Below the pieces are notes generated by a model. That model made no database searches. It was not told the DNA's origin and worked only from the letters and a program-made list of their open reading frames with translations. Shown piece by piece: positions 1 through 64,000 of a stretch of 64,000 nt of DNA. The stretch is from the IMG/VR virus record IMGVR_UViG_3300031669_000016, positions 1 through 64,000 of that record. The stretch is one strand, 5' to 3'. Numbering within the stretch: position 1 is the stretch's first letter; each line of letters begins with the position of its first letter. Made by a program: the position numbers and the translations under genes. Origin of the DNA: a virus.

Positions 1-1
1 G

Positions 2-43
2 GGTGGGTCCGAGTTCTACAGCAGTAGCGACCTCCCGTTCTAG
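2..43 (+). CDS. C-terminal end of an upstream phage gene (partial; possibly large terminase)
   Basis: An open frame enters from the left edge and stops with TAG at 41-43, giving about 13 C-terminal residues that end in a serine-rich stretch followed by DLPF. Gene order in tailed phages places the large terminase just before the portal, so this may be its C-terminus. The piece is too short to recognise by sequence, so identity rests on position only. Confidence 0.3.
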   Translation, partial: GGSEFYSSSDLPF

Positions 44-68
44 CCTGTTTGATCCATTTCGATGGCAT

Positions 69-98
69 CCCACGGCGACGATTGCCGTGGGGTTTGTT
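69..98 (+). terminator. Rho-independent-like terminator before the portal gene
   Basis: An 8-bp perfect stem (CCCACGGC at 69-76 pairing with GCCGTGGG at 84-91) with a 7-nt loop is followed by GTTTGTT. It lies in the ~130-nt gap between the upstream gene end and the portal and would separate their transcripts. Confidence 0.5.
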
Positions 99-176
99 GT
101 CAACATCATCCCATTTCCTGCCATATGGCCAACAGTAATCTATACGAGGTGAGTTGTGTCAAGGAGGCTGGCCTAG

Positions 177-2228
177 GTGTTTGAGGATGCCGGCAGCCGC
201 GGTGTTGAACTGTCACCGCGGGGCGTAGCCATTGTCCTCGCGCGCGACGAAGGCGGTTCTGGTATAGGAGAGGTCCGCCTCATCGAACAGCCCGCGATGC
301 TGGAACACTTCTCCGCAGTACTCCAGTCGAATCCCTACGGTATCGGTGGTAGTGAGGGACGGCTCGGTCTGACGATGCAGGATATCAAGGGCTTAGGCGC
401 ACCACTACGTGAACTCGTCACACCCGCCCCGACTGATCGAGCAACCATTCTGCGCCGCATCCACGAAGCGGCACGAGACTTCTGGCTGACGCGCCTATGG
501 GCACGAAGTTGCGCCGACTTTGGATCGGCCGGTTTCGAACTGGCCTGTGCGAACGAGAAGCAGAAGGAGTTCTGCGACCAGCTCGCGGAGCACTTGAATT
601 GGGACCGAATCGACTACATGCTGCACTACCACATGGCACTGACCGAGTCGGTTTATGTGTGGTGGCGCTACTATCCCAGCTTGCAAAACCGCTCGGCCCT
701 GGCCCCGGATGGGCAGTACGTACCGGTTTGGATCGAGACCCTTCCACCCAGTGTCATCGGATTCACCACTACGGGCCGTGTAGGGATCTATGCGGATCGG
801 TTGCAACCACTGGCCAGCATTGCACACAAGCCTACCAATCAGCGAAGTCAAGAAGAGATTGTTTATCTCCAACAGTTTCCTTCCGATCTCATAGCGGCCG
901 CGGCGGGAAGGCGGCGCGGCAATCTGTTGTATCCCCTCGACGAACTTGACACGCGCCAGTTCGGGCACACACGGGTCGAGCACTGGTCAAAGGCGGATTG
1001 GGAACACTGGCCCGTTCCAATGCTGTACACCGTTCTTGCCGACTTGGAGTATCTCTTGATGTGCCAGGACGTCGACTATGCCGGTGCGTTCCAGATGAAA
1101 GCAGGTCTGATGATCTGGTCTGTCGGTCCCACCGAACCCAAGCCCGATGCGCCCGGCCCGAAGCGTCCGCAATTGAAAGCGCTGGAGACGATGGTGCGGA
1201 ACGCGCTCGCGGAGCGCCATACCCACATCTTCGCCGGCAACGACTTCAATGTGCGTTGGGTAGTGCCACCCATAGAGCTGTTCTCACGCGAGAAGTATGC
1301 GTCCGCGCTTCAGCGCGTCATGGATGTACTCGGCATTCCCGCCGTCTTCTATCCTGTCGGTCACGGTGCCGGCGGCCGCTCGGGCATTCCCTACGCATCC
1401 GGCTACATTTCTGTCAAGCCGTGGGCTCAGCGCATTCTGAGCAATCGGCGGATGATTCGACGGCCCACAGAGCGGGTGTTCTGGACGTTGTGCTATCTCA
1501 ATCGTGTCGGCGGCGCGTCCCCCGACCATGTCGAGGTCCACTACGATCCGAACGTATTGGTTGATGATAGGATCCGCCTCTCACAAGTCCAATTCGAGAC
1601 GCAACAGGGCATTGTCTCGAACCGTACCGCGCTGGAATCGTTGGGACGAAACTACGAGGCCGAACTCCAGCAAAAGCGGGATGAGATCGAACTGGCCAAG
1701 AAAGAACCCGCGCTTTTCACTCCCCACTACATACCAACCAAGGGGATTGCGGGCACACAACTGCCGGGTCAGGGCGGTCCCACCAACCCCGGCGCGGGAA
1801 GGCCTCAGACACAAGAAGTGGTCGCTCCCGATGACGCACAACCAAGGCCGAGCACATCAGCTATTGAACAAGCACATATCGAAGATGACATCGTCTCCGA
1901 TGACGACGATCCGCTCGGCGCGCTCGCCTTTGTCGAATGGGATCCCGAAACGTTGGATGGATTCGTAGCCGATGCGGACCCAGTAGTGGAGAGTTTCGCC
2001 GATGATGAGTTCGCAGCCAACATCGAAGTTAGCAATATGTATATACGGATACCAGTCAATACCGGTTCCTACAAGAAGCATCGGTATGGGCCCCTCAACA
2101 GTAAGGGCATCCGGCTGCTTTACGGGATCAAGGCCGATGGGACAAGTGAAGTCGCTACTGTTCTGTTCCGGACGGATCGTTGGGATATGAAGCGGGCGCG
2201 TAGCTGGATCAAGAAACACTCGTTCTGA
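177..2228 (+). CDS. Portal protein with C-terminal XkdF-like extension
   Basis: This 683-residue protein is the probable dodecameric portal that forms the DNA entry vertex of the procapsid. It is first in the head block, directly upstream of the protease/scaffold and capsid genes, and its W/Y-rich central part (about residues 80-520) is of portal type. A proline/acidic linker (about 545-610) leads to a small C-terminal domain (about 622-683) with the pattern YIRIPV...SKGIRLLYGI...W-D-MKRARSWIKKH. That resembles the terminal segment common in phage XkdF-type protease/head proteins, so a module usually found elsewhere seems fused here. The start is GTG with AAGGAGG at 161-167 upstream. Portal assignment is from order and sequence character, not a database match. 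Confidence 0.75.
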   Translation: MFEDAGSRGVELSPRGVAIVLARDEGGSGIGEVRLIEQPAMLEHFSAVLQSNPYGIGGSEGRLGLTMQDIKGLGAPLRELVTPAPTDRATILRRIHEAARDFWLTRLWARSCADFGSAGFELACANEKQKEFCDQLAEHLNWDRIDYMLHYHMALTESVYVWWRYYPSLQNRSALAPDGQYVPVWIETLPPSVIGFTTTGRVGIYADRLQPLASIAHKPTNQRSQEEIVYLQQFPSDLIAAAAGRRRGNLLYPLDELDTRQFGHTRVEHWSKADWEHWPVPMLYTVLADLEYLLMCQDVDYAGAFQMKAGLMIWSVGPTEPKPDAPGPKRPQLKALETMVRNALAERHTHIFAGNDFNVRWVVPPIELFSREKYASALQRVMDVLGIPAVFYPVGHGAGGRSGIPYASGYISVKPWAQRILSNRRMIRRPTERVFWTLCYLNRVGGASPDHVEVHYDPNVLVDDRIRLSQVQFETQQGIVSNRTALESLGRNYEAELQQKRDEIELAKKEPALFTPHYIPTKGIAGTQLPGQGGPTNPGAGRPQTQEVVAPDDAQPRPSTSAIEQAHIEDDIVSDDDDPLGALAFVEWDPETLDGFVADADPVVESFADDEFAANIEVSNMYIRIPVNTGSYKKHRYGPLNSKGIRLLYGIKADGTSEVATVLFRTDRWDMKRARSWIKKHSF

Positions 2229-2245
2229 CATAGGAGGTGGGTTGT

Positions 2246-4144
2246 GTGCGATTACCAGAGAGGTTTACGGTCTGTGAACAGGTCCCGCTGAGGGCACTTG
2301 CGGCCAGTGAGGTGGCTGATCTTCCCGAGGGGACCCACTCCAGCGTTGGTGCGCAGGTCCACGTTCTGAGCGTTGGGGAACGCTCAAGGAAGGGGTGGGC
2401 ACTGGCCGATGAACGGCTTGGTGACGGCTGGCGTGGTCTACAGGGTGGCCACGTCAACATGGGTCATAATCCCGATGATGTCTACGGTTACATTCCGCGA
2501 GTCATCCGCCGTGGTTCCGATGTCCTCGCCAACCTCGCGATCTCGCGCCGTAAGTTGGAGGCGCGCAATCAGGACCCGACGCGGCTGACGACGGACATGG
2601 CCGTTTCTGTTGAATGGACATGGCTACTCGATGGCAGTGCTGTGACGAAAGGCGATAAGAAGTACACCCTGGCCGAGGCTGCCGAGGCCGGCCTTATTGA
2701 TGTTGTCCAGAATCCGACCGCAAAGCTGCCAGAGGTTATCGCCACCGATCCAGACACCACGATTTGGTGTAGTGGTGTCGAGTTCCACGATTTGGCTCTG
2801 GTTGATCTGCAGGAAGCAAATCCGGCGTTTCCATCGGCGCGGATTCTCTACGCCAGCGCTGCCGAACAGGGTCTGGATCCCTCGAAGAGCATGGAGGCGT
2901 TCCTACGCGTCGTCGAGACCGCGCTTGTCGGCAAGTACAAGACCGGAGACAGTTATCCGTACCGTATCTACACCTTCTCGGATGCTGTGGTCTGGGAGCA
3001 GGATGGGAAGTACTGGAGCGCGTCGGTGAGTACTGAGAAGGGCGGCACCGTTGTGATCGGCGAGAAGGCCGAGCTGGAGCAGCGCTTCGTCGAGGCCGCG
3101 GCGGCGGAGCGTTTGGGACGGAAAGGTGGACCGTACAAGGCCGGGCCTGGTGGTGGATGTGTCTGCCCCAAGTGTGGAGCAACGGCATCACATGATGCTG
3201 GTGAGCCTTGTACCGAAACGAAGTGTCCGAAGTGCGGAGCCATGATGGTGCGTAAGGGTGTGGACAGTAAGGCATCACTGGATCCTTCACCGTTTGTAGA
3301 TATCATCTACGGTATGGGATCGACTCCGGCGGCCAAGAAATCGGGACACAAATCCGCTCCGAAGGGGTATCCGACACAACGTTCACAGTACGCGGATCCA
3401 GCCAACTACAAATATCCACTTGATACGGAGGCTCACGCGAAGAATGCCTCAGCAAGGTTCCACTACGCGGTGAGTAGTGGGGAGTACAGCCGTGCCGAAC
3501 TCGTCTTCATGGCGAAGCGTATCGTGAGTGCGTGTCGCCGTTACGGTGTCGACGTGAGTTCTGATTCGCTTGTCGGGAAATATGCGGGACTGAAGCGTAA
3601 GTCAGGTAGTAATGCTGCCATAAACACTATTGACCCGAAAGGGGGTGAAAGCGTGGCTGAGTTGACAGAGGAGAAAGTCCGGGAAATGTGTGCCCAAGCA
3701 AAAGAGGATGGTCGACAAGAGGCCCTGAACGGGCTGCAGTCGCCCGAGTCCGAGCTCCGCAAGCAGATCGCGGATACCGCTGTCGAGGAGTTCAAGGTAA
3801 AGCAGTTGCCAGCCCTTCTGGAAGAGGCGCAGGGGAAGGGTAGGGAGGAAGTCGCGGCCCAGAACGCGGCTGTCGATGAACTCTCTGCTATCCACCCCCT
3901 GACCGATGATGAGAAGAAGGGTGTGGTTGCCGCAATGGTTGCGGGTGAGTTCAACCTCGCGATGGCTAAACTGGAGCGGGAGAACCGGAAGCTGAAAGGT
4001 GAGTTCAAGACTGATCCTCCGGCTGATCCCGAAGCTGCCAATCGTGCCGCGGCCGCTGCCGCAGTTCTCAACCCAGATGGCTCGGGTACCGGTGCTGGTG
4101 CAGATACGGAAGACCCGCCCGCCGACCCTGTGGTGATTTTTTAG
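2246..4144 (+). CDS. Prohead protease-like protein fused to zinc ribbon and scaffold
   Basis: About 632 residues. The N-terminal ~250 residues contain GGHVNMGHNPDDVYGYI, typical of prohead maturation protease regions. A four-cysteine zinc ribbon follows (about 303-335, CPKCG...CPKCG), then a domain with YADPANYKYPLDTEAHAKNA (about 380-430) seen in phage protease fusions, and finally a charged coiled-coil, acidic/alanine-rich tail (470-632) typical of scaffolds. An in-frame GTG at 3653 preceded by GGGGGTGA probably yields the scaffold alone, as in lambda C/Nu3. GTG at 2246 is preferred over GTG 2237 because AGGAGGTG at 2232-2239 is correctly spaced. Protease catalytic residues were not identified. 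Confidence 0.65.
   Translation: MRLPERFTVCEQVPLRALAASEVADLPEGTHSSVGAQVHVLSVGERSRKGWALADERLGDGWRGLQGGHVNMGHNPDDVYGYIPRVIRRGSDVLANLAISRRKLEARNQDPTRLTTDMAVSVEWTWLLDGSAVTKGDKKYTLAEAAEAGLIDVVQNPTAKLPEVIATDPDTTIWCSGVEFHDLALVDLQEANPAFPSARILYASAAEQGLDPSKSMEAFLRVVETALVGKYKTGDSYPYRIYTFSDAVVWEQDGKYWSASVSTEKGGTVVIGEKAELEQRFVEAAAAERLGRKGGPYKAGPGGGCVCPKCGATASHDAGEPCTETKCPKCGAMMVRKGVDSKASLDPSPFVDIIYGMGSTPAAKKSGHKSAPKGYPTQRSQYADPANYKYPLDTEAHAKNASARFHYAVSSGEYSRAELVFMAKRIVSACRRYGVDVSSDSLVGKYAGLKRKSGSNAAINTIDPKGGESVAELTEEKVREMCAQAKEDGRQEALNGLQSPESELRKQIADTAVEEFKVKQLPALLEEAQGKGREEVAAQNAAVDELSAIHPLTDDEKKGVVAAMVAGEFNLAMAKLERENRKLKGEFKTDPPADPEAANRAAAAAAVLNPDGSGTGAGADTEDPPADPVVIF
3653..4144 (+). CDS. Nested scaffold protein (internal in-frame start)
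   Basis: Translation from GTG 3653 would give 163 residues beginning MAELTEEKVREM: a helical, charged protein with an alanine/proline/aspartate-rich end, matching the usual capsid scaffold composition. The start is preceded by AAAGGGGGTGAAA at 3639-3650, a good Shine-Dalgarno match inside an otherwise continuous reading frame. Independent production of scaffold from within a protease gene is well known in lambdoid phages; here it is inferred from the internal ribosome site. Confidence 0.5.
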   Translation: MAELTEEKVREMCAQAKEDGRQEALNGLQSPESELRKQIADTAVEEFKVKQLPALLEEAQGKGREEVAAQNAAVDELSAIHPLTDDEKKGVVAAMVAGEFNLAMAKLERENRKLKGEFKTDPPADPEAANRAAAAAAVLNPDGSGTGAGADTEDPPADPVVIF

Positions 4145-4150
4145 GTGATG

Positions 4151-4200
4151 GTGGGGCCGCCGCTAGAAGATTGGAAACGCTGTGGTTTTGGCGGCCCCAC
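4151..4200 (+). other. Long perfect stem-loop between scaffold and decoration genes
   Basis: GTGGGGCCGCC (4151-4161) pairs perfectly with GGCGGCCCCAC (4190-4200), an 11-bp stem with a 28-nt loop. No T-run follows, so it may be an RNA-processing or attenuation element that sets the ratio between scaffold and the abundant capsid transcripts. Confidence 0.45.
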
Positions 4201-4238
4201 TCTAAAGTTGCTAATACATGTGAAGGGAGGTGTACAAC

Positions 4239-4733
4239 TTGGCGGATCGTGATGTAAGACTGCGCCGACTTCGGGGATTCGACTTTCCAACCGACCAACT
4301 CTCGGTCTACGCGGCCGATGATGAATACTACGAAGGCACGATCTTGCACCGCAATCTCAGCGCGACCAACGAGTTGACAGCGGCCACCAACAATGCCGAG
4401 ATGTTGCTTCTGAAGCGGGTGACCGCTGCTGGTCCGACCGTGTACGAGAAGCTGACACGGACTGATGTCGGCGAGGTTGCGGTGGGCGAGAAGGTCCCTG
4501 CCGTTTTGCTGCGTGTCGGTGCGACTTTCGAGACTAAGGTCTTCGCGTCGACAGGTACGGGTGGAATCTCGGCCGGTACGGCATTGGACAGCGCCCTCGG
4601 CGTCATCGACGGCATAATCGTCCAGCAGCAGCTCGTCAGTGACGGTAGCGTCGAGTTCTTCCGTTTGAAGAACGACCTGATCGCCTCCGAGGGCATCATC
4701 GAAGTGATGGTGAGCAATCTGAGACCGGTTTAG
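4239..4733 (+). CDS. Putative capsid decoration/head protein
   Basis: A 164-residue protein directly before the major capsid gene, a position typical of head decoration or stabilisation proteins. The sequence is beta-rich with valine/threonine alternation (for example VYEKLTRTDVGEVAVGEKV) and no recognised motif. It has no cysteine and no membrane segment. Start TTG 4239 is favoured over GTG 4230 because AAGGGAGG at 4223-4230 sits at normal spacing from it. The role is inferred from position; another small head protein is possible. Confidence 0.55.
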   Translation: MADRDVRLRRLRGFDFPTDQLSVYAADDEYYEGTILHRNLSATNELTAATNNAEMLLLKRVTAAGPTVYEKLTRTDVGEVAVGEKVPAVLLRVGATFETKVFASTGTGGISAGTALDSALGVIDGIIVQQQLVSDGSVEFFRLKNDLIASEGIIEVMVSNLRPV

Positions 4734-4771
4734 ACGGTTTCCATTTTACGAGAAGGAGGTGAACAAGCGAT

Positions 4772-6010
4772 ATGCCAGGTACGGATAAGGAACGCCTAGC
4801 CGCAGAACGGGTTCAGGCCCTCCTCAGCGGGCCGCGGCGTGTTGTCGCCTCGTTCAACGACGACAACTACGCGCGTGCGCGCCAGCGTCTGGAGGCACCG
4901 GCCCGGACTGATCGCGAGAAGCGTATCGAGGCCTTGAAGGTGGCATTTGCGCGTCACAACGCCCATGCCGCGGAGATCTCGGATCGTTCGCCGCTTCCCA
5001 CCGAGGTTCGTCAGCAGTTCGTCTCGCGCCTCGGCGCGCGGATGGAGGCGGATCTGTGGGGAATGCGGGTTGCCGATGTGAACCCGACCCAGTGGGGTTC
5101 GATTCTGTCCTATCGGGTCACGCAGATGAAGCTTCCGAAGGTGTACAAGATCGGAGCGCCTGGTGGGAACTTCCAGGAGATCCATGCCAATCGCGACAGC
5201 GTCTTCAGCCTTGGTGATCCCGTCATCTACACCACCCCGGAGATTCTCGTGCCGCGGTTTGATCCGCGGTTTCTTGACCGCTACATCCAGGATCTCCAGG
5301 TGCTTGCAGATGAGGCCGCTATAGCCATCAACGAGCAGGTCGACAGTGATCTGTTGACCGCGAAGGATAACCAGTTGGTGACTCCGGCGCAGGGCACACT
5401 CGTGACCAACGGGTTCGACTGGGTCTCCAGCAAGGTCAGAGGCCTGCCGACCTACAACGACGTGGACTATTCAGCCGCGTCGGGTGGATACGTAACGAAG
5501 GACATCTACATGGACCTTGCACATCGTTCCATGCTGCTGAAGCGTCGTCTGGAATGGATCGGAATGCACCCCGACACCATTATGACGCTGTGGCAGCAGA
5601 CCGATGCGGGGGCTGGGGCAACCGACTACTTCCCAGAGCTCCCGGATGTTCTTCGTGCCCGCATCTTCGAGGAAGGCGAGCGTGTCTTCACCTACATGTG
5701 GAACACGCGATTCCCGCTGCCGGACCCGACGAACAGCATCGATTGTACCGGTGATGATCGGTACTTCTGGGTCCTGATGTCTCCGTTGGATGACCGTGCG
5801 CCACGCGGGCTCGTCTGGCTCTTCACCTACCCGGAGCCGATCAACTTCGGGCCGAATGGGGCCGCCTACTTCGTGGATCAGATGCAGTACCTGCGGACGG
5901 AGGTTCGTAACGGGCAGATCTATGAGGTCTTCGTAGTGCAGAAGGCCATCCAGATCGCCTACACGGACTATCAGAAGCCGAACGTGATCCGTGCGCAGTA
6001 CGCTACGTAG
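4772..6010 (+). CDS. Major capsid protein (HK97-fold, putative)
   Basis: This 412-residue protein is expected to build the icosahedral shell. It has a helical charged N-terminus (residues 1-75), consistent with a delta-domain removed by the upstream protease, and a C-terminal part rich in aromatic beta segments. It follows protease/scaffold and decoration genes and has the strongest ribosome site of the block (GAAGGAGGTGA before ATG 4772). A terminator follows immediately, as is usual for major structural genes. Family membership was not tested by search; length and position fit HK97-fold major capsid proteins. Confidence 0.75.
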   Translation: MPGTDKERLAAERVQALLSGPRRVVASFNDDNYARARQRLEAPARTDREKRIEALKVAFARHNAHAAEISDRSPLPTEVRQQFVSRLGARMEADLWGMRVADVNPTQWGSILSYRVTQMKLPKVYKIGAPGGNFQEIHANRDSVFSLGDPVIYTTPEILVPRFDPRFLDRYIQDLQVLADEAAIAINEQVDSDLLTAKDNQLVTPAQGTLVTNGFDWVSSKVRGLPTYNDVDYSAASGGYVTKDIYMDLAHRSMLLKRRLEWIGMHPDTIMTLWQQTDAGAGATDYFPELPDVLRARIFEEGERVFTYMWNTRFPLPDPTNSIDCTGDDRYFWVLMSPLDDRAPRGLVWLFTYPEPINFGPNGAAYFVDQMQYLRTEVRNGQIYEVFVVQKAIQIAYTDYQKPNVIRAQYAT

Positions 6011-6033
6011 TGGGTTGGGGTTTGGGATGGTCA

Positions 6034-6067
6034 GGGGCTGGGCTGGCCCGCCAGTCCAGCCCCCTTT
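6034..6067 (+). terminator. Terminator after major capsid gene
   Basis: GGGGCTGGGCTGG (6034-6046) pairs with CCAGTCCAGCCCC (6051-6063) except for one internal mismatch, with a 4-nt loop and trailing TTT. The strong GC stem right behind the capsid gene would stop or attenuate rightward transcription. Confidence 0.65.
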
Positions 6068-6103
6068 GCTATGAATCTTTCTGTGGGAGTGAACGAGGCC
6101 TAG

Positions 6104-6202
6104 ATGCCATCTTTAGCCTCAAAAGACACCTCCGGCACCTTCCTCGCTGCTGAGGGTGAGACCGAGGTCATAGAGGGGCGTGCCTGGGAAACCAAGGAGC
6201 GG
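6104..6202 (+). pseudogene. Truncated duplicate of the 5' end of the downstream repeat-protein gene
   Basis: From ATG 6104 the frame reads MPSLASKDTSGTF then ...RLVF. This is clearly related to the start of the intact gene at 6820 (MSSLAQRDTSGTF ... FKVF). Homology fades where the antisense HNH cassette begins at about 6203; beyond that the frame continues only as a shadow of the HNH gene. The copy is diverged rather than identical, so it looks like a donor-derived flank of the inserted HNH element, not a recent tandem duplication. Confidence 0.6.
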
Positions 6203-6745
6203 TTAGTGTTCGGTTTTGCGAATGGCGTATCGCTTGCGGGCCGTCGCGTTCCTGCATTGTTTGCACTGGGACGTGAGGGCATCGTGGGTCTGGCCGCTCC
6301 TGCCAAATTGATCCCGAGGAAGAATCTGGCGGCATTTGTTGCATTGGGCATCGCTGTCAGAGATGTACCTATCGGACACCCGGTGAGTTCGCATATGCTC
6401 CCCCTGGCTCCGAAGGAGAACGAGGTTACCCAATGTGTTGTTGAGCCTGTTCCCGTCCCTATGGTGGACTGTTTCTCCGGGGGCCAGATCCCTTCCAAGA
6501 TGTTGCGCCATGAGCCACCGGTGTTCCTTCATTTAGATACCATCGACGAAGATACATCGGTAGCCCTGGGCGTTGACATAGCCACCTTTCCACCGGTGGT
6601 TGTTCGGTCCCCTCTCGGAAAGGCCGAAACACCGCTTGCCACAAAAGCGAGAGGTCTTCGCGATGGTGCGGAGCGGATGATATGCAACACCACACTGGGC
6701 ACAGATACGTATCGTGTTGACGAGGCGACGAGTTCTCTTTTCCAT
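6203..6745 (-). pseudogene. HNH endonuclease interrupted by an in-frame stop
   Basis: Two collinear open pieces in the same frame form one HNH protein. The upstream piece carries a zinc-finger-like start (CAQCG...CGKRC) and RWKGGYVNAQGYRCIFVDGI. It is followed by TAA (6535-6533) and at once by ATG (6532), which opens the remainder MKEHRWLMAQHLGR with HHRDGNRLNNTLGNL, the HNH core, and a C-terminal CNKC...CKQC zinc pair. Related phage HNH proteins run through this junction without a break, so the gene is either split by a nonsense mutation or made as two polypeptides. It lies antisense to virion genes, as is common for homing endonucleases. The start is taken at ATG 6745, at the expected transcript start. 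Confidence 0.7.
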
Positions 6746-6751
6746 AGGCAT

Positions 6752-6780
6752 ATGATACCACAGTCAGAGAGATACGTCAA
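6752..6780 (-). promoter_or_regulatory. Sigma-70-type promoter for the HNH cassette
   Basis: Reading leftward, TTGACG (6780-6775), a 17-nt spacer and TATCAT (6757-6752) form a near-consensus promoter. The predicted start of transcription is at about 6745, on an ATG, so the mRNA may be leaderless. The sequence around the -10, CTGTGGTAT, recurs in the promoter at 38941-38969. Confidence 0.65.
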
Positions 6781-6819
6781 CGGGTGTTGTTCCCATTATA
6801 CCGACCGGGGGAACCATCC

Positions 6820-9708
6820 ATGTCCTCTCTAGCCCAGCGCGATACAAGCGGCACATTCACTCAGAACGTCGTTCTTGGTGAGGGGCCGGAAGCCATAACG
6901 CGGAGGACGCGGGCATTCAAGGTCTTCCCGCTTCCCGACGCCCCCGACGGCCGAAAGAGATTCAGGGTTGGCGGAAGCGTCGGCCCCATCCACTACCGCC
7001 TGAACCCCTTCTCTGCGGTCGAGCAGTACAAGGAGATCGACCTGACTATCGGCGCGGGGCGTGGGTGCGACCTGGAGATGATGGCGAACGGCTACCAGAT
7101 CCAGTGTTGGCACAGCCGGCCGAACGCGGTCAGCGCGGAAGAGCCGCTGTATGTGATGCGGTTCCTGAGGGCGGGGCACTGGGTGGAAGTCTCCCCCATC
7201 GCGCTGTACTACCAGAACGACCTCGGGCAGCGGCAGGCTGTGGGCGCGCTGAAGGGTGGCGTCAAGGCCGCGGTTGACAATGACGCCTACTCGGTGCGAT
7301 ATGCGGACGCGTTCGGGCCGGGCCTGAGCCTGCGCTATCAGCTCGTGCCCGACGAGTTCTACCCCGTCGTGGAGATAGCATCGGCGGCCGCGCTGCCAGC
7401 ACCCACGATAGACCCGCACGGCCTGCGCCTGGTCAAACTCTTCTCCATTCGCTGGGATACGGACACTGACCCCGTGGCGCTCACGCACGCGGACAAGCTG
7501 AATCCGGGCGAGCTCACCCTCGACAAGAGCAAGTTCGACAGTGCGGTGAAGGTCGAGCAGACCACCGCCTTCCCGGCTGAGGCGGTGGTGGATGTCGCCG
7601 CGAGGACAGAGCGCAGGCAGGCCTGGTGGTGGAAGCCGCCTCGGTGCTGGGATTCCTCGGAAGAAGTGCAGGACGTCCCCACCAAGTGGGAGTGGGCGGA
7701 GAATCAGGGACAGTTCGCAGTAGCGGTGAGCGTGGCGGTCGCTGACCTGGACCATGTCATCTACCCGGTATATCTTGATACGACGCCTATTGGCGAGGAG
7801 CAGGTGGGGGCACAAACAGATGATGCGGGGGCGTACGGCTCCACTTATCCGGGCACGAGTACGCTTCTCTCCCTTACCCAGTCGTACCTCTATTTTGGTG
7901 CCGGCACATCCACCTTCTACATGTTTGGGGCCCGGTTTACGACAATACCCATACCCAAGGACGCGACGATAGACTCGGCGTCGCTCTCCTTGCGCTCATA
8001 CACAAACTCCAGCGTGCAACTCGATATTACCATCGCCGCCGAAGCGGCCGACAGCGCCGTGACCTTCGATACCGTGCCAACGCACAGCGTCGTCACCGCG
8101 TACAATGCGAAGGGGGCACAGTCGGCGCAATGGGATGTCGGAACTGCCGCATGGGTTACAGATGGCTGGTATCAAAGCTCAGATATCGCCGCCGTAATAG
8201 AGGAGGTGACGGATCGGGCCGGCTGGAGTTCCGGGAATGATTTGGCGTTGATCGTATACAACACCTCATCGGATCGGCCTGGCTCCTCTGAGTATCGACG
8301 GTGCCACTCCTATGATCAGAGCGGCAACGTCTCCGGCCCTAAGTTCAATGCGAGCTACACGGAGGGGGGAGGGGCTGACGTCACAGTTTTTCCTGCCGCG
8401 CTGACTCTGACTGCCGCGGTACAGGGACCCATCCCGGTTATCACATCCTCGCCCTCGGCACTGGCCTTGACGGCCGCGCTGCCAACCCCCGAGCCGGTCG
8501 TGACCTCCACGCCCGCGGCACTCGCGCTCACCGCCGCTGTCCTGGCACCCACGGAGACCGGCACTGCCGTTGTCGAGCCATCAACGCTGGCCTTGGTGGC
8601 GGCGCTCCTCGCACCCGAGCCGACTGTTATCAGCACTCCTTCTCCGCTCGCTATATCTGCGGCGTTGGGCGCGCCTGAACCGATCATAACCATGATGCCG
8701 TCCGTACTGGCGCTGACGGCGGCGGTAGAAGCACCGGGGGTCATCGCGGGCGCGATAGTGGAACCAGCAGCAGTCCCCTTGACTGCGGCACTCCTCACAC
8801 CCGAACCAGTAGTGACGATGACTCCTGCGGCGCTGGCTCTGTCTATTGCAGTAGAGGCCCCGGAACCAACCATCATAGCCACGCCGGGCGCGCTCAGTTT
8901 GAATGCTGCCCTGGAAGCAGCCGAGCCAGTGGTCGTCACTACACCGGCCGCCCTGGTCCTGACGGGCGCGGTCGAGACACCGACCACGATAGCGGGCGCG
9001 GTTGTGGAACCGTCAGTGGTATCTCTTACCGCCACGGTCCTTGCGCCAGAACCCACCATCATCACGAGCCCAGCCTCCCTGGCCCTGACGCTCGCCCTCC
9101 TCGATCCTGAGGCGACAGTGGTGGTGACGCCTGCTGCCCTCGCGCTTGCACTCGGCATAGAGGCACCAGTACCAGTCATCATCGCCTCTGCCACGGCACT
9201 TGCCCTGACGCTTGGTCTGCCCGTGCCAGTGATCATCGCGACTACCATTGGGGATGTGATTGTGCTACCGGCGGCCCTCGCGATGACCTTGGGCCTTCTC
9301 GTCCCTGATCCACAGGTAAGTGTGCAACCCAATGCGTTGGCACTGACGGCCACACTCGAAGCTCCCGTTCCTACCATCATCATCGCGCCCGACGCGCTCG
9401 CCCTCGTTCTCAACCTGGAGACGCCAGTCGTGACTGCCGGCGCGGTTGTTCTGCCAGCCACTCTGGCGTTGACGCTGGGCCTACAGACGCCGGCATATGC
9501 GGTGATAGTGACTCCGGTGGCACTCTCGCTCACCGCAACCGTGGAGAGTCCTACGGTGACGGCCACCGCCATCGTCCTGCCAGTGGCCTTGGCATTGAGT
9601 CTTGGACTGCCATCGCCTGTCGTAGTTGTCGTCTCATCTGAATTGATGCGCCAACGTAGAACGTTGCGAATTACGGGGTCGAGGATCGGTACGAGGCAGA
9701 TACTATGA
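6820..9708 (+). CDS. Large virion-associated protein with ~20 tandem 20-22-residue repeats
   Basis: A 962-residue protein (ATG 6820 after GGGGGAACC; the frame also opens at 6784). Residues 1-330 form a unique globular part. Residues about 330-520 include SSDIAAVIEEVTDRAGWSSG, the pattern of DNRLRE/CBM-like domains. From about 523 to 940 it consists of about 20 tandem units of 20-22 residues with consensus P-x-ALALTAAL-x-x-PEP, alternating hydrophobic strands and proline turns that suggest a beta-solenoid or fibrous stalk. A short basic tail ends the protein. Lying between capsid and neck genes, it could be a head fibre or other surface appendage. The function is inferred, with no recognised enzyme motif. 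Confidence 0.6.
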   Translation: MSSLAQRDTSGTFTQNVVLGEGPEAITRRTRAFKVFPLPDAPDGRKRFRVGGSVGPIHYRLNPFSAVEQYKEIDLTIGAGRGCDLEMMANGYQIQCWHSRPNAVSAEEPLYVMRFLRAGHWVEVSPIALYYQNDLGQRQAVGALKGGVKAAVDNDAYSVRYADAFGPGLSLRYQLVPDEFYPVVEIASAAALPAPTIDPHGLRLVKLFSIRWDTDTDPVALTHADKLNPGELTLDKSKFDSAVKVEQTTAFPAEAVVDVAARTERRQAWWWKPPRCWDSSEEVQDVPTKWEWAENQGQFAVAVSVAVADLDHVIYPVYLDTTPIGEEQVGAQTDDAGAYGSTYPGTSTLLSLTQSYLYFGAGTSTFYMFGARFTTIPIPKDATIDSASLSLRSYTNSSVQLDITIAAEAADSAVTFDTVPTHSVVTAYNAKGAQSAQWDVGTAAWVTDGWYQSSDIAAVIEEVTDRAGWSSGNDLALIVYNTSSDRPGSSEYRRCHSYDQSGNVSGPKFNASYTEGGGADVTVFPAALTLTAAVQGPIPVITSSPSALALTAALPTPEPVVTSTPAALALTAAVLAPTETGTAVVEPSTLALVAALLAPEPTVISTPSPLAISAALGAPEPIITMMPSVLALTAAVEAPGVIAGAIVEPAAVPLTAALLTPEPVVTMTPAALALSIAVEAPEPTIIATPGALSLNAALEAAEPVVVTTPAALVLTGAVETPTTIAGAVVEPSVVSLTATVLAPEPTIITSPASLALTLALLDPEATVVVTPAALALALGIEAPVPVIIASATALALTLGLPVPVIIATTIGDVIVLPAALAMTLGLLVPDPQVSVQPNALALTATLEAPVPTIIIAPDALALVLNLETPVVTAGAVVLPATLALTLGLQTPAYAVIVTPVALSLTATVESPTVTATAIVLPVALALSLGLPSPVVVVVSSELMRQRRTLRITGSRIGTRQIL

Positions 9709-9905
9709 GGAAGGAACTGGTCGAAAAGGATGGGCAACTCTATCTTATTCTTGGCGACAAGGCCATCCCAGTCGAGATAGTGGATGGAACGCCACAGGTA
9801 AGTGGTGTCTGGTCCGAACAGAGACCAAACGCGCAGGGCGGGACGGACTGCATCGTCCACGTTCCCTGTCTAGATATAGTCGGCGAAGTCAAACGACCGC
9901 ACTAA
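9705..9905 (+). CDS. Small hypothetical protein
   Basis: A 66-residue protein whose ATG overlaps the stop of the repeat-protein gene (ATGA), indicating translational coupling. The sequence is mixed beta (GQLYLILGDKAIPVEIVDG) without motifs. It probably belongs to the same structural module as the preceding large protein. Confidence 0.55.
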   Translation: MRKELVEKDGQLYLILGDKAIPVEIVDGTPQVSGVWSEQRPNAQGGTDCIVHVPCLDIVGEVKRPH

Positions 9906-9921
9906 AGGAGAGTGGTAGAGG

Positions 9922-10332
9922 ATGGCATCTGGAATCTACAATCGCTTCAAGGCCAATCTGATGAACAAGGTGGTGGATCTGGAGGCAGACACCATCATGT
10001 GCGCCCTCATGGACGACTCCCATGCATTCACGGCCACACACAACCTCTGGGGCGAGGTGTCGGCCAATGACATCGGGGACAAGGTCGTCTATACAGTTGG
10101 TGGCATCGCGCTCGGAGGCAAGGCGGTGACGCAGGGAGCGACAACCAAGTTCGCTGCGACCGACTTCGAGGCCGGCCCAGGTGAGACACTTTCTGCCTAT
10201 CATGCCGTGCTGTGGGATGACCTCGCCGCCGATGAGCTGATCTGCTCCATCGATTTCGGTGGGATACAGGCCTGTACCAACGGCACGTTCAAGATCCAGT
10301 GGCACGTCGACGGGATTATCAATCTGACCTAA
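9922..10332 (+). CDS. Putative minor structural protein
   Basis: A 136-residue protein with AAAGGAG upstream of ATG 9922. It is composed of short beta segments (KVVYTVGGIALGGKAVTQGA, ICSIDFGG) with few charged clusters, similar in character to small phage head or baseplate decoration proteins. It sits between the repeat protein and the head-tail joining genes. No specific family was recognised. Confidence 0.5.
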   Translation: MASGIYNRFKANLMNKVVDLEADTIMCALMDDSHAFTATHNLWGEVSANDIGDKVVYTVGGIALGGKAVTQGATTKFAATDFEAGPGETLSAYHAVLWDDLAADELICSIDFGGIQACTNGTFKIQWHVDGIINLT

Positions 10333-10360
10333 CGGGGCGTAGAAGAACGGAGACTGCGCA

Positions 10361-11377
10361 ATGCCGCCGCTGATCCAACAGAATAATACGAGCCATGGCC
10401 AAGAGTTCCTGATGGTGGATGAGGTCGATGGGCACACAAAAAAGACCGGTCTTACACCGACCGTCACGCTCTGGAAACAGGGCGCGTCGGATTGGATCAA
10501 TGCCGCTGGTGAGATCGTCGAACTCGGCAAGGGCCTCTATGAATTACTGTTTGCTCTCTCCGATGTTGACACCCTCGGCAAGTTCATCCTCCATGCCGAG
10601 GCCGAAGGTGCTAACGATACCGATGTTAGCTGCCGTATCGTCACCTACGATCCCTATCTGGGCACCGCGGCCGCGGCCCAGTACGCTATCGTCGCCGAGG
10701 CTGGGGTGGTCGCAGAGGTCCGACAAGCCGCAGGCGATTTGGGATTGTATCGAAGCCATATCGTACCTATCGGGATGGTCAACGGTGTGAACAAGCGGTT
10801 TCAGAGTCCACTTGTACCCTTGGCGGCAGATGCAAAGCTCTACAACGCCGCAACGGGCGACCAGATCAGTACCGGCTTCGCGCTCGATCCCGATACAGGA
10901 ATGCTGGTCTACTCAACAGCTCCGTCTGCGGCGAGTCAACATTACTTGGAGGGGATGCTGTACCGCTACCGCTCAACCCAGGTCGGCATTGCGTTGAAGC
11001 AGGCCGGTCTGTGGCTTTACGGCATGTGGGGAGCGACCGCCTATGTCGTCTCTGAGTCAGGTGGTATCGTGACGTTAGCGCCCCAACCGAGTGGACTCGA
11101 TTGGCCCATTTTGGTGATTGCGGGCGCACGATTCCTGTTGAGTACACGTTGGGCCGATGCGGCCTCGGACGCGGTACGACTGAGTGATGCGGCTGGTCAG
11201 ATTGATACGACATCACGCGCCTCGCGGCTCGGGGAGGTCGTAAAGGCACTCGATACCCAACTCTTTATCTTGGCCCAAGACGCTGGCTATACCTTGCCGG
11301 TGCTACCGGCGAGTACTGACGGTTCACTCTATCAGGGCCAGGCCTGGTCAGTCGAACGGTATGGAGATATTCCATAA
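10361..11377 (+). CDS. Structural protein of the head-tail joining region
   Basis: A 338-residue protein. The first ~100 residues (LTPTVTLWKQGASDWINAAG ... YELLFALSDVDTLGKF) match the pattern of small beta-domains found in phage adsorption-apparatus and baseplate upper proteins. A middle section includes VNGVNKRFQSPLVP, and the C-terminal ~100 residues resemble a helical head-tail adaptor (TRWADAASDAVRLSD...RLGEVVKALD). It may therefore combine a decoration module with a connector. Its stop overlaps the next start (ATAATG). Function is inferred from context. Confidence 0.45.
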   Translation: MPPLIQQNNTSHGQEFLMVDEVDGHTKKTGLTPTVTLWKQGASDWINAAGEIVELGKGLYELLFALSDVDTLGKFILHAEAEGANDTDVSCRIVTYDPYLGTAAAAQYAIVAEAGVVAEVRQAAGDLGLYRSHIVPIGMVNGVNKRFQSPLVPLAADAKLYNAATGDQISTGFALDPDTGMLVYSTAPSAASQHYLEGMLYRYRSTQVGIALKQAGLWLYGMWGATAYVVSESGGIVTLAPQPSGLDWPILVIAGARFLLSTRWADAASDAVRLSDAAGQIDTTSRASRLGEVVKALDTQLFILAQDAGYTLPVLPASTDGSLYQGQAWSVERYGDIP

Positions 11378-11805
11378 TGCTGGGTACTACTACGCGACAA
11401 CATATCTTAGCAGAACGCCAAGGCGAGATCGCGGGAGCCGAGTATGGCTACTTCGAGCTGGAGACCGTGATTGCAACCGGTTCGTACTCGGATGCGGATC
11501 CGGCTGGTCGTGGCATCACAGCTGCTAAGGCATACCAAGCCATTCCGGGACGGGTGGTTTGGCGTGGGACAACTCGCAGAATCTTCGCTGGTGGTGTCTA
11601 CGAGTACCATCGCGCCGATGTCGCAATCATGGGTATAGCCCCTCTCTACGCATCGGTCCTAGAGTCGGGACGACACCTTCGAGTGCCTAAGTCAAGTGCG
11701 GTTGGGGATGCACTCGAAACCTGCCGTATCCTCGAAACTGTCGTTGATCCCACCTCCGGCAGCGTTACCATCTACGCCATTCATGTCAAGTCGTCACAGC
11801 AATAA
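11377..11805 (+). CDS. Putative head-closure/neck protein
   Basis: A 142-residue protein starting at ATG 11377, which overlaps the preceding stop. Size, beta-rich composition (YRADVAIMG-like strands, GSVTIYAIHVK at the end) and position among four short head-completion genes fit a head-closure protein joining the connector to the tail. No decisive motif was seen. Confidence 0.45.
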   Translation: MLGTTTRQHILAERQGEIAGAEYGYFELETVIATGSYSDADPAGRGITAAKAYQAIPGRVVWRGTTRRIFAGGVYEYHRADVAIMGIAPLYASVLESGRHLRVPKSSAVGDALETCRILETVVDPTSGSVTIYAIHVKSSQQ

Positions 11806-11816
11806 GGGTGAGTCAG

Positions 11817-12290
11817 ATGCCAGAAGCGCGTGTGGAGCAACTTTGCGTCGCTGTAGATCAGCACTTGTCGGATTTCATGCGCAACTACCAAGAGTCGGTT
11901 GAGAATCTGCTCAGTGCGGATCGTTTAGGTGCCATTCTTGTCAACGATCGCTTTATCAACGGACTACAGGCCGACATCGAAGCTTTCTTACGTAAGCATC
12001 CGCGTCTCTCCCGCAAGCTCTCGCCGACTGCTATGAGGGTAGTGGCCTCCGCGCTTACCGAGGGCGAACGCACCGAGCTTTGGAACTATCTGGCCCCCCT
12101 GATCAAGCGGCGGCTGGATCGAGCGGACTGGCGGCGTAGTGCTGATGCCTCCCGCGCCGCGGTAAGAGAACTGATCGAGAAGCATCTTCGAGCCGATCTG
12201 AGACGGCACGTCGCCATGCTGAATGATAGGTTGAAGACGCTGGGCCATCTACTCATACTACTGCAAGAAAGGGATCGTGGTGGGAGTTGA
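11817..12290 (+). CDS. Helical hypothetical protein of the neck module
   Basis: A 157-residue, strongly helical and charged protein (RLSRKLSPTAMRVVASALTE; LIKRRLDRADWRRSAD) from ATG 11817 with AAGGGTG upstream. The last bases overlap the next gene, suggesting coupling. No domain was recognised. Position suggests a neck or tail-completion role, but a virion-internal or regulatory function is possible. Confidence 0.45.
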   Translation: MPEARVEQLCVAVDQHLSDFMRNYQESVENLLSADRLGAILVNDRFINGLQADIEAFLRKHPRLSRKLSPTAMRVVASALTEGERTELWNYLAPLIKRRLDRADWRRSADASRAAVRELIEKHLRADLRRHVAMLNDRLKTLGHLLILLQERDRGGS

Positions 12291-13008
12291 GATTAGACTA
12301 ACACCGTATGGGTCGAGCCGCACCCGGCGGTTCGTCCAAGCCGTTGACTACGCCTGTCGCGCCACCGCGATGGAGGCGCTGCGGCGTTATCGACTGCGCG
12401 TCCTGGCACGGATGCCTGGGCAGACAACGGCTGGGGCTATCCAGCGCGCGCCGCGTGACGTCTTCGTCGGCCACCCAACCGAGGCGGAGCGTCCACACGT
12501 CTATGATGTTGTCGCACGGCCCGACATGGGCCAGGCCGTGATACTGCAGAACACGCAATCCTGGGCCTATTTCGGCAACCGTCACATCCTTGATGCCGAC
12601 ACCGCACCGATGTACTGGCGCGGTGAGTGGACGGGTGGTGAGCGCGGACAAGGCGAATTGGTCCGTCAGGACGAGCCACCTATTTGGGCCATCATCGAGT
12701 ACGGCGCGGGCGAACACCCTATCTCTCCTCGTGGTGGTCGGACCCTGCTCCGTTTCCGTGATCAGCGTAGTGGTGAGATCGTGTACCGTCCCCGAGTTGA
12801 GCGACATCCCGGCGCATTCCGCAAAGAAGGTGTACGTTTGGGCCACTTCGGCTCATTGGTGAGTTTCCGTCAGCTCCAAGGTGTGGCCCAAGAACTCAAT
12901 GCCGAGCCGTTCGGACGCGCCCCATTCCGTGTGGCGCATTGGCAGACCGTTGCCGAGGTGCAGACAATGTTTCGAGGCGCTTTGATCGCTTATACGAGGG
13001 GGATCTGA
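12277..13008 (+). CDS. Putative tail-completion (neck) protein
   Basis: A 243-residue protein starting GTG 12277 (or GTG 12280) within the end of the preceding gene. It has a basic N-terminus (TRRFVQAVDYACRATAMEAL), then beta-rich sequence with IIEYGAGEHPISPRGGR and a C-terminal helix. HK97 gp10-like neck proteins share this layout: an N-terminal helix, a glycine-rich core containing a variant of the EYG..H...P segment, and a C-terminal helix. Placement before the tail terminator supports it. Moderately sure. Confidence 0.5.
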   Translation: MVGVEIRLTPYGSSRTRRFVQAVDYACRATAMEALRRYRLRVLARMPGQTTAGAIQRAPRDVFVGHPTEAERPHVYDVVARPDMGQAVILQNTQSWAYFGNRHILDADTAPMYWRGEWTGGERGQGELVRQDEPPIWAIIEYGAGEHPISPRGGRTLLRFRDQRSGEIVYRPRVERHPGAFRKEGVRLGHFGSLVSFRQLQGVAQELNAEPFGRAPFRVAHWQTVAEVQTMFRGALIAYTRGI

Positions 13009-13586
13009 TGACACAACCAGCATACCGCGAAGCCTCGATTACAGAGCATGTGCGACAAAGCCTGGGCTTCCACATCCGCACCGGGACCGTGGAGACCTAT
13101 GACCTAGCGACTGGTGTATATGCCGAGCGGAAACTTACTGACATCGTACCCGGCATCATCATTCGACCTGCCTCACGCACCTACCGCGGCATGCCGACGA
13201 TTGATCTGCGGGACAACGAAGATCTCAAGCCCTATGTCACCTGGACGAAACGCGCCGACGGGCCGATTCAAGACGCGCTCTATGGCGGCGGACACAAAGA
13301 CGTCTCGTACTGGGAGATTGATGTGCGGCTCGGTGAGCAGACCGTGTTTCAACGTGACGCCGTCGAGGACTGGCTGACCGCGTTTTTGGGTGCCAAGGAA
13401 ACCAAGGACGTCTACTTCTACCATTACGATTCCGAGGCGGCACCCTCGGTGAGCCGAGGCGATGTGATCGCGACCATGCTGATTCAAGACGTGGTTAGCC
13501 AAGACCATCTTGACGTCGCCATGGCACGTGGCGAGGATAGCTGGTTGGTTCTCAACTTCACGGTCAAAGTACCAAAACTGGGGTGA
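13008..13586 (+). CDS. Putative tail terminator protein
   Basis: A 192-residue protein whose ATG 13008 overlaps the preceding TGA (TGATG) with GAGGGGG upstream. An open frame further upstream exists but lacks a ribosome site. The beta-rich sequence (DVSYWEIDVRLGEQTVFQ; DVYFYHYDSEA) and location as the last neck gene before the tail-tube region fit the tail terminator. Its GTG/TGA overlap with the glycosyltransferase at 13583 shows that the glycosylation block is translationally coupled to it. Confidence 0.5.
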   Translation: MTQPAYREASITEHVRQSLGFHIRTGTVETYDLATGVYAERKLTDIVPGIIIRPASRTYRGMPTIDLRDNEDLKPYVTWTKRADGPIQDALYGGGHKDVSYWEIDVRLGEQTVFQRDAVEDWLTAFLGAKETKDVYFYHYDSEAAPSVSRGDVIATMLIQDVVSQDHLDVAMARGEDSWLVLNFTVKVPKLG

Positions 13587-15097
13587 TTCGGTTGGGCAAA
13601 CCTATTAGGATAGGATGGTTCTCGGATTGGGCCTACGCACCCACCGGATTCGGGACTGTCGCACGTAATGTACTCACACGGCTCAACGCCATGCCCGAGT
13701 TCGAGGTCCGGCAACTTGCCATAGGCTATGATCCGTGGCAGGCCTTAGGAGCAGTCAAAGATCCGGTTCAGTATCGAGAAGCCGTTGATCGTTTCCGAGA
13801 CACGCGCGTCGACGGGTGGTCTCGTGATCTGCCAAGTCCGGTCGGCTTTCCATGCGATTCACCCCTTGATGCCAACGACTACGGACAGTCATCTCTGCAG
13901 CTCTGGATCGACCGCTTCGCCATAGACGTGCTGGTCTGCAACTTCGATCCGTGGATGACGGCGTGGATGCCGTGTCAGGGTACGCAGCAAAACCTTCGTT
14001 GTCCAGTCATCTACTACCAGCCCATTGACGGCGAGGTCTGGGGCCATCATCTCCCGATCCATCTCTTCAAGTTGCCGAAGCGGAGACTCGCCCGTATCGC
14101 CTGGCGTGACTTCATGCTGGCCCAAGAATACACCGTTCTCTACGGTGACTGGGCACGGCAACTATTCCTCGACGAACTCGATGAAGGTGAGCGCGCCAAA
14201 CTCGACGGCCGATTAGATGTCATCCCCCACGGCGTAGACCTCAAGACATTCGTGCCAGGATCGAAGATAGCGGCAAGGCAGACTCTTGGACTTCCAGAGA
14301 ACGCCTACATCATCGGAATGGTGGCGACAAATCAAGCGCGCAAGAACTGGCCCGATTTCCTGAAAGCGGTCGGCGCGTTCCTACACAGCCACCCCAATGC
14401 TTATCTTGTTCCCTGGACCGAATGGTTACCCTCTATGCCGGGTGGATGGGATCTGACACGTCTGATTCCACTGACCTGTCCGACAAAGCGGGTGGTACGG
14501 ATCGATCTCGCAATGGTAGATGAGACACCACCCGTCGAACTCCTCGCCACGCTGTATCAAGCCTTAGATGTCCACGTCTTATGGTCAATGGGTGAAGGCT
14601 GCGGACTTCCACACCTAGAGGCCCAGGCCTGTGGACGACCCAGCCTAGCAGTTGACTACGCCGGTGTCACCGACTACTTCTCTGATGACTACATGCGTGT
14701 GCCCTATACCGAAACGGTTACCGCATCAGGTAACTGCATCGAACGGGCGCGCGGCGATACCGGCATCTTACTGCAAAAACTGGCCCAGCTCTGTCACGAC
14801 CATGACTTGCGGGATCGTTTAGGGACCAATGCTGCGCACTATGCGCGTGCGCATTGGAACTGGGATCATATCGTGTTGCAATGGCGCGAACTGATCATGC
14901 GTGCGTACAAGGAGGGTCGTCGGTCATGCGATTCAGATGCATCGTCTGCGGCCGAATCGAATCCGGACAGTCCGATGGCTACACCTGCCTTGACTGTGAG
15001 CGTGGAGAGCGGAGACGTCTCCACTGCCGACGAGGAGGTGGGAAGAGGTGGAGAAGCCATGGCGCGGATCGGCCCCGTCTCGTCGCGCGCCAATTGA
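13583..15097 (+). CDS. Family-4-like glycosyltransferase (GT-B fold)
   Basis: A 504-residue protein. The N-terminal Rossmann domain starts IRIGWFSDW with APTGFGTVARN, typical of GT4 acceptor-side loops. The C-terminal domain has VIPHGVDLKTF, IIGMVATNQARKNW, and MGEGCGLPHLEAQACGRPSL, the E-x7-E-type donor-binding motif of GT4 enzymes. Residues after about 435 are a low-complexity serine/glutamate tail overlapping two other frames. GTG 13583 overlaps the previous stop. It probably modifies virion or host surface sugars in the cytoplasm, with donor unknown. It is the first of four glycosyltransferases in this block. Confidence 0.85.
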   Translation: MIRLGKPIRIGWFSDWAYAPTGFGTVARNVLTRLNAMPEFEVRQLAIGYDPWQALGAVKDPVQYREAVDRFRDTRVDGWSRDLPSPVGFPCDSPLDANDYGQSSLQLWIDRFAIDVLVCNFDPWMTAWMPCQGTQQNLRCPVIYYQPIDGEVWGHHLPIHLFKLPKRRLARIAWRDFMLAQEYTVLYGDWARQLFLDELDEGERAKLDGRLDVIPHGVDLKTFVPGSKIAARQTLGLPENAYIIGMVATNQARKNWPDFLKAVGAFLHSHPNAYLVPWTEWLPSMPGGWDLTRLIPLTCPTKRVVRIDLAMVDETPPVELLATLYQALDVHVLWSMGEGCGLPHLEAQACGRPSLAVDYAGVTDYFSDDYMRVPYTETVTASGNCIERARGDTGILLQKLAQLCHDHDLRDRLGTNAAHYARAHWNWDHIVLQWRELIMRAYKEGRRSCDSDASSAAESNPDSPMATPALTVSVESGDVSTADEEVGRGGEAMARIGPVSSRAN

Positions 15098-15189
15098 AGG
15101 AAGGGTCGTTGTTTTCCCCATCAAGAACGAGCGATACAGCGATGTCATCGCTTATCTCCAATCCTGGGACGGACGGGCGCGAGAGCTAG
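14926..15189 (+). CDS. Overlapping small zinc-ribbon ORF
   Basis: In a different frame from the glycosyltransferases, ATG 14926 is preceded by AAGGAGGG and opens MRFRCIVCGRIESGQSDGYT then CLDC, a clean two-CxxC zinc ribbon. Arginine-rich sequence follows to a stop at 15189. The first ~45 residues look like a real small protein; the rest overlaps the start of the next gene and may be uninformative. Three frames are open at 15048-15097. It could be a real overlapping gene, or the preceding glycosyltransferase may simply have lost its normal stop. Confidence 0.4.
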   Translation: MRFRCIVCGRIESGQSDGYTCLDCERGERRRLHCRRGGGKRWRSHGADRPRLVARQLKEGSLFSPSRTSDTAMSSLISNPGTDGRES

Positions 15190-15785
15190 TCGTCGTCGCC
15201 GACTGCAAGCCTCTCGTCAAGCAGGCCTTGGAGGGGTGCCGGTTTCCCGGTGGGCTTCGTATCTGGTACGTCGAACAGGACCACTTCCGCTACCGCGGCC
15301 TCTCCGGTGCTTATGAGCAAGGCGTTGTATTCGCGTTGACCCTGCCCATGGCAGAATGGGTCATAACCGTGGATTGTGGGACCTGGCAGCCATCCCAGAT
15401 CACTGCCGCACTTGATGCAACCGTATCGGAGCGTGCTTGGTTTGGTGTGCGTCCACTAACCGGTGGACGTTCCCGCCTCAAACTCTTTCTCACCCAATTC
15501 GGTGGCGCGCTGATCCGCCGTCGCACCGGTGTTGGCATAATCGATCCGACCTGCGGCTATCGGGCCTATGCGGCCGAGACACTACGCGAAATCGACTTCG
15601 CCGCCAACGGCGTCCCTAATCGGCTTTACCACGCCAAGCTCGCAGTACAAGTCCAGTGTGTTGTTGCCCTGGCCTACATCGGCGAGTTTCTCTGTACCCA
15701 CCGCCCGACTCCATCGAAGATGCGGCTGCGCGACGCAGTTACCGCGCTCTGGTACGTACTCCGAGGAGGGTTGGGTCATGTTTGA
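15048..15785 (+). CDS. Glycosyltransferase family-2-like protein
   Basis: A 245-residue protein from GTG 15048 with GAGGAGGTG upstream. It has the GT-A layout: beta strand with RELVVVADCKP, YEQGVVFALTLPMAEWVITVDCGTW, where VITVDCG occupies the DxD position with an altered second acid, then IDPTCGYRAYAAETL and a C-terminal basic segment. This pattern resembles polyprenyl-phosphate or dolichol-phosphate sugar synthases, but no membrane helix is present. The stop overlaps the next ATG (ATGTTTGA). Confidence 0.7.
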   Translation: MEKPWRGSAPSRRAPIEGRVVVFPIKNERYSDVIAYLQSWDGRARELVVVADCKPLVKQALEGCRFPGGLRIWYVEQDHFRYRGLSGAYEQGVVFALTLPMAEWVITVDCGTWQPSQITAALDATVSERAWFGVRPLTGGRSRLKLFLTQFGGALIRRRTGVGIIDPTCGYRAYAAETLREIDFAANGVPNRLYHAKLAVQVQCVVALAYIGEFLCTHRPTPSKMRLRDAVTALWYVLRGGLGHV

Positions 15786-16560
15786 TGGACTCGTCAGCGT
15801 TATTGTCACGAGTTGGAACCGTGAAGAGGTGGTTGACTGCCTTGTCTCGATCTCTCGCCACACCGACGAGACTACCTACGAAGTGATTGTGACCGACAAC
15901 GGGTCGGATGAGGGCTTGCAGCGAGAACTCCAAAAATGCCAGCACTGTGGTCTTATCAATAGGTTGCTGTTGCGATCGCCGGGAGACTGCCAGTCCTGGG
16001 CGGCATCAATGAACGAGGCTGTTCTGGCCAGTCAAGGCATGTGGCTGGTCGTTCCGAGCCTTGCCAACGACTTCATCGTCACCCCTAACTGGCTCGGCGC
16101 GATGGGGCAAGTTGCGCGGCGTGACGATGCTAGACGTGTCCACTGGGCATTCGCTGTGACTCAAGATGGACAGCAGATGCAGGCCGAGGGCTTCGGTGGC
16201 TATGTCTTAGAACCGGCGCGCTACGCCCACGATCCAAACGACGATCCCGACTACACCGGACACGCCTTGCTGCACCGCGGTCTGTGGGATGCGGTCGGTC
16301 CCTATGATACCCAGTTCGAGCCGATCTATATGGAGGATGTGGACTGGGGTATTCGACTCCACATGTACTTGTCCAGTGAGATCGATCCTGTAGCGGCCTT
16401 GCAGTACCGGCCCGCCATTCAACTCGTGCCCGACGCTGTTTTGATCCACACCAAGATCCATACCGTTCGAGGTCATGGTGCCGCGATGTGGGGTCGGAAC
16501 CGCGACCGACTCTTAGCGAAGTATCCAGCAATCAAACAAGCACTGGAGGCGCAGCGATGA
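15778..16560 (+). CDS. Glycosyltransferase family 2
   Basis: A 260-residue GT-A protein starting MFDGLVSVIVTSWNREEVVD, with VIVTDNGSDEG (nucleotide-sugar site), LANDFIVTPNWL in place of the DxD loop (N-D), and VGPYDTQFEPIYMEDVDW carrying the ED acceptor/catalytic motif common to rhamnosyl- and related GT2 enzymes. ATG 15778 with CGAGGAGGG upstream is the right start; the open frame extends further upstream inside the previous gene. It belongs to the coupled glycosylation block. Confidence 0.85.
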   Translation: MFDGLVSVIVTSWNREEVVDCLVSISRHTDETTYEVIVTDNGSDEGLQRELQKCQHCGLINRLLLRSPGDCQSWAASMNEAVLASQGMWLVVPSLANDFIVTPNWLGAMGQVARRDDARRVHWAFAVTQDGQQMQAEGFGGYVLEPARYAHDPNDDPDYTGHALLHRGLWDAVGPYDTQFEPIYMEDVDWGIRLHMYLSSEIDPVAALQYRPAIQLVPDAVLIHTKIHTVRGHGAAMWGRNRDRLLAKYPAIKQALEAQR

Positions 16561-16940
16561 CAGATGTGAAGCTTCGAGTCTGGGTTTCTGGCTTCGAGGA
16601 GACCTCTCTCATAGAGGCGGCGTTGAGTGATGTCGGTTTCATCCCAGTAGTCAATCGACCGCAGCGTGTAGTCGGTGGACACGGCCACGCCGGCGTCGAG
16701 CTCTGGAAAGAGGGGATCCGCCGCGCCGATATCGTTCTGATCAATGCGGAATGCCGCGGCATCGAGACCGGTATGGAGTTGATGTATGCCGTTGTCCTCA
16801 ACAAGATGTGTATCGTCGTCGGCGACACTGCCGCTGCAATGCCATGGCTGACCGTGCACTGCACCGCAACCTTCCCGACATGGCCGAGTGCCGTCGCCTT
16901 TTTGGGTGAGTACCAAAAGATCGGAGTTGAGCCATGCTAG
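16557..16940 (+). CDS. Nucleoside 2-deoxyribosyltransferase-like protein
   Basis: A 127-residue protein with ATG 16557 overlapping the previous TGA. It shows the nucleoside deoxyribosyltransferase/YtoQ-like pattern: RRADIVLINAECRG followed by IETGMELMYAVVLNKMCIVVGD, where GMELMYA matches the G-x-x-x-E-x-x-x-A active-site helix of the superfamily. It might process nucleotides or nucleotide-sugars for the neighbouring glycosyltransferases or for base modification; the substrate is unknown. Its stop overlaps the next ATG (ATGCTAG). Confidence 0.6.
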   Translation: MTDVKLRVWVSGFEETSLIEAALSDVGFIPVVNRPQRVVGGHGHAGVELWKEGIRRADIVLINAECRGIETGMELMYAVVLNKMCIVVGDTAAAMPWLTVHCTATFPTWPSAVAFLGEYQKIGVEPC

Positions 16941-17611
16941 TCGGTATGACCATACCGGTTCTCGTCAACTTCTCAGGCCTCATCGAACTGCTCAATACCG
17001 TCCGCACCGCACACAGCATCCGTTACCATATCGTTGATAATTCCACAGCCAATCACTCCGTGGCGGAGTCGTGGAATCTGGGTTGCCGCACCCTCTTCGA
17101 TGCGGGTTGCGATGTTGTCATCGTCGCCAACGACGACATCGTGTTGTGTCCACACAGCATCGACAACCTCGTTGACTGCTGGCGCGAAACCGATGCGTGG
17201 ATAGTGACAGCCGCCAACCTCCGCGGTGGACCCAGCTCAGAGCAGGTCAAGATAATGGTGCCCAAACCTCCCTATCGGGTCCATGCCCACCCTGACTTCA
17301 GCTTCTTTCTGTTGCCGCGCCACACATGGGACAGAGTCGGCGAGTTCGATGAGAACTTTCTACGCGCCTACTTCGAGGACAACGACTACCACGCCCGCGT
17401 CGTCCTCGCCGGTGGCACAGCTGTTTCAACCAGTGCCGCACCGATGTACCACTATGGTGGAGGCACCCAGAACCACGGTGTCACGCCTGTCGTGTCTGGA
17501 AACGAGTTCTCTGCAAACGCGGCCTATTTCCAGCGCAAATGGGGCCATGCCGTCGTCACCGAGGAGAGTTTGATGCGGCAGCATTACTATCCCACCCCGT
17601 TCAAACCATAG
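16934..17611 (+). CDS. Glycosyltransferase family 2
   Basis: A 225-residue GT-A protein. Markers are YHIVDNSTANHSVAESWNLG, VVIVANDDIVLCP (DD in the metal/sugar-nucleotide position) and RVGEFDENFLRAYFEDNDYH with the ED-D motif of GT2 enzymes. It is the fourth transferase of the block between tail terminator and tail tube, so its likely target is a virion protein such as tail tube or decoration protein, or a host glycan. Confidence 0.85.
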   Translation: MLVGMTIPVLVNFSGLIELLNTVRTAHSIRYHIVDNSTANHSVAESWNLGCRTLFDAGCDVVIVANDDIVLCPHSIDNLVDCWRETDAWIVTAANLRGGPSSEQVKIMVPKPPYRVHAHPDFSFFLLPRHTWDRVGEFDENFLRAYFEDNDYHARVVLAGGTAVSTSAAPMYHYGGGTQNHGVTPVVSGNEFSANAAYFQRKWGHAVVTEESLMRQHYYPTPFKP

Positions 17612-17695
17612 TCTGGTACAACCCCAACTCACCATTCAGGGGCAACGACTGCGTTAGGTCGCCATATCTCTATAGAGAGGAGGTGGACTTGAAGG

Positions 17696-18496
17696 ATGCC
17701 TATTGAGAGCAGAATGACTGCTATGGTGATGAAGCGGAAGCGTCTGATCGTTGACGGTATGCCCGTCGGCGCGCTTTCCGGCCTCGACTTCGACCCCAAC
17801 GTCATCGAGGTGAGCCGTGACGTCTACGGCGACGTCGACGGCATTAGCATGGCGACGTATGGTTCGGGTCCGCAAAGCGTGGATATCATCGAAGATCCGA
17901 ACAGCCCGCTCGTCAACGAAATGTTCGCCGGTATCCCTGATCGGGACCCGACGACCCCGGTGCTGGCGCGTGCAGGCAGTGGGGTGACCCCGCGCTTCGC
18001 CATAGTCGAAACGCTGAATGAGGACCACAACGGCTACGCGAACGGCAGCACCTATTTGGGCAGCTGGGCGGCCGTGTTCGGAACTGCCCGGAACGATCCG
18101 GCAGGGGAGGCGGTGCGCACCATTCGCGGCAACGCCGGTGTGCCTCTGGAGTGCCTTGAGGGTGGCCAGTTCCTTTCCCGCCGCGTCACACTGTCGAGTG
18201 GTGGTGGCGGCTGGACCGGTACGTGGACCAGTCCGGTCCCGCTCCTGATCCCGCAGAAGAGTGACCACTACGCGGTTTACTTGGAGATCCAGCACGGCGA
18301 TGGCTACGACCGTGTGGCCCAGGAGATCGCTGTCGACGACACCAATGTCGACGTGGCCAAGACGATCACGATTCCGCATACCGACGTGATCGATGCCGGA
18401 TTTGGCGGTGCGACGGGTACGGAGGTCTCGGCGTGGGTCATCTTCCTCCACAGCGAATCCGCTCTGCAGACCCACGAGTACCGTTGGGGCGCGTAA
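17696..18496 (+). CDS. Major tail tube protein (putative)
   Basis: A 266-residue, beta-rich protein with a strong GAGAGGAGGTGG ribosome site and ATG 17696. It lies between the terminator/neck genes and the frameshifted tail chaperones, the conserved slot for the tail tube, and a strong stem-loop follows it as usual for highly expressed genes. Sequence traits include a repeated RLIVDGMPV-type N-terminal strand and VSAWVIFLHSE near the end. No sheath gene lies next to it, consistent with a siphovirus. Confidence 0.65.
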   Translation: MPIESRMTAMVMKRKRLIVDGMPVGALSGLDFDPNVIEVSRDVYGDVDGISMATYGSGPQSVDIIEDPNSPLVNEMFAGIPDRDPTTPVLARAGSGVTPRFAIVETLNEDHNGYANGSTYLGSWAAVFGTARNDPAGEAVRTIRGNAGVPLECLEGGQFLSRRVTLSSGGGGWTGTWTSPVPLLIPQKSDHYAVYLEIQHGDGYDRVAQEIAVDDTNVDVAKTITIPHTDVIDAGFGGATGTEVSAWVIFLHSESALQTHEYRWGA

Positions 18497-18514
18497 CATA
18501 GACCAAGACAATGT

Positions 18515-18549
18515 GGTGGGGGAGAGGGCAAACAACCCTCTCCCCCACC
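18515..18549 (+). terminator. Strong stem-loop after tail tube gene
   Basis: GGTGGGGGAGAGGG (18515-18528) pairs perfectly with CCCTCTCCCCCACC (18536-18549), a 14-bp stem with loop CAAACAA. There is no T-run, so it acts either as a partial terminator or as an mRNA-stabilising structure that keeps chaperone expression below that of the tube. Confidence 0.6.
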
Positions 18550-18564
18550 TACTAGGAGGGCGTC

Positions 18565-19764
18565 GTGCAAGACCATGATCCCAAGGAAGTAATCCTCACC
18601 ACGATGGAAGCGTTCGACCCGGCCCGCCAAGATCCCATTGAGCAGATCTCGTTGGGGCGGGACAGTATCGAGATGCGTATCGTCCGCATCTCCGAGATAG
18701 TACGCCAAGCCGTCGAGGCTACACAGCAGCGCTTCGCGCGCGACTTACGAGACCGCTTCATGGGCGAGGTCGAACGCGGCGAACGCTTACTACCCCTAAT
18801 CGAGCGCATCGAAGTCATCAAGGACGAGTTAGGCCTATGGGGCGTTGAAGAGTTGGGCGCGGCGTGGCTATCTGTCTGGACAGCGCGCCAGCCCGAGGAT
18901 GAGGAGCGCAAGCTACCGGAACCGGATCGCTCCGCTTGGGATGAAGCGCAGTACCGCACCGACCTGCTCCGACTCTTCGTCATCGAGACACTCGCCCAGA
19001 TCGAGATGGTGCGCATACCCGCCGTGCTTCCAAAAGCGCTGCTCGATATCGGTCAGCTCAAGTCGTCAGACGAGCTGGACGAGGATGAACAGACCAAGCG
19101 GCTGCTCGAAGTCATAGATCGGGAAACGACGGAGCGGATCCGCCATCTCCGCCAACTGCCCGGCGAACGGGTCTGGAAGCGACTGTATCACGCCGCCGCG
19201 GTCGAACCCGCCTTTGAACAGGCTCAGCAATACACGCGCGTTTTGATGTTGTATGCCTGCGCACGCAAGCTGGATGATCGTAACGCTCCCTTCTTTGATC
19301 TGTCAGCCGTTGGCATCACGTCGATAGCCCAGGCGCTGCGTAGCCCGCAACAGGCATACGACGCCATGCTTGCCGAGTTCAAGGGCGATGAGCGGGTACT
19401 CAACGAAGTGGCCCAACGGGTCGTGATTGTGGGCGGTGCACTCTCACCCGAAATGGCGGCGCGTCTCGAAGAGGCGGCCAAAGAGCCCTTTCGTTCAGGC
19501 CCTTTGCGACATAGCACGGAAACAGGGGCAGGTGCCAGGGTGGGAGGGGACATCGTTGCTGCAAATCCCAGCGAACACGATGTACCTGGCGCGTCGAGCG
19601 TGGTTCTGGGTGGACGCGAAGGAGGCGCTTCGGCAGACCACAAGCCTGGGGCATCCGCGCCCGCCCAAGTGGATCATATCAGATTATCTGACGCAGTTTT
19701 TGGATCTGGTGCAACGGTTGCCTCATCCAGAGGAGGTGGGGGAGTACAAGACGTCGGCGCGTGA
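18565..19764 (+). CDS. Tail assembly chaperone (G-like, 0-frame product)
   Basis: A 399-residue protein from GTG 18565 with AGGAGGG upstream. Residues 1-308 are helical and charged, typical of tail assembly chaperones that bind the tape measure. Position between tail tube and tape measure is diagnostic. Beyond about residue 309 the 0-frame becomes glycine/alanine-rich, while an overlapping frame carries coherent sequence, indicating a programmed shift at 19486-19492. The shorter product ends at 19764. Confidence 0.65.
   Translation: MQDHDPKEVILTTMEAFDPARQDPIEQISLGRDSIEMRIVRISEIVRQAVEATQQRFARDLRDRFMGEVERGERLLPLIERIEVIKDELGLWGVEELGAAWLSVWTARQPEDEERKLPEPDRSAWDEAQYRTDLLRLFVIETLAQIEMVRIPAVLPKALLDIGQLKSSDELDEDEQTKRLLEVIDRETTERIRHLRQLPGERVWKRLYHAAAVEPAFEQAQQYTRVLMLYACARKLDDRNAPFFDLSAVGITSIAQALRSPQQAYDAMLAEFKGDERVLNEVAQRVVIVGGALSPEMAARLEEAAKEPFRSGPLRHSTETGAGARVGGDIVAANPSEHDVPGASSVVLGGREGGASADHKPGASAPAQVDHIRLSDAVFGSGATVASSRGGGGVQDVGA
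19486..19492 (+). other. Candidate +1 ribosomal frameshift site
   Basis: In frame, the mRNA reads GAG CCC TTT CGT; slippage of the proline tRNA from CCC to CCT gives GAG CCC TTC GTT CAG and joins ...AAKEP to FVQALCDIARKQ in the downstream frame. CCC-T is a known +1 slip motif in phage tail genes. A -2 shift would reach the same frame. Confidence 0.5.
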
Positions 19765-19924
19765 AATAGACTGGGTGTCTTTGTTTGGGGGCCATGTGAT
19801 ACCGCGCTACGATCTCTGGCAGGCTTTGGAGGAAATGGTCTACGGTCATTGCATCGCGGTTGAAGACAACCCAGCAATCGCTGATTATCTGAAGCGACAC
19901 CGCGCCAGACTCCGAGACATTTGA
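19490..19924 (+). CDS. Tail assembly chaperone T-like extension (frameshift product)
   Basis: The coherent frame from about 19490 encodes FVQALCDIARKQGQVPGWEG ... WISLFGGHV-like sequence and ends KRHRARLRDI at 19924. The frame is also open upstream to ATG 19427, but that start has no ribosome site. As in lambda gpGT, it would be made as an extension of the 18565 product and recruit tube subunits to the tape measure. Its TGA overlaps the following ATG (TGATG). Confidence 0.55.
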   Translation, partial: FVQALCDIARKQGQVPGWEGTSLLQIPANTMYLARRAWFWVDAKEALRQTTSLGHPRPPKWIISDYLTQFLDLVQRLPHPEEVGEYKTSAREIDWVSLFGGHVIPRYDLWQALEEMVYGHCIAVEDNPAIADYLKRHRARLRDI

Positions 19925-20691
19925 TGACTAAAAGAGATCCGGCCAAAAAGAAAGAGTATGATCAGCAATACTGCCTCCAGAATCAGGAGGCCATCCGTGC
20001 GAGGCATAAGGCATACTATGAAGCAAATCGAGATGCCATCGTCGTGAGACAGAAGGCATACTACGAGACAAACCGGGAGAATCTTCTGATACAAAGTCGG
20101 CAGTATCGTGAAGAGCACCGCGCTGAGTTGGGGATACAAGAGGCCATCTACCGTGAGAAGAATCGAGAAGCACTCCGTATAACAGCAAAAGCTTATCGGA
20201 GGGCGAATCCAGAAAAGGTGAAGGCGAAGAATGCTGCTTATTATCAGAAGAATCGAGATGCCCTTCGCGCGAAGCGGAAGATATATCGGGAGGCGAATCG
20301 GGAGGAACGCTGTATCGCGGCGAAGCGGTGGCAAGAGAACAACCCCGACAAATACGCAGCGATTCACCAAAGAAGCGAGCACCGCCGACGCGCCCGGCTT
20401 GCCAATGTTTCGGGTGAGTACACCCAAGAGCAGTGGTATCAAATACTTACTCGGTATGGTATGGCCTGTGCCAAGTGTGGGCGGTCTCTTACGCGACGCT
20501 CTGCAACTGTAGATCACTTCGTTCCAATTGTTGCTGGTGGTCCGAACTGCGCCGAGAACTTGCAACCGTTATGTAAATCATGTAACAGTCGTAAGCATAC
20601 TCGAATACCCACGTTTGAGGAACAGTTAGCATTCATCGCACGTCGCAAGGCACTAGGCCTTCCAGCCGCCTTGATCGCGGAGGTGCTCTAA
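19924..20691 (+). CDS. HNH endonuclease with eight helical 15-residue repeats
   Basis: A 255-residue protein. The N-terminal ~150 residues consist of about eight 15-residue repeats with consensus YYEANRDA-x7, a basic helical array that probably tracks DNA. The C-terminal HNH domain has CAKCG...ATVDHFVPIVAGG...NLQPLCKSCNSRK, with the zinc cysteines and the DH catalytic pair. It sits between chaperone and tape-measure genes in the same orientation. It is probably a free-standing homing endonuclease, paralogous to the next gene. Confidence 0.85.
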   Translation: MTKRDPAKKKEYDQQYCLQNQEAIRARHKAYYEANRDAIVVRQKAYYETNRENLLIQSRQYREEHRAELGIQEAIYREKNREALRITAKAYRRANPEKVKAKNAAYYQKNRDALRAKRKIYREANREERCIAAKRWQENNPDKYAAIHQRSEHRRRARLANVSGEYTQEQWYQILTRYGMACAKCGRSLTRRSATVDHFVPIVAGGPNCAENLQPLCKSCNSRKHTRIPTFEEQLAFIARRKALGLPAALIAEVL

Positions 20692-20692
20692 G

Positions 20693-21178
20693 ATGCCACT
20701 CAAAGATCCTGTCAAGCGAAAGGAATATCGACGGCAATGGCGCCTCCAGACCCGGGATGCCCGTCACGCGACAGAGAAAGTATGGCGGGAAGCGAACCGG
20801 GATGCCTGTCGCGCGAAAAAGAAAGTGTGGCAGGCAGCGAACCGGGATGCCCGTCGAAGGGGTGCACAGCGGAGGCGCGCTTGTATTACCAATGTTCCGG
20901 GTGAATACACCAAAGATGAATGGCAGGATGTGCTTGTCCGATACGGCATGACTTGTGCTATATGCGGACATCCCTTTACAGCGCGGTCCGCGACAGTAGA
21001 CCACTTTGTTCCTCTGAGTGCGGGTGGTCCTGCCTTTATTAGTAATATTCAACCCCTGTGTAAATCATGCAACAGTCGCAAGGGTAGTCGGATACCTACG
21101 TTTGAGGAACAACTCGCATTCATCGCTCATCGAAAGACGCTAGGCCTTCCAGCCGCTTTGGTCGCGGAGGTGCTCTAA
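20693..21178 (+). CDS. HNH endonuclease, shorter paralogue of the preceding gene
   Basis: A 161-residue protein with the same N-terminal DPVKRKEYRRQW start and only about two of the 15-residue repeats, then CAICG...ATVDHFVPLSAGG...NIQPLCKSCNSRK and an almost identical C-terminus (LGLPAAL-x-AEVL). ATG 20693 follows GGAGGTGCTCTAAG, the same junction that precedes the tape measure. It probably arose by duplication of the upstream gene with loss of repeats. Confidence 0.85.
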   Translation: MPLKDPVKRKEYRRQWRLQTRDARHATEKVWREANRDACRAKKKVWQAANRDARRRGAQRRRACITNVPGEYTKDEWQDVLVRYGMTCAICGHPFTARSATVDHFVPLSAGGPAFISNIQPLCKSCNSRKGSRIPTFEEQLAFIAHRKTLGLPAALVAEVL

Positions 21179-21179
21179 G

Positions 21180-24100
21180 CTGCCAAGCGCTCAATATTCC
21201 TATTTGCTCGGAATAGGCTTGGACCCGGTCACCGTCCAAAGGCTGCAGGCACAGCTAATCCAGCTCGCCCAGCAGGCCTCGAAAGTCGGTACGGCCCAGG
21301 CGCGTACCACTGTGGGTGTCACCCCACAGCAAACCACCGCAACCCAACGCGCCACACGTCAGGCCGCGGCTGGCTTTGCTACTACAAGTAAGCAGGCTAC
21401 GCAGGCAACCCAAGCAGTCAAAGGCTTCGGTGGCGCGATGCAAGAGGCGGGTCGCGGAATCTCTCATGCCGCGGGCAAGGTCCTTCTGTGGAGCGTGGCA
21501 ACAGGTGCGATCTACGGTTCACTGCAAGCCCTCCGCGGTGCTGTCGAGACCATCAACGACGTGGACTTCGCGTTGACTGGTTTGAGGAAGGTATACGCCG
21601 GAAACATCGCTGATCTCGGTCAGATGAAGAGGGCCGCGGTCGATATGGCGATGGCTTATGGTTCTGGAATCTCCGACGTCCTGAATGGTATGCGCGACTG
21701 GGCTCGGCAGGGCTACCGTGCTCGTGATGTAATCGAGTTGACAAGGGTTAGCTTGCTTGCCCAGAACATCGCCGAGATGGATGCTGTACAAGCAACCCGC
21801 TACTTGACGGCGGCCCTGAATCAGTTTGATCTTGAGGCCACTCAAGCAATTACTGTCCTCGACACGTGGAACGAACTAAGCAACCGCTATGCCGCAACGA
21901 CGCAGGACATCGCGGAAGGCACTGCCCGCCTCGGCCGCACCGCCCACGATGCTGGCCTCTCGATCCAAGAAGCCAGCGCGATGGTCGCCGTTCTAGTCGA
22001 GCAGACGAAGCGATCGGGCCAAGAAATCGGAACGGCGATGCGTACCGTTCTGACCTACGCCTATCGCGAGCGCAACGTCAAAGAGCTTGAGAAGATCGGC
22101 ATTTATGTTCGCCGTGAGCGGGGCGAACTGCTGGCTATGATGGACGTTTTGACGCAGCTATCTGTCAAGTGGGAGGTACTTAGCGATACCCAGCGTCAGG
22201 CCATTGCTGAAGCCTTCGGCGTGCGGCGGGTCACCGAGTTCCGGACCCTAATCCAGGGCATGCCCGCCATCCTTGAGGCGACGCGCATCGCGTATGACAG
22301 CCAAGGCTCCGCGTTGCGGGAGAACATCATCTTTCTGGATTCCCTGCAGGTCCGTTATGGGCGGTTGAAGGCCGCGCTTCAAGCACTCGCGGTCGGAACG
22401 GAAACGCAGGATACGTTGAAGAGCATTGTCAGCGTACTCACCAGCCTCGTTACCGTTGTCGATAAGGTTGGCATCAAGACCATCTTCGCTGCGGGCGCTC
22501 TGGTTCTGATCACGCGCTACACCCAAGCCTACTCGGCCGCGCTGATTACGTTCCATACCCAAATGGTTTTGGGCACACAAGCAGTAGCGGCAGGTACGGT
22601 GACAATGGCGGCATGGCAACTCCAGGTCAATGCTGCAACACTTGCCCTGCAGCGATTCTGGGTCACACTTGGTCCTGTTGGTTGGGCCGTGGCCGCTGTT
22701 GGTGTTGCTTTCGGGACTTGGAAGGCCATTGATGCTTATGTTTATCGCCATGAGCGTGCGGCACGTGGACTGGAGCGACAGGCCGAGGACATTGAGCAAA
22801 CAACCCTGGAGGCGCTTCGCCGCGAAGAAGCTGGCTACCGCGCCCAGGTCGACGCGTTGACGCGGCGTGCCGAACTGATCCAATCCTTACGTGATCAGTA
22901 CGAAGCGGTTGGAAAGAGTACTGATAAGGCCGCGGACAAGCAAAAGCAGATGGCGAAGATCCTCGAACTGCTTCAAGCCGCAACGGGTGATGCCAGCTTA
23001 GCTTTACGCGACGGCTTAGCTCCCGCATTTGGCATCGTCGAGCGCGCCGCACAGAGCGCTCTTATCGGCATTACCGATGCGATGGACAAGATGCGGGCCA
23101 GTATTGCCCAAACACTGCGGGGACAAATCCAGGGTATTAGGGGCGATATCGAACTGCGCAGAGATGCCGTCGATAACTTTGCGAAGGCCGCGGAGAGAGA
23201 ACGCAAGACGGTCCTTGGCATGTTCGACACTATTGCTAAGGGGCAGAAGCTGTATGTTGACCCCTTTGCCGGTGTGGATCGAAAAGATGCCGAGGCTGTG
23301 TTGTCTCGGACACATGAGATGAAGGATCTGTCCGGCCTGCAGACCGGTGTTACCAACAGGCTCAGCAATGCGGTGGGTGAGTACAACGTTGCGGCGGGTC
23401 GTCGAATCGAGTTGGAGGGTACACTCAAGACCACTGAACAAGCCCTACTCGAACTCGAAATGGAACGCGCCGATCTTCCCAAAAGGATCGTATCGGATCC
23501 GGATCCGCTCGGCACTAAGAAAGCTGGTAAGAGCCTCCGCAGTTATCAGAATCAGGTCCGATCCGTTATCAATCTGGTACGCGAACTCCAACAGGCGATG
23601 CGGCGTATGGGCGCGGAAGGTCTCGGGCCGTGGTATCAAGAAATCCAACGCTTCGACCAGACTTGGGAGGATATGCAGGACCGCGCGCTGATGGCGTTGG
23701 ACCAGATCAATGAAACCTTGTCCGAAGATATCCCGGCACAGGCGCGCAAAGCCCTGCTTGGGGCACGTGACGAACTGGTCGGCGTGCTCAACACCTTCGC
23801 TACTCAATATCCCCTAGAGTTCCAGCGCGCATGGGAACGTGCACTGCATATCATCCGCGGCGGTGCTGAGGCATTACAGTTCCAGCTCCGTGAGTACCGC
23901 GAAGAGTTGGAGAAGACCCTAGCCGATTGGGTTCGGCGCGGTAAGATCACGCCCGACCAGGCAACGGAGATGCAACGGCTCGCCACGCTGACCAAGCAAT
24001 TCGAGGTCATCTCTAAGAGTGCCGATCTGCTGGAACGGCAGTACCAGTTCGAACGACAAATCACAGAACTCGAAATGGGGAAGGGTTGGGAGTTCTCGCG

Positions 24101-25904
24101 TGAACGCGCCGAGATGTTGCGGCGTGATGTGGAGCAGGCCGCCGGCGCGTTGACCGCGTTACTACTGGCTGCTCGGGCCGAGGGCGCTGTCGGTGAGACC
24201 ATCGGGGAGATTATAACGGAAATGCGCGCAAAGGCGTCTGATCTCGCCGATGCCTTACTTACCGCCGAACAGAAGCTCGTTGGTGCAAATGCAGCGGTGC
24301 TGGACTTCCGAGACGGCATTGTTGGGCTTGGTCAAGACCTCGAACTCTTCCTACTCGACCGACTCGGCGATGTTACCGGGAAGATCAAGTACCTACAAGA
24401 CATCTTCCAGCGCGCCCTAGACCTCAAAGATGTCAACGCTCAGATCGCGGCGTTCCGTAGCTTAGTCGAGCTGCACCAAGAGCTTGTGGAGGTACAGTAC
24501 GACTACTTGAAATTGCAGGCCGACACGGACACGTTCCAGCAGTTCGCGTTGTTACAGCAGCGTTACGGCGCGATGACCGACCCGCGCGAGCGCATCCGGC
24601 TCTGGAAAGAGATGCAGGACATCCAACGCGACTACGCTGACTGGCAACGCGAGGTTGCCGCGGGTATGGAGGACTACGGCCTTGACCCCGTGGCGAGGAC
24701 GACGCGTGAGATCGAGCGGCTGTGGGAGTTACTCGAAGAGTTTCCCCTAACAACAGAAGAGGGGCGGGGGTATTTCGACGAACTCCTCAGCCGCGCCACG
24801 CAGTTTGGTGATGCCTGGCGCGCCGAGGTGAAGCAGCTCAGTAGTAGCTTTAGCGATGCGATGGCCGATGCTATCCAAGGCACTGGCGATCTAACCGAAG
24901 CAATTGCTGGCATTTTCGAGGACATCGGACGGGAATGGCTGAGGACCTACATTAGCCGTCAGATGGAGGGCGTGTTCGAGGAGTTGAACCGCGCCGCTTA
25001 CCGCGCCCGTGGGGAACCTGTTGATAGAGCGACTGACATTATGGGCCGCCTCCGCGAGATCAAACTACCCGAGAAGCCAGAGCTTCCTGCTCTGGAAGGC
25101 CTCGACCTGCAATTGAGTAGCCTTGGTCAGACCTGTTTAGACGCGGCGACAAAAATGGAGCAGTCATTGGTCGCCATAGATGCGGACACTGCCGCTATCA
25201 TCGAGCACACCCGCGCACTGGTCGAGTCGGCGCAGCAGATCGGTGCTACGGGTGGTGGTGGGGCCGACTTCAATAGCTTGCTCCTTCAAGCAGCGGCTGG
25301 AGGCGGGGGTGAGGGTGGAGGCATTCCAGGAGGTGGGGATTACGGAGTGAAGCCGTGGCAAAAGTCGGTGATCGGAGCCGCTGGACTTTACAGTGCATAC
25401 GAAACTGGATCACCAATGGCAGGTATGGTTGGTGGTGCCTTAGCATTTGGCCCCTGGGGCGCTGTGGCCGGCCTTGGTCTTGGAATACTGGGCAAGCGTA
25501 AGAAGAAAAAGGAGGCGGATGCCCAGCAGGCCGCGTTCGCACAGAAATTGATGGCGAAATACGGCGCTTTCTGGTCCCCGCCTGATGTGATGTGGAGTAC
25601 TACTCCATTCCTTTCCGCAATGGACTATCCTGCCTACGCCTCTTACCGCGGCTACGCCGCACCGAAACCGTCCGCGGCATATCCTACCGTATCTGCGGCA
25701 TGGACCGCGCCGACGCGCTACCCCACTGTGACGGCTCCACAATTCGATCTGCGCGAACTGGCACGACGCATCCAGCCAATCACGGTGAACCTACACGGCA
25801 CGGGCTATACGGCGCGTGATGCGCGCCAGATCGCCGTTTCGATCCAACGCGAGCAGGCCCGGCTCTACGAGCGCGAACAAAAAGCCGGGGTTAGGGTGAG
25901 GTGA
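21180..25904 (+). CDS. Tail tape measure protein
   Basis: About 1,574 residues. The N-terminal third has the PhageMin_Tail type core (ETINDVDFALTGLRKVYAG; ISDVLNGMRDWARQGYRARD; TQDIAEGTARLGRTAHDAG), followed by hydrophobic segments (about 410-500) and very long coiled-coil helices to residue 1,350. Then come glycine-rich sequence, a hydrophobic GAVAGLGLGILGKRKKKKE and a basic C-terminus. At about 0.15 nm per residue it predicts a tail near 235 nm. No ATG/GTG with a ribosome site exists; the first TTG is 21204, but CTG 21180 stands where the duplicate junction upstream has ATG, with GGAGGTG correctly spaced, so CTG is preferred. Confidence 0.85.
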   Translation: MPSAQYSYLLGIGLDPVTVQRLQAQLIQLAQQASKVGTAQARTTVGVTPQQTTATQRATRQAAAGFATTSKQATQATQAVKGFGGAMQEAGRGISHAAGKVLLWSVATGAIYGSLQALRGAVETINDVDFALTGLRKVYAGNIADLGQMKRAAVDMAMAYGSGISDVLNGMRDWARQGYRARDVIELTRVSLLAQNIAEMDAVQATRYLTAALNQFDLEATQAITVLDTWNELSNRYAATTQDIAEGTARLGRTAHDAGLSIQEASAMVAVLVEQTKRSGQEIGTAMRTVLTYAYRERNVKELEKIGIYVRRERGELLAMMDVLTQLSVKWEVLSDTQRQAIAEAFGVRRVTEFRTLIQGMPAILEATRIAYDSQGSALRENIIFLDSLQVRYGRLKAALQALAVGTETQDTLKSIVSVLTSLVTVVDKVGIKTIFAAGALVLITRYTQAYSAALITFHTQMVLGTQAVAAGTVTMAAWQLQVNAATLALQRFWVTLGPVGWAVAAVGVAFGTWKAIDAYVYRHERAARGLERQAEDIEQTTLEALRREEAGYRAQVDALTRRAELIQSLRDQYEAVGKSTDKAADKQKQMAKILELLQAATGDASLALRDGLAPAFGIVERAAQSALIGITDAMDKMRASIAQTLRGQIQGIRGDIELRRDAVDNFAKAAERERKTVLGMFDTIAKGQKLYVDPFAGVDRKDAEAVLSRTHEMKDLSGLQTGVTNRLSNAVGEYNVAAGRRIELEGTLKTTEQALLELEMERADLPKRIVSDPDPLGTKKAGKSLRSYQNQVRSVINLVRELQQAMRRMGAEGLGPWYQEIQRFDQTWEDMQDRALMALDQINETLSEDIPAQARKALLGARDELVGVLNTFATQYPLEFQRAWERALHIIRGGAEALQFQLREYREELEKTLADWVRRGKITPDQATEMQRLATLTKQFEVISKSADLLERQYQFERQITELEMGKGWEFSRERAEMLRRDVEQAAGALTALLLAARAEGAVGETIGEIITEMRAKASDLADALLTAEQKLVGANAAVLDFRDGIVGLGQDLELFLLDRLGDVTGKIKYLQDIFQRALDLKDVNAQIAAFRSLVELHQELVEVQYDYLKLQADTDTFQQFALLQQRYGAMTDPRERIRLWKEMQDIQRDYADWQREVAAGMEDYGLDPVARTTREIERLWELLEEFPLTTEEGRGYFDELLSRATQFGDAWRAEVKQLSSSFSDAMADAIQGTGDLTEAIAGIFEDIGREWLRTYISRQMEGVFEELNRAAYRARGEPVDRATDIMGRLREIKLPEKPELPALEGLDLQLSSLGQTCLDAATKMEQSLVAIDADTAAIIEHTRALVESAQQIGATGGGGADFNSLLLQAAAGGGGEGGGIPGGGDYGVKPWQKSVIGAAGLYSAYETGSPMAGMVGGALAFGPWGAVAGLGLGILGKRKKKKEADAQQAAFAQKLMAKYGAFWSPPDVMWSTTPFLSAMDYPAYASYRGYAAPKPSAAYPTVSAAWTAPTRYPTVTAPQFDLRELARRIQPITVNLHGTGYTARDARQIAVSIQREQARLYEREQKAGVRVR

Positions 25905-25908
25905 TGAG

Positions 25909-27285
25909 ATGCTGCGGCGATCCAATGTTGGACGTGTGACACATACACCATTTGCCGACTTTCCGGCGTTGACACGAGAACGCTACGTTCTGCCCGCGAA
26001 TCCGACACGCATCACGGCCGCGGAGGAATCGGCTGCGGAACACATGCGCCTCGCCGGTGGGCACGAGAAGGTTGTGACACCGTCTCGACATCTCTATCCG
26101 GGTGCTGGTAGTGCGCGGCGTGTGTGGTGGCCACTCGTCGAGGTTGAGTTCCCTGATGTCATGCCTGCCGAGTTTATCCGTCAGCTCCGCGAAATGCAGC
26201 ATCGCGGTCAGCGCGTCGCGTTCTGGATCCCCGGCCTTGATGAACCTCGGGGTGGGCTTCCCATTCACCGCCGCTTCCTCGACAAGATGTGGACCGAGGA
26301 GGGCACTTACTACTACACAAACGCGCTGCCTTGGAGTGAGAAAGGTCTGCGGCTGTACGACGCCGCTGGCAACCTGATCTATGAGAACACCGGTTCTGGT
26401 AATGATGGAAATGCTTACGGAATTGCATTAGATGGTGGCCATGGACGCATTTCCCGGGGCTCCACAGGTCCGCAGGACTACTACGCCTCCTATGACCGCC
26501 TCGTCTACGGGCACATCGTCTCGATTTCGGTTGACCCCGTACCTGCGGGGCAGTACGCACGGTTCGGACCATCCGTGGCGATACAAGAAATCGACTTCCC
26601 TGTGGTTACGCGCACAAACAAACTGTACTTCACGAAAACGGCGGCTGCAGTTGATGGATTGGCGGCTGAAACAGCGTCGAGTCAGACACCATCGGGCTGG
26701 ATGGGTAGCGTCGGCCTCTACGACATGGATCCGCAGTTTGTGTTAGCACCGCAGTCTGTGGGGCAGTTCAAGGTCGGGAAGGACTTGGATTATCAGTACG
26801 ATCTCTTCGGTGTCTTCGTCAGTCCGCCACTAGCTGATCAGATCATCGCGGCCGGTACGAAGTGTTCACTCGGCCTTTGCTACGCCAATGGCTATCCCGA
26901 AACCGATCACCTCTGGCCACACGGCTTCGTTTATTTGTGGCGGCCCGGCATCGGAATCGTGGCGGTGTTATCGAACACGTCTTATGATCTCAGCATACGT
27001 GGCGGCGCGCCCGGCCGCATCCACCACATCGCGGATTGGTATACAACCGGTGCTGTGATCGGTCCCCCCATTGGTGATTGCGTCGACGTCTTCGATGGCG
27101 ACCGCATCGTCGCCGAGGTCTGGGGCTATTTCAACCTGCCCATGGAGTCGCCCGATAAAAACACGGTCGCATATGGCTTCGGCGGTACCGGTCTGAGCCT
27201 CCCACCAGCTCAAAACGTAGTGCTTGATGATACAGTCGGTTTCGTCGAGTTCTCGAATACGCTGTACGTGTTGGAGCAGGGATAG
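25909..27285 (+). CDS. Distal tail protein (putative)
   Basis: A 458-residue protein immediately after the tape measure, the standard slot for the distal tail protein. The first ~130 residues are beta-rich with a conserved-looking RRVWWPLVEVEF, and the remainder resembles a carbohydrate-binding or jelly-roll insertion (GLRLYDAAGNLIYENTGSG). Evolved Dit proteins carry such insertions. Its stop overlaps the GTG of the next gene (GGATAGTG). Confidence 0.5.
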   Translation: MLRRSNVGRVTHTPFADFPALTRERYVLPANPTRITAAEESAAEHMRLAGGHEKVVTPSRHLYPGAGSARRVWWPLVEVEFPDVMPAEFIRQLREMQHRGQRVAFWIPGLDEPRGGLPIHRRFLDKMWTEEGTYYYTNALPWSEKGLRLYDAAGNLIYENTGSGNDGNAYGIALDGGHGRISRGSTGPQDYYASYDRLVYGHIVSISVDPVPAGQYARFGPSVAIQEIDFPVVTRTNKLYFTKTAAAVDGLAAETASSQTPSGWMGSVGLYDMDPQFVLAPQSVGQFKVGKDLDYQYDLFGVFVSPPLADQIIAAGTKCSLGLCYANGYPETDHLWPHGFVYLWRPGIGIVAVLSNTSYDLSIRGGAPGRIHHIADWYTTGAVIGPPIGDCVDVFDGDRIVAEVWGYFNLPMESPDKNTVAYGFGGTGLSLPPAQNVVLDDTVGFVEFSNTLYVLEQG

Positions 27286-30200
27286 TGCCTAGTGCTGTGC
27301 AGCAAAAACTGGGGCGTATCCTCAAGCGCGCATCGGTAGAATATCAAGCCCGGTTCGTCTGGACCGCGTTGACCTGGGATACCGATACGCCCTATGATCC
27401 TGCGTACACACCACCGATTCGTGCCGCGTCCAGCATAGATCTGGCACCTCACGTTGCGTCGTGGGAGGCGACGCGCCGGGTGCGTCAGCTCGCCGCAAAC
27501 CTTACCCTAACTCTCAAAGCCAGCCTCGACGACGCTACGCTTCGTCAGATTGACTACAATGATCTGATCGAGGTCAGTCTGATAGTCAGTGCTGGAGGCG
27601 AGGCAGTAACGGTGAATCTTGGTGCCTACTTCGTAGACCGGATCCCCGAACCAGCAGAAGAGGTGGGGCAGGCCGGTGAATGGGTTATCGAGGCGCGGGA
27701 TGCCGCGAAGTTGTTACAACGCCGTCGCTACTACGGCAGGTTGGAGCCGAGCCGCATTCGCGTACCCGCTTCAGGCTTTGTGGCGCTGTCAAAGCAGGAT
27801 AAGCCTGGACTTGACTACATCGAGTTCTTCCACGACCCCACTGGACTTGACGCGGTCTTGAGCCGCACCATCAATTGGTGCTCATTACCCAAGCCTGTAT
27901 TTCGTGTCCTAGAAACGAGCGAGTCGGTTGTACCTGATGATGAGAACGTACGCGTCCTCTTCGGCGACGGATTAGTGCGGATCGGGAGAGAATGGTTCGC
28001 CGACAATATCGGTACCAACAACACCCTTCAGGTCGCGTACTATCGCTATGCGCAGTGGGAGGATACGTTCGGGGCCGCATATGACTTGAACTCGCCAATG
28101 GACATCGTTCTGGACATGGCGCTGTGGGCCGGTTTCCAGGACACTGATCCTAACGCACTGCTCTACATCGAACGGATCGATGATGTGACCTTCCCCATGC
28201 CGTTCGATAAGGTCTTCGGACACGACGGCACTGACCACACCGATGATGCCGCCACAGGCGGGGACATCGCTGGGGCCAATCTCTATTTAGGGGTGTTGTC
28301 TCGACGCTTCCCAGCCGTGCATTGGTCGCTCAAGACCGCGGCGACGCATTCGGATACGACTCCACAGTTCTGCTACGACTACTGGGATGGTGCTCAATGG
28401 GTCGAGATCACACCAGATCAGGACACGACCGATGATCTGCGGCAATCCGGCTTCGTCTCCTGGTTCGGGCAGGATCTGAGTGCCTGGGTGGTTTGCCAAC
28501 CCCTGGCGGTGATGCCAGAGGGTTACTATATACGTGTACGCCAGCTCAACGGCATTGGTGTCGTCTCAACCCTTATCATGGCGGGGCATCCGATTCAATG
28601 CCAGGACAGTCGTCTCACAACCGATGATGACCTCGTCCCCGAAGATGTATTGGAGCGCCTTGTACGCCCATCCGTTCCGCCGAACTATCGTTGGGAAGGC
28701 ACGCGCACCGGCGGCTTTGCTGCCGTGCTTGACGTAGCCAACATTGCAGATCCCGACTTCGAGTTGGTAGATGAGACACGCGTCAGCATCAGCCCGGAGC
28801 GGCCCCATGAGGACGACCTCAAAACCGTTGTGACCTACCGCGGCCAGGCGCGGGAACGTTTGAACGCGGCGTTGGCCCAGAACGGCGGGGCGTGTTGGAA
28901 CTTAGTGGCTGATCCTGACGAGGCCACGACGTTCTATCGGCTCATAGACGGCAACACACGAATGGCCATCAACTTCGCCGGTGCTCTGGGCACCCTACCT
29001 GCAGCCGAGACCGTGGTATTCCGCATCGATTTGGGGTGCGTTCGCGGCGAGATTGATCTGCGCGAGATTCGGCCCTACACACAAAACGCGGACACACCCA
29101 TTACGATCACGCCCGGAACGGGTGGTGTGACCTGGGCCGACAACGCCTTTGGCACCGCGGTCACGGACGATAGTGATGCGACCTGGAAGTTGCTGATCGT
29201 AAATCTCGGCTGGATCACCTATGCAGACGATCATCAACGCGTCAACTTTGCAACTCCGAAGTCCATCAACCGCGTTGATTTGAGACTGTCGAATACGGAT
29301 ATCCGTAGGTCTGTACGTGTCGAGATCAAGCTTTCGGGTGAGACGAACTGGCGGCTCGTCGCCGCGGTATCGAAGCAGATCGGGGCCGCGCCAGAGACCG
29401 TTAGTCTGACCAATCTACGGCTCCATAATGTTGTGGGTCTGCGGATCAACGGCCCGATAATGAGTTCGATATGGGACGGAATCGGAAAACTATACGAACT
29501 CGATCTGTTTGGCCCGGACAGTTCCGAACTGATCGGTACGTGGTCGGCTATTGGTGGTGTCGGCGATGTCGACGATCTGCACGACGGCAACACCGTTACT
29601 GGTATGGTCTTCGCTGCGCGTGGTGAGGGCTTCCAAGTAGACTTTACGACTCCGGGCCTTCTCGACTACTTAGAGGTCTTTGGTATCATCCACGGCAATA
29701 TGCTGGTGGAGTATCAGGTAGATGGCGGATCTGTCTGGGAACCCGGAATCTTTCTAACACCAATGCCTGAGTGTTTGGCAAGCTACACCGCCCTCGGCTG
29801 GGCCAATGTCGCCAAGGTACGGTTCCGGGTATTAGGAACCACGCCTGTTCAGGAGCTTTCTGCCATCGAGGTGTACACGCCCGCGTATGTGAGCGAGGAG
29901 ACGACATCGGGCCGCATGGTCGTGCCGGCGAAGTGGCGGATCGAGTACCAAGACGCATCTGACTTCTTATGGTACACGCTCTGTTCTGAGGCTGATGGTG
30001 CCGCATTCGAGATTCCGAAAAGCGTAATTGACCGCGGTATGTTCGGACCCGAGATCTTTGCGCGCGCGTTACGGTTCACGATCCTCGCCTGGGGCAAGGA
30101 TGAGAACGGTAATAGCAATGCCTGGATCGGTGAGATCAAGGTCTGGATCGGGGATACGTTGTATGGCAAAGCGGTGTTGGGTCTAACAGCACCATTCGAT

Positions 30201-30515
30201 TCTGCGGCTGATCTCGCGCTACAGGGCCGCCTGGGTTGGAAAACCAAGACATACCCGATTGATGTGACGGCGACAACACAGGAAACGGTGGACTACCGCG
30301 CCCTCCAGCTGCTTCGGGAGCAGTTACGGATGCCCTACACGCTCTACGCAGTAGATCTACGCTACGATGTCGGGCTGGGGCAGACCGCACGGCTGCCCGA
30401 GCATGTACGGCTCGCCTATGATCTTCCCTACGTATTCTATCTGGTCACCGAAGCGGTTATTGGGGCCGAGGGTGCCACAACTGCGCCGCTAGTGGAGTGT
30501 CTACTATTGCCATAA
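27285..30515 (+). CDS. Large tail tip protein with discoidin-like domains (putative)
   Basis: A 1,076-residue protein from GTG 27285. Residues 1-150 resemble tail-tip hub starts (IDLAPHVASWEATRRVRQLA, then NLGAYFVDRIPEP). Residues about 580-880 contain two or more segments with galactose-binding/F5-8 character (INRVDLRLSNTDIRRSVRVE; VDFTTPGLLDYLEVFG). The C-terminus returns to hub-like sequence (ELRYDVGLGQTARL-type). It probably forms the tail tip and contacts host glycans. Confidence 0.55.
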   Translation: MPSAVQQKLGRILKRASVEYQARFVWTALTWDTDTPYDPAYTPPIRAASSIDLAPHVASWEATRRVRQLAANLTLTLKASLDDATLRQIDYNDLIEVSLIVSAGGEAVTVNLGAYFVDRIPEPAEEVGQAGEWVIEARDAAKLLQRRRYYGRLEPSRIRVPASGFVALSKQDKPGLDYIEFFHDPTGLDAVLSRTINWCSLPKPVFRVLETSESVVPDDENVRVLFGDGLVRIGREWFADNIGTNNTLQVAYYRYAQWEDTFGAAYDLNSPMDIVLDMALWAGFQDTDPNALLYIERIDDVTFPMPFDKVFGHDGTDHTDDAATGGDIAGANLYLGVLSRRFPAVHWSLKTAATHSDTTPQFCYDYWDGAQWVEITPDQDTTDDLRQSGFVSWFGQDLSAWVVCQPLAVMPEGYYIRVRQLNGIGVVSTLIMAGHPIQCQDSRLTTDDDLVPEDVLERLVRPSVPPNYRWEGTRTGGFAAVLDVANIADPDFELVDETRVSISPERPHEDDLKTVVTYRGQARERLNAALAQNGGACWNLVADPDEATTFYRLIDGNTRMAINFAGALGTLPAAETVVFRIDLGCVRGEIDLREIRPYTQNADTPITITPGTGGVTWADNAFGTAVTDDSDATWKLLIVNLGWITYADDHQRVNFATPKSINRVDLRLSNTDIRRSVRVEIKLSGETNWRLVAAVSKQIGAAPETVSLTNLRLHNVVGLRINGPIMSSIWDGIGKLYELDLFGPDSSELIGTWSAIGGVGDVDDLHDGNTVTGMVFAARGEGFQVDFTTPGLLDYLEVFGIIHGNMLVEYQVDGGSVWEPGIFLTPMPECLASYTALGWANVAKVRFRVLGTTPVQELSAIEVYTPAYVSEETTSGRMVVPAKWRIEYQDASDFLWYTLCSEADGAAFEIPKSVIDRGMFGPEIFARALRFTILAWGKDENGNSNAWIGEIKVWIGDTLYGKAVLGLTAPFDSAADLALQGRLGWKTKTYPIDVTATTQETVDYRALQLLREQLRMPYTLYAVDLRYDVGLGQTARLPEHVRLAYDLPYVFYLVTEAVIGAEGATTAPLVECLLLP

Positions 30516-32071
30516 GGATACGTTCTCTCCAATCGCCTAGTGTCCGCGACCTCTGGCTCCGCGATTTGACGCGTCAGGGCTATGGCGTTCAGGGCATCGG
30601 TGCCTTCGGGCCAATGGTTCCGACCCCGATGAGCGGTAGTGCAATGATCCAGCACAACACCTTGCCGGATCTTCAGGGTGGCAACCCCACAGAAATGGAG
30701 TTCTACCATGTCCCGAAGTTGACCCAAGGCTCTGTTCCTTTTGCCGATGCAAACGGTGTACTCGCCGAGGACAACCCGAATCTGTTCTGGGATGATGCGG
30801 CTAATCGGCTGGGGATCAGGACGGACGCGCCAGGATATCCACTCCATGTGGCGGGCGACATCGCCGCGGGAGTGGACGGTGTGACTGCGGGTACCTTCTA
30901 CGCGTTCTCCGTCACCGCCGGGCAGTTTGCCACTCTCAGCTGGAATATGTTGACCTTCAGGCGGCCTAGCAACAACTACATCCAGGTAATTCCTGCTGCA
31001 GGGCTGGCTGGCAACGTAGAGTTCCGCCTCAAGGACGTGTGGGACGTAGTGCAAAGGGCCTTGCTCTTGACCAGCACGCCGCAGGCACTCTTCGCGGATG
31101 GCGTAGTCGGCGCGCCGGCGGCCTCCTTCATCACCGAAACGACCATGGGCATGTACCGCATCGCCCTGAACCAGCTCGGACTCGCGGCGGGCGGGGTGCT
31201 TGCGCTCACCCTGACGAACACGCCGCAGGCGCTCCTGCGAGATGGAACCGCTGCACTCCCTGGTTTGGCATTCGGGAGCGAGACTGCCCTGGGCATCGGG
31301 CGCGCGGGGGCAGGCACGGGTGGTCTCGCGGTAGGCGGGGCATATGCGGCCTATTGGACGGCTACCGCGTTCCGGCCGGTCCTCGACAATGTGCTGACGC
31401 TCGGCATCGTGGACGTGGGCTTCCAGGCCCTTCACCTCACAAATGCCGCGCATTCACCCGCGGCCGAAGGCGAGGCGCGCATCAATACCGGGAGCAACGC
31501 CTTTGAGCACCGGATCGGGACCGTCGTGCACCGGAACGGTCTCTGCATCTACAGCGGGTCGCCAGTAACCGATACCGTCGTGAGCGCCGTTGACCGCACG
31601 TTGGATTCCTTCACAATTCCCGCAGCCTACTGGAAGGTGGGGAAGCGAATTACGATAGTCGCACCCATCCTACTGGAGAGGGAGACCCCAGCGAACTGGG
31701 TTCAGGCGAAGTTGTACATCGGGACCACGCAGGTTCTCTACAAGAGAATCACGGTGCCGGGCGCTCCGGGCTGGATTTCCGCACACGTTGACTTGGAGAT
31801 GAGCTTCGTGGTCGGCGCGATTGCTGGGGCTGGCATCACACTCTATCCCACCCGCAACATCCGTTCCTATAACTGTCAATCTCACGCCGTCTACGATGAC
31901 ATAAACAATCCTGTGACGCCGATACTGGAGATGATCCCGATGGAGCCGGACACACCGGGCATCGCGATTGCTACGAATGCTGCCAAGGCTATCGTTGTCA
32001 AGTATGCCTGCAATGACGCGACCTCTGTCGTACACGTCTATCTACAGGGGCTCACCATTTATGCGACCTGA
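30497..32071 (+). CDS. Tail fibre/receptor-binding protein (putative)
   Basis: A 524-residue protein overlapping the end of the tip protein. The fibre-like repeat region includes LFWDDAANRLGIRTDAPGYP, the typical phage fibre knot NRLGIGT..P.., followed by quasi-repeats ALLLTSTPQALFADG and ALTLTNTPQALLRDG, and a C-terminal beta domain. Last large gene of the tail block, it probably determines adsorption. Confidence 0.7.
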   Translation: MSTIAIRIRSLQSPSVRDLWLRDLTRQGYGVQGIGAFGPMVPTPMSGSAMIQHNTLPDLQGGNPTEMEFYHVPKLTQGSVPFADANGVLAEDNPNLFWDDAANRLGIRTDAPGYPLHVAGDIAAGVDGVTAGTFYAFSVTAGQFATLSWNMLTFRRPSNNYIQVIPAAGLAGNVEFRLKDVWDVVQRALLLTSTPQALFADGVVGAPAASFITETTMGMYRIALNQLGLAAGGVLALTLTNTPQALLRDGTAALPGLAFGSETALGIGRAGAGTGGLAVGGAYAAYWTATAFRPVLDNVLTLGIVDVGFQALHLTNAAHSPAAEGEARINTGSNAFEHRIGTVVHRNGLCIYSGSPVTDTVVSAVDRTLDSFTIPAAYWKVGKRITIVAPILLERETPANWVQAKLYIGTTQVLYKRITVPGAPGWISAHVDLEMSFVVGAIAGAGITLYPTRNIRSYNCQSHAVYDDINNPVTPILEMIPMEPDTPGIAIATNAAKAIVVKYACNDATSVVHVYLQGLTIYAT

Positions 32072-32377
32072 TCGGAGTTCGGCCTGTCTGCGCTCCCAGG
32101 GGATTGTGTCGGGTCCGCCCCGGACGCCGTATGATTTACGGAGGGAGGCCCGCATACCCCTCGGGTCCGCGGCGGGAGGCCCGCCATGCAGGGGTTGTGG
32201 GGGGTCCTGTGGAGGCGCATACATGGCGAAGGTTTCGAGGCCCGCGGCCGTGAGGACCTGTTCAGGTTCGGCCGGCGGGTCGTTCCGGGCGTGCATGTAC
32301 CCCGTGGTGGAAACGACGAGGAAGATCATGCCGACGAGGAAGGTCGCGAGCAGGAGCAAGGCCAGAATGGGTTTCAT
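32042..32377 (-). CDS. Membrane-anchored moron protein
   Basis: A 111-residue protein on the strand opposite the late genes. The N-terminus MKPILALLLLATFLVGMIFL is a clear membrane anchor or uncleaved signal; there is no lipobox cysteine. The rest is proline-rich and soluble. ATG 32377 has AGGAGGGG in front and a promoter with extended -10 just upstream, while its 3' end runs into the fibre gene's last codons. An independent transcription unit at the tail/lysis boundary is the classic moron layout; superinfection exclusion or lysogenic conversion are possible roles. Confidence 0.6.
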   Translation of the reverse strand: MKPILALLLLATFLVGMIFLVVSTTGYMHARNDPPAEPEQVLTAAGLETFAMYAPPQDPPQPLHGGPPAADPRGMRASLRKSYGVRGGPDTIPWERRQAELRSGRINGEPL

Positions 32378-32396
32378 GGTGTCCCCTCCTGAGTTC

Positions 32397-32405
32397 ATTA
32401 TATCA
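32397..32405 (-). promoter_or_regulatory. Extended -10 promoter of the moron gene
   Basis: Read leftward the sequence is TGATATAAT, a perfect extended -10 (TGnTATAAT). No good -35 is seen 17 nt upstream, which is usual for extended -10 promoters. The transcript would start near 32390, about 13 nt before the ATG. Confidence 0.6.
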
Positions 32406-32419
32406 CAAAGGAGTCCGAG

Positions 32420-32662
32420 ATGATACTGCCGTACCGTTCAAAACGCGAATTGGTGTATGACTGGCTGAACAATCTACGGGTGCATAAACCCGACGAACTC
32501 GAAGCGGCCTTGAGGCTCGCCATGGGTGTCCGATTCGATGCCTTTGTCACCTGGATCGTCCAGGAGGCTAAGAACTACTACACTGCACAGCGTGATACAG
32601 CACAGGCCGCACACGACGCCATAGACGCGCTCCCAGACAAGCCAACAGAACCGGTCGAGTAG
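32420..32662 (+). CDS. Small hypothetical protein of the lysis region
   Basis: An 80-residue soluble protein from ATG 32420 with AAAGGAGTC upstream. It is mostly helical (DELEAALRLAMGVRFDAFV; AKNYYTAQRDTAQAAHDAID). Position between fibre and holin suggests a virion accessory or lysis-related gene; no motif was recognised. Confidence 0.5.
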   Translation: MILPYRSKRELVYDWLNNLRVHKPDELEAALRLAMGVRFDAFVTWIVQEAKNYYTAQRDTAQAAHDAIDALPDKPTEPVE

Positions 32663-32691
32663 CCATATCACAATGGAAGGAAGTGGGGTAA

Positions 32692-32886
32692 ATGCCGCGG
32701 ACAAAAGAGATGCGGGTCGCCGAAGCGTTGCGCTACATGGAGCAGGAGTGCGGTGTGTCCATGCAGCCCAAACTACGCACCACATCGGATGGTCAGCAAT
32801 CACTAACAACGCTCATCATCGACTGGGTAGATCTGGGTGACCCGATCCCTGATGCCGAGCCGACAGATGGTGCCGAAGGTGGCTAG
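32692..32886 (+). CDS. Small hypothetical protein
   Basis: A 64-residue protein starting ATG 32692 after GGAAGTGGGG. Basic N-terminus, acidic C-terminus, no motif. Its end overlaps the start region of the holin gene in another frame. Confidence 0.45.
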   Translation: MPRTKEMRVAEALRYMEQECGVSMQPKLRTTSDGQQSLTTLIIDWVDLGDPIPDAEPTDGAEGG

Positions 32887-33373
32887 ATGGACTCCGCAGG
32901 ATATCCTCGACGTACTTGGCAAGCTCTTCCATTGGACGAGTTGGCGGTGGGGAATAGCCGCGGTAATTGCGTGTCTAGCCAACTTCGTGGCAGAAGCACC
33001 GACAGTCTGGCGCGGACTACTCGTCATGTTCATCGTCTTCTTCGTACTCGACATCGTGACCGGTATAGTAGCGTCAGTACGGGTCCGGCAGATCAAGGTG
33101 TCGAGCCGCCTCTTCGGGCGCTCACTCGTCAAGATGCTGTGCTACTCGACCGTACTGCTTATCGCCACTATGCTTGATTACTACGCCAACTGCCGCTATG
33201 CCGTTTCGCTGTTCGTGCTGGCCCTGGCCGCGAGCGTGGAGGGGCTGTCCGTGCTAGAGAACACACGCGCGCTATGGGAAGGGCTGGGCCTGAAATGGCC
33301 CTTCAAGTTCCTGTCCGACAAGATCGAGCGGTTGGCGCAAGTCCCAGAGCAGGATGGGGACGAGCCGCGCTAG
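32837..33373 (+). CDS. Holin (putative)
   Basis: Up to 178 residues with three predicted membrane segments: GIAAVIACLANFVAEAPTVW, GLLVMFIVFFVLDIVTGIVA, and CYSTVLLIATMLDYYANCRYA with a following hydrophobic stretch. The order hydrophobic helix, FxVLDIVTG, basic loop (RVRQIKVSSRLFGR), and a final charged tail matches the phage lysis holin family that includes Cph1/TcdE-type holins. It would form inner-membrane holes for lysis. Start is uncertain: GTG 32837, ATG 32852 or ATG 32867. No endolysin is recognisable next to it. Confidence 0.7.
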   Translation: MTRSLMPSRQMVPKVARWTPQDILDVLGKLFHWTSWRWGIAAVIACLANFVAEAPTVWRGLLVMFIVFFVLDIVTGIVASVRVRQIKVSSRLFGRSLVKMLCYSTVLLIATMLDYYANCRYAVSLFVLALAASVEGLSVLENTRALWEGLGLKWPFKFLSDKIERLAQVPEQDGDEPR

Positions 33374-33383
33374 GGACTCGTCC
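33358..33383 (+). terminator. Weak hairpin at the convergent gene junction
   Basis: GGACGAG (33358-33364) pairs with CTCGTCC (33377-33383) across the holin stop codon. The 60-nt stretch 33374-33433 is where rightward late genes and leftward early genes meet, so a bidirectional stop is expected; this hairpin is the only candidate seen and lacks a T-run. Confidence 0.3.
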
Positions 33384-33433
33384 TGATATCTCCTCGTCCA
33401 TCTCCCGCCCCAGACATGCCCGCGCCATAACGC

Positions 33434-33859
33434 TCAGTTGTGGGCGGCCTCGTCGCCTCCTGGCCACGGGGTCGCGGTGGATGCGAGGGACCTCTTGCAG
33501 ATAGGACACCTCCCGCCCAGGTGACCCTCGACGAGCGGGGTGCTACAGGCACTACACATATAGGGGGCTCCGGCGTGCTCCGGCCTCTCCCACACAGCAA
33601 CCCACTTCGGGGAGTCGGGGAGGCGGTCAACGACATAGTGCCCCGCCCTCGTCACTCCCATTAGCGCGGCGAGTTCGCCTGGCGTCTCGGGGTCATGGGG
33701 GAAGAATGTCATGCCCCACTCCTCCGCACCGCATTGCCGTATCTGCAACGCTGGACGGTGGCTAGCGCGTACCTCCCTCACCTCCACCTCTGACACCCGC
33801 AGGCCCTCCTCGGGCGGATACTTACTCTCTTCACACAACATATCAGTCTTGTCATCCAT
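33434..33859 (-). CDS. Hypothetical protein with C-terminal zinc ribbon
   Basis: A 141-residue protein, last gene of the leftward block. ATG 33859 overlaps the previous stop and has GGAGGTGA upstream. A four-cysteine ribbon (CSAC...CPIC) lies near the end. The N-terminal part is unassigned. Possibly a small regulatory or adaptor protein. Confidence 0.5.
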   Translation of the reverse strand: MDDKTDMLCEESKYPPEEGLRVSEVEVREVRASHRPALQIRQCGAEEWGMTFFPHDPETPGELAALMGVTRAGHYVVDRLPDSPKWVAVWERPEHAGAPYMCSACSTPLVEGHLGGRCPICKRSLASTATPWPGGDEAAHN

Positions 33860-34203
33860 CACTTCACCTCCGATCCCAAGAATCGCAGCGCATTCACCAC
33901 TCGCCAGTGAACGAGGCTCTGCATCTCCTTCGCCAGCAAGTCAGGATGCTCTCGTGCTAGACGCTCCCAGTCCATGCCATTCAGTGCGGTTTCGAGAATC
34001 AGGAGTTCTCCCTTTGCTTGTTCGACATCAACGAGCTTCGCTTCCCGTAACACCTCAACGTCTATGAGTGCGAGTGCGGTCTCACATCCCAGCATCTCGC
34101 CGCAGTCCTCGCAGTTCATCTCCCGCTTGCTTTCACAGTCTGCTCGGTCGATGATCAGGACGCGATGTACACGATCCAATCGGTCATACACCACTTCACC
34201 CAT
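33859..34203 (-). CDS. Hypothetical protein
   Basis: A 114-residue protein with a short cysteine cluster (CEDCGEMLGC) and helical remainder (VEVLREAKLVDVEQAKGELL). It is coupled to the following gene by an ATG/TGA overlap. A 42-nt gap with TATATGATGTGATAA separates it from the metallophosphoesterase gene upstream. Function unknown. Confidence 0.45.
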   Translation of the reverse strand: MGEVVYDRLDRVHRVLIIDRADCESKREMNCEDCGEMLGCETALALIDVEVLREAKLVDVEQAKGELLILETALNGMDWERLAREHPDLLAKEMQSLVHWRVVNALRFLGSEVK

Positions 34204-34245
34204 TCCATCACCATCCTATATGATGTGATAACGCGTGTCCGTAGA

Positions 34246-35580
34246 CTACTTCTCCACCCGCAACGCTTCGGGCAAGGTTTGCTGGATGAGCTGGTCGAAG
34301 GTTTCTGTCACCGGTGTGTGTACCGTGAACTCGCGCACATCTACACGATCATACTTCGGTTTTGGTGAGAGGTAGAGGGGCCACCTGGATGTGAAGCCAA
34401 TCTTCGGGTTGTGGAAGAGTAGGCCTTGTGTGGCCTGACTAGCCGCACGCATCTTCCCAATCGAGTACTTCGAACCGGGTACCCAAGTCCCGTTCATAAT
34501 CCATCCCGGTGTTTCGGCATAGCGGTGGTGGTGCCCCACGATCACTGAGTCGTACACCAATCCGGTAAGATCGATCCATTCGGCACGCGCCCTATCCAAT
34601 CCGTAGTAAGGGATGCGGTTCCATGCTCGAATGTCTTGGCCATGGCTGACCAGATAGTTCCACGGCTCGTCGCGATCTACAGAGGGTTCGGAGAAGGCCA
34701 CGAATGGGGACCGGCTGAGATGCAAGCGGATGTGGGGTTGATCACGTAGCAGGAGCTGTACCATCATGTAGACCATACGATCCGCATTGAACGTGGTCGT
34801 CTGTGTTCGGCCATGGTTGCCATCGCAGGCAATGATCTCGATCTCCTCGAACAAGGTCCCGCAATGCAGCGCCATGTCGGCAAGAATGTAGGCGGCGAGG
34901 GAGATCTGCTCCATGAAGAGATCGTCGAGTTCGGCGAACTGCTTGGGATAGATATCTTCACCTGTCGGGAAGTCACCGATCCACGGCATGATGCAGCGCC
35001 GAACGTCCACCGCGCTACGTACTACGGCGAGGCAGTCGGCAAGATTGGTCTTCCAACGTCTGATCTCGTCGAATAGGATGCTTTTGTTGAACGCGGTGAG
35101 TCCTGCTGTTTCCTCTCGGGTATGGAACGCGCCGACATGCATGTCCGAAACGATGGGCATGGCAAACTCGGGCAGGCGTTGCTTCGCGTCTTTGACCGGT
35201 TTGATGTGGGGGATCTTGATCGGCTCGAAGCTTTGCAGGCAGGACTGTATGGTATCGACGAAGATCTCTTCCCATGCCGCGGCGCGCCGCGCCTTACGCT
35301 CCGCAGCCACTAACTTGCCTTTGAGTTCTTGTATCGATGGCGGTACGGGAGCTGGTGGCGGTACCGAATCGGCACTCACCAACTCAATTGATGCATCGAT
35401 CTCCCCAGCCTCGATCATTCGGGCAAGACGGAACCGTAATGCCGAAACGGTCTTGCATCCCAACACTTTGTAGTAGCGGCGTGCCCACTCCTCGCGTGTG
35501 ATGTCCTCAGCTACCGGAGGATTGGCTTTGTAGGCGCGCCGGATGATCTCGTTCAGAACGGCGTTTGGCTTACCTGACAC
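34246..35580 (-). CDS. Calcineurin-like metallophosphoesterase with N-terminal helical domain
   Basis: A 444-residue protein. Residues 1-60 look like a winged-helix or HTH segment (WARRYYKVLGCKTVSALRFR), followed by a coiled linker. The C-terminal phosphoesterase has the metal motifs SDMHVG (around 145-150), GDFPTGED, CDGNHGR, a histidine in VSHGQD and VGHHHR, matching the D-x-H / GD / GNH / H / GHxH series. Start is GTG 35580 with AAGGAGTGG. The substrate may be nucleic acid or nucleotide. It is distinct from the SbcD homologue at 42372. Confidence 0.8.
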   Translation of the reverse strand: MSGKPNAVLNEIIRRAYKANPPVAEDITREEWARRYYKVLGCKTVSALRFRLARMIEAGEIDASIELVSADSVPPPAPVPPSIQELKGKLVAAERKARRAAAWEEIFVDTIQSCLQSFEPIKIPHIKPVKDAKQRLPEFAMPIVSDMHVGAFHTREETAGLTAFNKSILFDEIRRWKTNLADCLAVVRSAVDVRRCIMPWIGDFPTGEDIYPKQFAELDDLFMEQISLAAYILADMALHCGTLFEEIEIIACDGNHGRTQTTTFNADRMVYMMVQLLLRDQPHIRLHLSRSPFVAFSEPSVDRDEPWNYLVSHGQDIRAWNRIPYYGLDRARAEWIDLTGLVYDSVIVGHHHRYAETPGWIMNGTWVPGSKYSIGKMRAASQATQGLLFHNPKIGFTSRWPLYLSPKPKYDRVDVREFTVHTPVTETFDQLIQQTLPEALRVEK

Positions 35581-35594
35581 ATCTCACCACTCCT

Positions 35595-36581
35595 TCATAA
35601 CGCTTTCTGATAGGCATCGTACAGCAGTTTCCCGGCTCGCTTCCATGTAAAGTTATCTCGGATATGCCGCGCCAGCGACTCGTTGCGACGGGGCCATCGC
35701 GACATCGCCACTTCCCAAGCTGTGCGCGTCGCAACTACATGAGTCTCGGGGTAACCGGCACGTCCGTAGTGGGCGTAGTCGCCGAGGTATTCTTGTATCG
35801 CTGGAATGTCTGTGGTCACGACCTCACAACCAGTGATGCCAGCTTCGAGGTTGGTCAGACCGGGATTATCGTAGTGTGTGGGTAGGACGCTTACTGCCGC
35901 ACCGGCGAACCAGTGCATTATCTCGCTGTGAGGACGCGCGCCCATAAGATGGATCCAGGGTCGCCCCTCCGCGATCTGTTCACAACGCGCATAGACCGGA
36001 TGGCGGCAATCGCCGATGCAGTAGATTGGGAACTTCAGATCTGCGTCAACCATGGCCTGAAGGAACTTATCCTGTGCCTTCCTGTCCTCGTAGCGCGCGG
36101 CGAGGATGACATAGGGTTCGTGTGGTACGACCCCATAGTCGGGTTGTGCTAAGTACCAATCCGCGGGCGCGCCTGTCGGAATCCAGATGCTCTTCGCCTC
36201 TAACACATCGGCAGGCAGGCCGAGATCATAGGCGAGTTCGAATGGTTCGCGATGGATGTTGATGAAGAGGAAACGGGCCTGCAACGCGATCTCGGCACAG
36301 CGTTCACGTGAAATGAAAAAGATGCCAGGACTGTGGATGGTCTGGATGACCAGCGGTACACCGCGTTCCTTAGCGATCTGAGCGGCTTGATCCGCTTCTT
36401 GTAGGATGATGTTGAAGGCGTGAACCAACTGGAACTGTTCTCGCCGCCAATCGACGTCGTGACAATGGATCACTTCAACATCGGGTGGGAGATGTTGCCG
36501 TAACATCTTCCGCTGCGTCTCATCGCCGCCCTGATGCGCCCCCTTCTCGTATGGAGTGCGGTTGACGGTCAGTACCCTCAT
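35595..36581 (-). CDS. Family-4-like glycosyltransferase
   Basis: A 328-residue GT-B protein. The N-terminal domain starts MRVLTVNRTPYEKGAHQGGD; the C-terminal domain includes YVILAARYEDRKAQDKFLQA and YDNPGLTNLEAGITGCEVV, the donor-binding E-rich motif of GT4 enzymes. Its ATG overlaps the upstream phosphatase stop. A diverged copy of its first 18 codons lies beyond that phosphatase gene at 37373-37429, implying the phosphatase was inserted at the start of this gene. Confidence 0.8.
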   Translation of the reverse strand: MRVLTVNRTPYEKGAHQGGDETQRKMLRQHLPPDVEVIHCHDVDWRREQFQLVHAFNIILQEADQAAQIAKERGVPLVIQTIHSPGIFFISRERCAEIALQARFLFINIHREPFELAYDLGLPADVLEAKSIWIPTGAPADWYLAQPDYGVVPHEPYVILAARYEDRKAQDKFLQAMVDADLKFPIYCIGDCRHPVYARCEQIAEGRPWIHLMGARPHSEIMHWFAGAAVSVLPTHYDNPGLTNLEAGITGCEVVTTDIPAIQEYLGDYAHYGRAGYPETHVVATRTAWEVAMSRWPRRNESLARHIRDNFTWKRAGKLLYDAYQKAL

Positions 36582-37372
36582 ACCATTTCATCTGGCTGAT
36601 CAAAGAATAGCTCAACAGTGCCCGTTCTTGGGTTCCTACATCCAACAGTCATACCGCGCCTATCCCCAGTCGCCAGAACTACGCGCTGATACTCCATTGG
36701 ATCATTGGGTTGTCCGAATTGGCTCCGCCAATCCCAATATCGGAAGGCCACTTTTCCCGCGTCATTCAGATTTGCGTAGCTATAATCCGCTGGGACATTG
36801 CCCTCGTATAGTAGGTAGCGACTACTTTCTTTGGCCGAACACCCCGAATCGTTCATCCAGGAGGCTTTTAGACAGCCCCCCAACTTCCGACAATAACGGC
36901 GACGGGGTACCAGTACACCGCTGAGATACGCATCGATTGAACATGTGTAGCAACGCGGAAGTTTGTCCTTGCCGATGGTGGCGGCAATCTGATATTCAAT
37001 GCCCTTCCCATAGCCAAGACACCGCAGCACAGCATATGCAAGGGATGGTGAACGTGCCCTACCAGCCATGCAATGAATCAGCAGTTTGTGTGTCTGTCCG
37101 CTCAGGGCACCCAATGCAAAGTCCAATGCCGACTCTAAGAGTTGGGGGGTCCATGGCATTCTATCATCTTCCAAGTTGATACGATGCAATCGAACGTTGT
37201 GTGTCCGCGCCCAAGAGACTTCGGCGTCTGGCCCATTCTCGTGGCATCTGTCATTGTCATGGAAGAACGCGATGATATAGGTGAATCCTTCATGGACGAG
37301 GCGTTCCATATCGCTTTGGTGGCCGATACAGCCAGAGATCGCAAGTTGCTTTGTGAGTCGGATGATGTTCAT
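36578..37372 (-). CDS. Dual-specificity protein phosphatase-like protein
   Basis: A 264-residue protein. The catalytic P-loop H100-C101-MAGRA-R107-S fits CX5R of cysteine phosphatases, preceded by LHRINLEDDRMP (general acid region, D around 70) and a C-terminal helix. Residues about 150-264 are an unassigned extension with several cysteines. It would dephosphorylate protein, RNA 5' ends or a nucleotide. It lies between the sigma factor and a glycosyltransferase, and the remnant next to it marks it as a cassette acquisition. No ribosome site stands before ATG 37372. Confidence 0.75.
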   Translation of the reverse strand: MNIIRLTKQLAISGCIGHQSDMERLVHEGFTYIIAFFHDNDRCHENGPDAEVSWARTHNVRLHRINLEDDRMPWTPQLLESALDFALGALSGQTHKLLIHCMAGRARSPSLAYAVLRCLGYGKGIEYQIAATIGKDKLPRCYTCSIDAYLSGVLVPRRRYCRKLGGCLKASWMNDSGCSAKESSRYLLYEGNVPADYSYANLNDAGKVAFRYWDWRSQFGQPNDPMEYQRVVLATGDRRGMTVGCRNPRTGTVELFFDQPDEMV

Positions 37373-37429
37373 CTAGCCTCGGTGCGCGCCTTTCTCGAAT
37401 GGTGGACGATTGATAGTCAGGACTTTCAT
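37373..37429 (-). pseudogene. Remnant of a glycosyltransferase N-terminus (18 codons)
   Basis: From ATG 37429 the frame reads MKVLTINRPPFEKGAHRG and stops at TAG 37375-37373. The intact glycosyltransferase starts MRVLTVNRTPYEKGAHQG, so 13 of 18 residues match. The remnant's ATG overlaps the sigma-factor stop (ATGA), indicating that a glycosyltransferase once followed the sigma gene directly before the phosphatase cassette came in. Confidence 0.75.
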
Positions 37430-38010
37430 GGCTGAAGACGCTCCCTTACACGTTGGAGTCGACGCCGCGTCTTACGCAGCACACGGTACAAGGCGGGATC
37501 CTTGGTTATTTCCTCGCCTGCCAACAAGCGCCCCAACGCATCCAATTCGATGTCTGTGAGATGTGCCTTGATGAAGATCTCCTCCAAAGCTATCCTGTCC
37601 AGAACTACCCGTTCTGGATCTGCCGAGCCATCAACACACAAGGTTTCGCGCTGGTTCTCATCAAAGTCTTCTAGCGCCACGATCTGCGGGATGCGATCGG
37701 TGCGGCTGTCTCGAAAAACTGAGCTGGGTATTCGTATCAGGAAGGAGTGGCGGAGCCGCCATTTCTGTATCGCTCGTGTTGCAGTCTTTTTCAGATAGGC
37801 CCCTTGCTGTGCCATCGGTCGTGTTGTGTCCAGTCGGTTGCGCACCGCATCCATAATTGCTACGCGGCCCACCTGCGCGAGGTCTTCCTGTTTGTCCCGA
37901 TCAGTTGTGAGTCTGCGTGCCTCGCGCTGCAATACCTTGTCGAAGCATGCCAGCCAGTAGTCCAGTACGGCGGGATCGTTGGTGCCGCGCTGTTTCGACT
38001 GACCAGCCAA
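37426..38010 (-). CDS. RNA polymerase sigma-70-family factor (phage-encoded)
   Basis: A 194-residue protein. Region 2 is visible in QEDLAQVGRVAIMDAVRNRL (about 41-60), then YLKKTATRAIQKWRLRHSFL and IRIPSSVFRDSR, the order of sigma regions 2.1-2.4 and the start of 3 (R-x-P-SSV). A C-terminal helical domain (TDIELDALGRLLAGEEITKD ... RKTRRRLQRVRERL) is in place of region 4. Such small phage sigmas redirect host polymerase to phage promoters. TTG start overlaps the previous TGA. It could alternatively be an anti-sigma-insensitive sporulation-type sigma relative. Confidence 0.7.
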   Translation of the reverse strand: MAGQSKQRGTNDPAVLDYWLACFDKVLQREARRLTTDRDKQEDLAQVGRVAIMDAVRNRLDTTRPMAQQGAYLKKTATRAIQKWRLRHSFLIRIPSSVFRDSRTDRIPQIVALEDFDENQRETLCVDGSADPERVVLDRIALEEIFIKAHLTDIELDALGRLLAGEEITKDPALYRVLRKTRRRLQRVRERLQP

Positions 38011-38901
38011 TCAGAACTCACCGCCATCCTTCCACTTCGTGGTGTAGTCAGCACCTACGGTAACTGGCAGTCGGGCCTGCCAACGCCCCCGCCAACGGTT
38101 GTAGTTGAGCGTATACATCAACTGATCGTAGTTCAGAAGGCCGGCCGGGAGCTCTCTGATGCCCAACCCTTCGGCGACTGCACGCGCCTGATCACCATAG
38201 GCAGGTTGGGAACCGGCCGCACCTCCACCATGGTCGGCTCGAATCGGTAAGGTGCGGATGTGCCATCCCGCTGCCAACCACGCACAGCAGACCTCGCGGT
38301 CGTACCAGTGATGGAGGCCGGGATAGTCCTGATCGAGAAGAGTTGGGATTGTGTCGGTACGATAGAAGATGCCGCAGCCGTCAAGAGTAGCCGAAGCCAT
38401 TCCGTCATCAGGTGTCCACGCGCCATGGATGCGCCATATCTCACCGGTTCCGTTGCCCCCCCATTGCTTACCAATCAGACGGGAGTGGGTACCGATACGC
38501 CCCCCATCCGGTGCCAGTCCGAACGCACCGACTAAACCGGCAAGGCCCAGCTTCGCATCTTCCTCGAAGGCGTGTGCGATACAAAGATCCCATCCGACAT
38601 CCCAGATCAAGACATCGTAATGGATGAAGGCGAGGATGTCGGCATCGGTGTAGTCGGCGGCGTATCGGATCGACTCGAAAACGCCCAAGCTTTGATCCGG
38701 CACGAAGTAGCGGGTGTGTCCCCGGTCTTTCGTGATGGTGCCGCAAAGTCCGGCATGCGTTGTAATCACGTCGAGATCAGGGGTGTTGTCGACAACAATG
38801 ATCTCGGTGCCCGAATCGGAAACTGTCCGCACGACCTGAGCAAGACATGCCTCAAGTAGGTCTGTTCGACCAAGTACTGGAATCGCGACTGCGACCCTCA
38901 T
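38011..38901 (-). CDS. Glycosyltransferase family 2
   Basis: A 296-residue GT-A protein starting MRVAVAIPVLGRTDLLEACL, with EIIVVDNTPD (nucleotide-sugar site), DILAFIHYDVLIWD in the DxD position and DGCGIFYRTDTIPTL plus HHWYDREVCCAWLAAGWHI (acceptor/catalytic region). First gene downstream of the promoter at 38941-38969. ATG 38901 follows GGGGTGAGACTAG. Target unknown, perhaps the same glycan pathway as the transferases in the virion block. Confidence 0.8.
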   Translation of the reverse strand: MRVAVAIPVLGRTDLLEACLAQVVRTVSDSGTEIIVVDNTPDLDVITTHAGLCGTITKDRGHTRYFVPDQSLGVFESIRYAADYTDADILAFIHYDVLIWDVGWDLCIAHAFEEDAKLGLAGLVGAFGLAPDGGRIGTHSRLIGKQWGGNGTGEIWRIHGAWTPDDGMASATLDGCGIFYRTDTIPTLLDQDYPGLHHWYDREVCCAWLAAGWHIRTLPIRADHGGGAAGSQPAYGDQARAVAEGLGIRELPAGLLNYDQLMYTLNYNRWRGRWQARLPVTVGADYTTKWKDGGEF

Positions 38902-38934
38902 CTAGTCTCACCCCGATGTATCCCACCAACAATC

Positions 38935-38969
38935 TACTATAGTATACCACAGTACCTACGGGTTGTCAT
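38935..38969 (-). promoter_or_regulatory. Strong sigma-70-type promoter with palindromic -10 region
   Basis: Leftward: ATGACA (38969-38964), exactly 17 nt, then TATACT (38946-38941). The -10 is embedded in the 17-mer TGTGGTATACTATAGTA (38951-38935), which contains the perfect palindrome TACTATAGTA and looks like an operator. An almost identical inverted copy (16/17) lies inside the CRISPR array at 39053-39069. The promoter drives the glycosyltransferase-sigma-phosphatase group. Confidence 0.75.
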
Positions 38970-39021
38970 CTTTGCATGCCTAGATCCTACCCATAATCGA
39001 AGATTTGAGGCGAAAGCTTCG

Positions 39022-39400
39022 ACCAGCATCCTCGCGCGCGTAGGAGTGACTGTGTGGTATACCATAGTAATCGTGCCCTCGCGCGCGTGGAAGTAACCAA
39101 CAGTAAGGCGGCAACGGAACCGGCGAGGTCGTCGTGCCCTCGCGCGCGTGGAGGTAACGTGTGGCGCGTTGGGTTTCTGTGGTTTGCTGGTCGTGCCCTC
39201 GCGCGCGTGGGAGTAACGGCCAATATCCTACCCATCTTAGGCAACACATCGTCGTGCCCTCGCGTGCGTGGAAATAACCGCCCTTGTTTCGTCACTGAAG
39301 GCGGTCCAACCGTCGTGCCCTCGCGCGCGAGGGAGTAACCCGGAGGCCGCCAGGAAGAGGGGGAATCCAGAGGTCGTGCCCTCGCGCGCGAGGGAGTAAC
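39022..39400 (-). CRISPR. Mini CRISPR array, six repeats plus one degenerate repeat
   Basis: Six 28-nt repeats lie at 39070-39097, 39131-39158, 39190-39217, 39251-39278, 39312-39339 and 39373-39400. Spacers are 33, 31, 33, 33 and 33 nt and share no obvious sequence. On the plus strand each repeat begins GTCGTGCCCTCGCG and ends TAAC; the two nearest the effector carry the perfect palindrome CCCTCGCGCGCGAGGG, the others vary at 2-5 positions. A degenerate repeat (39022-39050) and a short ~20-nt spacer (39051-39069) end the array distally. Decay away from the effector gene suggests leftward transcription, with the leader on the effector side. Confidence 0.93.
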
Positions 39401-39534
39401 ACTGCCATACCTATCGTCCAAACATGTTTCATCACAATCTCTACCCTCCCTGCGCGCGCCCCGGCGAGGCCGGGGATTAGGATTTGATCCGCGACCAGCC
39501 TTCTCCGGGCTGGTGGCAGGTCGGGGACCCACGA
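39401..39534 (-). ncRNA. Structured region between effector and array: leader and possible tracrRNA/omegaRNA
   Basis: This 134-nt gap holds no gene. On the minus strand it contains hairpins ACCAGCC/GGCTGGT (39514-39494) and CCCCGGC/GCCGGGG (39475-39459, 3-nt loop). Then comes an anti-repeat-like segment GCGCGCGCAGGGAGGGTAG (39459-39441) that could pair with the GTTACTCCCTCGCGCGC half of the leftward-read repeat. About 40 nt of unstructured sequence leads to the first repeat. Hairpins plus anti-repeat are what a tracrRNA of compact type V systems, or an omegaRNA scaffold of TnpB, would look like. Because the repeat core is palindromic, a decayed repeat copy cannot be excluded. Confidence 0.5.
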
Positions 39535-40899
39535 CTATTTAGCCCCCACTCTCAACGCTCCAAAGGAGCGGTGGAACCCTCGATAGCCTCCTGATGTATT
39601 CCACTCCGCCTTGCGATAAAACGCCCGCCGAGCGATGTTCACAGCAGCTGCCTCGTCGGCGTCGAAATTGACATCACAAGCCGGACAGTAGAGATCTTCA
39701 CCTTCCCGTTTGGCATCCTCCCCACACCGAGGACAAATCAACGATGAGTAAGCAGCGAAGACCTCGCGTGGTGGTAACATACCAGCCATCCGCAACTTGT
39801 AGCTGAGGATATGACCCATCTTGGCATACTGGGAACGTATAAATGCGCCGCTTGTCTGTAGGTTGAGATCTTCCATCACTACCAACGAGTGGTGCTCAAC
39901 GGCCAACGCAACCAACGCATTGGCGATTGTGTGGAGCATCTGCTCTTGGTGTCGACGCTGCCAGGCTTGACGACGCACATGCCGACCACGCCTCTGTGCG
40001 GCCTGGCGCTTCCGTCCCAATAGGATCTGTAGAGGACGCACGTCCCGACCAAGGCTCCCAACTCTGAGTGGTCGACCCTCTTTGTCTATGATTGCGTATG
40101 CCGCCTGTTTGATGATGCCGCGATCAACTCCAAGATAGGTTTCCTCTTCACCCCGCTCCATACTCTCGACTTGGAACTCGAAGCTTATATGTAGGAAGTA
40201 CTCGCCATCGCGCCGACAAAGGCAGGCACAGCGCGCCTTCCCTTTCGTGAGATATTCCTCTTCGTGCCATATCCCAAACGCGAGTGGGAAACGCAACCTT
40301 GTAGGCTTCTGTGGCTTCGGCTGCACCGGTAGTGATACCACCCACTTCTCGTTGTCGAGTCGTTCGAGAGCAAAATCTCGGGCGCGTACATAGAGAAGCG
40401 GCCTGACAATCTCGCGCTCCTCACGTAGCAGACGGGATTGCCACGCTTGGTGGTCGAATGGATCACCAACCCACTCAGCGGCCTCTGCAAGGGCCTTCTG
40501 GTACCCATCAGACTGATATCCGTACAGTGGTGAGGGGTACTGGGGTTCATCAGTTGCGTCCTCATGGTTCTTCCTATCTTCCCAGGCCTGTCGTAGTTTG
40601 CAGTACGAAACAAGGTTCGTTAGGATATCTGATACTAAGCCGTCATATAGAGCGCTTGGCAAATCCGTTGCTGATAGCAAAGGACGGATTTCCTTCATTG
40701 CATTGAAGGGGCTGGGGAGTCTCTTACCATCGTGGAGATCACGAATCCACAGATCAGCCATGGGGCGGCAGCGCTCCAATGTATCTATATAGGCCTTGCT
40801 GTAACGGGCGAATACCTGGTCTAGGAGGGCACGTTTTCCAGTACCGGGATTGTATAGTTTGAGGATGGCTGTTTTCTGTACGATGACTGTGCACCTCAT
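39535..40899 (-). CDS. Compact RuvC-family RNA-guided nuclease (TnpB/Cas12-like effector)
   Basis: A 454-residue protein. N-terminal strand CTVIVQKTAILKLYNP and helical REC-like part (residues 20-185), a second beta segment (185-245), then a RuvC nuclease: GVDRG with D259, VMEDLNL with E343, a zinc ribbon C389-PRC...C405-PAC, and FDADEAAAVNIARR with D415. All three acidic catalytic residues and all four cysteines are present, unlike dead effectors of the Cas12k/Cas12m kind. Length is between TnpB (~400) and Cas12f/Cas12n-size proteins. The gene is followed in the same direction by hairpins and a CRISPR array, favouring a type V-U-like effector over a plain IS TnpB; no transposase or element ends were seen. 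Confidence 0.85.
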   Translation of the reverse strand: MRCTVIVQKTAILKLYNPGTGKRALLDQVFARYSKAYIDTLERCRPMADLWIRDLHDGKRLPSPFNAMKEIRPLLSATDLPSALYDGLVSDILTNLVSYCKLRQAWEDRKNHEDATDEPQYPSPLYGYQSDGYQKALAEAAEWVGDPFDHQAWQSRLLREEREIVRPLLYVRARDFALERLDNEKWVVSLPVQPKPQKPTRLRFPLAFGIWHEEEYLTKGKARCACLCRRDGEYFLHISFEFQVESMERGEEETYLGVDRGIIKQAAYAIIDKEGRPLRVGSLGRDVRPLQILLGRKRQAAQRRGRHVRRQAWQRRHQEQMLHTIANALVALAVEHHSLVVMEDLNLQTSGAFIRSQYAKMGHILSYKLRMAGMLPPREVFAAYSSLICPRCGEDAKREGEDLYCPACDVNFDADEAAAVNIARRAFYRKAEWNTSGGYRGFHRSFGALRVGAK

Positions 40900-41211
40900 C
40901 TATTTCTTCATCAACCCTCGCTCTTCAAACAGTTTCTTGAGCTGGGTCCGCCACCAGCCCAACAGGCCATCCCGCAACAGCAGGGTGATGAGGCGGGCGA
41001 CAACATAGGGGTGATGCGCCGCGATCCAGATCTGGTGCTGTAAGATCGGATAGGGTTCGGTGTCGTTGCTATGGGTTGCATCGACCTGGGCGGGGATGCA
41101 AACGCAGGCGTTGCAGACCATCGATTGCTTCGACCCATCAGGCCACGTTATCATAACGGTTACATAGCCTTCTTCTTCGAGTTGAACCGCTTTGAACTGG
41201 GACTCTGTCAT
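40900..41211 (-). CDS. Hypothetical protein directly upstream of the CRISPR effector
   Basis: A 103-residue protein coupled to the SbcC C-terminal gene (ATGA overlap) and ending directly against the effector start (TAGATG). The N-terminus is beta (EEEGYVTVMITWPDGSKQSM), with one CNACVC cluster, then a helical basic C-terminus (YVVARLITLLLRDGLLGWWR). No family was recognised. Its position makes it a candidate accessory to the effector, or simply part of the recombination operon. Confidence 0.5.
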   Translation of the reverse strand: MTESQFKAVQLEEEGYVTVMITWPDGSKQSMVCNACVCIPAQVDATHSNDTEPYPILQHQIWIAAHHPYVVARLITLLLRDGLLGWWRTQLKKLFEERGLMKK

Positions 41212-41867
41212 GCCTCATCTCCCACTACACATCGGCTCGCACCATCCACCTTACTAACCCCGATGATCTGAGCGCTTGACGGTGCGGAGTGATCCTCGTT
41301 TCCGGTGACGACAACGACCTGCATGCCGAGGTCTCTGGAGACACCTTCCAAGAAGTCTTCGATGACGGCGAGCGCACGCGCGCCGTGCACGTTGCGATAG
41401 GGTTCATCCAAGATGAGGACGCGGGGCAGGCGCAGGCGCAACACGAAGACGAGGCGCAACAGCACGGATTCGACATCGAGGACACCACCGCCATGGACCT
41501 CGGTGCCCCTACCCTCGATCCCATCGGCATCGACCGTTTCTAGATGGGCCTGGACCATGTTTCTGGATTGGTCGTACCGAAGTCGGAACTGCGCACCGGG
41601 ACCGAGCAGGATACATAGTGCCTGGGTCAGGAGCGGCTCGATAATGTTCTTCAACCTATCCTGACTCAACGCGGCGGCTTGTTGAAGCAATGTTTGCGCC
41701 TTCAAGTACCAATCTGCTAGTGCTGTTTGCTCTGTGCGTGCGATTTGGTGCTGGCTTTCGGTCTGCTCAAGTAAGGCGCGGCGGCCTCGTGCCTGCTCGA
41801 CCTGGCTGCGGCACCGACTCGCCCGTTGGATCAGGGTATTGAGGTCAACGACCGACAACGGTTTCAA
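41208..41867 (-). CDS. SbcC/Rad50-like ATPase, C-terminal half
   Basis: A 219-residue protein: a coiled-coil start (residues 1-75), then LLTQALCILLGPGAQFRLRY, the ABC signature region HGGGVLDVESVLLRLVFVLR, and Walker B RVLILDEPYRNVHG with a D-loop-like continuation and VVVVTGNED in the switch position. It lacks a Walker A, which is supplied by the separate protein at 43307. Together with SbcD/Mre11 (42372) it should form a DNA-end processing complex. A split at the zinc-hook tip is the natural break point. Confidence 0.75.
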   Translation of the reverse strand: MKPLSVVDLNTLIQRASRCRSQVEQARGRRALLEQTESQHQIARTEQTALADWYLKAQTLLQQAAALSQDRLKNIIEPLLTQALCILLGPGAQFRLRYDQSRNMVQAHLETVDADGIEGRGTEVHGGGVLDVESVLLRLVFVLRLRLPRVLILDEPYRNVHGARALAVIEDFLEGVSRDLGMQVVVVTGNEDHSAPSSAQIIGVSKVDGASRCVVGDEA

Positions 41868-42096
41868 CCTCCAAGAGTTGGCGTTGGAGTTCGGCCATTT
41901 GCGTGTCGAGCACGTTCTGGGCTTGGTCGCGATGCTCTGGCAACTTGTCGAGTGCGATACCGAGGCTCTGCTGACACTCCGCGGCCTTGACGTGGTATTC
42001 AGCGTCGAGTCCTTGGATTTGAGCGGCGTACTGCGTCTGCTGAGTCTTCGCCCGCTCCAGAGCGGCTTTCTTTGCGCGATACGTGTCTACGTCCAC
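41845..42096 (-). CDS. Small coiled-coil protein of the SbcCD operon
   Basis: An 83-residue helical protein from GTG 42096 (GGGGTGATTCC upstream): YRAKKAALERAKTQQTQYAA ... DTQMAELQRQLLEVETVVGR. The open frame extends further upstream, but that part overlaps a remnant of the SbcD C-terminus and another gene. It could pair with the coiled coils of the split Rad50 halves on either side. Confidence 0.55.
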   Translation of the reverse strand: MDVDTYRAKKAALERAKTQQTQYAAQIQGLDAEYHVKAAECQQSLGIALDKLPEHRDQAQNVLDTQMAELQRQLLEVETVVGR

Positions 42097-42099
42097 GGA

Positions 42100-42139
42100 A
42101 TCACCCCGTTTGCAGCGCTTGTAATGTGAGATTCTTGAC
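42100..42139 (-). pseudogene. Remnant of a second SbcD C-terminus
   Basis: Reading leftward after the TAG of the inserted gene, codons give VKNLTLQALQTG and TGA. The real SbcD ends VVDLALQTLQMG and TGA; 28 of 39 nucleotides agree, with mostly third-position changes. This diverged duplicate end shows that the gene at 42140-42367 was inserted together with a donor-derived flank. Confidence 0.7.
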
Positions 42140-42367
42140 CTAGAACCCAAACCAGAGGGTAACAATCCTGTAGGCTCTGATTGGATCAACAGGAGAACAT
42201 AGAACCAAACAATCATCTTTCCAGTTGATCCGAACACTGTTGAAACACCCAACCCAACCGCGTCCTTCAACTTTGATTGGGTGGTCCAAATCATCTTCTG
42301 ACTTGGAGAACCTCAGATGCTCCGGATTACCATCCATATCCTGTACTTCTGCTGCTGTAAGGATCAT
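42140..42367 (-). CDS. Hypothetical protein inserted within the SbcCD operon
   Basis: A 75-residue protein whose ATG 42367 follows the SbcD stop closely, with GGGGTGAAAAG as ribosome site. It is beta-rich (VEGRGWVGCFNSVRINWKDD) without known motif. It is bounded by the true SbcD end on one side and a diverged SbcD end on the other, so it is a recent cassette. Confidence 0.5.
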   Translation of the reverse strand: MILTAAEVQDMDGNPEHLRFSKSEDDLDHPIKVEGRGWVGCFNSVRINWKDDCLVLCSPVDPIRAYRIVTLWFGF

Positions 42368-42371
42368 CTTT

Positions 42372-43310
42372 TCACCCCATTTGTAGTGTCTGCAATGCGA
42401 GATCGACGACTTCGCGTTCGACTTTGGCCTGCGCGGCCACGGTCTCTACGACTTGGACCACATCCATAGCAATGGTCTCGTCGGCCTCGATGGCTGCGAA
42501 ATGATGGAGTAAGTCGCTGAACTGATCTGCTGTATAGCCAAGTGCTTCTGTTTCGTCGACCCAAACATCCGTTTTGAACGGGGGACACATCCACTCAACC
42601 GCAAGCGTTTCTAGATCAACGACGAGAAAAGTCGGTTTCCGCGTCATATCGCTTGGCGTGCGCGTCAGCCGTGCCAACGCACCGGGATTGATCGCCTGTC
42701 CCGTTTCGGTACGCTTATAAACGCCAGGATGGTAGTCGCCCAGCAGGAGGAGGGGAATATCGGGGAGATCCTGAACGAGAACGTGGCCAAACGGTTTCGG
42801 CTTATCCACCACCATTTGGTGCGCGATCACGATGTCGGCCCGTCGTTGCCAGCCCTGAAGGGCTTCGGCGAGCTGTTCCTCGCCGCGATGACGGTAGTGC
42901 AGCGCGATAACACTACGACCCTCCAAATCGGTACGGTCCCTACCATTCCAACCGTTAGGAAGGACCCGGAAGAGGTCTCCCATCGCCTCGGCCAGAAGTC
43001 CGAGCATGCCTTCCCGGTATGTAGCGGCATTATGCCCGATGATGTCGTGTTGGCCCGGAATGACCCACCATGGAATCGCGTACTTACGGATCAAAGCGGC
43101 GAGGCGCGTCCCCACGAGCGGTGGGGTTCGGCGTGGCGTATGGGTCAGATCACCACCACAGATCACAAGCCCAATTCCATTCTGTTGACCCCAGGTTAGA
43201 ATAGCTTCGACCTTGCGGAGCACTGCGTATAAGAAGCTGTCGTTACGGCCCACAGGCGATTCGGCCTGGAGGTGGAGGTCGGTGAGGTAGATGAAGCGCT
43301 GGATGCTCAT
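42372..43310 (-). CDS. sbcD: SbcD/Mre11-like nuclease
   Basis: A 312-residue calcineurin-like phosphoesterase: TDLHL (D and H near residues 10-12), CGGDLTHTP, IPGQHDIIG (GNHD variant with Q for N), DIVIAHQ and LLGDYHPG. This series and the adjacency to Rad50-like halves identify the Mre11/SbcD nuclease that trims DNA ends. A C-terminal helical part (residues 240-312) would bind Rad50. ATG 43310 overlaps the end of the Rad50 N-half gene. Confidence 0.85.
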   Translation of the reverse strand: MSIQRFIYLTDLHLQAESPVGRNDSFLYAVLRKVEAILTWGQQNGIGLVICGGDLTHTPRRTPPLVGTRLAALIRKYAIPWWVIPGQHDIIGHNAATYREGMLGLLAEAMGDLFRVLPNGWNGRDRTDLEGRSVIALHYRHRGEEQLAEALQGWQRRADIVIAHQMVVDKPKPFGHVLVQDLPDIPLLLLGDYHPGVYKRTETGQAINPGALARLTRTPSDMTRKPTFLVVDLETLAVEWMCPPFKTDVWVDETEALGYTADQFSDLLHHFAAIEADETIAMDVVQVVETVAAQAKVEREVVDLALQTLQMG

Positions 43311-44287
43311 TGTAAGGCCTCAAATGGGCGGCCACAGAGCGGACAGGCATCTACCGCGGCAAGTTCCTGGTCTAGTGCTTGAACCTCTGCCTCAGCGCTT
43401 TGTAGCGCGTGGTGGAGCCTTGTACGACGTTGCTGCCAGCCCAGATACCATTGCAGTGTCGTTCCCATCGCTTCGAGCCGCTGCGCAGTTATTCTGACAC
43501 CCTCTAACCGTTGCGTAGTATCGTCTAGATCCAGGGCCAGTAGACGCTGGCCCACAGCCATGATTTGCTGTTTCCGCCGAGACCAGTCTGTGTACCAGTT
43601 CGTGAACTGCTCTACGGCTTGGAGCTGGCGTGTCGTATGGTTGATGAGCTGGAGCACGGCGTCAATAGACCCCATGGTGTTATCAGCGAACGAGAGCCAG
43701 TTCAGCGCTGTAAGCTGCTCTCTGGTCGCTAAGAGTTGCTTATCCAACTCCTCGACTTGATGGCGTGCCCGTAACGATTCGGTGTGGCATGTCCTGCCAG
43801 CCGCTTCCAAACGTTCCGCCTGGGTCAATATGCCGAGCTTGCGTTGGACCGCGGAGGGTGCATCGGCGAGTAGGAAGAGGGGGTCGTGCTGGAGCAGTAG
43901 GTTCACCGATTCGGGTTTGCCATCAAGTTCGACTTTGCGGAAACCGGTGGCGAGTTGGATCTCGTCAGGTACGTCCTTACCTATAGAGTCGAAGATGACG
44001 GGTTCACCTTCGGGACGTGTCAGTGTGTACCGATTCGTCTTGGTATCGCGCTCGCGGCAGACTGTGATGCCGTCTGCAAATGTGATGGTGACGGCGACAT
44101 GACTAGTGCCGTTGCGGCAGAGAGATTGCCAGTTACCATCGCCGTAGAGACACCAACGTATGGCGCGGACAACAGCAGTCTTCCCACAGTTGGTCGGACC
44201 CCTCACGATGTTGAGGCCGGGCGCGAGTGTTAGGGCCGTGTCGGCGTGGGACTGGAAGTTCTTTAGTTCGATGCTGTGGATGGGTAT
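43307..44287 (-). CDS. SbcC/Rad50-like ATPase, N-terminal half, with non-standard start
   Basis: The conserved Rad50 start IHSIELKNFQSHADTALTLA then PGLNIVRGPTNCGKT (Walker A) runs upstream of the first standard start (GTG 44206) to TAG 44290-44288, the methyltransferase stop in the same frame. Between them there is no ATG, GTG or TTG; ATA (44287-44285) or ATC (44281-44279) must start it, or the TAG is read through. A GGTGGTGAAG stretch precedes. The protein continues as coiled coil and ends CPLCGRPFEALQ, the zinc-hook CxxC, so it is exactly the N-terminal half of Rad50. Confidence 0.7.
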   Translation of the reverse strand: MPIHSIELKNFQSHADTALTLAPGLNIVRGPTNCGKTAVVRAIRWCLYGDGNWQSLCRNGTSHVAVTITFADGITVCRERDTKTNRYTLTRPEGEPVIFDSIGKDVPDEIQLATGFRKVELDGKPESVNLLLQHDPLFLLADAPSAVQRKLGILTQAERLEAAGRTCHTESLRARHQVEELDKQLLATREQLTALNWLSFADNTMGSIDAVLQLINHTTRQLQAVEQFTNWYTDWSRRKQQIMAVGQRLLALDLDDTTQRLEGVRITAQRLEAMGTTLQWYLGWQQRRTRLHHALQSAEAEVQALDQELAAVDACPLCGRPFEALQ

Positions 44288-44878
44288 CTACTTCACCACC
44301 TGGATCAGACCTAATCCTCTCGATATTGGACCATGCGGAGTCGGCCCACAACCGCCGAGAAGTCGAACGGCATGGGGGAAGTGCAATGCTAACCACTCAC
44401 TCTCTGCACAGACCGGAGAGTAGTTGGTGTCGTGAAGGCACATCAAACCTTTGTCACGCGTCCGCAACCACGCCGCACGGAAGATGCGCTCCAATCCGTC
44501 ATAGCTGTGGTCCGCGTCGAGATAGGTGAAGTCGAAACGCTCCTTGCGCTGCTGGAACGCAGCGACAGCATCGCCCTGAACCAATTCGACACTGCCCAAA
44601 AGGCCAGCCGCTTCTAGGCGCGCACGTGTCTTATCGAGATAATCAGCGTTGTGGTCGATAGCGACGAGAACCCCACCAGTCTGCTGGGCCGCCAGGGCAA
44701 GCCAGATCGTGGTGTGACCCAAATAGACACCGACTGCACAGATATGCCTGCTTTCCGTGGCGCGGGCCAACGCATAGAGGGCTTGACCCATCCACGGCTC
44801 GGTGGCACTGAAACCGGTCAGCGCCTCCTCCGCGGCTTGTTTGAAGTGATTACTCGGATAGTTGAGTTCGGGGATCAT
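44288..44878 (-). CDS. Class I SAM-dependent methyltransferase (O-methyltransferase-like)
   Basis: A 196-residue protein from ATG 44878, which overlaps the preceding TGA. Motif I region CAVGVYLGHTTIWLALAAQ, motif II VLVAIDHNADY, motif III-like VELVQGDAVAAF and FTYLDADHSYDGLERIF (D-x-x-H metal/catalytic region) match family 3/24 methyltransferases often found with glycosylation genes. It may methylate a sugar or small molecule. The in-frame link to the Rad50 half downstream is noteworthy. Confidence 0.75.
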   Translation of the reverse strand: MIPELNYPSNHFKQAAEEALTGFSATEPWMGQALYALARATESRHICAVGVYLGHTTIWLALAAQQTGGVLVAIDHNADYLDKTRARLEAAGLLGSVELVQGDAVAAFQQRKERFDFTYLDADHSYDGLERIFRAAWLRTRDKGLMCLHDTNYSPVCAESEWLALHFPHAVRLLGGCGPTPHGPISRGLGLIQVVK

Positions 44879-45642
44879 GTCTTTCTCCCCAACTGCGATT
44901 CCAGTAGCTGTGCCGGCGAGTACTCGAACCGCGCCGATGTGATCTGTTGCGTCAACCACCGCACCGATACGTCGCGTTCGGCAGCGTAGTAGTCGGCGAA
45001 GTCTTTGTATGCTGGACAAGCCACATAGCTCGCCGCGATACCCACCGCTTCGAGCGGGTCGACAACCTTCCGCACCGAATCGATATCGAGCTTGTCGTTA
45101 TGCGCGATGTAAACAACCCGATCGGCGTAACGGACCAGTAGTGCGGCCTGCTCTTTGTGCAGTACTGATCCCATCATGGCCACACCAAAGGGTGCACCCG
45201 CATCGGCGAGGGCGAGTACGTCGAAGTAGCTTTCGACAAGGATGATCGGACAGCGCCCGAAAGTGTGTGGCCGGTGCAGATTGTTGAGCAGGGCATTCCC
45301 ATTCTCGCATAGCCCCCACAACACGAAGCGCTTGTCGAAGGGGAGATGCCAGAACTTCGGTTCTGATTCATCAAGCGCCCTGCCGGCCAATCCGACGAGT
45401 TGCCCTGATACATCGCGAATCGGGATGATCAACCGTTCAGCCAGCATGCGCCCCTCGGAGTGAAGGTTGGGTGGCATGGTTTGGGGACCAAGGCCGAACC
45501 CCCACTGCTGCCACGTCTCAAGCTGGAGTCCGCGACGGTCCAAGAACTGTCGTAGCTTAGAAGAACCGGCCGCTAGGTATGTGCAGAAGCGGCTACGGGA
45601 CTGGTGCCAGAAGTCTTGCCACGGTTCAGACAGCGGCATCAT
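44875..45642 (-). CDS. TOPRIM half of a split DnaG-type primase
   Basis: A 255-residue protein from ATG 45642 (GAGGAGGGTG upstream). RLIIPIRDVSGQLVGLAGRA and FDKRFVLWGL match the DnaG catalytic core start; TOPRIM follows with IILVESYFDVLALADAG (catalytic E) and YADRVVYIAHNDK, where the usual D-x-D reads H-x-D. It has no zinc-binding domain; that is encoded separately at 53767. It would synthesise RNA primers with the helicase at 54300. The altered acidic residue may change metal use. Confidence 0.7.
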   Translation of the reverse strand: MMPLSEPWQDFWHQSRSRFCTYLAAGSSKLRQFLDRRGLQLETWQQWGFGLGPQTMPPNLHSEGRMLAERLIIPIRDVSGQLVGLAGRALDESEPKFWHLPFDKRFVLWGLCENGNALLNNLHRPHTFGRCPIILVESYFDVLALADAGAPFGVAMMGSVLHKEQAALLVRYADRVVYIAHNDKLDIDSVRKVVDPLEAVGIAASYVACPAYKDFADYYAAERDVSVRWLTQQITSARFEYSPAQLLESQLGRKT

Positions 45643-46739
45643 AGCTTTACACCCTCCTCTGCAGCGGCGGCATACATCGCCGTGGAAGGATCGCTTTTGA
45701 CACGCCCCATTACCTCGTTGCGTATCCAATCAAGGAATGCTGGCTCGGCATCGCATCGGTCGTGGAGTGCCTGCTTCCCAACCGCTAACAACTGATCACC
45801 GCAGTAGTAGCGACCACCCGGTTTCATCTCGACGAAGTGATGCGACAGCGCCCAGTCGAATAGACTCGAACTCTCGTCCTGAATCCTGCCGTCAAAGTAG
45901 AATCGGATCTCGGGCGCGTCCTCACCGGTGCGGCGTAACGGTGGTGAAACCTTGCTCTTTACCAGTAACGCTTCAGCAACGGTACCGACGAGTATGTCGT
46001 TTTCTTGTATAGCGTCGACGCGTTGGAACATGAGTCGGACGCTTACGGCATGCCGCCATGCCCGCCCACCCGGAGTCCGTTCCAGGCCCTGTGCGGCACG
46101 CTTCAACTTTCCTGTGCGGGCTATCAATGGATTCGTATCGATCAGCTCGCGGACCTGATTGGTGACGATAACAGTCGCATTCGAGTAGTACGCCGCTTCT
46201 TGTAACGCCGGGATCTGGCGGGTCAGCACACCGGCAAGGCCGGCCACAATGCCGATATGACCCGGCAACTTGTCCGCGGTCGCATCCTCGAACTGGTGGC
46301 GCGGCTGTAAGAAGGCGAGGCTATCGATGGCGACGACATCGTACTTCTCAGCATTGAGGTCCTTCGTGATGGCCCAGAGCACATCCTCGGCTGGTCCGTT
46401 GGTCGGCCAGAGATCAAGCGCGGCACGATCCACACCGATACGGTCCATCCAGGCCTTTCCGAACTTGTCCATCAACGTGTATTCCGTGTCGATATAGGCG
46501 CAGCGCAGACCGGCGTGCTGCGCGTTCGCCACGGTATGGAGCACAACCGCGCTCTTCCCACTTGACTCGCGCCCGAAGATCTCGGTGATGCGGCCGCGGC
46601 AGATACCTCCAACCGTCAGGATGCGGTAGTCCAAGTCGAAGTTGCCGGTCGGAATGACGGCCGGTCCCTTCAACGGCTTCGGCTCGCGTTGGCGGGCGGG
46701 TGGGCCAAACGTCGTCGCTAGTTGTCCCGATTTGGTCAT
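45639..46739 (-). CDS. recA: RecA/UvsX-like recombinase
   Basis: A 366-residue protein. Walker A GRESSGKS at 56-63, AYIDTEYTL (E near 86), Walker B YDVVAIDS at 133-140, ATVIVTNQVRE (L2/NQ region) and GRAWRHAVSVRL. Length and motifs agree with bacterial RecA/phage UvsX, without the acidic bacterial C-terminus. It catalyses strand exchange with the SSB-like protein upstream and the SbcCD set downstream. ATG 46739. Confidence 0.9.
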   Translation of the reverse strand: MTKSGQLATTFGPPARQREPKPLKGPAVIPTGNFDLDYRILTVGGICRGRITEIFGRESSGKSAVVLHTVANAQHAGLRCAYIDTEYTLMDKFGKAWMDRIGVDRAALDLWPTNGPAEDVLWAITKDLNAEKYDVVAIDSLAFLQPRHQFEDATADKLPGHIGIVAGLAGVLTRQIPALQEAAYYSNATVIVTNQVRELIDTNPLIARTGKLKRAAQGLERTPGGRAWRHAVSVRLMFQRVDAIQENDILVGTVAEALLVKSKVSPPLRRTGEDAPEIRFYFDGRIQDESSSLFDWALSHHFVEMKPGGRYYCGDQLLAVGKQALHDRCDAEPAFLDWIRNEVMGRVKSDPSTAMYAAAAEEGVKL

Positions 46740-46751
46740 ATGACCCCTAGA

Positions 46752-47714
46752 CTACTGGTCGCCCCATATTGCAGCTGGCGGCGGGGGCGGGATCGGCGCG
46801 CCTGTGGGTTGCGGTACCGCTGCCTGACCCGGCACGGGTGGTATCGGCGGTGTTGGCAACGGATTTGTTGGGGCCGCGCCTGGAGCCTCCATGGTGGGTA
46901 CAACCTGTGGTGTCGCAACAGGCGGTGCCGACACCACGGGCTGTGCTAGAGGCGGTGTCGCAGTATTCGGTACATCCACAGGTGGTGCAAACGTGGTCGG
47001 CAGGGTTGTGGGTGGTGCAAACGTTGCTGGGATCTGTTCTCCTACCGGAGGAAACAGACTGGTGGGAGGTGCAGATGTGGTCGGATAGGCCGCCTCTGGC
47101 ACGATCTCACCACCCAAATATTCGGCGACATCATCTGGACTAACCTGGGGCCAGAGATGTGCCGTAACCTCGGCCCACTGGCGCGTGATGATTTGTTGAA
47201 GCTCGGCGGGCAGTTGCGGATTCGGTACGGTTAGCGGTGTCAACTGCCGCTCGACCGGGAACTGCGCATTGGAGCCCTCAACCGCGCTGAGCAGGTAGTT
47301 GTAGCCGCGAGGATCACCTAGTTGAGGCGTCGCCATGTGCTGCAGTATCTGCTTGCACATACGGTCGTTGAGGTCGAAGATCATCAGCTCGTGGCGGTCG
47401 AAACACCACACAGCAACCACGCCGGTGATACCTCGATTCTTGCTGTGCAAGCTCTCACCATCGGGCAGGCGGACGCGGCTGCACATACCGGGATAGTGCA
47501 CCTCCAAGCAGGGCACGCGGTCGCCGCGCTTGCGTTCCCCCATCGGCGCGATGTAGTGGACCTCATAGGCCGGAATGCCTTGTGTTGGCCCACCCGGCGT
47601 GCAATCGGATAGGATGCGGAGTTGAAGCCGTTCACCAAGCTGGAGACGCGGTATACGGAACTGGCCGGTGGGCCGCCGCATCCGCGGTTTCCATCCCTTC
47701 AGAGGCATTGTCAT
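46752..47714 (-). CDS. Candidate ssDNA-binding protein with proline-rich tail
   Basis: A 320-residue protein from ATG 47714 (AGTAGGAGGAAG upstream). Residues 1-190 form a beta/cysteine-containing globular domain (ERLQLRILSDCTPGG; CLEVHYPGMCSRVRLPDGES). Residues about 200-320 are a proline/alanine/threonine-rich tail ending IWGDQ, with little acidity. A folded OB-like part plus disordered tail next to RecA is typical for recombination-associated SSBs, but no signature was recognised. Confidence 0.45.
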   Translation of the reverse strand: MTMPLKGWKPRMRRPTGQFRIPRLQLGERLQLRILSDCTPGGPTQGIPAYEVHYIAPMGERKRGDRVPCLEVHYPGMCSRVRLPDGESLHSKNRGITGVVAVWCFDRHELMIFDLNDRMCKQILQHMATPQLGDPRGYNYLLSAVEGSNAQFPVERQLTPLTVPNPQLPAELQQIITRQWAEVTAHLWPQVSPDDVAEYLGGEIVPEAAYPTTSAPPTSLFPPVGEQIPATFAPPTTLPTTFAPPVDVPNTATPPLAQPVVSAPPVATPQVVPTMEAPGAAPTNPLPTPPIPPVPGQAAVPQPTGAPIPPPPPAAIWGDQ

Positions 47715-47725
47715 CTTACTTCCTC

Positions 47726-48334
47726 CTACTCTGAATTGAGTGTGATTGATATGTCGCCGATGCGCAGCTCCATATCCATGAAGGTGCCGCACCGCGACAC
47801 CGTTTCCCACTGCCCCACGAGGCGTTCGAATCTACTCCGAACCAGGCGCTTGAACATCTCGGCGCGATCCCGCGCTTCGACAAGATCGGGATGGAGTGCT
47901 AAGGCTTCGGCCTTGGCCTGCCATTCCGTTGCCGTCATCGCTCGGCATTGCCAATCCACGACGATACGATTGCACACACTATCTAAGACACGGTGGTGAC
48001 GTATGGCAATATCGGCGAACTGCCCTAACCAATCCTTCCAGGCCTGAACGTGCCACAGCGTTTTGCGCAGAATGGATAGAGGTGCGTGGCCCGCGGGCAA
48101 TCTAATGCTGCATTGCTGGATTTCGATTAGTGCTTGCTTGTAGTTGTAGCCTAAGGCCTGGTCCACGTCCGGGTCGGCGAGGGTCTTGGCGACGAAGGCA
48201 TCGTGGGCCTCGTGCTCCTCGACCAAGTACTGGACCTGGAGTTGCAGCAGCTCGTCAACGGCGTTTGCATCGTCGAGCTGCTTCGGTGTGAGGCGTCGCA
48301 GGTATTGGAGCCTGGTTTTGTGTTCAGGAGTCAT
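47726..48334 (-). CDS. Hypothetical helical protein of the recombination operon
   Basis: A 202-residue protein, mostly helical (TPKQLDDANAVDELLQLQVQ; MTATEWQAKAEALALHPDLV), ending in a beta strand ELRIGDISITLN. Similar position between polymerase and RecA genes suggests a replication or recombination accessory. No motif; no clear ribosome site before ATG 48334. Confidence 0.5.
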   Translation of the reverse strand: MTPEHKTRLQYLRRLTPKQLDDANAVDELLQLQVQYLVEEHEAHDAFVAKTLADPDVDQALGYNYKQALIEIQQCSIRLPAGHAPLSILRKTLWHVQAWKDWLGQFADIAIRHHRVLDSVCNRIVVDWQCRAMTATEWQAKAEALALHPDLVEARDRAEMFKRLVRSRFERLVGQWETVSRCGTFMDMELRIGDISITLNSE

Positions 48335-48344
48335 GTTGTATGTC

Positions 48345-48554
48345 TTACGCCTCTACTGTCGGCGGTACGAATATGCCAGCCTCTTCGACCTCGACGTAGG
48401 ACTCACCATCTGGATCGCAGAGACGGACAACAACCCCTATGGTTGGGAACATAACGACGTCTAGATGCTCCTTCTTCACCGCGTCGATAAGGGCGCGTTC
48501 GGCGAGATAGAACTCTGCCTGCGCCTTCAGATAACAGTCAACCAGTTCATCCAT
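48345..48554 (-). CDS. Small hypothetical protein
   Basis: A 69-residue protein from ATG 48554 with GAGAGGTGAG upstream. Helical start (ELVDCYLKAQAEFYLAERAL) and beta end (VMFPTIGVVVRLCDPDGES). Downstream of the polymerase gene in the same operon; function unknown. Confidence 0.5.
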   Translation of the reverse strand: MDELVDCYLKAQAEFYLAERALIDAVKKEHLDVVMFPTIGVVVRLCDPDGESYVEVEEAGIFVPPTVEA

Positions 48555-48566
48555 GCTTCTCACCTC

Positions 48567-51116
48567 TCAATTCAGTGCCGTTTCTTTGGCCAAATACTCA
48601 CCCAGCGCTTTCAAATCCGGTTCGCCCTTCCAACGCTTCGAAACCTTGATCTCGGCAGGGAAGGGAACGCTGCGGCCGCTTGCGGTTGCATAGTCCTGGT
48701 GGAGTATAGCGGGCAGCTCCGCGGCGATGCCCTCGGCGTGCTCTTCGGCAACCTCTAGCAAAATCGAATCGTGAACGGTGTTTACGATGAAGACTTTGCC
48801 ACCCAACGTGAGCTGTCGGTCAGCCAACCAATCCGCTAACTGAAGCATACCGGTGTAGCAGACGTCGGCTCCGCCAGCTTGAACCGGTGCGTTGACACCT
48901 TGCCGTTCCGCTTCTTGTCGTATCCCCGCCACGGCATGTTTGATGGCGGGGAGTCGTCGTCGCCGACCGGTATAGCTACGCACATAACCATGCTTCCGAC
49001 AGAACTCGACGGTGCCGTGGATCCACTTCATACCAACAACGAAACGGCCCTCTATGGCTTGAATGAACTCGATCGCTGCCTGCTCCGAGACACCTAGCCG
49101 CGCCGCAACCGTTGCTGGACTCGCCCTATAGATCGCGGCAAACGTAGAGTGCTTCGCCTTTGTCCGTTCATTTGGATAGTCCGCCTTGATCTGCTCATCA
49201 CTAAGCGATGCCAGATCAGGGCGAGTCTCCCGCAGCATCATGCAATGCACATCATCGGCCTGGACCACACGCACCAGCACGTCATCATCACTTAGGAGCG
49301 CCCACATCCGCACCTCGGTCTGGGAGAAATCGGCTTCGATGAAAACAAAGCCTGGTCTAGCAATGAAGATGGGGCACATTATGGCGGGTATGTTCTGTAG
49401 GGCGGGCCGTGTGCTCGACAATCTACCCGTAACGGTACCGCCCTCTTCTTTCTCCATCTCATCAATCGCGGGACACTGCAAGAAGTGGGTATGGACCGTG
49501 TTCTCCGCGTCCATCTCGCTTAGGGTGCCGTCGATGTTGGTACCGCGGAACTTGCGCACTTTGCGGACGTAAAGAATGGCCTGCAACCAGCCCACCAGAG
49601 CGGTATCACTGGTTTGGCTCGCGATGACACGAAGGTTGGGTTCACCCACAGAAACCTTACCTGTCGGGGTCGTGTCCAATCCGTGATAGGCCGGAATCGC
49701 CCATGTCTCAAATAGGAGTTCTCGAATCTGGGCCGTTGAGTGCGGATTGAAGTCGGCACCGAACCGCTCACGAAACGTGTCGACATAACGGTCTTCGGCC
49801 CGGACCAGTGCGGCACGGTACTCATTGGCGAGGACTACATCAATCAGCATGCCGCGCATCTCGGCCGCGGCCAGATGCGGAATGAGTCGAATGCTGATGT
49901 CTCGATACACCGACTCTAAGCCTTGCTCTACAAGTTCGGGGGTGAAACGCTCATGGAGCCGTAAGGTGGCCTCGGCGTCGTGCGCGGCGTACTGGGCCAG
50001 ATCAGTTGTTGGGATCCAGCGCAGTGCCTTATCGACTGGAATCGGAGACCAATGCTTCGTTTCCAATTCACCACGCGGTACCTTTTCGAACGCTTTGGCC
50101 TGCATCTCCGCTTCCCAATCAGGCGCGTTCAAGTACTGACCCGCTAATGGTTTGAGGCCATGACCACTATTCTCATCCAGTAGGTAGTGCTGGATCATGG
50201 TATCGTCGGACCATGTCAGCACTTCGTCGCGGCGGAAGGTGGTGTAGAGGAACTCGGCATCGAACTTGGCGTTGTGCCCGATCATACCGGCGCGACTGAA
50301 CAGTCGGGCCAACGCATCACCCATCTGATCCAGACAGGCCTGTGCTTCTCCTCGCTCCCAATAGGCTCGATAGATACGTGCCCAATCGATGATGACGGGA
50401 TGATGCTTAGAGTTGACCGCGATGAGCGTGATCTGGTTCTGGCGCGGATCCAAACCCGTGGTTTCGACGTCGAGTACACAGGGACCGGCCCCGATGTTAT
50501 CAAGTGCGGCAACAGCCCCTTCTAAGCTGTCAAGCAACTCGAAGTCGGTATCCATTGTGGGTACGTTGCCATCAAGCAAAGCGCGGAAGCGTCGGAACGC
50601 CGCCTTCATCGGCTCTAACGTGTTGATGTCGTGCAGGGTCGCCGCGGGATGGTAGGTAACGCCAGCCCAGCAATCAAGATCGGGGTGGCGTAGAACAGCG
50701 CCGTTGAGTGATTTGATGCCCCGCGACTTCTGTGTCGTCTGGGCCAACGGTCGGATCGCCGCCCAGGCCACGTTACCTAATGCTACGACCAGCTTTCGTG
50801 GATGCTGGTGGAGCAGGGGTATGAGCCGTAGCGACGAACAGGTTCCTGCCTCGGCACGGCTCGGCGCGCGGTTGTTGGGTGGGCGGCAGCACACCACGTT
50901 GCAGTATAAGATGTCGGGCCGGTCAGTGCCGAACACTTCTTGGACTACATGCTCTAACTGCGCGCCGGCTGGTCCTACAAAGGGGATGCCGCTCTTATCC
51001 TCTTCCCCGCCCGGTGCCATACCGACCAGAACGAGGGGGGCGGCGGGGTTACCCTTCGAGCCGACGATGCAGCTGGCGTCTTCGTGGAGAGAACATGCGG
51101 TACATTCCGTCTGCAT
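48567..51116 (-). CDS. polA: Uracil-DNA glycosylase / 3'-5' exonuclease / family A DNA polymerase fusion
   Basis: An 849-residue protein. Residues 1-185 are a family-4 uracil-DNA glycosylase: Cys 5, 8, about 77 and 93 for an Fe-S cluster, VGMAPGGEEDKSGIPFVG and TYHPAA. Residues 195-370 are a DnaQ-like exonuclease (LDVETTG with D216/E218; GHNAKFDAEFL). Residues 400-849 are the polymerase with FIEADFSQTEVR (motif A), RTKAKHSTFAAIY (motif B) and VHDSI (motif C). It is the main replicative enzyme, with built-in uracil sensing. SPO1-type phages have a comparable UDG-polymerase fusion. There is no ribosome site before ATG 51116. Confidence 0.9.
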   Translation of the reverse strand: MQTECTACSLHEDASCIVGSKGNPAAPLVLVGMAPGGEEDKSGIPFVGPAGAQLEHVVQEVFGTDRPDILYCNVVCCRPPNNRAPSRAEAGTCSSLRLIPLLHQHPRKLVVALGNVAWAAIRPLAQTTQKSRGIKSLNGAVLRHPDLDCWAGVTYHPAATLHDINTLEPMKAAFRRFRALLDGNVPTMDTDFELLDSLEGAVAALDNIGAGPCVLDVETTGLDPRQNQITLIAVNSKHHPVIIDWARIYRAYWERGEAQACLDQMGDALARLFSRAGMIGHNAKFDAEFLYTTFRRDEVLTWSDDTMIQHYLLDENSGHGLKPLAGQYLNAPDWEAEMQAKAFEKVPRGELETKHWSPIPVDKALRWIPTTDLAQYAAHDAEATLRLHERFTPELVEQGLESVYRDISIRLIPHLAAAEMRGMLIDVVLANEYRAALVRAEDRYVDTFRERFGADFNPHSTAQIRELLFETWAIPAYHGLDTTPTGKVSVGEPNLRVIASQTSDTALVGWLQAILYVRKVRKFRGTNIDGTLSEMDAENTVHTHFLQCPAIDEMEKEEGGTVTGRLSSTRPALQNIPAIMCPIFIARPGFVFIEADFSQTEVRMWALLSDDDVLVRVVQADDVHCMMLRETRPDLASLSDEQIKADYPNERTKAKHSTFAAIYRASPATVAARLGVSEQAAIEFIQAIEGRFVVGMKWIHGTVEFCRKHGYVRSYTGRRRRLPAIKHAVAGIRQEAERQGVNAPVQAGGADVCYTGMLQLADWLADRQLTLGGKVFIVNTVHDSILLEVAEEHAEGIAAELPAILHQDYATASGRSVPFPAEIKVSKRWKGEPDLKALGEYLAKETALN

Positions 51117-51123
51117 TATGATA

Positions 51124-51191
51124 CGGGGTCGGGCCTTAGCGAGTCAGTCCATGCCTCTATTGAGGCGTCGCCGCGGCTATGCCCGACCCCG
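51124..51191 (-). other. Nested stem-loop structure upstream of polA
   Basis: CGGGGTCGGGC (51124-51134) and GCCCGACCCCG (51181-51191) form a perfect 11-bp stem. The 46-nt loop contains a second hairpin, GCCTC/GAGGC (51153-51166). It fills the 80-nt gap between methyltransferase stop and polymerase start and lies in the polymerase mRNA leader, so it could control its translation or attenuate transcription. Confidence 0.5.
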
Positions 51192-51196
51192 CGTGT

Positions 51197-53791
51197 TCAA
51201 CCCTCCCCGACCAACGATTCGATACGGGATATGCGTTCGTGCAGTTCGGCCAGGATCTGTCCGAATCCGCTGCTGATTTCGAGACAGTTCACCTCCCGCT
51301 CCGTACCAGTAATGTCATGGACCGCGGCGGTGTAGCCGGTTGTACCGGCCCGAGCGGCCTGTCCGTCATCAGGCGAGGGGGGTATCGCCTGAGATGTGGC
51401 CGCTGGCGGCGGTGTCACAGGAGCTGGCGGGAGCGGCTCCACTGCCTCTGGGGCTGACACTGCCTCTGGCACTACCGACTGAGCTGCTGACGCAGCCTCC
51501 GGGTCCACCGACTCTGGTGTAGGAATCGGAGCGGGAGGTGGCGGTTGCGACGCGCCGGGAGGCGCTTGTGACACGCAGGGATGCGCTTGCGACGCGCCGG
51601 GAGGCGCTTGCGGCTCGATAGGAGCAGACGGCGGCGCTTCCGATGCAACAACGGTTGGAGCTGGGGCAGCAGGCTTCTCGATCCCACTTACTACGCGATA
51701 GAGATCCCAGCAGCCCTTGCAGTCCCTGCGTGGCTTGCGCAAGCCGCGATAGCGCGGATGCTTCTCACACTTAGCGGGTCCGGCAGGCACCGCTTCTTCT
51801 GGTTCAGATGCCTCAACCACAGGTCCCGCTGTCGGTGCGAGCGGTGCGTCCGGTGCGTCATCACGCACGATGAGTTCGCTGTGCGGATCCTTGGCAGGAT
51901 CGAACCAGGCGGGTGGATCCAGTAGCGTGATCTGGTACTCGCCTCCGTCCCGCGACTGGCGCGGGATCGAAGTGATAAAGTGGATCTTACCCACATCCCC
52001 CTCGGTCGGGTCCGAATCGTAGACCGCGATCTTGGGCTGCCACCTGTCAACATCGGGCGCGGTCTTGGGAACGCTGGGATTGAGGACATATTCGAGCATG
52101 CGGCAAATCATCCCGGTGGGCAGTTCGAACCAGACACCCGGCGGGCAGTCCCTGCGAGTCCACGTCCTTACAATCTTCATCTCGGAATCACCCCGTTCTA
52201 TGAGTAGTTTACCACAACCTACGGTAGGTGTCAAGACCTTGTGGTTAGCGATGTAGAGTCCTACGGTTGTGCCGAGCCGTTCCTCGATCATGCCGACATA
52301 CTTCTCTGACAGTTCGATGCCTATAAACGAGCGGTGGAGGTTGCGTGCCGTCTGCATCGTCGTACCCGAACCGGCGAAGGGATCGAGAACCACACCTGGG
52401 ATCGTCTCAGCATTGCAGTGGCAGGTCGGCCGCATCGGAAGGGAACGGTACAGATTCTGCAAGCTCTGCTGAGTATTGTACGGCGAGCCGTCAGCGTTGG
52501 TTTTGGACCAACGCCGCTGGAACCGCCCGACGAGTTCGCGTTGTCGAAGCCAGGGCGCGCCGCATTGAGCACACACCTTCTCGGACGAACCGGCGAGGAT
52601 TGGGGGTGTGATAAGCTCGGGGGGAAATACTGCGAAATGAGCGCCTTTATAAGGCCTCGTTGCGATGTGCCAGACCGAACGTTTGTTGCGACCACCAGGG
52701 GCCGACCTAGCAAAGTTCTCCAGGGCCTTCCGCGCCGAACGGTTTGGATTCGTGCCGTGAGCGTAATCCTTGGGGCCGCCGGTCTGCTGATCAAAGGTTG
52801 GCTGTTGGATACATCCGATGCTTGACTCTGCAAGTGGCTCTTTGATCGCGTCGTAATCGTAGTAGTAGTCATGCGCTTGATACAGGTTCTTTCGACGCCA
52901 CAACTTCTTTGCTAAGGTCTCCGATACGGGACAGTACGAGCAGACCTCACCGGTCAAGCGGTGGACCCAGACATAGTCTGGTTCGGGGCGGGTTCGAGAG
53001 CCGCGCTTACGTGGATGGCTCCAAAACGTCGTCGATCCCGACTTCGCGAGCTGAAAAACGAACTCGTGAGATCGGGTAGTGCGATCAGTGGTGCTGTCGG
53101 GCATCGGATTTTTTTTGTCCCACACATTGTCTTGGCGCAGCCACCAACCATCGTCGCGTAGTGCAAACGCAACCATGTGGGGCAGACCGATCAGATCCTT
53201 GGGTTTGTAGCGAGTAGTACTGGTCGGCTGCATAGCTGGCACACCATTCCGCGCCGCCGACTTCGAGAGTCCGGGGTTGCGGTGATGCGGCTTATGTGCA
53301 CCGCCGCTTGCCCAGTAAGCATCGCCCATGTTGATCCAAACCGTGCCGTCGGGCCGTAGCACCCGCCAGACTTCACGGAAGATCTCGACGAGATGGGCAA
53401 CATACAACTCTGGTGTGGGTTCCAATCCCAACGACCCCAGCCAGGCTCCGCAGTTGGCACAGAACGCGCTTCCAGTCTGGCGGTCGTGGTAGTCCACACT
53501 GAACGAGCCGGGGTGTGTCAACTGCTTCGCCGAGGGTCCTCCTGACTGGTTGGGTCGTGCCGTCCGTTCCGTTATCCATTGATGATCGCACAGTTCTCCG
53601 TCGTGCTGGGATGGATCATCCTCATCCCACACAATGGGTGGCAAGCCGTAGTCGCGGTGGGGCCAGTACGGTGGTGAGGTCATAACCATATGGACCGATT
53701 CGGGCGGCATGAGCCACAGCGCGTCGATGACGTGTCCACAGCAAACCTTGTCAACCCACAAACGAATCAGTTCGGCATACATCGAGAACAC
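51197..53791 (-). CDS. DNA methyltransferase fused to proline-rich adaptor protein
   Basis: An 864-residue open frame. Residues 1-510 are an N4-cytosine/N6-adenine methyltransferase of beta order: VHMVMTSPPYW (catalytic motif IV at 36-43) precedes the SAM motif DPFAGSGTT (about 470-478) and GIELSEKY. From M538 (ATG 52180, with GGGGTGA upstream) a second module begins: a beta domain (MKIVRTWTRRDCPPGVWFEL), a zinc-knuckle CEKHPRYRGLRKPRRDCKGC, proline/alanine-rich repeats, and a coiled-coil end. It probably protects phage DNA from restriction; the second half may be made separately. Confidence 0.8.
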   Translation of the reverse strand: MFSMYAELIRLWVDKVCCGHVIDALWLMPPESVHMVMTSPPYWPHRDYGLPPIVWDEDDPSQHDGELCDHQWITERTARPNQSGGPSAKQLTHPGSFSVDYHDRQTGSAFCANCGAWLGSLGLEPTPELYVAHLVEIFREVWRVLRPDGTVWINMGDAYWASGGAHKPHHRNPGLSKSAARNGVPAMQPTSTTRYKPKDLIGLPHMVAFALRDDGWWLRQDNVWDKKNPMPDSTTDRTTRSHEFVFQLAKSGSTTFWSHPRKRGSRTRPEPDYVWVHRLTGEVCSYCPVSETLAKKLWRRKNLYQAHDYYYDYDAIKEPLAESSIGCIQQPTFDQQTGGPKDYAHGTNPNRSARKALENFARSAPGGRNKRSVWHIATRPYKGAHFAVFPPELITPPILAGSSEKVCAQCGAPWLRQRELVGRFQRRWSKTNADGSPYNTQQSLQNLYRSLPMRPTCHCNAETIPGVVLDPFAGSGTTMQTARNLHRSFIGIELSEKYVGMIEERLGTTVGLYIANHKVLTPTVGCGKLLIERGDSEMKIVRTWTRRDCPPGVWFELPTGMICRMLEYVLNPSVPKTAPDVDRWQPKIAVYDSDPTEGDVGKIHFITSIPRQSRDGGEYQITLLDPPAWFDPAKDPHSELIVRDDAPDAPLAPTAGPVVEASEPEEAVPAGPAKCEKHPRYRGLRKPRRDCKGCWDLYRVVSGIEKPAAPAPTVVASEAPPSAPIEPQAPPGASQAHPCVSQAPPGASQPPPPAPIPTPESVDPEAASAAQSVVPEAVSAPEAVEPLPPAPVTPPPAATSQAIPPSPDDGQAARAGTTGYTAAVHDITGTEREVNCLEISSGFGQILAELHERISRIESLVGEG
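51547..51609 (-). repeat. Three tandem 21-bp repeats in the adaptor's proline-rich region
   Basis: Units at 51547-51567, 51568-51588 and 51589-51609; the first and third are identical, the middle differs at five positions. They encode seven-residue repeats of type SQAPPGA in a flexible linker. Confidence 0.75.
52178..52194 (-). promoter_or_regulatory. Internal ribosome binding site and start inside the methyltransferase frame
   Basis: GGGGTGA (52194-52188) stands 7 nt before the in-frame ATG 52180-52178. The same GGGGTGATTCC box precedes the GTG start at 42096, so it is a functional type in this genome. Separate synthesis of the C-terminal 327-residue adaptor is likely. Confidence 0.5.
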
Positions 53792-54303
53792 AAGGCTTCG
53801 AAGAGCCCTGCCAACCCTCCTATGTCGCCACGATGCAAGCAGTCATCGGCACGTGCACCCATATCCCGCCATGTCTCCCACACCATCGATGTGCCTACCC
53901 GACGCAACTGCGCGTTGACTCGACCGTAGAGCAGTAAGAGCTTATCGCTATCACTCTCCGTCGTTCTGGGATCACCCAGACGCGCCAACGCAACCTCGGT
54001 TGCGGAGCGCCCATCAAGCAATGCGATCTCGGCCTCTAATAGCGGAATGCTCCGTGCCTTCGAGAGCAGATAGGCCGCGCTTCCGCCCTCGTTGCATCCG
54101 TAACAGTAGAAGCCGCGCTCGACGCCGTTGCGCACAAAGACGAAGAAGCTGGGGTGGGTATCGACGTGAAGGGGACACAGACCGCACCAGCCTTGTGGAA
54201 CGCGATCTAGGTCTATCCCCAACCAGCGCGCAACCGAGTAGGTTGGATAGCGTTGATCCAACGGCTGGACCCGAATCGTCGAAGTCGTCGCGATCCCTCT
54301 CAT
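53767..54303 (-). CDS. CHC2 zinc-binding half of a split DnaG-type primase
   Basis: A 178-residue protein. The zinc motif is CGLCPLHVDTHPSF ... GFYCYGCNEGGSAAYLL, i.e. C-x2-C ... C-x2-C with the P-H-x-D-x-x-PSF signature of DnaG zinc domains. The rest is helical. It reads template trinucleotides for primer initiation and must act with the TOPRIM protein encoded 8 kb away at 44875. It overlaps the helicase stop and the methyltransferase start. Confidence 0.8.
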   Translation of the reverse strand: MRGIATTSTIRVQPLDQRYPTYSVARWLGIDLDRVPQGWCGLCPLHVDTHPSFFVFVRNGVERGFYCYGCNEGGSAAYLLSKARSIPLLEAEIALLDGRSATEVALARLGDPRTTESDSDKLLLLYGRVNAQLRRVGTSMVWETWRDMGARADDCLHRGDIGGLAGLFEALCSRCMPN

Positions 54304-55694
54304 TGCCCCACATCTCCCCGCTTGCGTTGGCTCCCCTCGAAGTGGTTATCCCAGACCCCACCAAGCAAGGGAATGGTCCAATCGCATTCCGTACTAAAGC
54401 TCCAGCCCGACTCACCCGCGTTACGGTTCTTCATCACATCAAAGACAAGCCGCCGCCGATTGGTCTTGTCTCGACGGATCCGCAGAAAGACATCACACAC
54501 ATTGGCGATCCCCTCGGACTGTGCCGACAACTCACCGGCGTCGGCATCGTCGCCGCGCTGCAATCCGTAGCGGCTCATTTGTGTGGCCGAAACAACGGGA
54601 CACTCCAGCTCTTGGCCGAGCCGTTGCATCTCTAACACAACTTCGTGTTTGTCGATCCAGGTCTCGCGCCGCCCCGCCGTGATCTCGTTGATATAATCCA
54701 CAACGATGAGTCCGACCTGCCCACGCTGCGCCAAGGTCCGGCACTCGCTTTTCAGACGCGCCACCGTTTCGCACCGCATCGGTGGGATAACATAGAGATT
54801 GCCTGGTAACTGGGAGAAGTAGTCGAACCATAAGCGAAGATTCTGTAAGTGCCGCGGATCGAAGTCGCCCCACCGGAGTTGGGAGGCTTTATAGAAACCG
54901 GTAAGCATCGCCTCCATTCGATCCATGATTGGATTGAAGTCGGCGGACCAGCCCATCTCAGCACTGGCATAGATCACATTGCAGCCGCGCACAAACGCGG
55001 TCTTGGCAACATGTTGCATCGCCACGCTCTTGCCCACCGAGGTTCGACCGGCAAAGACCAGCAACTCGCCGGGCAGGAGTCCACGGGTCTGCTGATCAAG
55101 AGGTACCAGGCCGGTGTAGTGACCCGTTATGCTCGAACCTAGCGCGGTGAAGCGTTCGTGTCTGCGAAGCCGTTCGCTGGCCTGCGCGCGGAAGTCCCAG
55201 ACCGCCTGGGCCGACTGGGTCTGTTCGGCCAGATCGGTGAGTTCCATCGCGATTTTACGTACCGCTTCGCGCGGCTCACGCTCGATCTCGTCGCGCCGTC
55301 GCAGAATCGAATCGATGGAACGCCACGTCAACTGGAAGTCGCGGAGCTGCTCGATAAGATAGCGGAGGTGGGCTTCACTGCGAGGACTGACCGAACGGGC
55401 ACGGTCGGAGGCTTGGAGATACTGGATTTGTTGCTGGCCCGTTACCCCGCGCTTCGCCAGTTCAGAGGCGAGGATGTCGGGGGTGGCGTAGCGTCCGGTG
55501 CGGATGAAGTGGTTGAGGCAGATGTCGAAGACGAGGCCCACCCAAGTCGCGGTGAACCCGGTGCTGTGGTCATAATCTTCGAGCAGGCGCGGCGTCACCC
55601 GTTCCGTGACCAGCACGGAGGCGAATGAGGGTAAGAGCGCGCCGTCGAAGTCTAGGATGTAGGCAAGGACCTGCCAACGTGCCGCCAGCTCCAC
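54300..55694 (-). CDS. dnaB: Replicative DnaB-like helicase
   Basis: A 464-residue protein. The helical N-terminal domain (1-170) is followed by a RecA-fold ATPase: FAGRTSVGKSVAM (Walker A, about 216-225), VIYASAEMGW (catalytic E), GLIVVDYINEITAGR (Walker B), VVSATQMSR (sensor Q/R) and LRIRRDKTNRR near the C-terminus. It unwinds DNA 5'-3' and recruits primase, whose zinc half is the next gene. Start GTG 55694; TATTAT just upstream may be a -10. Confidence 0.85.
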   Translation of the reverse strand: MELAARWQVLAYILDFDGALLPSFASVLVTERVTPRLLEDYDHSTGFTATWVGLVFDICLNHFIRTGRYATPDILASELAKRGVTGQQQIQYLQASDRARSVSPRSEAHLRYLIEQLRDFQLTWRSIDSILRRRDEIEREPREAVRKIAMELTDLAEQTQSAQAVWDFRAQASERLRRHERFTALGSSITGHYTGLVPLDQQTRGLLPGELLVFAGRTSVGKSVAMQHVAKTAFVRGCNVIYASAEMGWSADFNPIMDRMEAMLTGFYKASQLRWGDFDPRHLQNLRLWFDYFSQLPGNLYVIPPMRCETVARLKSECRTLAQRGQVGLIVVDYINEITAGRRETWIDKHEVVLEMQRLGQELECPVVSATQMSRYGLQRGDDADAGELSAQSEGIANVCDVFLRIRRDKTNRRRLVFDVMKNRNAGESGWSFSTECDWTIPLLGGVWDNHFEGSQRKRGDVGQ

Positions 55695-55757
55695 CTAGAT
55701 AATACACCACCCCTGATGAGATCACGGAAACAAGATGTTGTAGACCTTATCCACCAA

Positions 55758-56288
55758 TTACTGCGGTGCAGCCGACCAGTCATAACCCCGGACCTGATGC
55801 CTCCGCTGCTCCGCCGCGGGTCCGAGGAATGCTTTGACTTTGGCGAGATCATCCAGGCCCTTTCGAGGGGACAGTACACCCGTATACGTCGGAGGACTGG
55901 TCTCTTCGTTGATACGCACGAGGAAGTATTCCATTGATTCCACCAAATCCCACGCCACCCTCCGCAGTTCGCTGTAGTCTTCCGCAAGGGAACTGGCATC
56001 ATCGAGGGTAGCGGGGACCCCACTATCCCCACTATCAGCCGTCTCTCGGGGCGTAGCGGTGGGATAGGCCTTCTCGGTGTAGTAGACCTTGCCATCCGCA
56101 CCGATGTGGGCGTCGTAGTGCTCCAGCATGGGGTCACTACAAGCTTCCGCTATGCCGCTACCAGCTTTGTGGGCCTGCAAGCACCAGAAGTCACGACAGA
56201 GGCGGAGAGTCGAATCCAACCACTCATTGTATGGCATGTCGGGCGGACGTTTTCCGACATCATGTTCGTGGCAGTGTGGGCATTGCAT
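55758..56288 (-). CDS. Hypothetical protein with N-terminal zinc motif
   Basis: A 176-residue protein from ATG 56288. It opens MQCPHCHEHDVGKRPPDMPY, with cysteines/histidines for zinc, then RLCRDFWC. The C-terminal half is helical and acidic (SLAEDYSELRRVAWDLVESM). ATG 56288 is supported by the promoter at 56320-56348 and AAGGATGG; the open frame begins upstream of that transcript start. No gene lies in 55695-55757. Confidence 0.5.
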   Translation of the reverse strand: MQCPHCHEHDVGKRPPDMPYNEWLDSTLRLCRDFWCLQAHKAGSGIAEACSDPMLEHYDAHIGADGKVYYTEKAYPTATPRETADSGDSGVPATLDDASSLAEDYSELRRVAWDLVESMEYFLVRINEETSPPTYTGVLSPRKGLDDLAKVKAFLGPAAEQRRHQVRGYDWSAAPQ

Positions 56289-56319
56289 CAGAACACCATC
56301 CTTTGCAAGGTCTATACCC

Positions 56320-56348
56320 ATTCTACACCAAAGCTACGGTTGTGTCCA
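56320..56348 (-). promoter_or_regulatory. Sigma-70-type promoter upstream of the helicase operon
   Basis: Leftward: TGGACA (56348-56343), 17 nt, TAGAAT (56325-56320), both hexamers 5/6 to consensus. It overlaps the last codons of the preceding gene and would start transcription near 56313, 25 nt before ATG 56288. Confidence 0.6.
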
Positions 56349-57416
56349 GCCCGTTTCGTAGCGTAGGTGGTAGCGCGGCACGGACAGGACGGCGTGGAGT
56401 ATGGTCCGCTCCATGGGATCACGCACCAAGTACTCGCCCTGATCGGGATCGAAGTCGAGCAAAAACCAGGGGATGCCACCCTCGGCCAGGAACTGCTCGA
56501 TGGCGGCGAGTACCATCCGCAAGGTGACCACACTTTTCACATCGGTACCGTAGTGCGGTAGGACGAGGGCGTGAACCGCGTCGATGTGTTCGAGTGCTGT
56601 TGCCAGTGGTGAGTCGTCCCAGTCCTGGTGGGGCCGGCCGACAAGAGCCGGCATGTTCACCATCCCAACCGAGAAGCCTGATGCCCGAATCAAGATGCCC
56701 AGCCAGTGTGCCAATTCGATCGGGTTGATGATTGAGGTAGTGATCTCGTTACCGTCTAACCTCCAGCACCAGGCCTCGCGTGCGCGCGCGTGCGCGCTAG
56801 GTTCCTCCTCCCCAGTAATACTATCTAGATAAGAATCAGTGATGGACCCCCGTAGGGGGTCCAGCGTTGTCGGGTCCAAAACAGGGTCTAAAGAGGGGGT
56901 TTCGTCAAGGCCAGTCTTGACATTCACGGCCACGTTAGCGATAAGGCACCCTCCACTAACGCGTTGCGGTGCGGGTAGTACTATGGCTCCACCCTGTCTT
57001 ATCCTATCCGCATCGAACCCCGCGTCGAGGATACTTGACAAATCTCTGGATCGTACTCCTGTCGTTATCTGCTCGTAATACGGGCCGGACAGGAGGCGGT
57101 CAACAATAGTGTGCGAGAAACCCGTATTTGTCAAGTCGAGCAGTTGGCTTTCGAGTGTCTGGGCCTGTGGACATACCTCAGTACCGAGAGTGATGTTACC
57201 GTATGTTAGTGATGCGTATTTGTCAAGTACCATACGGACACCGTTACAGTCCTTAGTGTCCCCCTTTTCTGTCTCACACCGCTGGCATCGCAGTGCTTGG
57301 GCCTGTAACTGCTCGACCAGTATCTCACCCCTGCCGTAAACGGCGGGACTGGTCAGTGCTGTGTCCTGCAAGTCCGGGTATTGCGCGTAGAACCATGCGT
57401 AGAGCGACTCCTGCAT
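56334..57416 (-). CDS. Degenerate DnaC/IstB-like helicase loader (putative)
   Basis: A 360-residue protein. The N-terminus (YAWFYAQYPDLQDTALTSPA ... ALRCQRCETEKGDTKDCNG) has the acidic start plus cysteine cluster common in phage DnaC-like proteins. The C-terminal half follows the AAA+ order (LGILIRASGFSVGMVNMPAL; HALVLPHYGTD; IEQFLAEGGIPWFLLDFD), but no Walker A GxxGxGKS and no clear DD Walker B are present. If correct, it lost ATPase activity and could only act as an adaptor for the helicase two genes downstream. Confidence 0.4.
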   Translation of the reverse strand: MQESLYAWFYAQYPDLQDTALTSPAVYGRGEILVEQLQAQALRCQRCETEKGDTKDCNGVRMVLDKYASLTYGNITLGTEVCPQAQTLESQLLDLTNTGFSHTIVDRLLSGPYYEQITTGVRSRDLSSILDAGFDADRIRQGGAIVLPAPQRVSGGCLIANVAVNVKTGLDETPSLDPVLDPTTLDPLRGSITDSYLDSITGEEEPSAHARAREAWCWRLDGNEITTSIINPIELAHWLGILIRASGFSVGMVNMPALVGRPHQDWDDSPLATALEHIDAVHALVLPHYGTDVKSVVTLRMVLAAIEQFLAEGGIPWFLLDFDPDQGEYLVRDPMERTILHAVLSVPRYHLRYETGWTQP

Positions 57417-57431
57417 TACCTTTCGCCTCTT

Positions 57432-57848
57432 TCATTCCGCTTCCCATGGTGCGGGGAAGCTGCTGGTGTGTGGATGGAACTGTGCAGAGATCTCGACGAT
57501 ACTGGCGTGTCCTAGGACATAACTGAAGCGTTGCCGCCAACCCAAATACTGCGGCACTGCCCGATGCAACACGGCGAGGTGGACGGTTTCCTGTTCTGTT
57601 ACCTCCCATGAGTACCAGGACCAGAACCACTCGATGTAGCCGCGTACCCAGTCATTGTCGACTCGATGGGCGTCGCGCAGGCGCTGAACCGCTCGTGCCG
57701 CCGCGATGAACCAGGCACGCTCGCCCTGCGCCTTCTTCGCCGTTGGGTGCTGTGTGGGATGGAGTCGTTGCCAGCGCCAGCCGTAGCAACGTCGCCAGTA
57801 CCCGGCGAGGCTGGACTGACCGCGGCGTTGTGGTCGGTAGGTAAGCAC
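57432..57848 (-). CDS. Hypothetical aromatic-rich protein
   Basis: A 138-residue protein from GTG 57848, just behind the SF2 helicase stop, with AAGGAGTGG upstream. It is rich in Trp, Tyr and Arg (GYWRRCYGWRWQRLHP; VRGYIEWFWSWYSWEVTEQE). The open frame extends further but overlaps the helicase. Function unknown; operon context is replication. Confidence 0.5.
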   Translation of the reverse strand: MLTYRPQRRGQSSLAGYWRRCYGWRWQRLHPTQHPTAKKAQGERAWFIAAARAVQRLRDAHRVDNDWVRGYIEWFWSWYSWEVTEQETVHLAVLHRAVPQYLGWRQRFSYVLGHASIVEISAQFHPHTSSFPAPWEAE

Positions 57849-57850
57849 AT

Positions 57851-59473
57851 CTATCCACTCCTTGTACTCAGCGCTGCGATATGCAAACCGGGCTGTTGAA
57901 GCTCTTCGCGCAACCGCTCCTTGGACCGGAGCCATTTGACCAGCTCGGGATCGGTGGTTGTGACTTCGGATGTGACGTGGTGGATGTGGAAGACTCCGGC
58001 GGGGTGGGACGTATACATGGCAAGCCGTGCCGCGGCATGTTCGGTGAAATAGCGGCCGCGATCCGCAAAGTCGAGGATGAGGCAGTGCGCCTTGCCGGGC
58101 CAGGCCGTCATCGCCCGGAATCGCTGCATGCATTTCACTGAACTCTTCCCACCCGCCGCGATGACGACGGCGTCGAGACTTGGGATATCGAGTCCTTCCT
58201 GGCCCAGGGTTGTGACCAAACAGAGGATCCGCTTCTCCTGCAAATCATCCCATACGGTCTGACGTAGACGCGGCTCCACGGAATAGTTGCCCGACGCGGT
58301 CATGCAGCGGTGTGGGACCTCGGCTGTTTTCAACCAGTTGTCTAAGATGCGGAGCTGGCTGATCTGGTCAGTCATTACCATAACGCTGAGGTTGCGGTTG
58401 ACACAGTAGGAGCAGAAGCGTGTGATCGCGGCGTTACGCACCGGATTGCGTAAGATGTAGTCGACTTCACGCTCCTTGTAACTCGTGGTGCGCCGATAGC
58501 TCTTAGTCGGCATGTGGACCCAATAGATGTGAGCCGGAACGAGCCGGTGCTGTGTGATCATGGCGTGGTAGCTGATCTCGTAGATCACGGGGCCGACCGC
58601 GCCTTCCATTACGAGATCGCGCTCGTCATCTCGCCAGGGTGTGCCAGAGAGCGCGATTGTCCAGACCCGCGATTTGCACTGTTTGAGCACTTCGAGGTAG
58701 CTCGGTGCCGCGGCGTGGTGTGCCTCGTCCACTACAACAACCTTTGTGGTGCGGAGCAGTTCGGCGACGCGTTCGCGTTGCTCTGTTGGCAGCTCGCCTT
58801 CTACGATGTCATCGGCTGGGGGTTTGTAGTCCTGGCCCAGCGCAGCACACGCGGTCTGAATCGTCATCACAACGATGTTGCCGGGCTCGAACTCGCCATC
58901 ATAGGCGTGGCCGATAGGGAAATCTGTGCCGAAGTACTGCTCGAACTTCGTTACCGTACCGCGCGGCGGCTGTGCGATATCGAGTCGGTCGTTGAGGAAT
59001 ACAACAGGCCAGACATTGATCTGGCGGATTGCCTCGGCCGCGATAATGGTCTTCCCCGATCGAGGCGGCGCGCTGATCATGCCGCGGGGCAGTTGTGGAC
59101 GTTGCTCTCGCAACGCGAGGATGTGCTGCACAGCCTCGACCTGTTCGGGGATAAGAGGATGTGGGAAGTAGGATTGTGGGGGTGTAGCCGCAACGATGAG
59201 TGTGGGCAACTTGCTGATGAGTTCGACGATGTAGCCGCGTTCTTCTAGGATGTGTCGGACCCGTGCGGTCAGTCCGGTTGGGTAGGTGCCGCGTTCGGTG
59301 AGGAGACGGGCACGGCCATCCCAACGGCCTTCCGAGGCGGCATGGGTATAGAACGCGCCGGGTACATCGTAGGACAGCGCCTCGATCAGTTGGGTTTGTG
59401 TATCCGAATCGAGCGATCCGAAGTTCTCGATTTTGGAGCGGACCGCGTCAGTTGTGATCTGGGCAGTGGCCAC
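57851..59473 (-). CDS. SF2 DNA/RNA helicase (UvsW-like)
   Basis: A 540-residue protein. After ~100 N-terminal residues come ISAPPRSGKTII (motif I, 133-145), VVVDEAHHAAAP (DEAH, motif II), IALSGTPWRDDE (motif III), and in the second domain VMVMTDQISQL, LVTTLGQEGLDIPSLDAVV (motif V) and MQRFRAMT (motif VI Q-x-x-R). Layout agrees with T4 UvsW and other phage SF2 helicases acting in recombination-dependent replication and fork restart. Confidence 0.85.
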   Translation of the reverse strand: MATAQITTDAVRSKIENFGSLDSDTQTQLIEALSYDVPGAFYTHAASEGRWDGRARLLTERGTYPTGLTARVRHILEERGYIVELISKLPTLIVAATPPQSYFPHPLIPEQVEAVQHILALREQRPQLPRGMISAPPRSGKTIIAAEAIRQINVWPVVFLNDRLDIAQPPRGTVTKFEQYFGTDFPIGHAYDGEFEPGNIVVMTIQTACAALGQDYKPPADDIVEGELPTEQRERVAELLRTTKVVVVDEAHHAAAPSYLEVLKQCKSRVWTIALSGTPWRDDERDLVMEGAVGPVIYEISYHAMITQHRLVPAHIYWVHMPTKSYRRTTSYKEREVDYILRNPVRNAAITRFCSYCVNRNLSVMVMTDQISQLRILDNWLKTAEVPHRCMTASGNYSVEPRLRQTVWDDLQEKRILCLVTTLGQEGLDIPSLDAVVIAAGGKSSVKCMQRFRAMTAWPGKAHCLILDFADRGRYFTEHAAARLAMYTSHPAGVFHIHHVTSEVTTTDPELVKWLRSKERLREELQQPGLHIAALSTRSG

Positions 59474-60203
59474 TGTTACCCCGAACTCGCTTCAGGTCTC
59501 CACACAGACCATTGCGGTTGTGTATGCAGCCATAATAGGTACATCTATCGGGTGATGTGTCAGTTGGATCACCTACGAGGATTGGGGCGTCTTTTACACC
59601 GCTCGTGAAGCATGTGGGGGCACCTAGTATGGTATTGAGACTGTCCCCATCGGCGTTGTGACCTTCCAGCTTCTTTCGTAGCTCCGCGTGCCTGTCGAGG
59701 ATTTCGCGTTGGGCCTTTACTGCATCCGCAAACGGACAGATCCAATCGCGCTCACAGTCTGGGCAATTCTGTGATTGGGATTGCGTCTGACACCTAAGTC
59801 GATTCTGATCTATCTCATAGGCAAGTTGGCCCTTCACAAAACCCGCCAATCTCTCCGCGTTTTCCCATGTCAGCGTCGCCTGCTCCTCCGCCGCCTCGGC
59901 CTTCTCGACTTGCTTCTCCCACAGGCCAATCCAAACGCGTAGAACATAATGGGGCACCATCGCCGCGGCCGCAGATCGTACCCGCTGGAGTTCAGCCTCT
60001 GCCGCCTCGGCGCGCGCTGCCAGTTCGAGTAGGTCTGGGAGGGGCATGGCCCCGAGTGACTGCATATATTTGGGGAATCTGTTTTCCCTCTGAGCGCGGA
60101 ATCCATCTTGAGCGTTATATAACGCTGTTGGGGGCAGTACCCATACACCGTATCCGTCGATATACAAAGACGACCAATCCTTTGAGATCGGACACTTACT
60201 CAC
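59448..60203 (-). CDS. Hypothetical protein with coiled coil and cysteine-rich parts
   Basis: A 251-residue protein from GTG 60203 with AGGAGGTGG. Residues 55-130 are an alanine/glutamate coiled coil; 138-155 holds CPDCERDWICPF; the end has CTYYGCIHNRNGLCG ... HCPDHN, suggesting two zinc sites. It overlaps the start of the SF2 helicase by 26 nt. No family recognised. Confidence 0.5.
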   Translation of the reverse strand: MSKCPISKDWSSLYIDGYGVWVLPPTALYNAQDGFRAQRENRFPKYMQSLGAMPLPDLLELAARAEAAEAELQRVRSAAAAMVPHYVLRVWIGLWEKQVEKAEAAEEQATLTWENAERLAGFVKGQLAYEIDQNRLRCQTQSQSQNCPDCERDWICPFADAVKAQREILDRHAELRKKLEGHNADGDSLNTILGAPTCFTSGVKDAPILVGDPTDTSPDRCTYYGCIHNRNGLCGDLKRVRGNSGHCPDHN

Positions 60204-60657
60204 TACCCACCTCCTGTCTTAGGACTTCAAGGCCTTTGGATGCAAAGGTGAGTGATGCCACAGCCTCACCATATGAACACCAAGCGCAAGGTCTGCCGAC
60301 TAGATGATCAAGCGCGTAACTGACATGCCTCGCCAACTCGAACTGGCGATCCTCCTGGCGTCCGTGCCAGTTGCGTTGCGTCACATACCAGGCGTGTGCG
60401 AGATGGTCCACCACCTTCCCCACATCCACCCCACGCTCCGCCGCGTCGACGCGGGCGCGTAAAGCTTGCAGGTTACGGCTACGGCGCGCTCGGTTGCGCT
60501 GTCGGTTCTTCTCGGCGTGTATAGCGACATGACACCTTCGGCAAAGGCAAACCCCGTTTTCCGCCCTATTATCCTGAGCATTTCCATTCCGGTGGTGGTA
60601 CTCCAGTTCGCGCCGTCGCCCGCAGACCACACAAGCCCGCATGTCAACCTCACTCAT
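60196..60657 (-). CDS. HNH endonuclease
   Basis: A 153-residue protein from ATG 60657 (GGGAGGAG upstream). CVVCG ... LEYHHRNGNAQDNRAEN ... CLCRRCHVAIH gives the zinc pairs and HH-N catalytic core of HNH nucleases near the N-terminus. A long helical, arginine-rich C-terminal part follows. In the same direction as the replication genes and coupled by overlaps, it may be an operon member rather than a homing gene. Confidence 0.75.
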   Translation of the reverse strand: MSEVDMRACVVCGRRRELEYHHRNGNAQDNRAENGVCLCRRCHVAIHAEKNRQRNRARRSRNLQALRARVDAAERGVDVGKVVDHLAHAWYVTQRNWHGRQEDRQFELARHVSYALDHLVGRPCAWCSYGEAVASLTFASKGLEVLRQEVGSE

Positions 60658-61157
60658 CACTCGCTCCTCCCCGCCACGGGCACCAGCTCGGCATAGGCGT
60701 AGTCCAGTAGGAGTAGGGCATCGGCGTGATCATGGTTGATGATCTCGATTTCGGGGTGTCGGCGCTGCGCCTCAGCCACCATCTCGGGTTTGCCTGCATT
60801 ACCCCGCCCAGTCGCCCACTTCTTTAGCGTAGCGATCGGTACGGGCACGCACTCACCGCCGTACTCGGCGACAAACTCCTGGACCTTACCTGACAAATTG
60901 AACGCGATGTTGGCGGCATCCGATGATCGCTGCTGGCCCACAATGGGCTGTTCGTAGACGATTATATCGAAGCAGTTACCTTGCCCGAGCAGTCGGTCCT
61001 GACACAGCTCTTGGATCCACTTGCGGAATCGTATCCAGCGCATGCCGGGCGACTCGCCGTGTCTCAGCTCGAACTTCTGGACCCCTGACTCGCTCCCCCA
61101 CGGGGCCTTACAGGCATATCCCGTAGTGATTGCTAGATCAAGTGCGAGGATGTACAT
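60657..61157 (-). CDS. RuvC-like Holliday junction resolvase
   Basis: A 166-residue RNase-H-fold protein from ATG 61157: MYILALDLAITTGYA (first catalytic D7), FDIIVYEQP (catalytic E), ATLKKWATGRGNAGKPEMVA, and NHDHADALLLLDYA with the terminal acidic pair, all in the order of RuvC. Phage RuvC-like enzymes debranch DNA before packaging or resolve recombination. The open frame upstream of ATG 61157 overlaps the previous gene and is not used. Confidence 0.8.
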   Translation of the reverse strand: MYILALDLAITTGYACKAPWGSESGVQKFELRHGESPGMRWIRFRKWIQELCQDRLLGQGNCFDIIVYEQPIVGQQRSSDAANIAFNLSGKVQEFVAEYGGECVPVPIATLKKWATGRGNAGKPEMVAEAQRRHPEIEIINHDHADALLLLDYAYAELVPVAGRSE

Positions 61158-61161
61158 ATCT

Positions 61162-61383
61162 CTAGCCACCGCCCACCTCGGGCTTGTCACAATGGTAGAC
61201 GATGTGCCTTGACACCTCGAACTCCTTCTCGCATTCCCCACACTCATGTGTCTGTGGCTCCTCGGTCAGGTCCACCGGGTAGTCGCAGGTGTCCATGTTC
61301 ACATACCCGCAGTGCGGGCAGGTGATGTAGTCCAGCCCGAGCGTCTTACCATCCAGTAGCTTCACCAGATCATCAAAGGTCAT
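61162..61383 (-). CDS. Small zinc-finger protein
   Basis: A 73-residue protein: CPHCGYVNMDTC ... CGECEKEF with ECGEC, a typical double-knuckle zinc finger, from ATG 61383 with AGAGGTGAG. Possibly a DNA-binding regulator or nuclease partner. Confidence 0.6.
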   Translation of the reverse strand: MTFDDLVKLLDGKTLGLDYITCPHCGYVNMDTCDYPVDLTEEPQTHECGECEKEFEVSRHIVYHCDKPEVGGG

Positions 61384-61386
61384 TAC

Positions 61387-61641
61387 TCACCTCTTCACGG
61401 CCCGGAATCCACGCTTGAGCCGGGCGTTCTCTCGTTTGAGGTCTTGAATCTTGAGCTGGGCGTTCTCTTGTTTGAGGTCTTGAATCTTGAGCTGATCGCG
61501 GATCTGGCAGGCTCGTAGGCGCTCACACTCCTCGCGCCAGTATGTGGTGTATCGCCACGGAGCCATCTTCCAACCCCACCAACAGACGATTTTACGTCCC
61601 CATCTGAAGCCGAGTAGGAATCGTTCAATCCGTCGGGCCAT
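61387..61641 (-). CDS. Small basic membrane-proximal coiled-coil protein
   Basis: An 84-residue protein: basic, tryptophan-rich N-terminus (FRWGRKIVCWWGWKMAPWRY) followed by two near-identical 12-residue coiled-coil repeats (LKIQDLKQENAQ / LKIQDLKRENAR). The DNA repeat behind them is at 61425-61490. Function unknown. Confidence 0.55.
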   Translation of the reverse strand: MARRIERFLLGFRWGRKIVCWWGWKMAPWRYTTYWREECERLRACQIRDQLKIQDLKQENAQLKIQDLKRENARLKRGFRAVKR

Positions 61642-61644
61642 TGC

Positions 61645-61956
61645 TCACCCTTCTCGCTCGGACTTGAACCGTGGGCATGTGTGCGGGCACTGTTCGTAGG
61701 ACCAAGCAACACATGTCCATTGCGCATCATCGCAGTTCTCGATGACTACTGGCTCGATCACATCGTTTGGGACTGCAACACAGCGCTCAAGCTGGACCCA
61801 ACACTTCAGATATTCAGGTATGTCGGCTGGATTCGTGTACCGCAACACAGGCCACCCCAACCGTTTAGCTTCCTTCGCGCTGTGTGCCACGACGAGAATC
61901 TGCCAGTCCGCGTTTTGGTGGGGCAGCATCCGATAGAGGTGCAAGCTGTTACTCAT
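61645..61956 (-). CDS. Hypothetical protein
   Basis: A 103-residue protein with a start like a small sensor domain (YRMLPHQNADWQILVVAHSA then KEAKRLGW), typical of short phage proteins that carry the AxsAxEARRL pattern. Ends with CPHTCPRF. Coupled by overlap to the next upstream gene. No function assigned. Confidence 0.5.
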   Translation of the reverse strand: MSNSLHLYRMLPHQNADWQILVVAHSAKEAKRLGWPVLRYTNPADIPEYLKCWVQLERCVAVPNDVIEPVVIENCDDAQWTCVAWSYEQCPHTCPRFKSEREG

Positions 61957-62302
61957 CGCTCACCCCTCGCTCCGTCTGGTATGGATGGCCCGCCCAATCT
62001 CGCCTACCACTCCACTTCGGGTTGAAGCTCCCGTCCGGCATCCGTATCAAGACCTGGGCGAACCTAGACCAGGAATGCCAGTAGAACTGAATCTCACAAG
62101 CATTTTCGTCGTCGTAGAACTCCATGCAGACAGACCAGAGCAAGTCTAGATCCTTGGCATCGCAGGCGATCTGCACCAACATTTCGTGTTCGCATGAACA
62201 GGTCGTGTTGAATCCGCGGTTGCGTAGGTGGCGCACAAAGCCACGAACCCCAGGCTCAATCTGCTCGTACCAAGTATTTTCTGCCGCAGTCAACTTACCC
62301 AT
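61949..62302 (-). CDS. Hypothetical protein
   Basis: A 117-residue protein: GVRGFVRHLRNRGFNTTCSC then EHEMLVQIACDAKDLDLLWS. This pattern, a conserved CSCEH and alternating strands, occurs in small phage proteins of unknown function. It overlaps the following gene by eight bases. Confidence 0.5.
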   Translation of the reverse strand: MGKLTAAENTWYEQIEPGVRGFVRHLRNRGFNTTCSCEHEMLVQIACDAKDLDLLWSVCMEFYDDENACEIQFYWHSWSRFAQVLIRMPDGSFNPKWSGRRDWAGHPYQTERGVSDE

Positions 62303-62303
62303 A

Positions 62304-62972
62304 TCACACCTGCTGCTCTAAGCGTCGGAACGCACGCCACGCCCACTCATCGCTTTGTTCCGGGCCTTGGTGTCCGAGCTTGACCATCTGGATCGGAACT
62401 GGGGTTACGCGCTGCCGCCACCACTGGTAGCGGATGTTGTAGAGCTGCCGGATGCGACCCTGGAACTCTTCGGTGTCGTAACGGTTGCGTTTCTCTTCCC
62501 GACCAGGCAGGCAGAAGTCGCGCGTAACGATCAGTACGCAGTCGGGAACGACGAACCAGCGATTGTGCTGGAGTAAGAAGTCTAGGGGCAGTCCGATGGC
62601 TTCGCCGTAGACAATAGGACTGAGCCACCACCGATCAACCACGATGTCTTGGCCGCTTTGCAGCGTGTCGACCAGCCGTTGCTGTGTTTCTCGATACGCA
62701 ATAGCCATGGCGTACTGTATGATTGCGGGTTCGCGTAGGCACGTGTCAGATCGGAGCAGGGCATCAATGAACGTCTTTGTCTCGTCGCGTGCACCCTGAT
62801 CGTAGCGCCAGTATGGTATGCCGAGGCGTGTGGCGAGGTGTGATGCAATTGTGGACTTACCGACGCGATCCGGTCCCTCAATGGCGAAGAGGCGACCAGG
62901 ACCGGGCGCGCGCTCGAACGGAATACCCTCGATCCCGATGATGTTCTCGATGCCTTGGCGTATCGGTTTCAT
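62304..62972 (-). CDS. tmk: Thymidylate/deoxynucleotide kinase
   Basis: A 222-residue P-loop kinase. FAIEGPDRVGKSTIASHL (Walker A GPDRVGKS at 33-40), DIVVDRWWLSPIVYG (DR-x motif binding dNMP), and a basic LID segment GREEKRNRYDTEEFQGRIRQ agree with thymidylate kinase. It supplies dNTP precursors for phage replication. An N-terminal extension of ~25 residues precedes the P-loop strand. ATG 62972 with GAGGTAACG. Confidence 0.8.
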   Translation of the reverse strand: MKPIRQGIENIIGIEGIPFERAPGPGRLFAIEGPDRVGKSTIASHLATRLGIPYWRYDQGARDETKTFIDALLRSDTCLREPAIIQYAMAIAYRETQQRLVDTLQSGQDIVVDRWWLSPIVYGEAIGLPLDFLLQHNRWFVVPDCVLIVTRDFCLPGREEKRNRYDTEEFQGRIRQLYNIRYQWWRQRVTPVPIQMVKLGHQGPEQSDEWAWRAFRRLEQQV

Positions 62973-62974
62973 CG

Positions 62975-63193
62975 TTACCTCTTGGAGTCGGCCATGGCTG
63001 CTTCGGCCTGTTCCAATACAATCAGGGCAGAGTCCAGCTTGCCCCGGACGTATGCCAAGCGCCGCCGTGCCTTGGCATGGTTTCCGACAGCTAGTGTGTG
63101 GTCGGTAAGGATAGTTGAGAGGGTACTCGACGCGCTCTCAACGACTGTTCTTGTTGCCGATATCAACGGCCATGCTTCCTTGGTTAGGGACAT
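62975..63193 (-). CDS. Small helical hypothetical protein
   Basis: A 72-residue, fully helical protein from ATG 63193 (GGAGGACAAG). Alanine-rich repeats (SASSTLSTILTDHTLAVGNH; LDSALIVLEQAEAAMADSK) suggest a coiled coil. Function unknown. Confidence 0.5.
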   Translation of the reverse strand: MSLTKEAWPLISATRTVVESASSTLSTILTDHTLAVGNHAKARRRLAYVRGKLDSALIVLEQAEAAMADSKR

Positions 63194-63419
63194 CTTGTCC
63201 TCCAGTGTTTATGATAGCGGCTCCGGGATGGCCCAACACCTCTTGCGCCAGTGCCGAGGCTTCTGCACTGTCACCTCTTTGCCACGCCGCCGCGATTGCA
63301 CGCTTCAGTTTGAGGAAGCGCTCGTCATAGGCCACGGCAACGCCCGGCCCGAGATACACCGTTTCGCCGGCATCCAGCTTCTGCCAAGCCTGCGCGCCGA
63401 TCCTATAGATCTTGCCCAT
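63138..63419 (-). CDS. Small hypothetical protein
   Basis: About 93 residues from ATG 63419 (or 63422), overlapping the integrase stop and the next gene by 56 nt. It begins MGKIYRIGAQAWQKLDAGET with VYLGPGVAVAYDERFLKLKR, a mixed fold with a helical middle. No motif. Confidence 0.45.
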   Translation of the reverse strand: MGKIYRIGAQAWQKLDAGETVYLGPGVAVAYDERFLKLKRAIAAAWQRGDSAEASALAQEVLGHPGAAIINTGGQDVPNQGSMAVDIGNKNSR

Positions 63420-64000
63420 CATCCATCCCCGGTACTTGTGTTTCACCCAACCTGTTCAGCTCTTCATCGTCGGGGGCGTAGTAGTGCAGCGTTGTCGTCG
63501 CGCTGCTGTGCCCCAGCCCTTTCTGAACCGTGCCCAACGGGATGCCGTTACTGATCTGCTGCGTCGCCCAGTAGCGGCGGAACATATGGGGCGTGAGCAC
63601 GTCCATGCCGAGACTGTCGCGCAGCCGCTCAATGGCGCGGCGCACATAGCCGGGGGTCAGGGCATGGAGGCGGGGCTTGTATCGTATCGTTTCCGGCGCG
63701 ATGTGTGCCCGACTTAGCGCGTGGTAGTAGCCGAGCAGGGGTGCTTCGCGCTCCGAATCCCAGCGCTTCTCTAAGTAGCGCAGCAGTGCATCGGCTAAGC
63801 CCTGCGGCACGGGAACATGCCGCTCCTTATCACCCTTACCGATGATGCTTAGATACCAACGCGCATCCTCGGCCTGATAGAAGTCGCGGCGTTCCAGCTT
63901 ACAGACCTCGTCGATACGCGGCCCACAGCCAGCGAGTACACCTATTACTAAGGGCCAGGGATCGCCGAGGTGGTAGGCGGCTTGTAAGATGGCTTGGACT
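63403..64000 (-). CDS. int: Tyrosine recombinase/integrase, catalytic domain (partial)
   Basis: The frame runs off the right edge, so the N-terminal core-binding part is missing. Visible are GCGPRIDEVCKL (first catalytic Arg), IIGKGDKERHVPVP (catalytic Lys strand), LTPHMFRRYWAT (H-x-x-R), and LGHSSATTTLHYY (second His and nucleophile Tyr). All catalytic residues of the integrase/Xer family are present. It may mediate lysogeny or resolve genome multimers; no attachment site or repressor is seen in the window. Confidence 0.85.
   Translation of the reverse strand, partial: VQAILQAAYHLGDPWPLVIGVLAGCGPRIDEVCKLERRDFYQAEDARWYLSIIGKGDKERHVPVPQGLADALLRYLEKRWDSEREAPLLGYYHALSRAHIAPETIRYKPRLHALTPGYVRRAIERLRDSLGMDVLTPHMFRRYWATQQISNGIPLGTVQKGLGHSSATTTLHYYAPDDEELNRLGETQVPGMDDGQDL

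Follow-up and report, generated by a model that had tools for sequence, protein, structure and literature searches.

A remnant of a glycosyltransferase gene start lies beside an inserted phosphatase gene in a phage operon

Gene content of the locus

The viral genome record IMGVR_UViG_3300031669_000016, from a metagenomic phage, comprises 75,174 bases, and the window analysed here covers its bases 1-64000. The locus lies within a minus-strand operon in which, in order of transcription, a sigma-factor-like gene is followed by an 18-codon open reading frame (the stub), a phosphatase gene, a glycosyltransferase (GT) gene and a gene for a metallophosphoesterase-like exonuclease (Table 1). The stub opens with an ATG that overlaps the TGA of the sigma-like gene (ATGA) and encodes MKVLTINRPPFEKGAHRG. 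Its TAG is followed directly, and in the same frame, by the ATG of the phosphatase, whose own TGA overlaps the ATG of the GT gene (ATGA), each phosphatase junction being an overlap or abutment of genes. The GT, which begins with MRVLTVNRTPYEKGAHQG, is assigned to the GT4 family by matches to Glycos_transf_1 (40.4 bits) and Glyco_trans_1_4 (35 bits), both above their cut-offs of 27 and 26.4. A preliminary description had placed a stub, a phosphatase, a GT and an overlap with the sigma-factor stop at this locus, and every element was found in its place; the stub beside an inserted phosphatase is real.

Table 1. Features of the operon segment around the phosphatase gene, in window coordinates
Feature	Position	Strand	Description
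Sigma-factor-like gene	37426..38010	-	194 aa, SigE-like; weak Sigma70_r2 match, below the Pfam curated cut-off
Stub, 18 codons	37373..37429	-	Remnant of GT gene 5' end, ATG 37429 to TAG 37373; strong Shine-Dalgarno AAGGGAG upstream
Left copy of the 54-nt segment common to stub and GT start	37376..37429	-	39/54 nt
Dual-specificity/tyrosine-type phosphatase	36578..37372	-	264 aa, low GC, intact HC-X5-R
Right copy of the 54-nt segment, the first 18 codons of the GT	36528..36581	-	39/54 nt
GT4-family glycosyltransferase, intact	35595..36581	-	328 aa, core-like composition
Metallophosphoesterase-like exonuclease	34246..35580	-	

The stub and the start of the GT are identical at 13 of 18 residues and 39 of 54 nucleotides, and the similarity ends at codon 18, which is the boundary with the phosphatase. 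When the first 18 residues of the GT were compared with every 18-mer of the six-frame translated record (about 150,000 windows from 75,174 bases), the GT itself scored 18, the stub 13 and the next window 7, making the stub the single best non-self match. Two independent E-values for the match, 6e-4 and 2e-4, leave uncounted that it begins at codon 1 and adjoins the GT gene. The stub is thus the 5' end of a GT gene, as the preliminary description had it. No second gene-end remnant of this kind was found among repeated protein segments of the 542 open reading frames of at least 50 aa in the record. We also considered TAG recoding, with the stub as a read-through N-terminus of the phosphatase, and ruled it out because this phage uses TAG as a normal stop codon, with 12 of 42 listed genes ending in it.

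Identity and arrival of the phosphatase

The phosphatase carries the HC-X5-R signature as HCMAGRAR at residues 100-107. Its score against Pfam DSPc (PF00782) is 23.3 bits, relative to a curated cut-off of 33.5, and the nearest chains among solved structures belong to dual-specificity phosphatases (E 6e-4); the C-terminal ~130 residues matched no family in Pfam or PHROGs. Among 50,697 annotated phage records there was one distant match, to an uncultured phage of 595 kb, with 31% identity across 120 residues. Since this sole homologue aligns from residue 1, the annotated ATG is probably the native start. A structure prediction run without an alignment was too poor for use (mean pLDDT 42). Only phosphatase families matched the insert clearly, with no recognisable nuclease, in agreement with the earlier statement that the insert is a phosphatase and not a homing nuclease.

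In composition the phosphatase (GC 0.516, GC3 0.534, codon fit -0.026) is set apart from the sigma-like gene (0.562, 0.613 and 0.032) and from the GT, which is core-like (0.568, 0.640 and 0.089). Of all 795-nt windows, only the lowest 0.23% are equally poor in GC, and at 200-nt sampling the only other stretch as GC-poor lies at two HNH endonuclease genes. The composition and codon use of the phosphatase resemble those of these HNH genes and of a Cas12/TnpB-like gene.

The translation signals tell of the same order of events. The predicted Shine-Dalgarno duplex energy is -8.7 for the stub, -5.9 for the phosphatase and -2.4 for the GT. The strong site of the stub lies in the last part of the sigma-like gene, while that of the phosphatase, CGAGG, falls within stub codons 17-18. 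The GT does not stand out in having a weak site, since weak Shine-Dalgarno sequences also precede certain other genes of the phage. The former start position of the GT is now held by the stub, and the GT's own Shine-Dalgarno serves the stub. Together, the foreign composition and the Shine-Dalgarno stranded before the stub mark the phosphatase as a newcomer within the GT start, bearing out the view that it arrived later.

Several further features of the record were observed. The Cas12/TnpB-like gene (454 aa; 39535-40899, minus strand), whose best NCBIfam match is Cas12e/CasX, below cut-off, adjoins a CRISPR-type array at window positions 39070-39400 with six 28-nt repeats (GTCGTGCCCTCGCGCGCGAGGGAGTAAC and decayed forms) and spacers of 31-33 nt. 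Spacer 2 (39159-39189) matches positions 21327-21357, with two mismatches, in a large gene of the phage itself (21204-25904), which suggests that the array may target a related phage or be self-directed. A DNA methylase gene (51197-53791) shows a gap of roughly 200-270 residues between its PHROG and Pfam matches, which may reflect an intein or an inserted domain. Two proteins resembling tyrosine recombinases share 24% identity and are encoded at record positions 63403-64353 (minus strand) and 65224-66396 (plus strand), the second past the end of the window.

Divergence of the two gene starts

By a Nei-Gojobori count over the 18 codons to which the comparison extends, the stub and the GT start differ at 10 of 13.2 synonymous sites and at 5 of 40.8 nonsynonymous sites (Fisher p = 2.6e-5, on rounded counts). 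Synonymous sites are near saturation and nonsynonymous sites are mostly kept, which indicates that the two copies diverged for a long time as functional coding sequence. The stub would most likely be the start of a different GT allele, with one allele contributed by each recombination parent, and on the sequence evidence we lean towards reading the locus as a mosaic recombination scar between two diverged versions of the GT.

The preliminary description had instead proposed that the end was duplicated upon insertion, the phosphatase entering the GT start, 54 nt being copied and the stub drifting since. Such an event would account for the anatomy and for the foreign composition of the phosphatase, but the codon divergence contradicts a fresh duplicate: in simulations of unconstrained substitution, five or fewer residue changes arose in 0.2-0.6% of runs (P about 0.002-0.006 for neutral drift). 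We regard simple insertion as very unlikely.

The same codon signal could equally come from a lost tandem GT paralogue or from selection on the stub itself. In the former case the phosphatase would have displaced the first of two diverged tandem GTs, apart from its first 18 codons. This would explain the divergence under coding constraint just as well, and the phage has several further glycosyltransferase genes; against it, the record holds no third GT with the same N-terminus, and both a duplication and a replacement are required. We consider it a credible though lesser possibility. A cluster of glycosyltransferase genes, for its part, occupies window positions 13583-17611 among seemingly structural genes.

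Selection on the stub would be expected if it were a maintained leader cistron, of whatever origin, that feeds ribosomes to the phosphatase through termination-reinitiation, with either its peptide or its frame under selection. The strong Shine-Dalgarno ahead of the stub, the ATGA overlap with the sigma-like gene, the TAG immediately before the phosphatase ATG and the phosphatase Shine-Dalgarno inside the reading frame all fit this role, as does the unchanged stub in two assemblies that are themselves nearly identical. A leader would have no reason, however, to resemble the start of the neighbouring GT, and no Rfam element was found in the region; we judge a leader cistron unlikely.

Proposed origin of the locus and related systems

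For the favoured origin as a recombination scar, we propose the following course. In an ancestor, the GT4 gene would have come immediately after the sigma-like gene, overlapping it by ATGA and having its Shine-Dalgarno within the final part of that gene. A recombination event involving another phage would then have placed the beginning of a donor phosphatase gene behind codon 18 of the resident GT. A second crossover, within or beyond the homologous GT, would have brought in the phosphatase along with the 5' portion of the diverged donor GT. Of the resident start, 18 codons would thereby be left as the stub, and the intact GT would bear the donor start. Translation would now pass by coupling from the sigma-like gene through the stub and the phosphatase to the GT. 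The anatomy, the foreign composition of the phosphatase, the divergence under coding constraint and the Shine-Dalgarno stranded before the stub are observed; we infer which copy was resident, the type of both crossovers and the coupling. The match unique to the stub, the codon divergence, the foreign GC of the phosphatase, the Shine-Dalgarno energies and a phage precedent described below speak for a scar, while the collections searched, which held no informative relative, the 18-codon extent of the divergence test and the chance-level microhomology at the junctions weigh against it.

Beyond the 54-nt stub, breakpoint homology, suggested earlier as a check, was not significant. The 7-bp sequence AGATGAA occurs at both ends of the phosphatase, and random positions yield a match of this length in 5-7% of comparisons (P about 0.05-0.07), so we claim no homology beyond the 54 nt; nor do we for TCAGCCA, of equal length, which precedes both starts.

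The only other carrier of the locus found was IMGVR_UViG_3300031673_016576, with an identical structure. It differs at 2 of 13,535 bases, none of them in this locus, and is effectively the same phage. Viral contigs scanned with the GT, the phosphatase, the sigma-like factor, a DNA-polymerase profile, GT DNA motifs and a phosphatase profile returned nothing beyond the phage itself, remote polymerase relatives and chance hits; a metallophosphatase alignment proved too diverged to serve as a query. A search of 48 polymerase-related viral records and two phage records with the GT and the sigma-like factor produced a single match, weak and partial, to the GT; protein searches of annotated phages and plasmids gave partial, distant matches at most, and the GT, the sigma-like factor and a neighbouring GT2 gene had no matches in the 50,697 annotated phage records. 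Genome contigs matched neither the GT nor the CRISPR-type repeat. An empty-site relative, a stub-type GT allele and a phosphatase-GT pair were each absent from the collections searched, negatives that are no proof of non-existence, and these searches pointed to neither a host nor a close named relative.

The precedent comes from mycobacteriophage Island3, in which genes 67 and 68 have 18 C-terminal residues and 60 bp in common and the extra gene is absent from a close relative; its authors propose recombination between ~50-bp sequences (PMC3029335). In both phages a gene end of about 50-60 bp is found on each side of an extra gene, here as 54 nt with 39 identical. The shared ends are 3' in Island3, whereas they are 5' here, and neither an empty-site relative nor one whose repeat exists as a single recombinant copy was found in the collections searched for the present phage. 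The phosphatase also resembles a phage moron (PMC3029335), being a gene of composition unlike the rest of the phage between two adjoining phage genes, but it is packed into the operon by its ATGA and TAG-ATG junctions; for a comparison of presence and absence, only the near-identical second assembly was found.

In fungal mitochondria, mobile ORFs (Allomyces atp6; Glomus atp6, atp9, cox2 and nad3) bring in a foreign gene end (PMC3630166), and the copies at Glomus atp6 share 63.5% identity at the DNA level and 91% at the protein level (PMC3630166). As in our locus, the incoming ORF carries a diverged copy of the end of its target gene, and the native end remains as a remnant. Those elements involve homing endonucleases and C-termini, unlike the phosphatase and N-terminus seen here. 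The insert shows no recognisable nuclease of the sort that marks a homing-endonuclease-type insertion. The preliminary description had further held that one duplicated-end pattern is common to homing nucleases and cargo genes; in this phage the sole nuclease case found with repeated ends is the adjacent pair of low-GC HNH genes (window 19921-20691 and 20693-21178; 57% identical over 162 aligned residues), which are tandem paralogues and so lend that claim no support.

More broadly, phage cargo genes might spread as cassettes that carry the diverged start of the next gene and so remake a working copy of it, a generalisation that we hold to be doubtful. If it were true, a short translated remnant would preserve the translational coupling of the operon, and the cassette would be a nuclease-free counterpart of the fungal mobile ORFs. 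The cleanly preserved scar documents a known process, phage mosaicism, and calls for no new mechanism, the course of events proposed above being our reconstruction. Phage mosaicism is usually deduced by comparing genomes; here one genome bears its own scar, and since a diverged copy of a gene start lies on each side of an acquired gene, the history can be read in part from codon divergence alone. The locus suggests a route by which a tightly overlapping operon could gain a gene without losing ribosome access.

Follow-up and report, generated by a model that had tools for sequence, protein, structure and literature searches.

Some elements insert within or next to a gene end and bring a replacement for it, the old end being left beyond the element (compare the satellites in prophage late genes, PMC10111431). 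In topology this is close to the locus considered here, the SbcCD operon of an uncultured phage. However, the latter shows no integrase and no att-like identity (72%), and two of the three scars of this kind are at 5' ends. For the T6SS and Rhs loci of Vibrio, with their displaced ends and orphan immunity arrays, a process was proposed in which one junction is homologous and the other illegitimate, so that old gene ends are displaced (PMC5361080). With these loci the operon would share a homologous junction in a conserved neighbour combined with a non-homologous junction, and old gene material moved downstream with the new gene between. At that, the operon is a phage repair operon, the insert is about 270 nt, the displaced tail is 39 nt, and there is no toxin-immunity logic.

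Homology-facilitated illegitimate recombination has been described experimentally (PMC3240628). Where its frequency was measured it is very low, with a value in E. coli conjugation of 3x10^-10 per recipient, a point against the reading favoured below. The lambda Red system recombines DNA diverged by 22%, that is, phage genes of about the divergence of the copies described below (PMC2327257), but homeologous exchange has homology at both ends and produces no end duplication, and the recombinase encoded here is RecA-like. Finally, the free-standing homing endonucleases of T4-like phages (PMC2988022; exchange boundaries in PMC10448857) are also small genes situated between conserved replication and repair genes. 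Words for duplication or remnants were not found in the text of the review (PMC2988022). Unlike these genes, the insert at SbcD encodes no recognisable nuclease, although one of the other scars (scar B) does hold an HNH-like gene.

The SbcCD operon and its relatives

The window, that is, the whole stretch of DNA analysed, comprises bases 1-64,000 of a 75,174-bp IMG/VR virus record. Its minus strand carries a repair and recombination operon in the order RecA-like gene, N-terminal half of SbcC, SbcD, a 75-aa ORF, a coiled-coil gene, and C-terminal ATPase half of SbcC. The RecA-like recombinase is encoded at 45639-46739. The N-terminal half of SbcC (43307-44206), whose start may be further upstream, has a zinc-hook-like end and matches Pfam AAA_23 (8.6e-8) and PHROG 16465 (1.9e-30). 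SbcD (42372-43310) is a complete Mre11-like phosphoesterase of 312 aa with matches to Pfam Metallophos (2.2e-7) and the SbcD-like PHROG 100, and the C-terminal half of SbcC (41208-41867) matches PHROG 15167 (4.6e-17). The Metallophos and AAA_23 domains together with the PHROG matches identify the metallophosphatase subunit and the Rad50-like ATPase of an SbcCD/Mre11-Rad50 operon.

Close relatives were sought via SbcD, RecA and the C-terminal half of SbcC. These searches yielded only a 92.6-kb contig, IMGVR_UViG_3300033141_004852 (here, the relative), and two distant large phage contigs; neither a donor phage nor a close relative with an empty site was found in them. The relative is 48% identical in RecA, 42% in SbcD and 40% in the C-terminal half of SbcC. 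In it, SbcD and the coiled-coil gene share 8 nt at the SbcD stop, with nothing inserted between them. The 75-aa ORF is absent from this only usable relative, and compared with it is an insertion inside the SbcCD operon, as had been claimed in the initial annotation.

The coiled-coil gene (41845-42096, minus; 83 aa, GTG start) is a small middle piece of the split SbcC; its place and start are those of the 87-aa gene of the relative, to which it is 26% identical. An alternative start that gives 149 aa (42294) was rejected, since the start of the relative's gene aligns with the GTG at 42096. The SbcC protein is thus encoded in three genes (41208-44206, minus) with SbcD inside the split, an arrangement also found in the relative (L002), and comparable split arrangements are seen in the 193-kb phage contig L007 and in Bacillus phage vB_BboS-125. 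In L007, a 281-aa ORF precedes the small gene at a comparable position, and in vB_BboS-125 the small gene ahead of the SbcC C-terminal ATPase has a gene with an AP2 domain immediately in front of it. With 8-18% identity, the small genes are too distant for homology to be shown. Judging by these gene orders, the surroundings of the coiled-coil gene vary in other phages too.

The duplicated SbcD end and the 75-aa ORF

SbcD ends in a 39-nt segment (42372-42410, minus) of which a second version occurs at 42101-42139 on the same strand, with 28 of 39 positions identical (72%) and a period of 271 nt. This count, the duplication of the 3' end around the gene at 42140-42367, and the interval of 42100-42420 had all been given in the initial annotation, and our recount yields the same values. 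Copy 1 is the true 3' end of SbcD, including the stop and the GGGGTGA motif (GTCGTCGATCTCGCATTGCAGACACTACAAATGGGGTGA, translated as VVDLALQTLQMG and the stop). Copy 2 (GTCAAGAATCTCACATTACAAGCGCTGCAAACGGGGTGA, translated as VKNLTLQALQTG and the stop) is a diverged second version, and its GGGGTGA motif sits immediately upstream of the coiled-coil gene. The distance from the copy to the next start codon is 4 nt in both cases, AAAG-ATG for copy 1 and TTCC-GTG for copy 2. Each copy, with its stop and overlapping ribosome-binding motif, may have a role in translation of the gene that follows it. The differences are mostly transitions, 9 of 11 mismatches (binomial P ~0.001 against 1/3). The tail of copy 1, REVVDLALQ, aligns with QEVVDYALQ of the relative's SbcD, and copy 1 is closer to the relative's tail than copy 2.

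The 75-aa ORF (42140-42367, minus) fills the gap between the copies exactly: its ATG follows the SbcD stop by 4 nt, its TAG abuts copy 2, and the similarity between the copies stops at the boundary between the TAG and copy 2. The GC content of the ORF is 45.6%, compared to 57-58% in the surroundings. Its codon score is below that of the neighbours, yet the best score is in the annotated frame, and random sequence of equal composition would be open for 75 codons with probability 0.009. Taken together, the composition and the reading frame suggest that it is probably a real, foreign gene; absence from the relative, lower GC and different codon use all mark the DNA between the junctions as foreign. 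The search for relatives of the protein in viral contigs, genome contigs, phages, plasmids, Pfam, PHROGs and NCBIfam found none; two genome matches of 17-22 residues (L018, L019) were judged to be chance. The single-sequence structure model is a weakly predicted all-beta fold (pLDDT 66), with no significant Foldseek match in PDB and BFVD. No RNA element was found at the site with Rfam.

Genome-wide controls and scars at two gene starts

If such similarities were common at random gene junctions, the duplication would mean little. We compared gene ends with stop-anchored 36-mers over the whole 75,174-bp genome (295,139 comparisons). The SbcD pair scores 25/36, and the next best unrelated pairs, two in number, score 22/36. 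The sole higher score, 34/36, is produced by the 3' ends of two tandem paralogous HNH endonuclease genes (19921-21178, plus), rejected as a scar because the paralogy spans the whole genes. The 30 nt upstream of the common GGGGTGA match at 20/30, the single best among 150,288 genome positions; hence convergence of the motif is not the explanation. Unanchored block-shuffles yield, per window, about 0.17 matches of at least 28/39 at distances of up to 2.5 kb. The anchored search within 3 kb was also applied to other phages, about 349 kb in all, and found no pair with 25/36 or more (the highest score was 24), whereas in this genome it found two non-paralogous pairs at that level. The control set is modest in size and consists mostly of unrelated phages: Pseudomonas, Bacillus and Brevundimonas phages, a spring metagenome phage, T4 (50 kb), the relative, and a piece of the 193-kb contig. 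The end duplication in SbcD is confirmed as real, beyond chance and beyond the shared motif.

The initial annotation had counted three such cases in the window, and the genome scan for diverged duplications of gene ends located the other two, at 36.5-37.4 kb and 6.1-6.8 kb, both at gene starts. The copies at all three scars are diverged by 26-36%.

Scar A involves the glycosyltransferase gene at 35595-36581 (minus). The true 5' end (36535-36581; MRVLTVNRTPYEKGAHQGG) is separated from a stranded copy of it (37383-37429, minus; MKVLTINRPPFEKGAHRG and a stop; 35/47 nt identical) by an inserted phosphatase-like gene (36578-37372, minus; 264 aa, GC 51.6%), whose DSPc match (6.1e-5) is below the curated cut-off. 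On both sides the stop overlaps the ATG as ATGA. The relative has no phosphatase before its glycosyltransferase. Scar A is also present in another assembly, where the same phage is represented by a second contig; the 8.3 kb that were compared are 99.99% identical. This contig ends at 40899, short of the SbcD site, and the SbcD scar (the 42-kb site) is present in one assembly.

The second contig, IMGVR_UViG_3300031673_016576 (56.6 kb, G002), ends exactly at the start codon of a TnpB-like gene, possibly because the site is variable or the assembly broke there. The gene belongs to a locus at 38987-40899 (minus) with a CRISPR-like array (39063-39400) of at least six copies of an approximately 30-nt repeat spaced by 59-61 nt; beside it is encoded a 454-aa TnpB/Cas12f-like protein (Pfam Cas12f1-like_TNB, 3.7e-10). 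The array and the gene possibly form a phage-borne miniature type V system. The stretch between repeats at 39157-39189 matches positions 21327-21359 in the phage's own long tape-measure-like gene at 31/33 bases, as if it were a spacer against a related phage. Positions 445-606 of G002 match 39373-39556 at 84%.

Scar B precedes a virion-region gene that runs to 9708. A stranded copy of its 5' end (6104-6142, plus; MPSLASKDTSGTF) and the true 5' end (6820-6858, plus; MSSLAQRDTSGTF) flank an inserted antisense gene (6203-6751, minus) with one in-frame stop, identified by eye as HNH-endonuclease-like from conserved residues. The nucleotide score, 22/36, is within the whole-genome background, and the case relies on the protein level (10/13 residues) and the position. 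Thus two of the three proposed scars stand out by nucleotide statistics, while the 6.1-kb one is weaker and mainly a protein-level case. Within the virion-region gene itself (6820-9708, plus), a Pro/Ala-Leu-Thr motif is repeated many times in diverged form.

Origin of the second copy and the route of insertion

We simulated neutral divergence and compared the number of residues kept with that expected if one copy were a dead duplicate drifting. Amino acids are kept beyond the neutral level in the glycosyltransferase case (P 0.003-0.011) and in the 6.1-kb case (P 0.0005 or less), whereas the SbcD case is within neutral drift (P 0.15-0.30). Pooled over the three scars, 27 residues are kept against an expected mean of 17.4 (0 of 4000 simulations). 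Since the copies at both 5'-end scars diverged as constrained coding sequence, a related donor phage is indicated for them, and it looks as though at each of them two alleles had come together after diverging in different lineages of phage. The initial description of the scars as donor-derived is therefore supported for these two cases and not for SbcD considered alone.

With moderate confidence, we consider the SbcD locus to be an insertion of an accessory gene with a displaced gene end, in which one junction would be homologous, between diverged genes, and the other illegitimate. The first alternative, which we think unlikely, is local duplication: the 39-nt end of SbcD would have been duplicated on the spot during capture of the 75-aa gene, by staggered-break repair, replication slippage or target-site duplication, and copy 2 would have drifted to 72% while keeping the ribosome-binding motif. 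The repeat of exact tail length on both sides of the insert, conservation of the SbcD tails that does not exceed neutral drift, and the position of copy 1 nearer to the relative's tail agree with it. On the other hand, all three scars are diverged to a similar degree, the copies at the sister scars do not look like dead copies, and the site has no transposon or integrase signature. In particular, a transposon with target-site duplication was rejected, as the identity of the repeats is only 72%, the insert is not flanked by inverted repeats, and the ORF has no transposase match in Pfam and PHROGs; nor does a 271-nt element with a single ORF and flanks matching at 28/39 fit integrase-mediated insertion at a gene 3' end. 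By analogy with the sister scars, a donor allele is preferred to local duplication for SbcD as well.

Still less probable, in our opinion, is transfer of the homing type, when a nearby nuclease would have cut the recipient, the 75-aa gene would have entered by co-conversion with donor flanks, and the scar would be an end of the conversion tract that was repaired wrongly. The T4 homing endonucleases are known to co-convert flanking sequence (PMC2988022), scar B contains an HNH-like gene, the tandem HNH genes are situated at 19.9-21.2 kb, and the AP2-domain gene mentioned above lies in the split operon of vB_BboS-125. However, neither the 75-aa protein nor the phosphatase has a match among nuclease families, and the only nuclease gene adjoining the SbcD scar is SbcD itself. 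The 75-aa gene as a free-standing homing endonuclease was also considered and rejected, with no match in Pfam, PHROGs or NCBIfam. Finally, it is highly improbable that a common Shine-Dalgarno/stop motif at an equal distance from the next start was joined by random similarity, since, while GGGGTGA is common to both copies and such stop-overlapping motifs occur at other junctions of the phage, the match upstream of the motif has no equal in the genome and other unrelated gene ends do not exceed 22/36 here or reach 25/36 in the controls.

Under the favoured reading, an insertion with a displaced gene end, SbcD would have originally been situated directly before the small coiled-coil gene. During co-infection, DNA of a related diverged phage, containing the SbcD 3' end and the 75-aa gene, would have recombined in, with a crossover on one side through homology between the diverged SbcD genes, while on the other side the end of the incoming gene would have been attached illegitimately some 39 nt short of the resident SbcD stop. 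The incoming tail would then terminate SbcD, and the old tail would be stranded downstream of the 75-aa gene. It could have been kept for the ribosome-binding motif and spacing that it provides to the coiled-coil gene, the incoming tail serving the 75-aa gene, whatever accessory function the latter may have, in the same way. A mirrored one-sided process may have placed the phosphatase and HNH genes at the starts of their neighbours, the survivors being only those products that spare both neighbours. The SbcD and phosphatase scars preserve the overlap or spacing of the stop and the start at each of their new junctions. Among the proteins encoded by the phage are a RecA-like recombinase, SbcCD and several HNH nucleases, one of the latter within scar B; nuclease cuts may help, and no link between any nuclease and the SbcD site was found.

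The process is of a known kind, as both one-sided homologous plus illegitimate recombination and homeologous phage recombination have already been described (PMC5361080, PMC2327257, PMC3240628). The recurrent recombination mechanism suggested initially thus stands as far as the three loci are concerned, but not as a new or dedicated mechanism: across them, no scar-specific recombinase, common site or common insert was found. It is rather doubtful that short accessory genes travel as self-repairing cassettes, consisting of the gene and a replacement neighbour end with a stop and a ribosome-binding site, without a dedicated recombinase. If they did, an insertion would restore the interrupted neighbour and leave operon translation intact, and the three scars would represent a general route of gene gain in phages that leaves a readable signature.

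The individual case, a single orphan ORF in a single uncultured phage, is modest. Gain of a single gene without breaking its neighbours is usually inferred from whole-genome mosaicism, whereas diverged end duplications record a junction and the side on which homology may have acted. A systematic survey of such scars could gauge how frequently genes are gained in this way and which copy is that of the donor.
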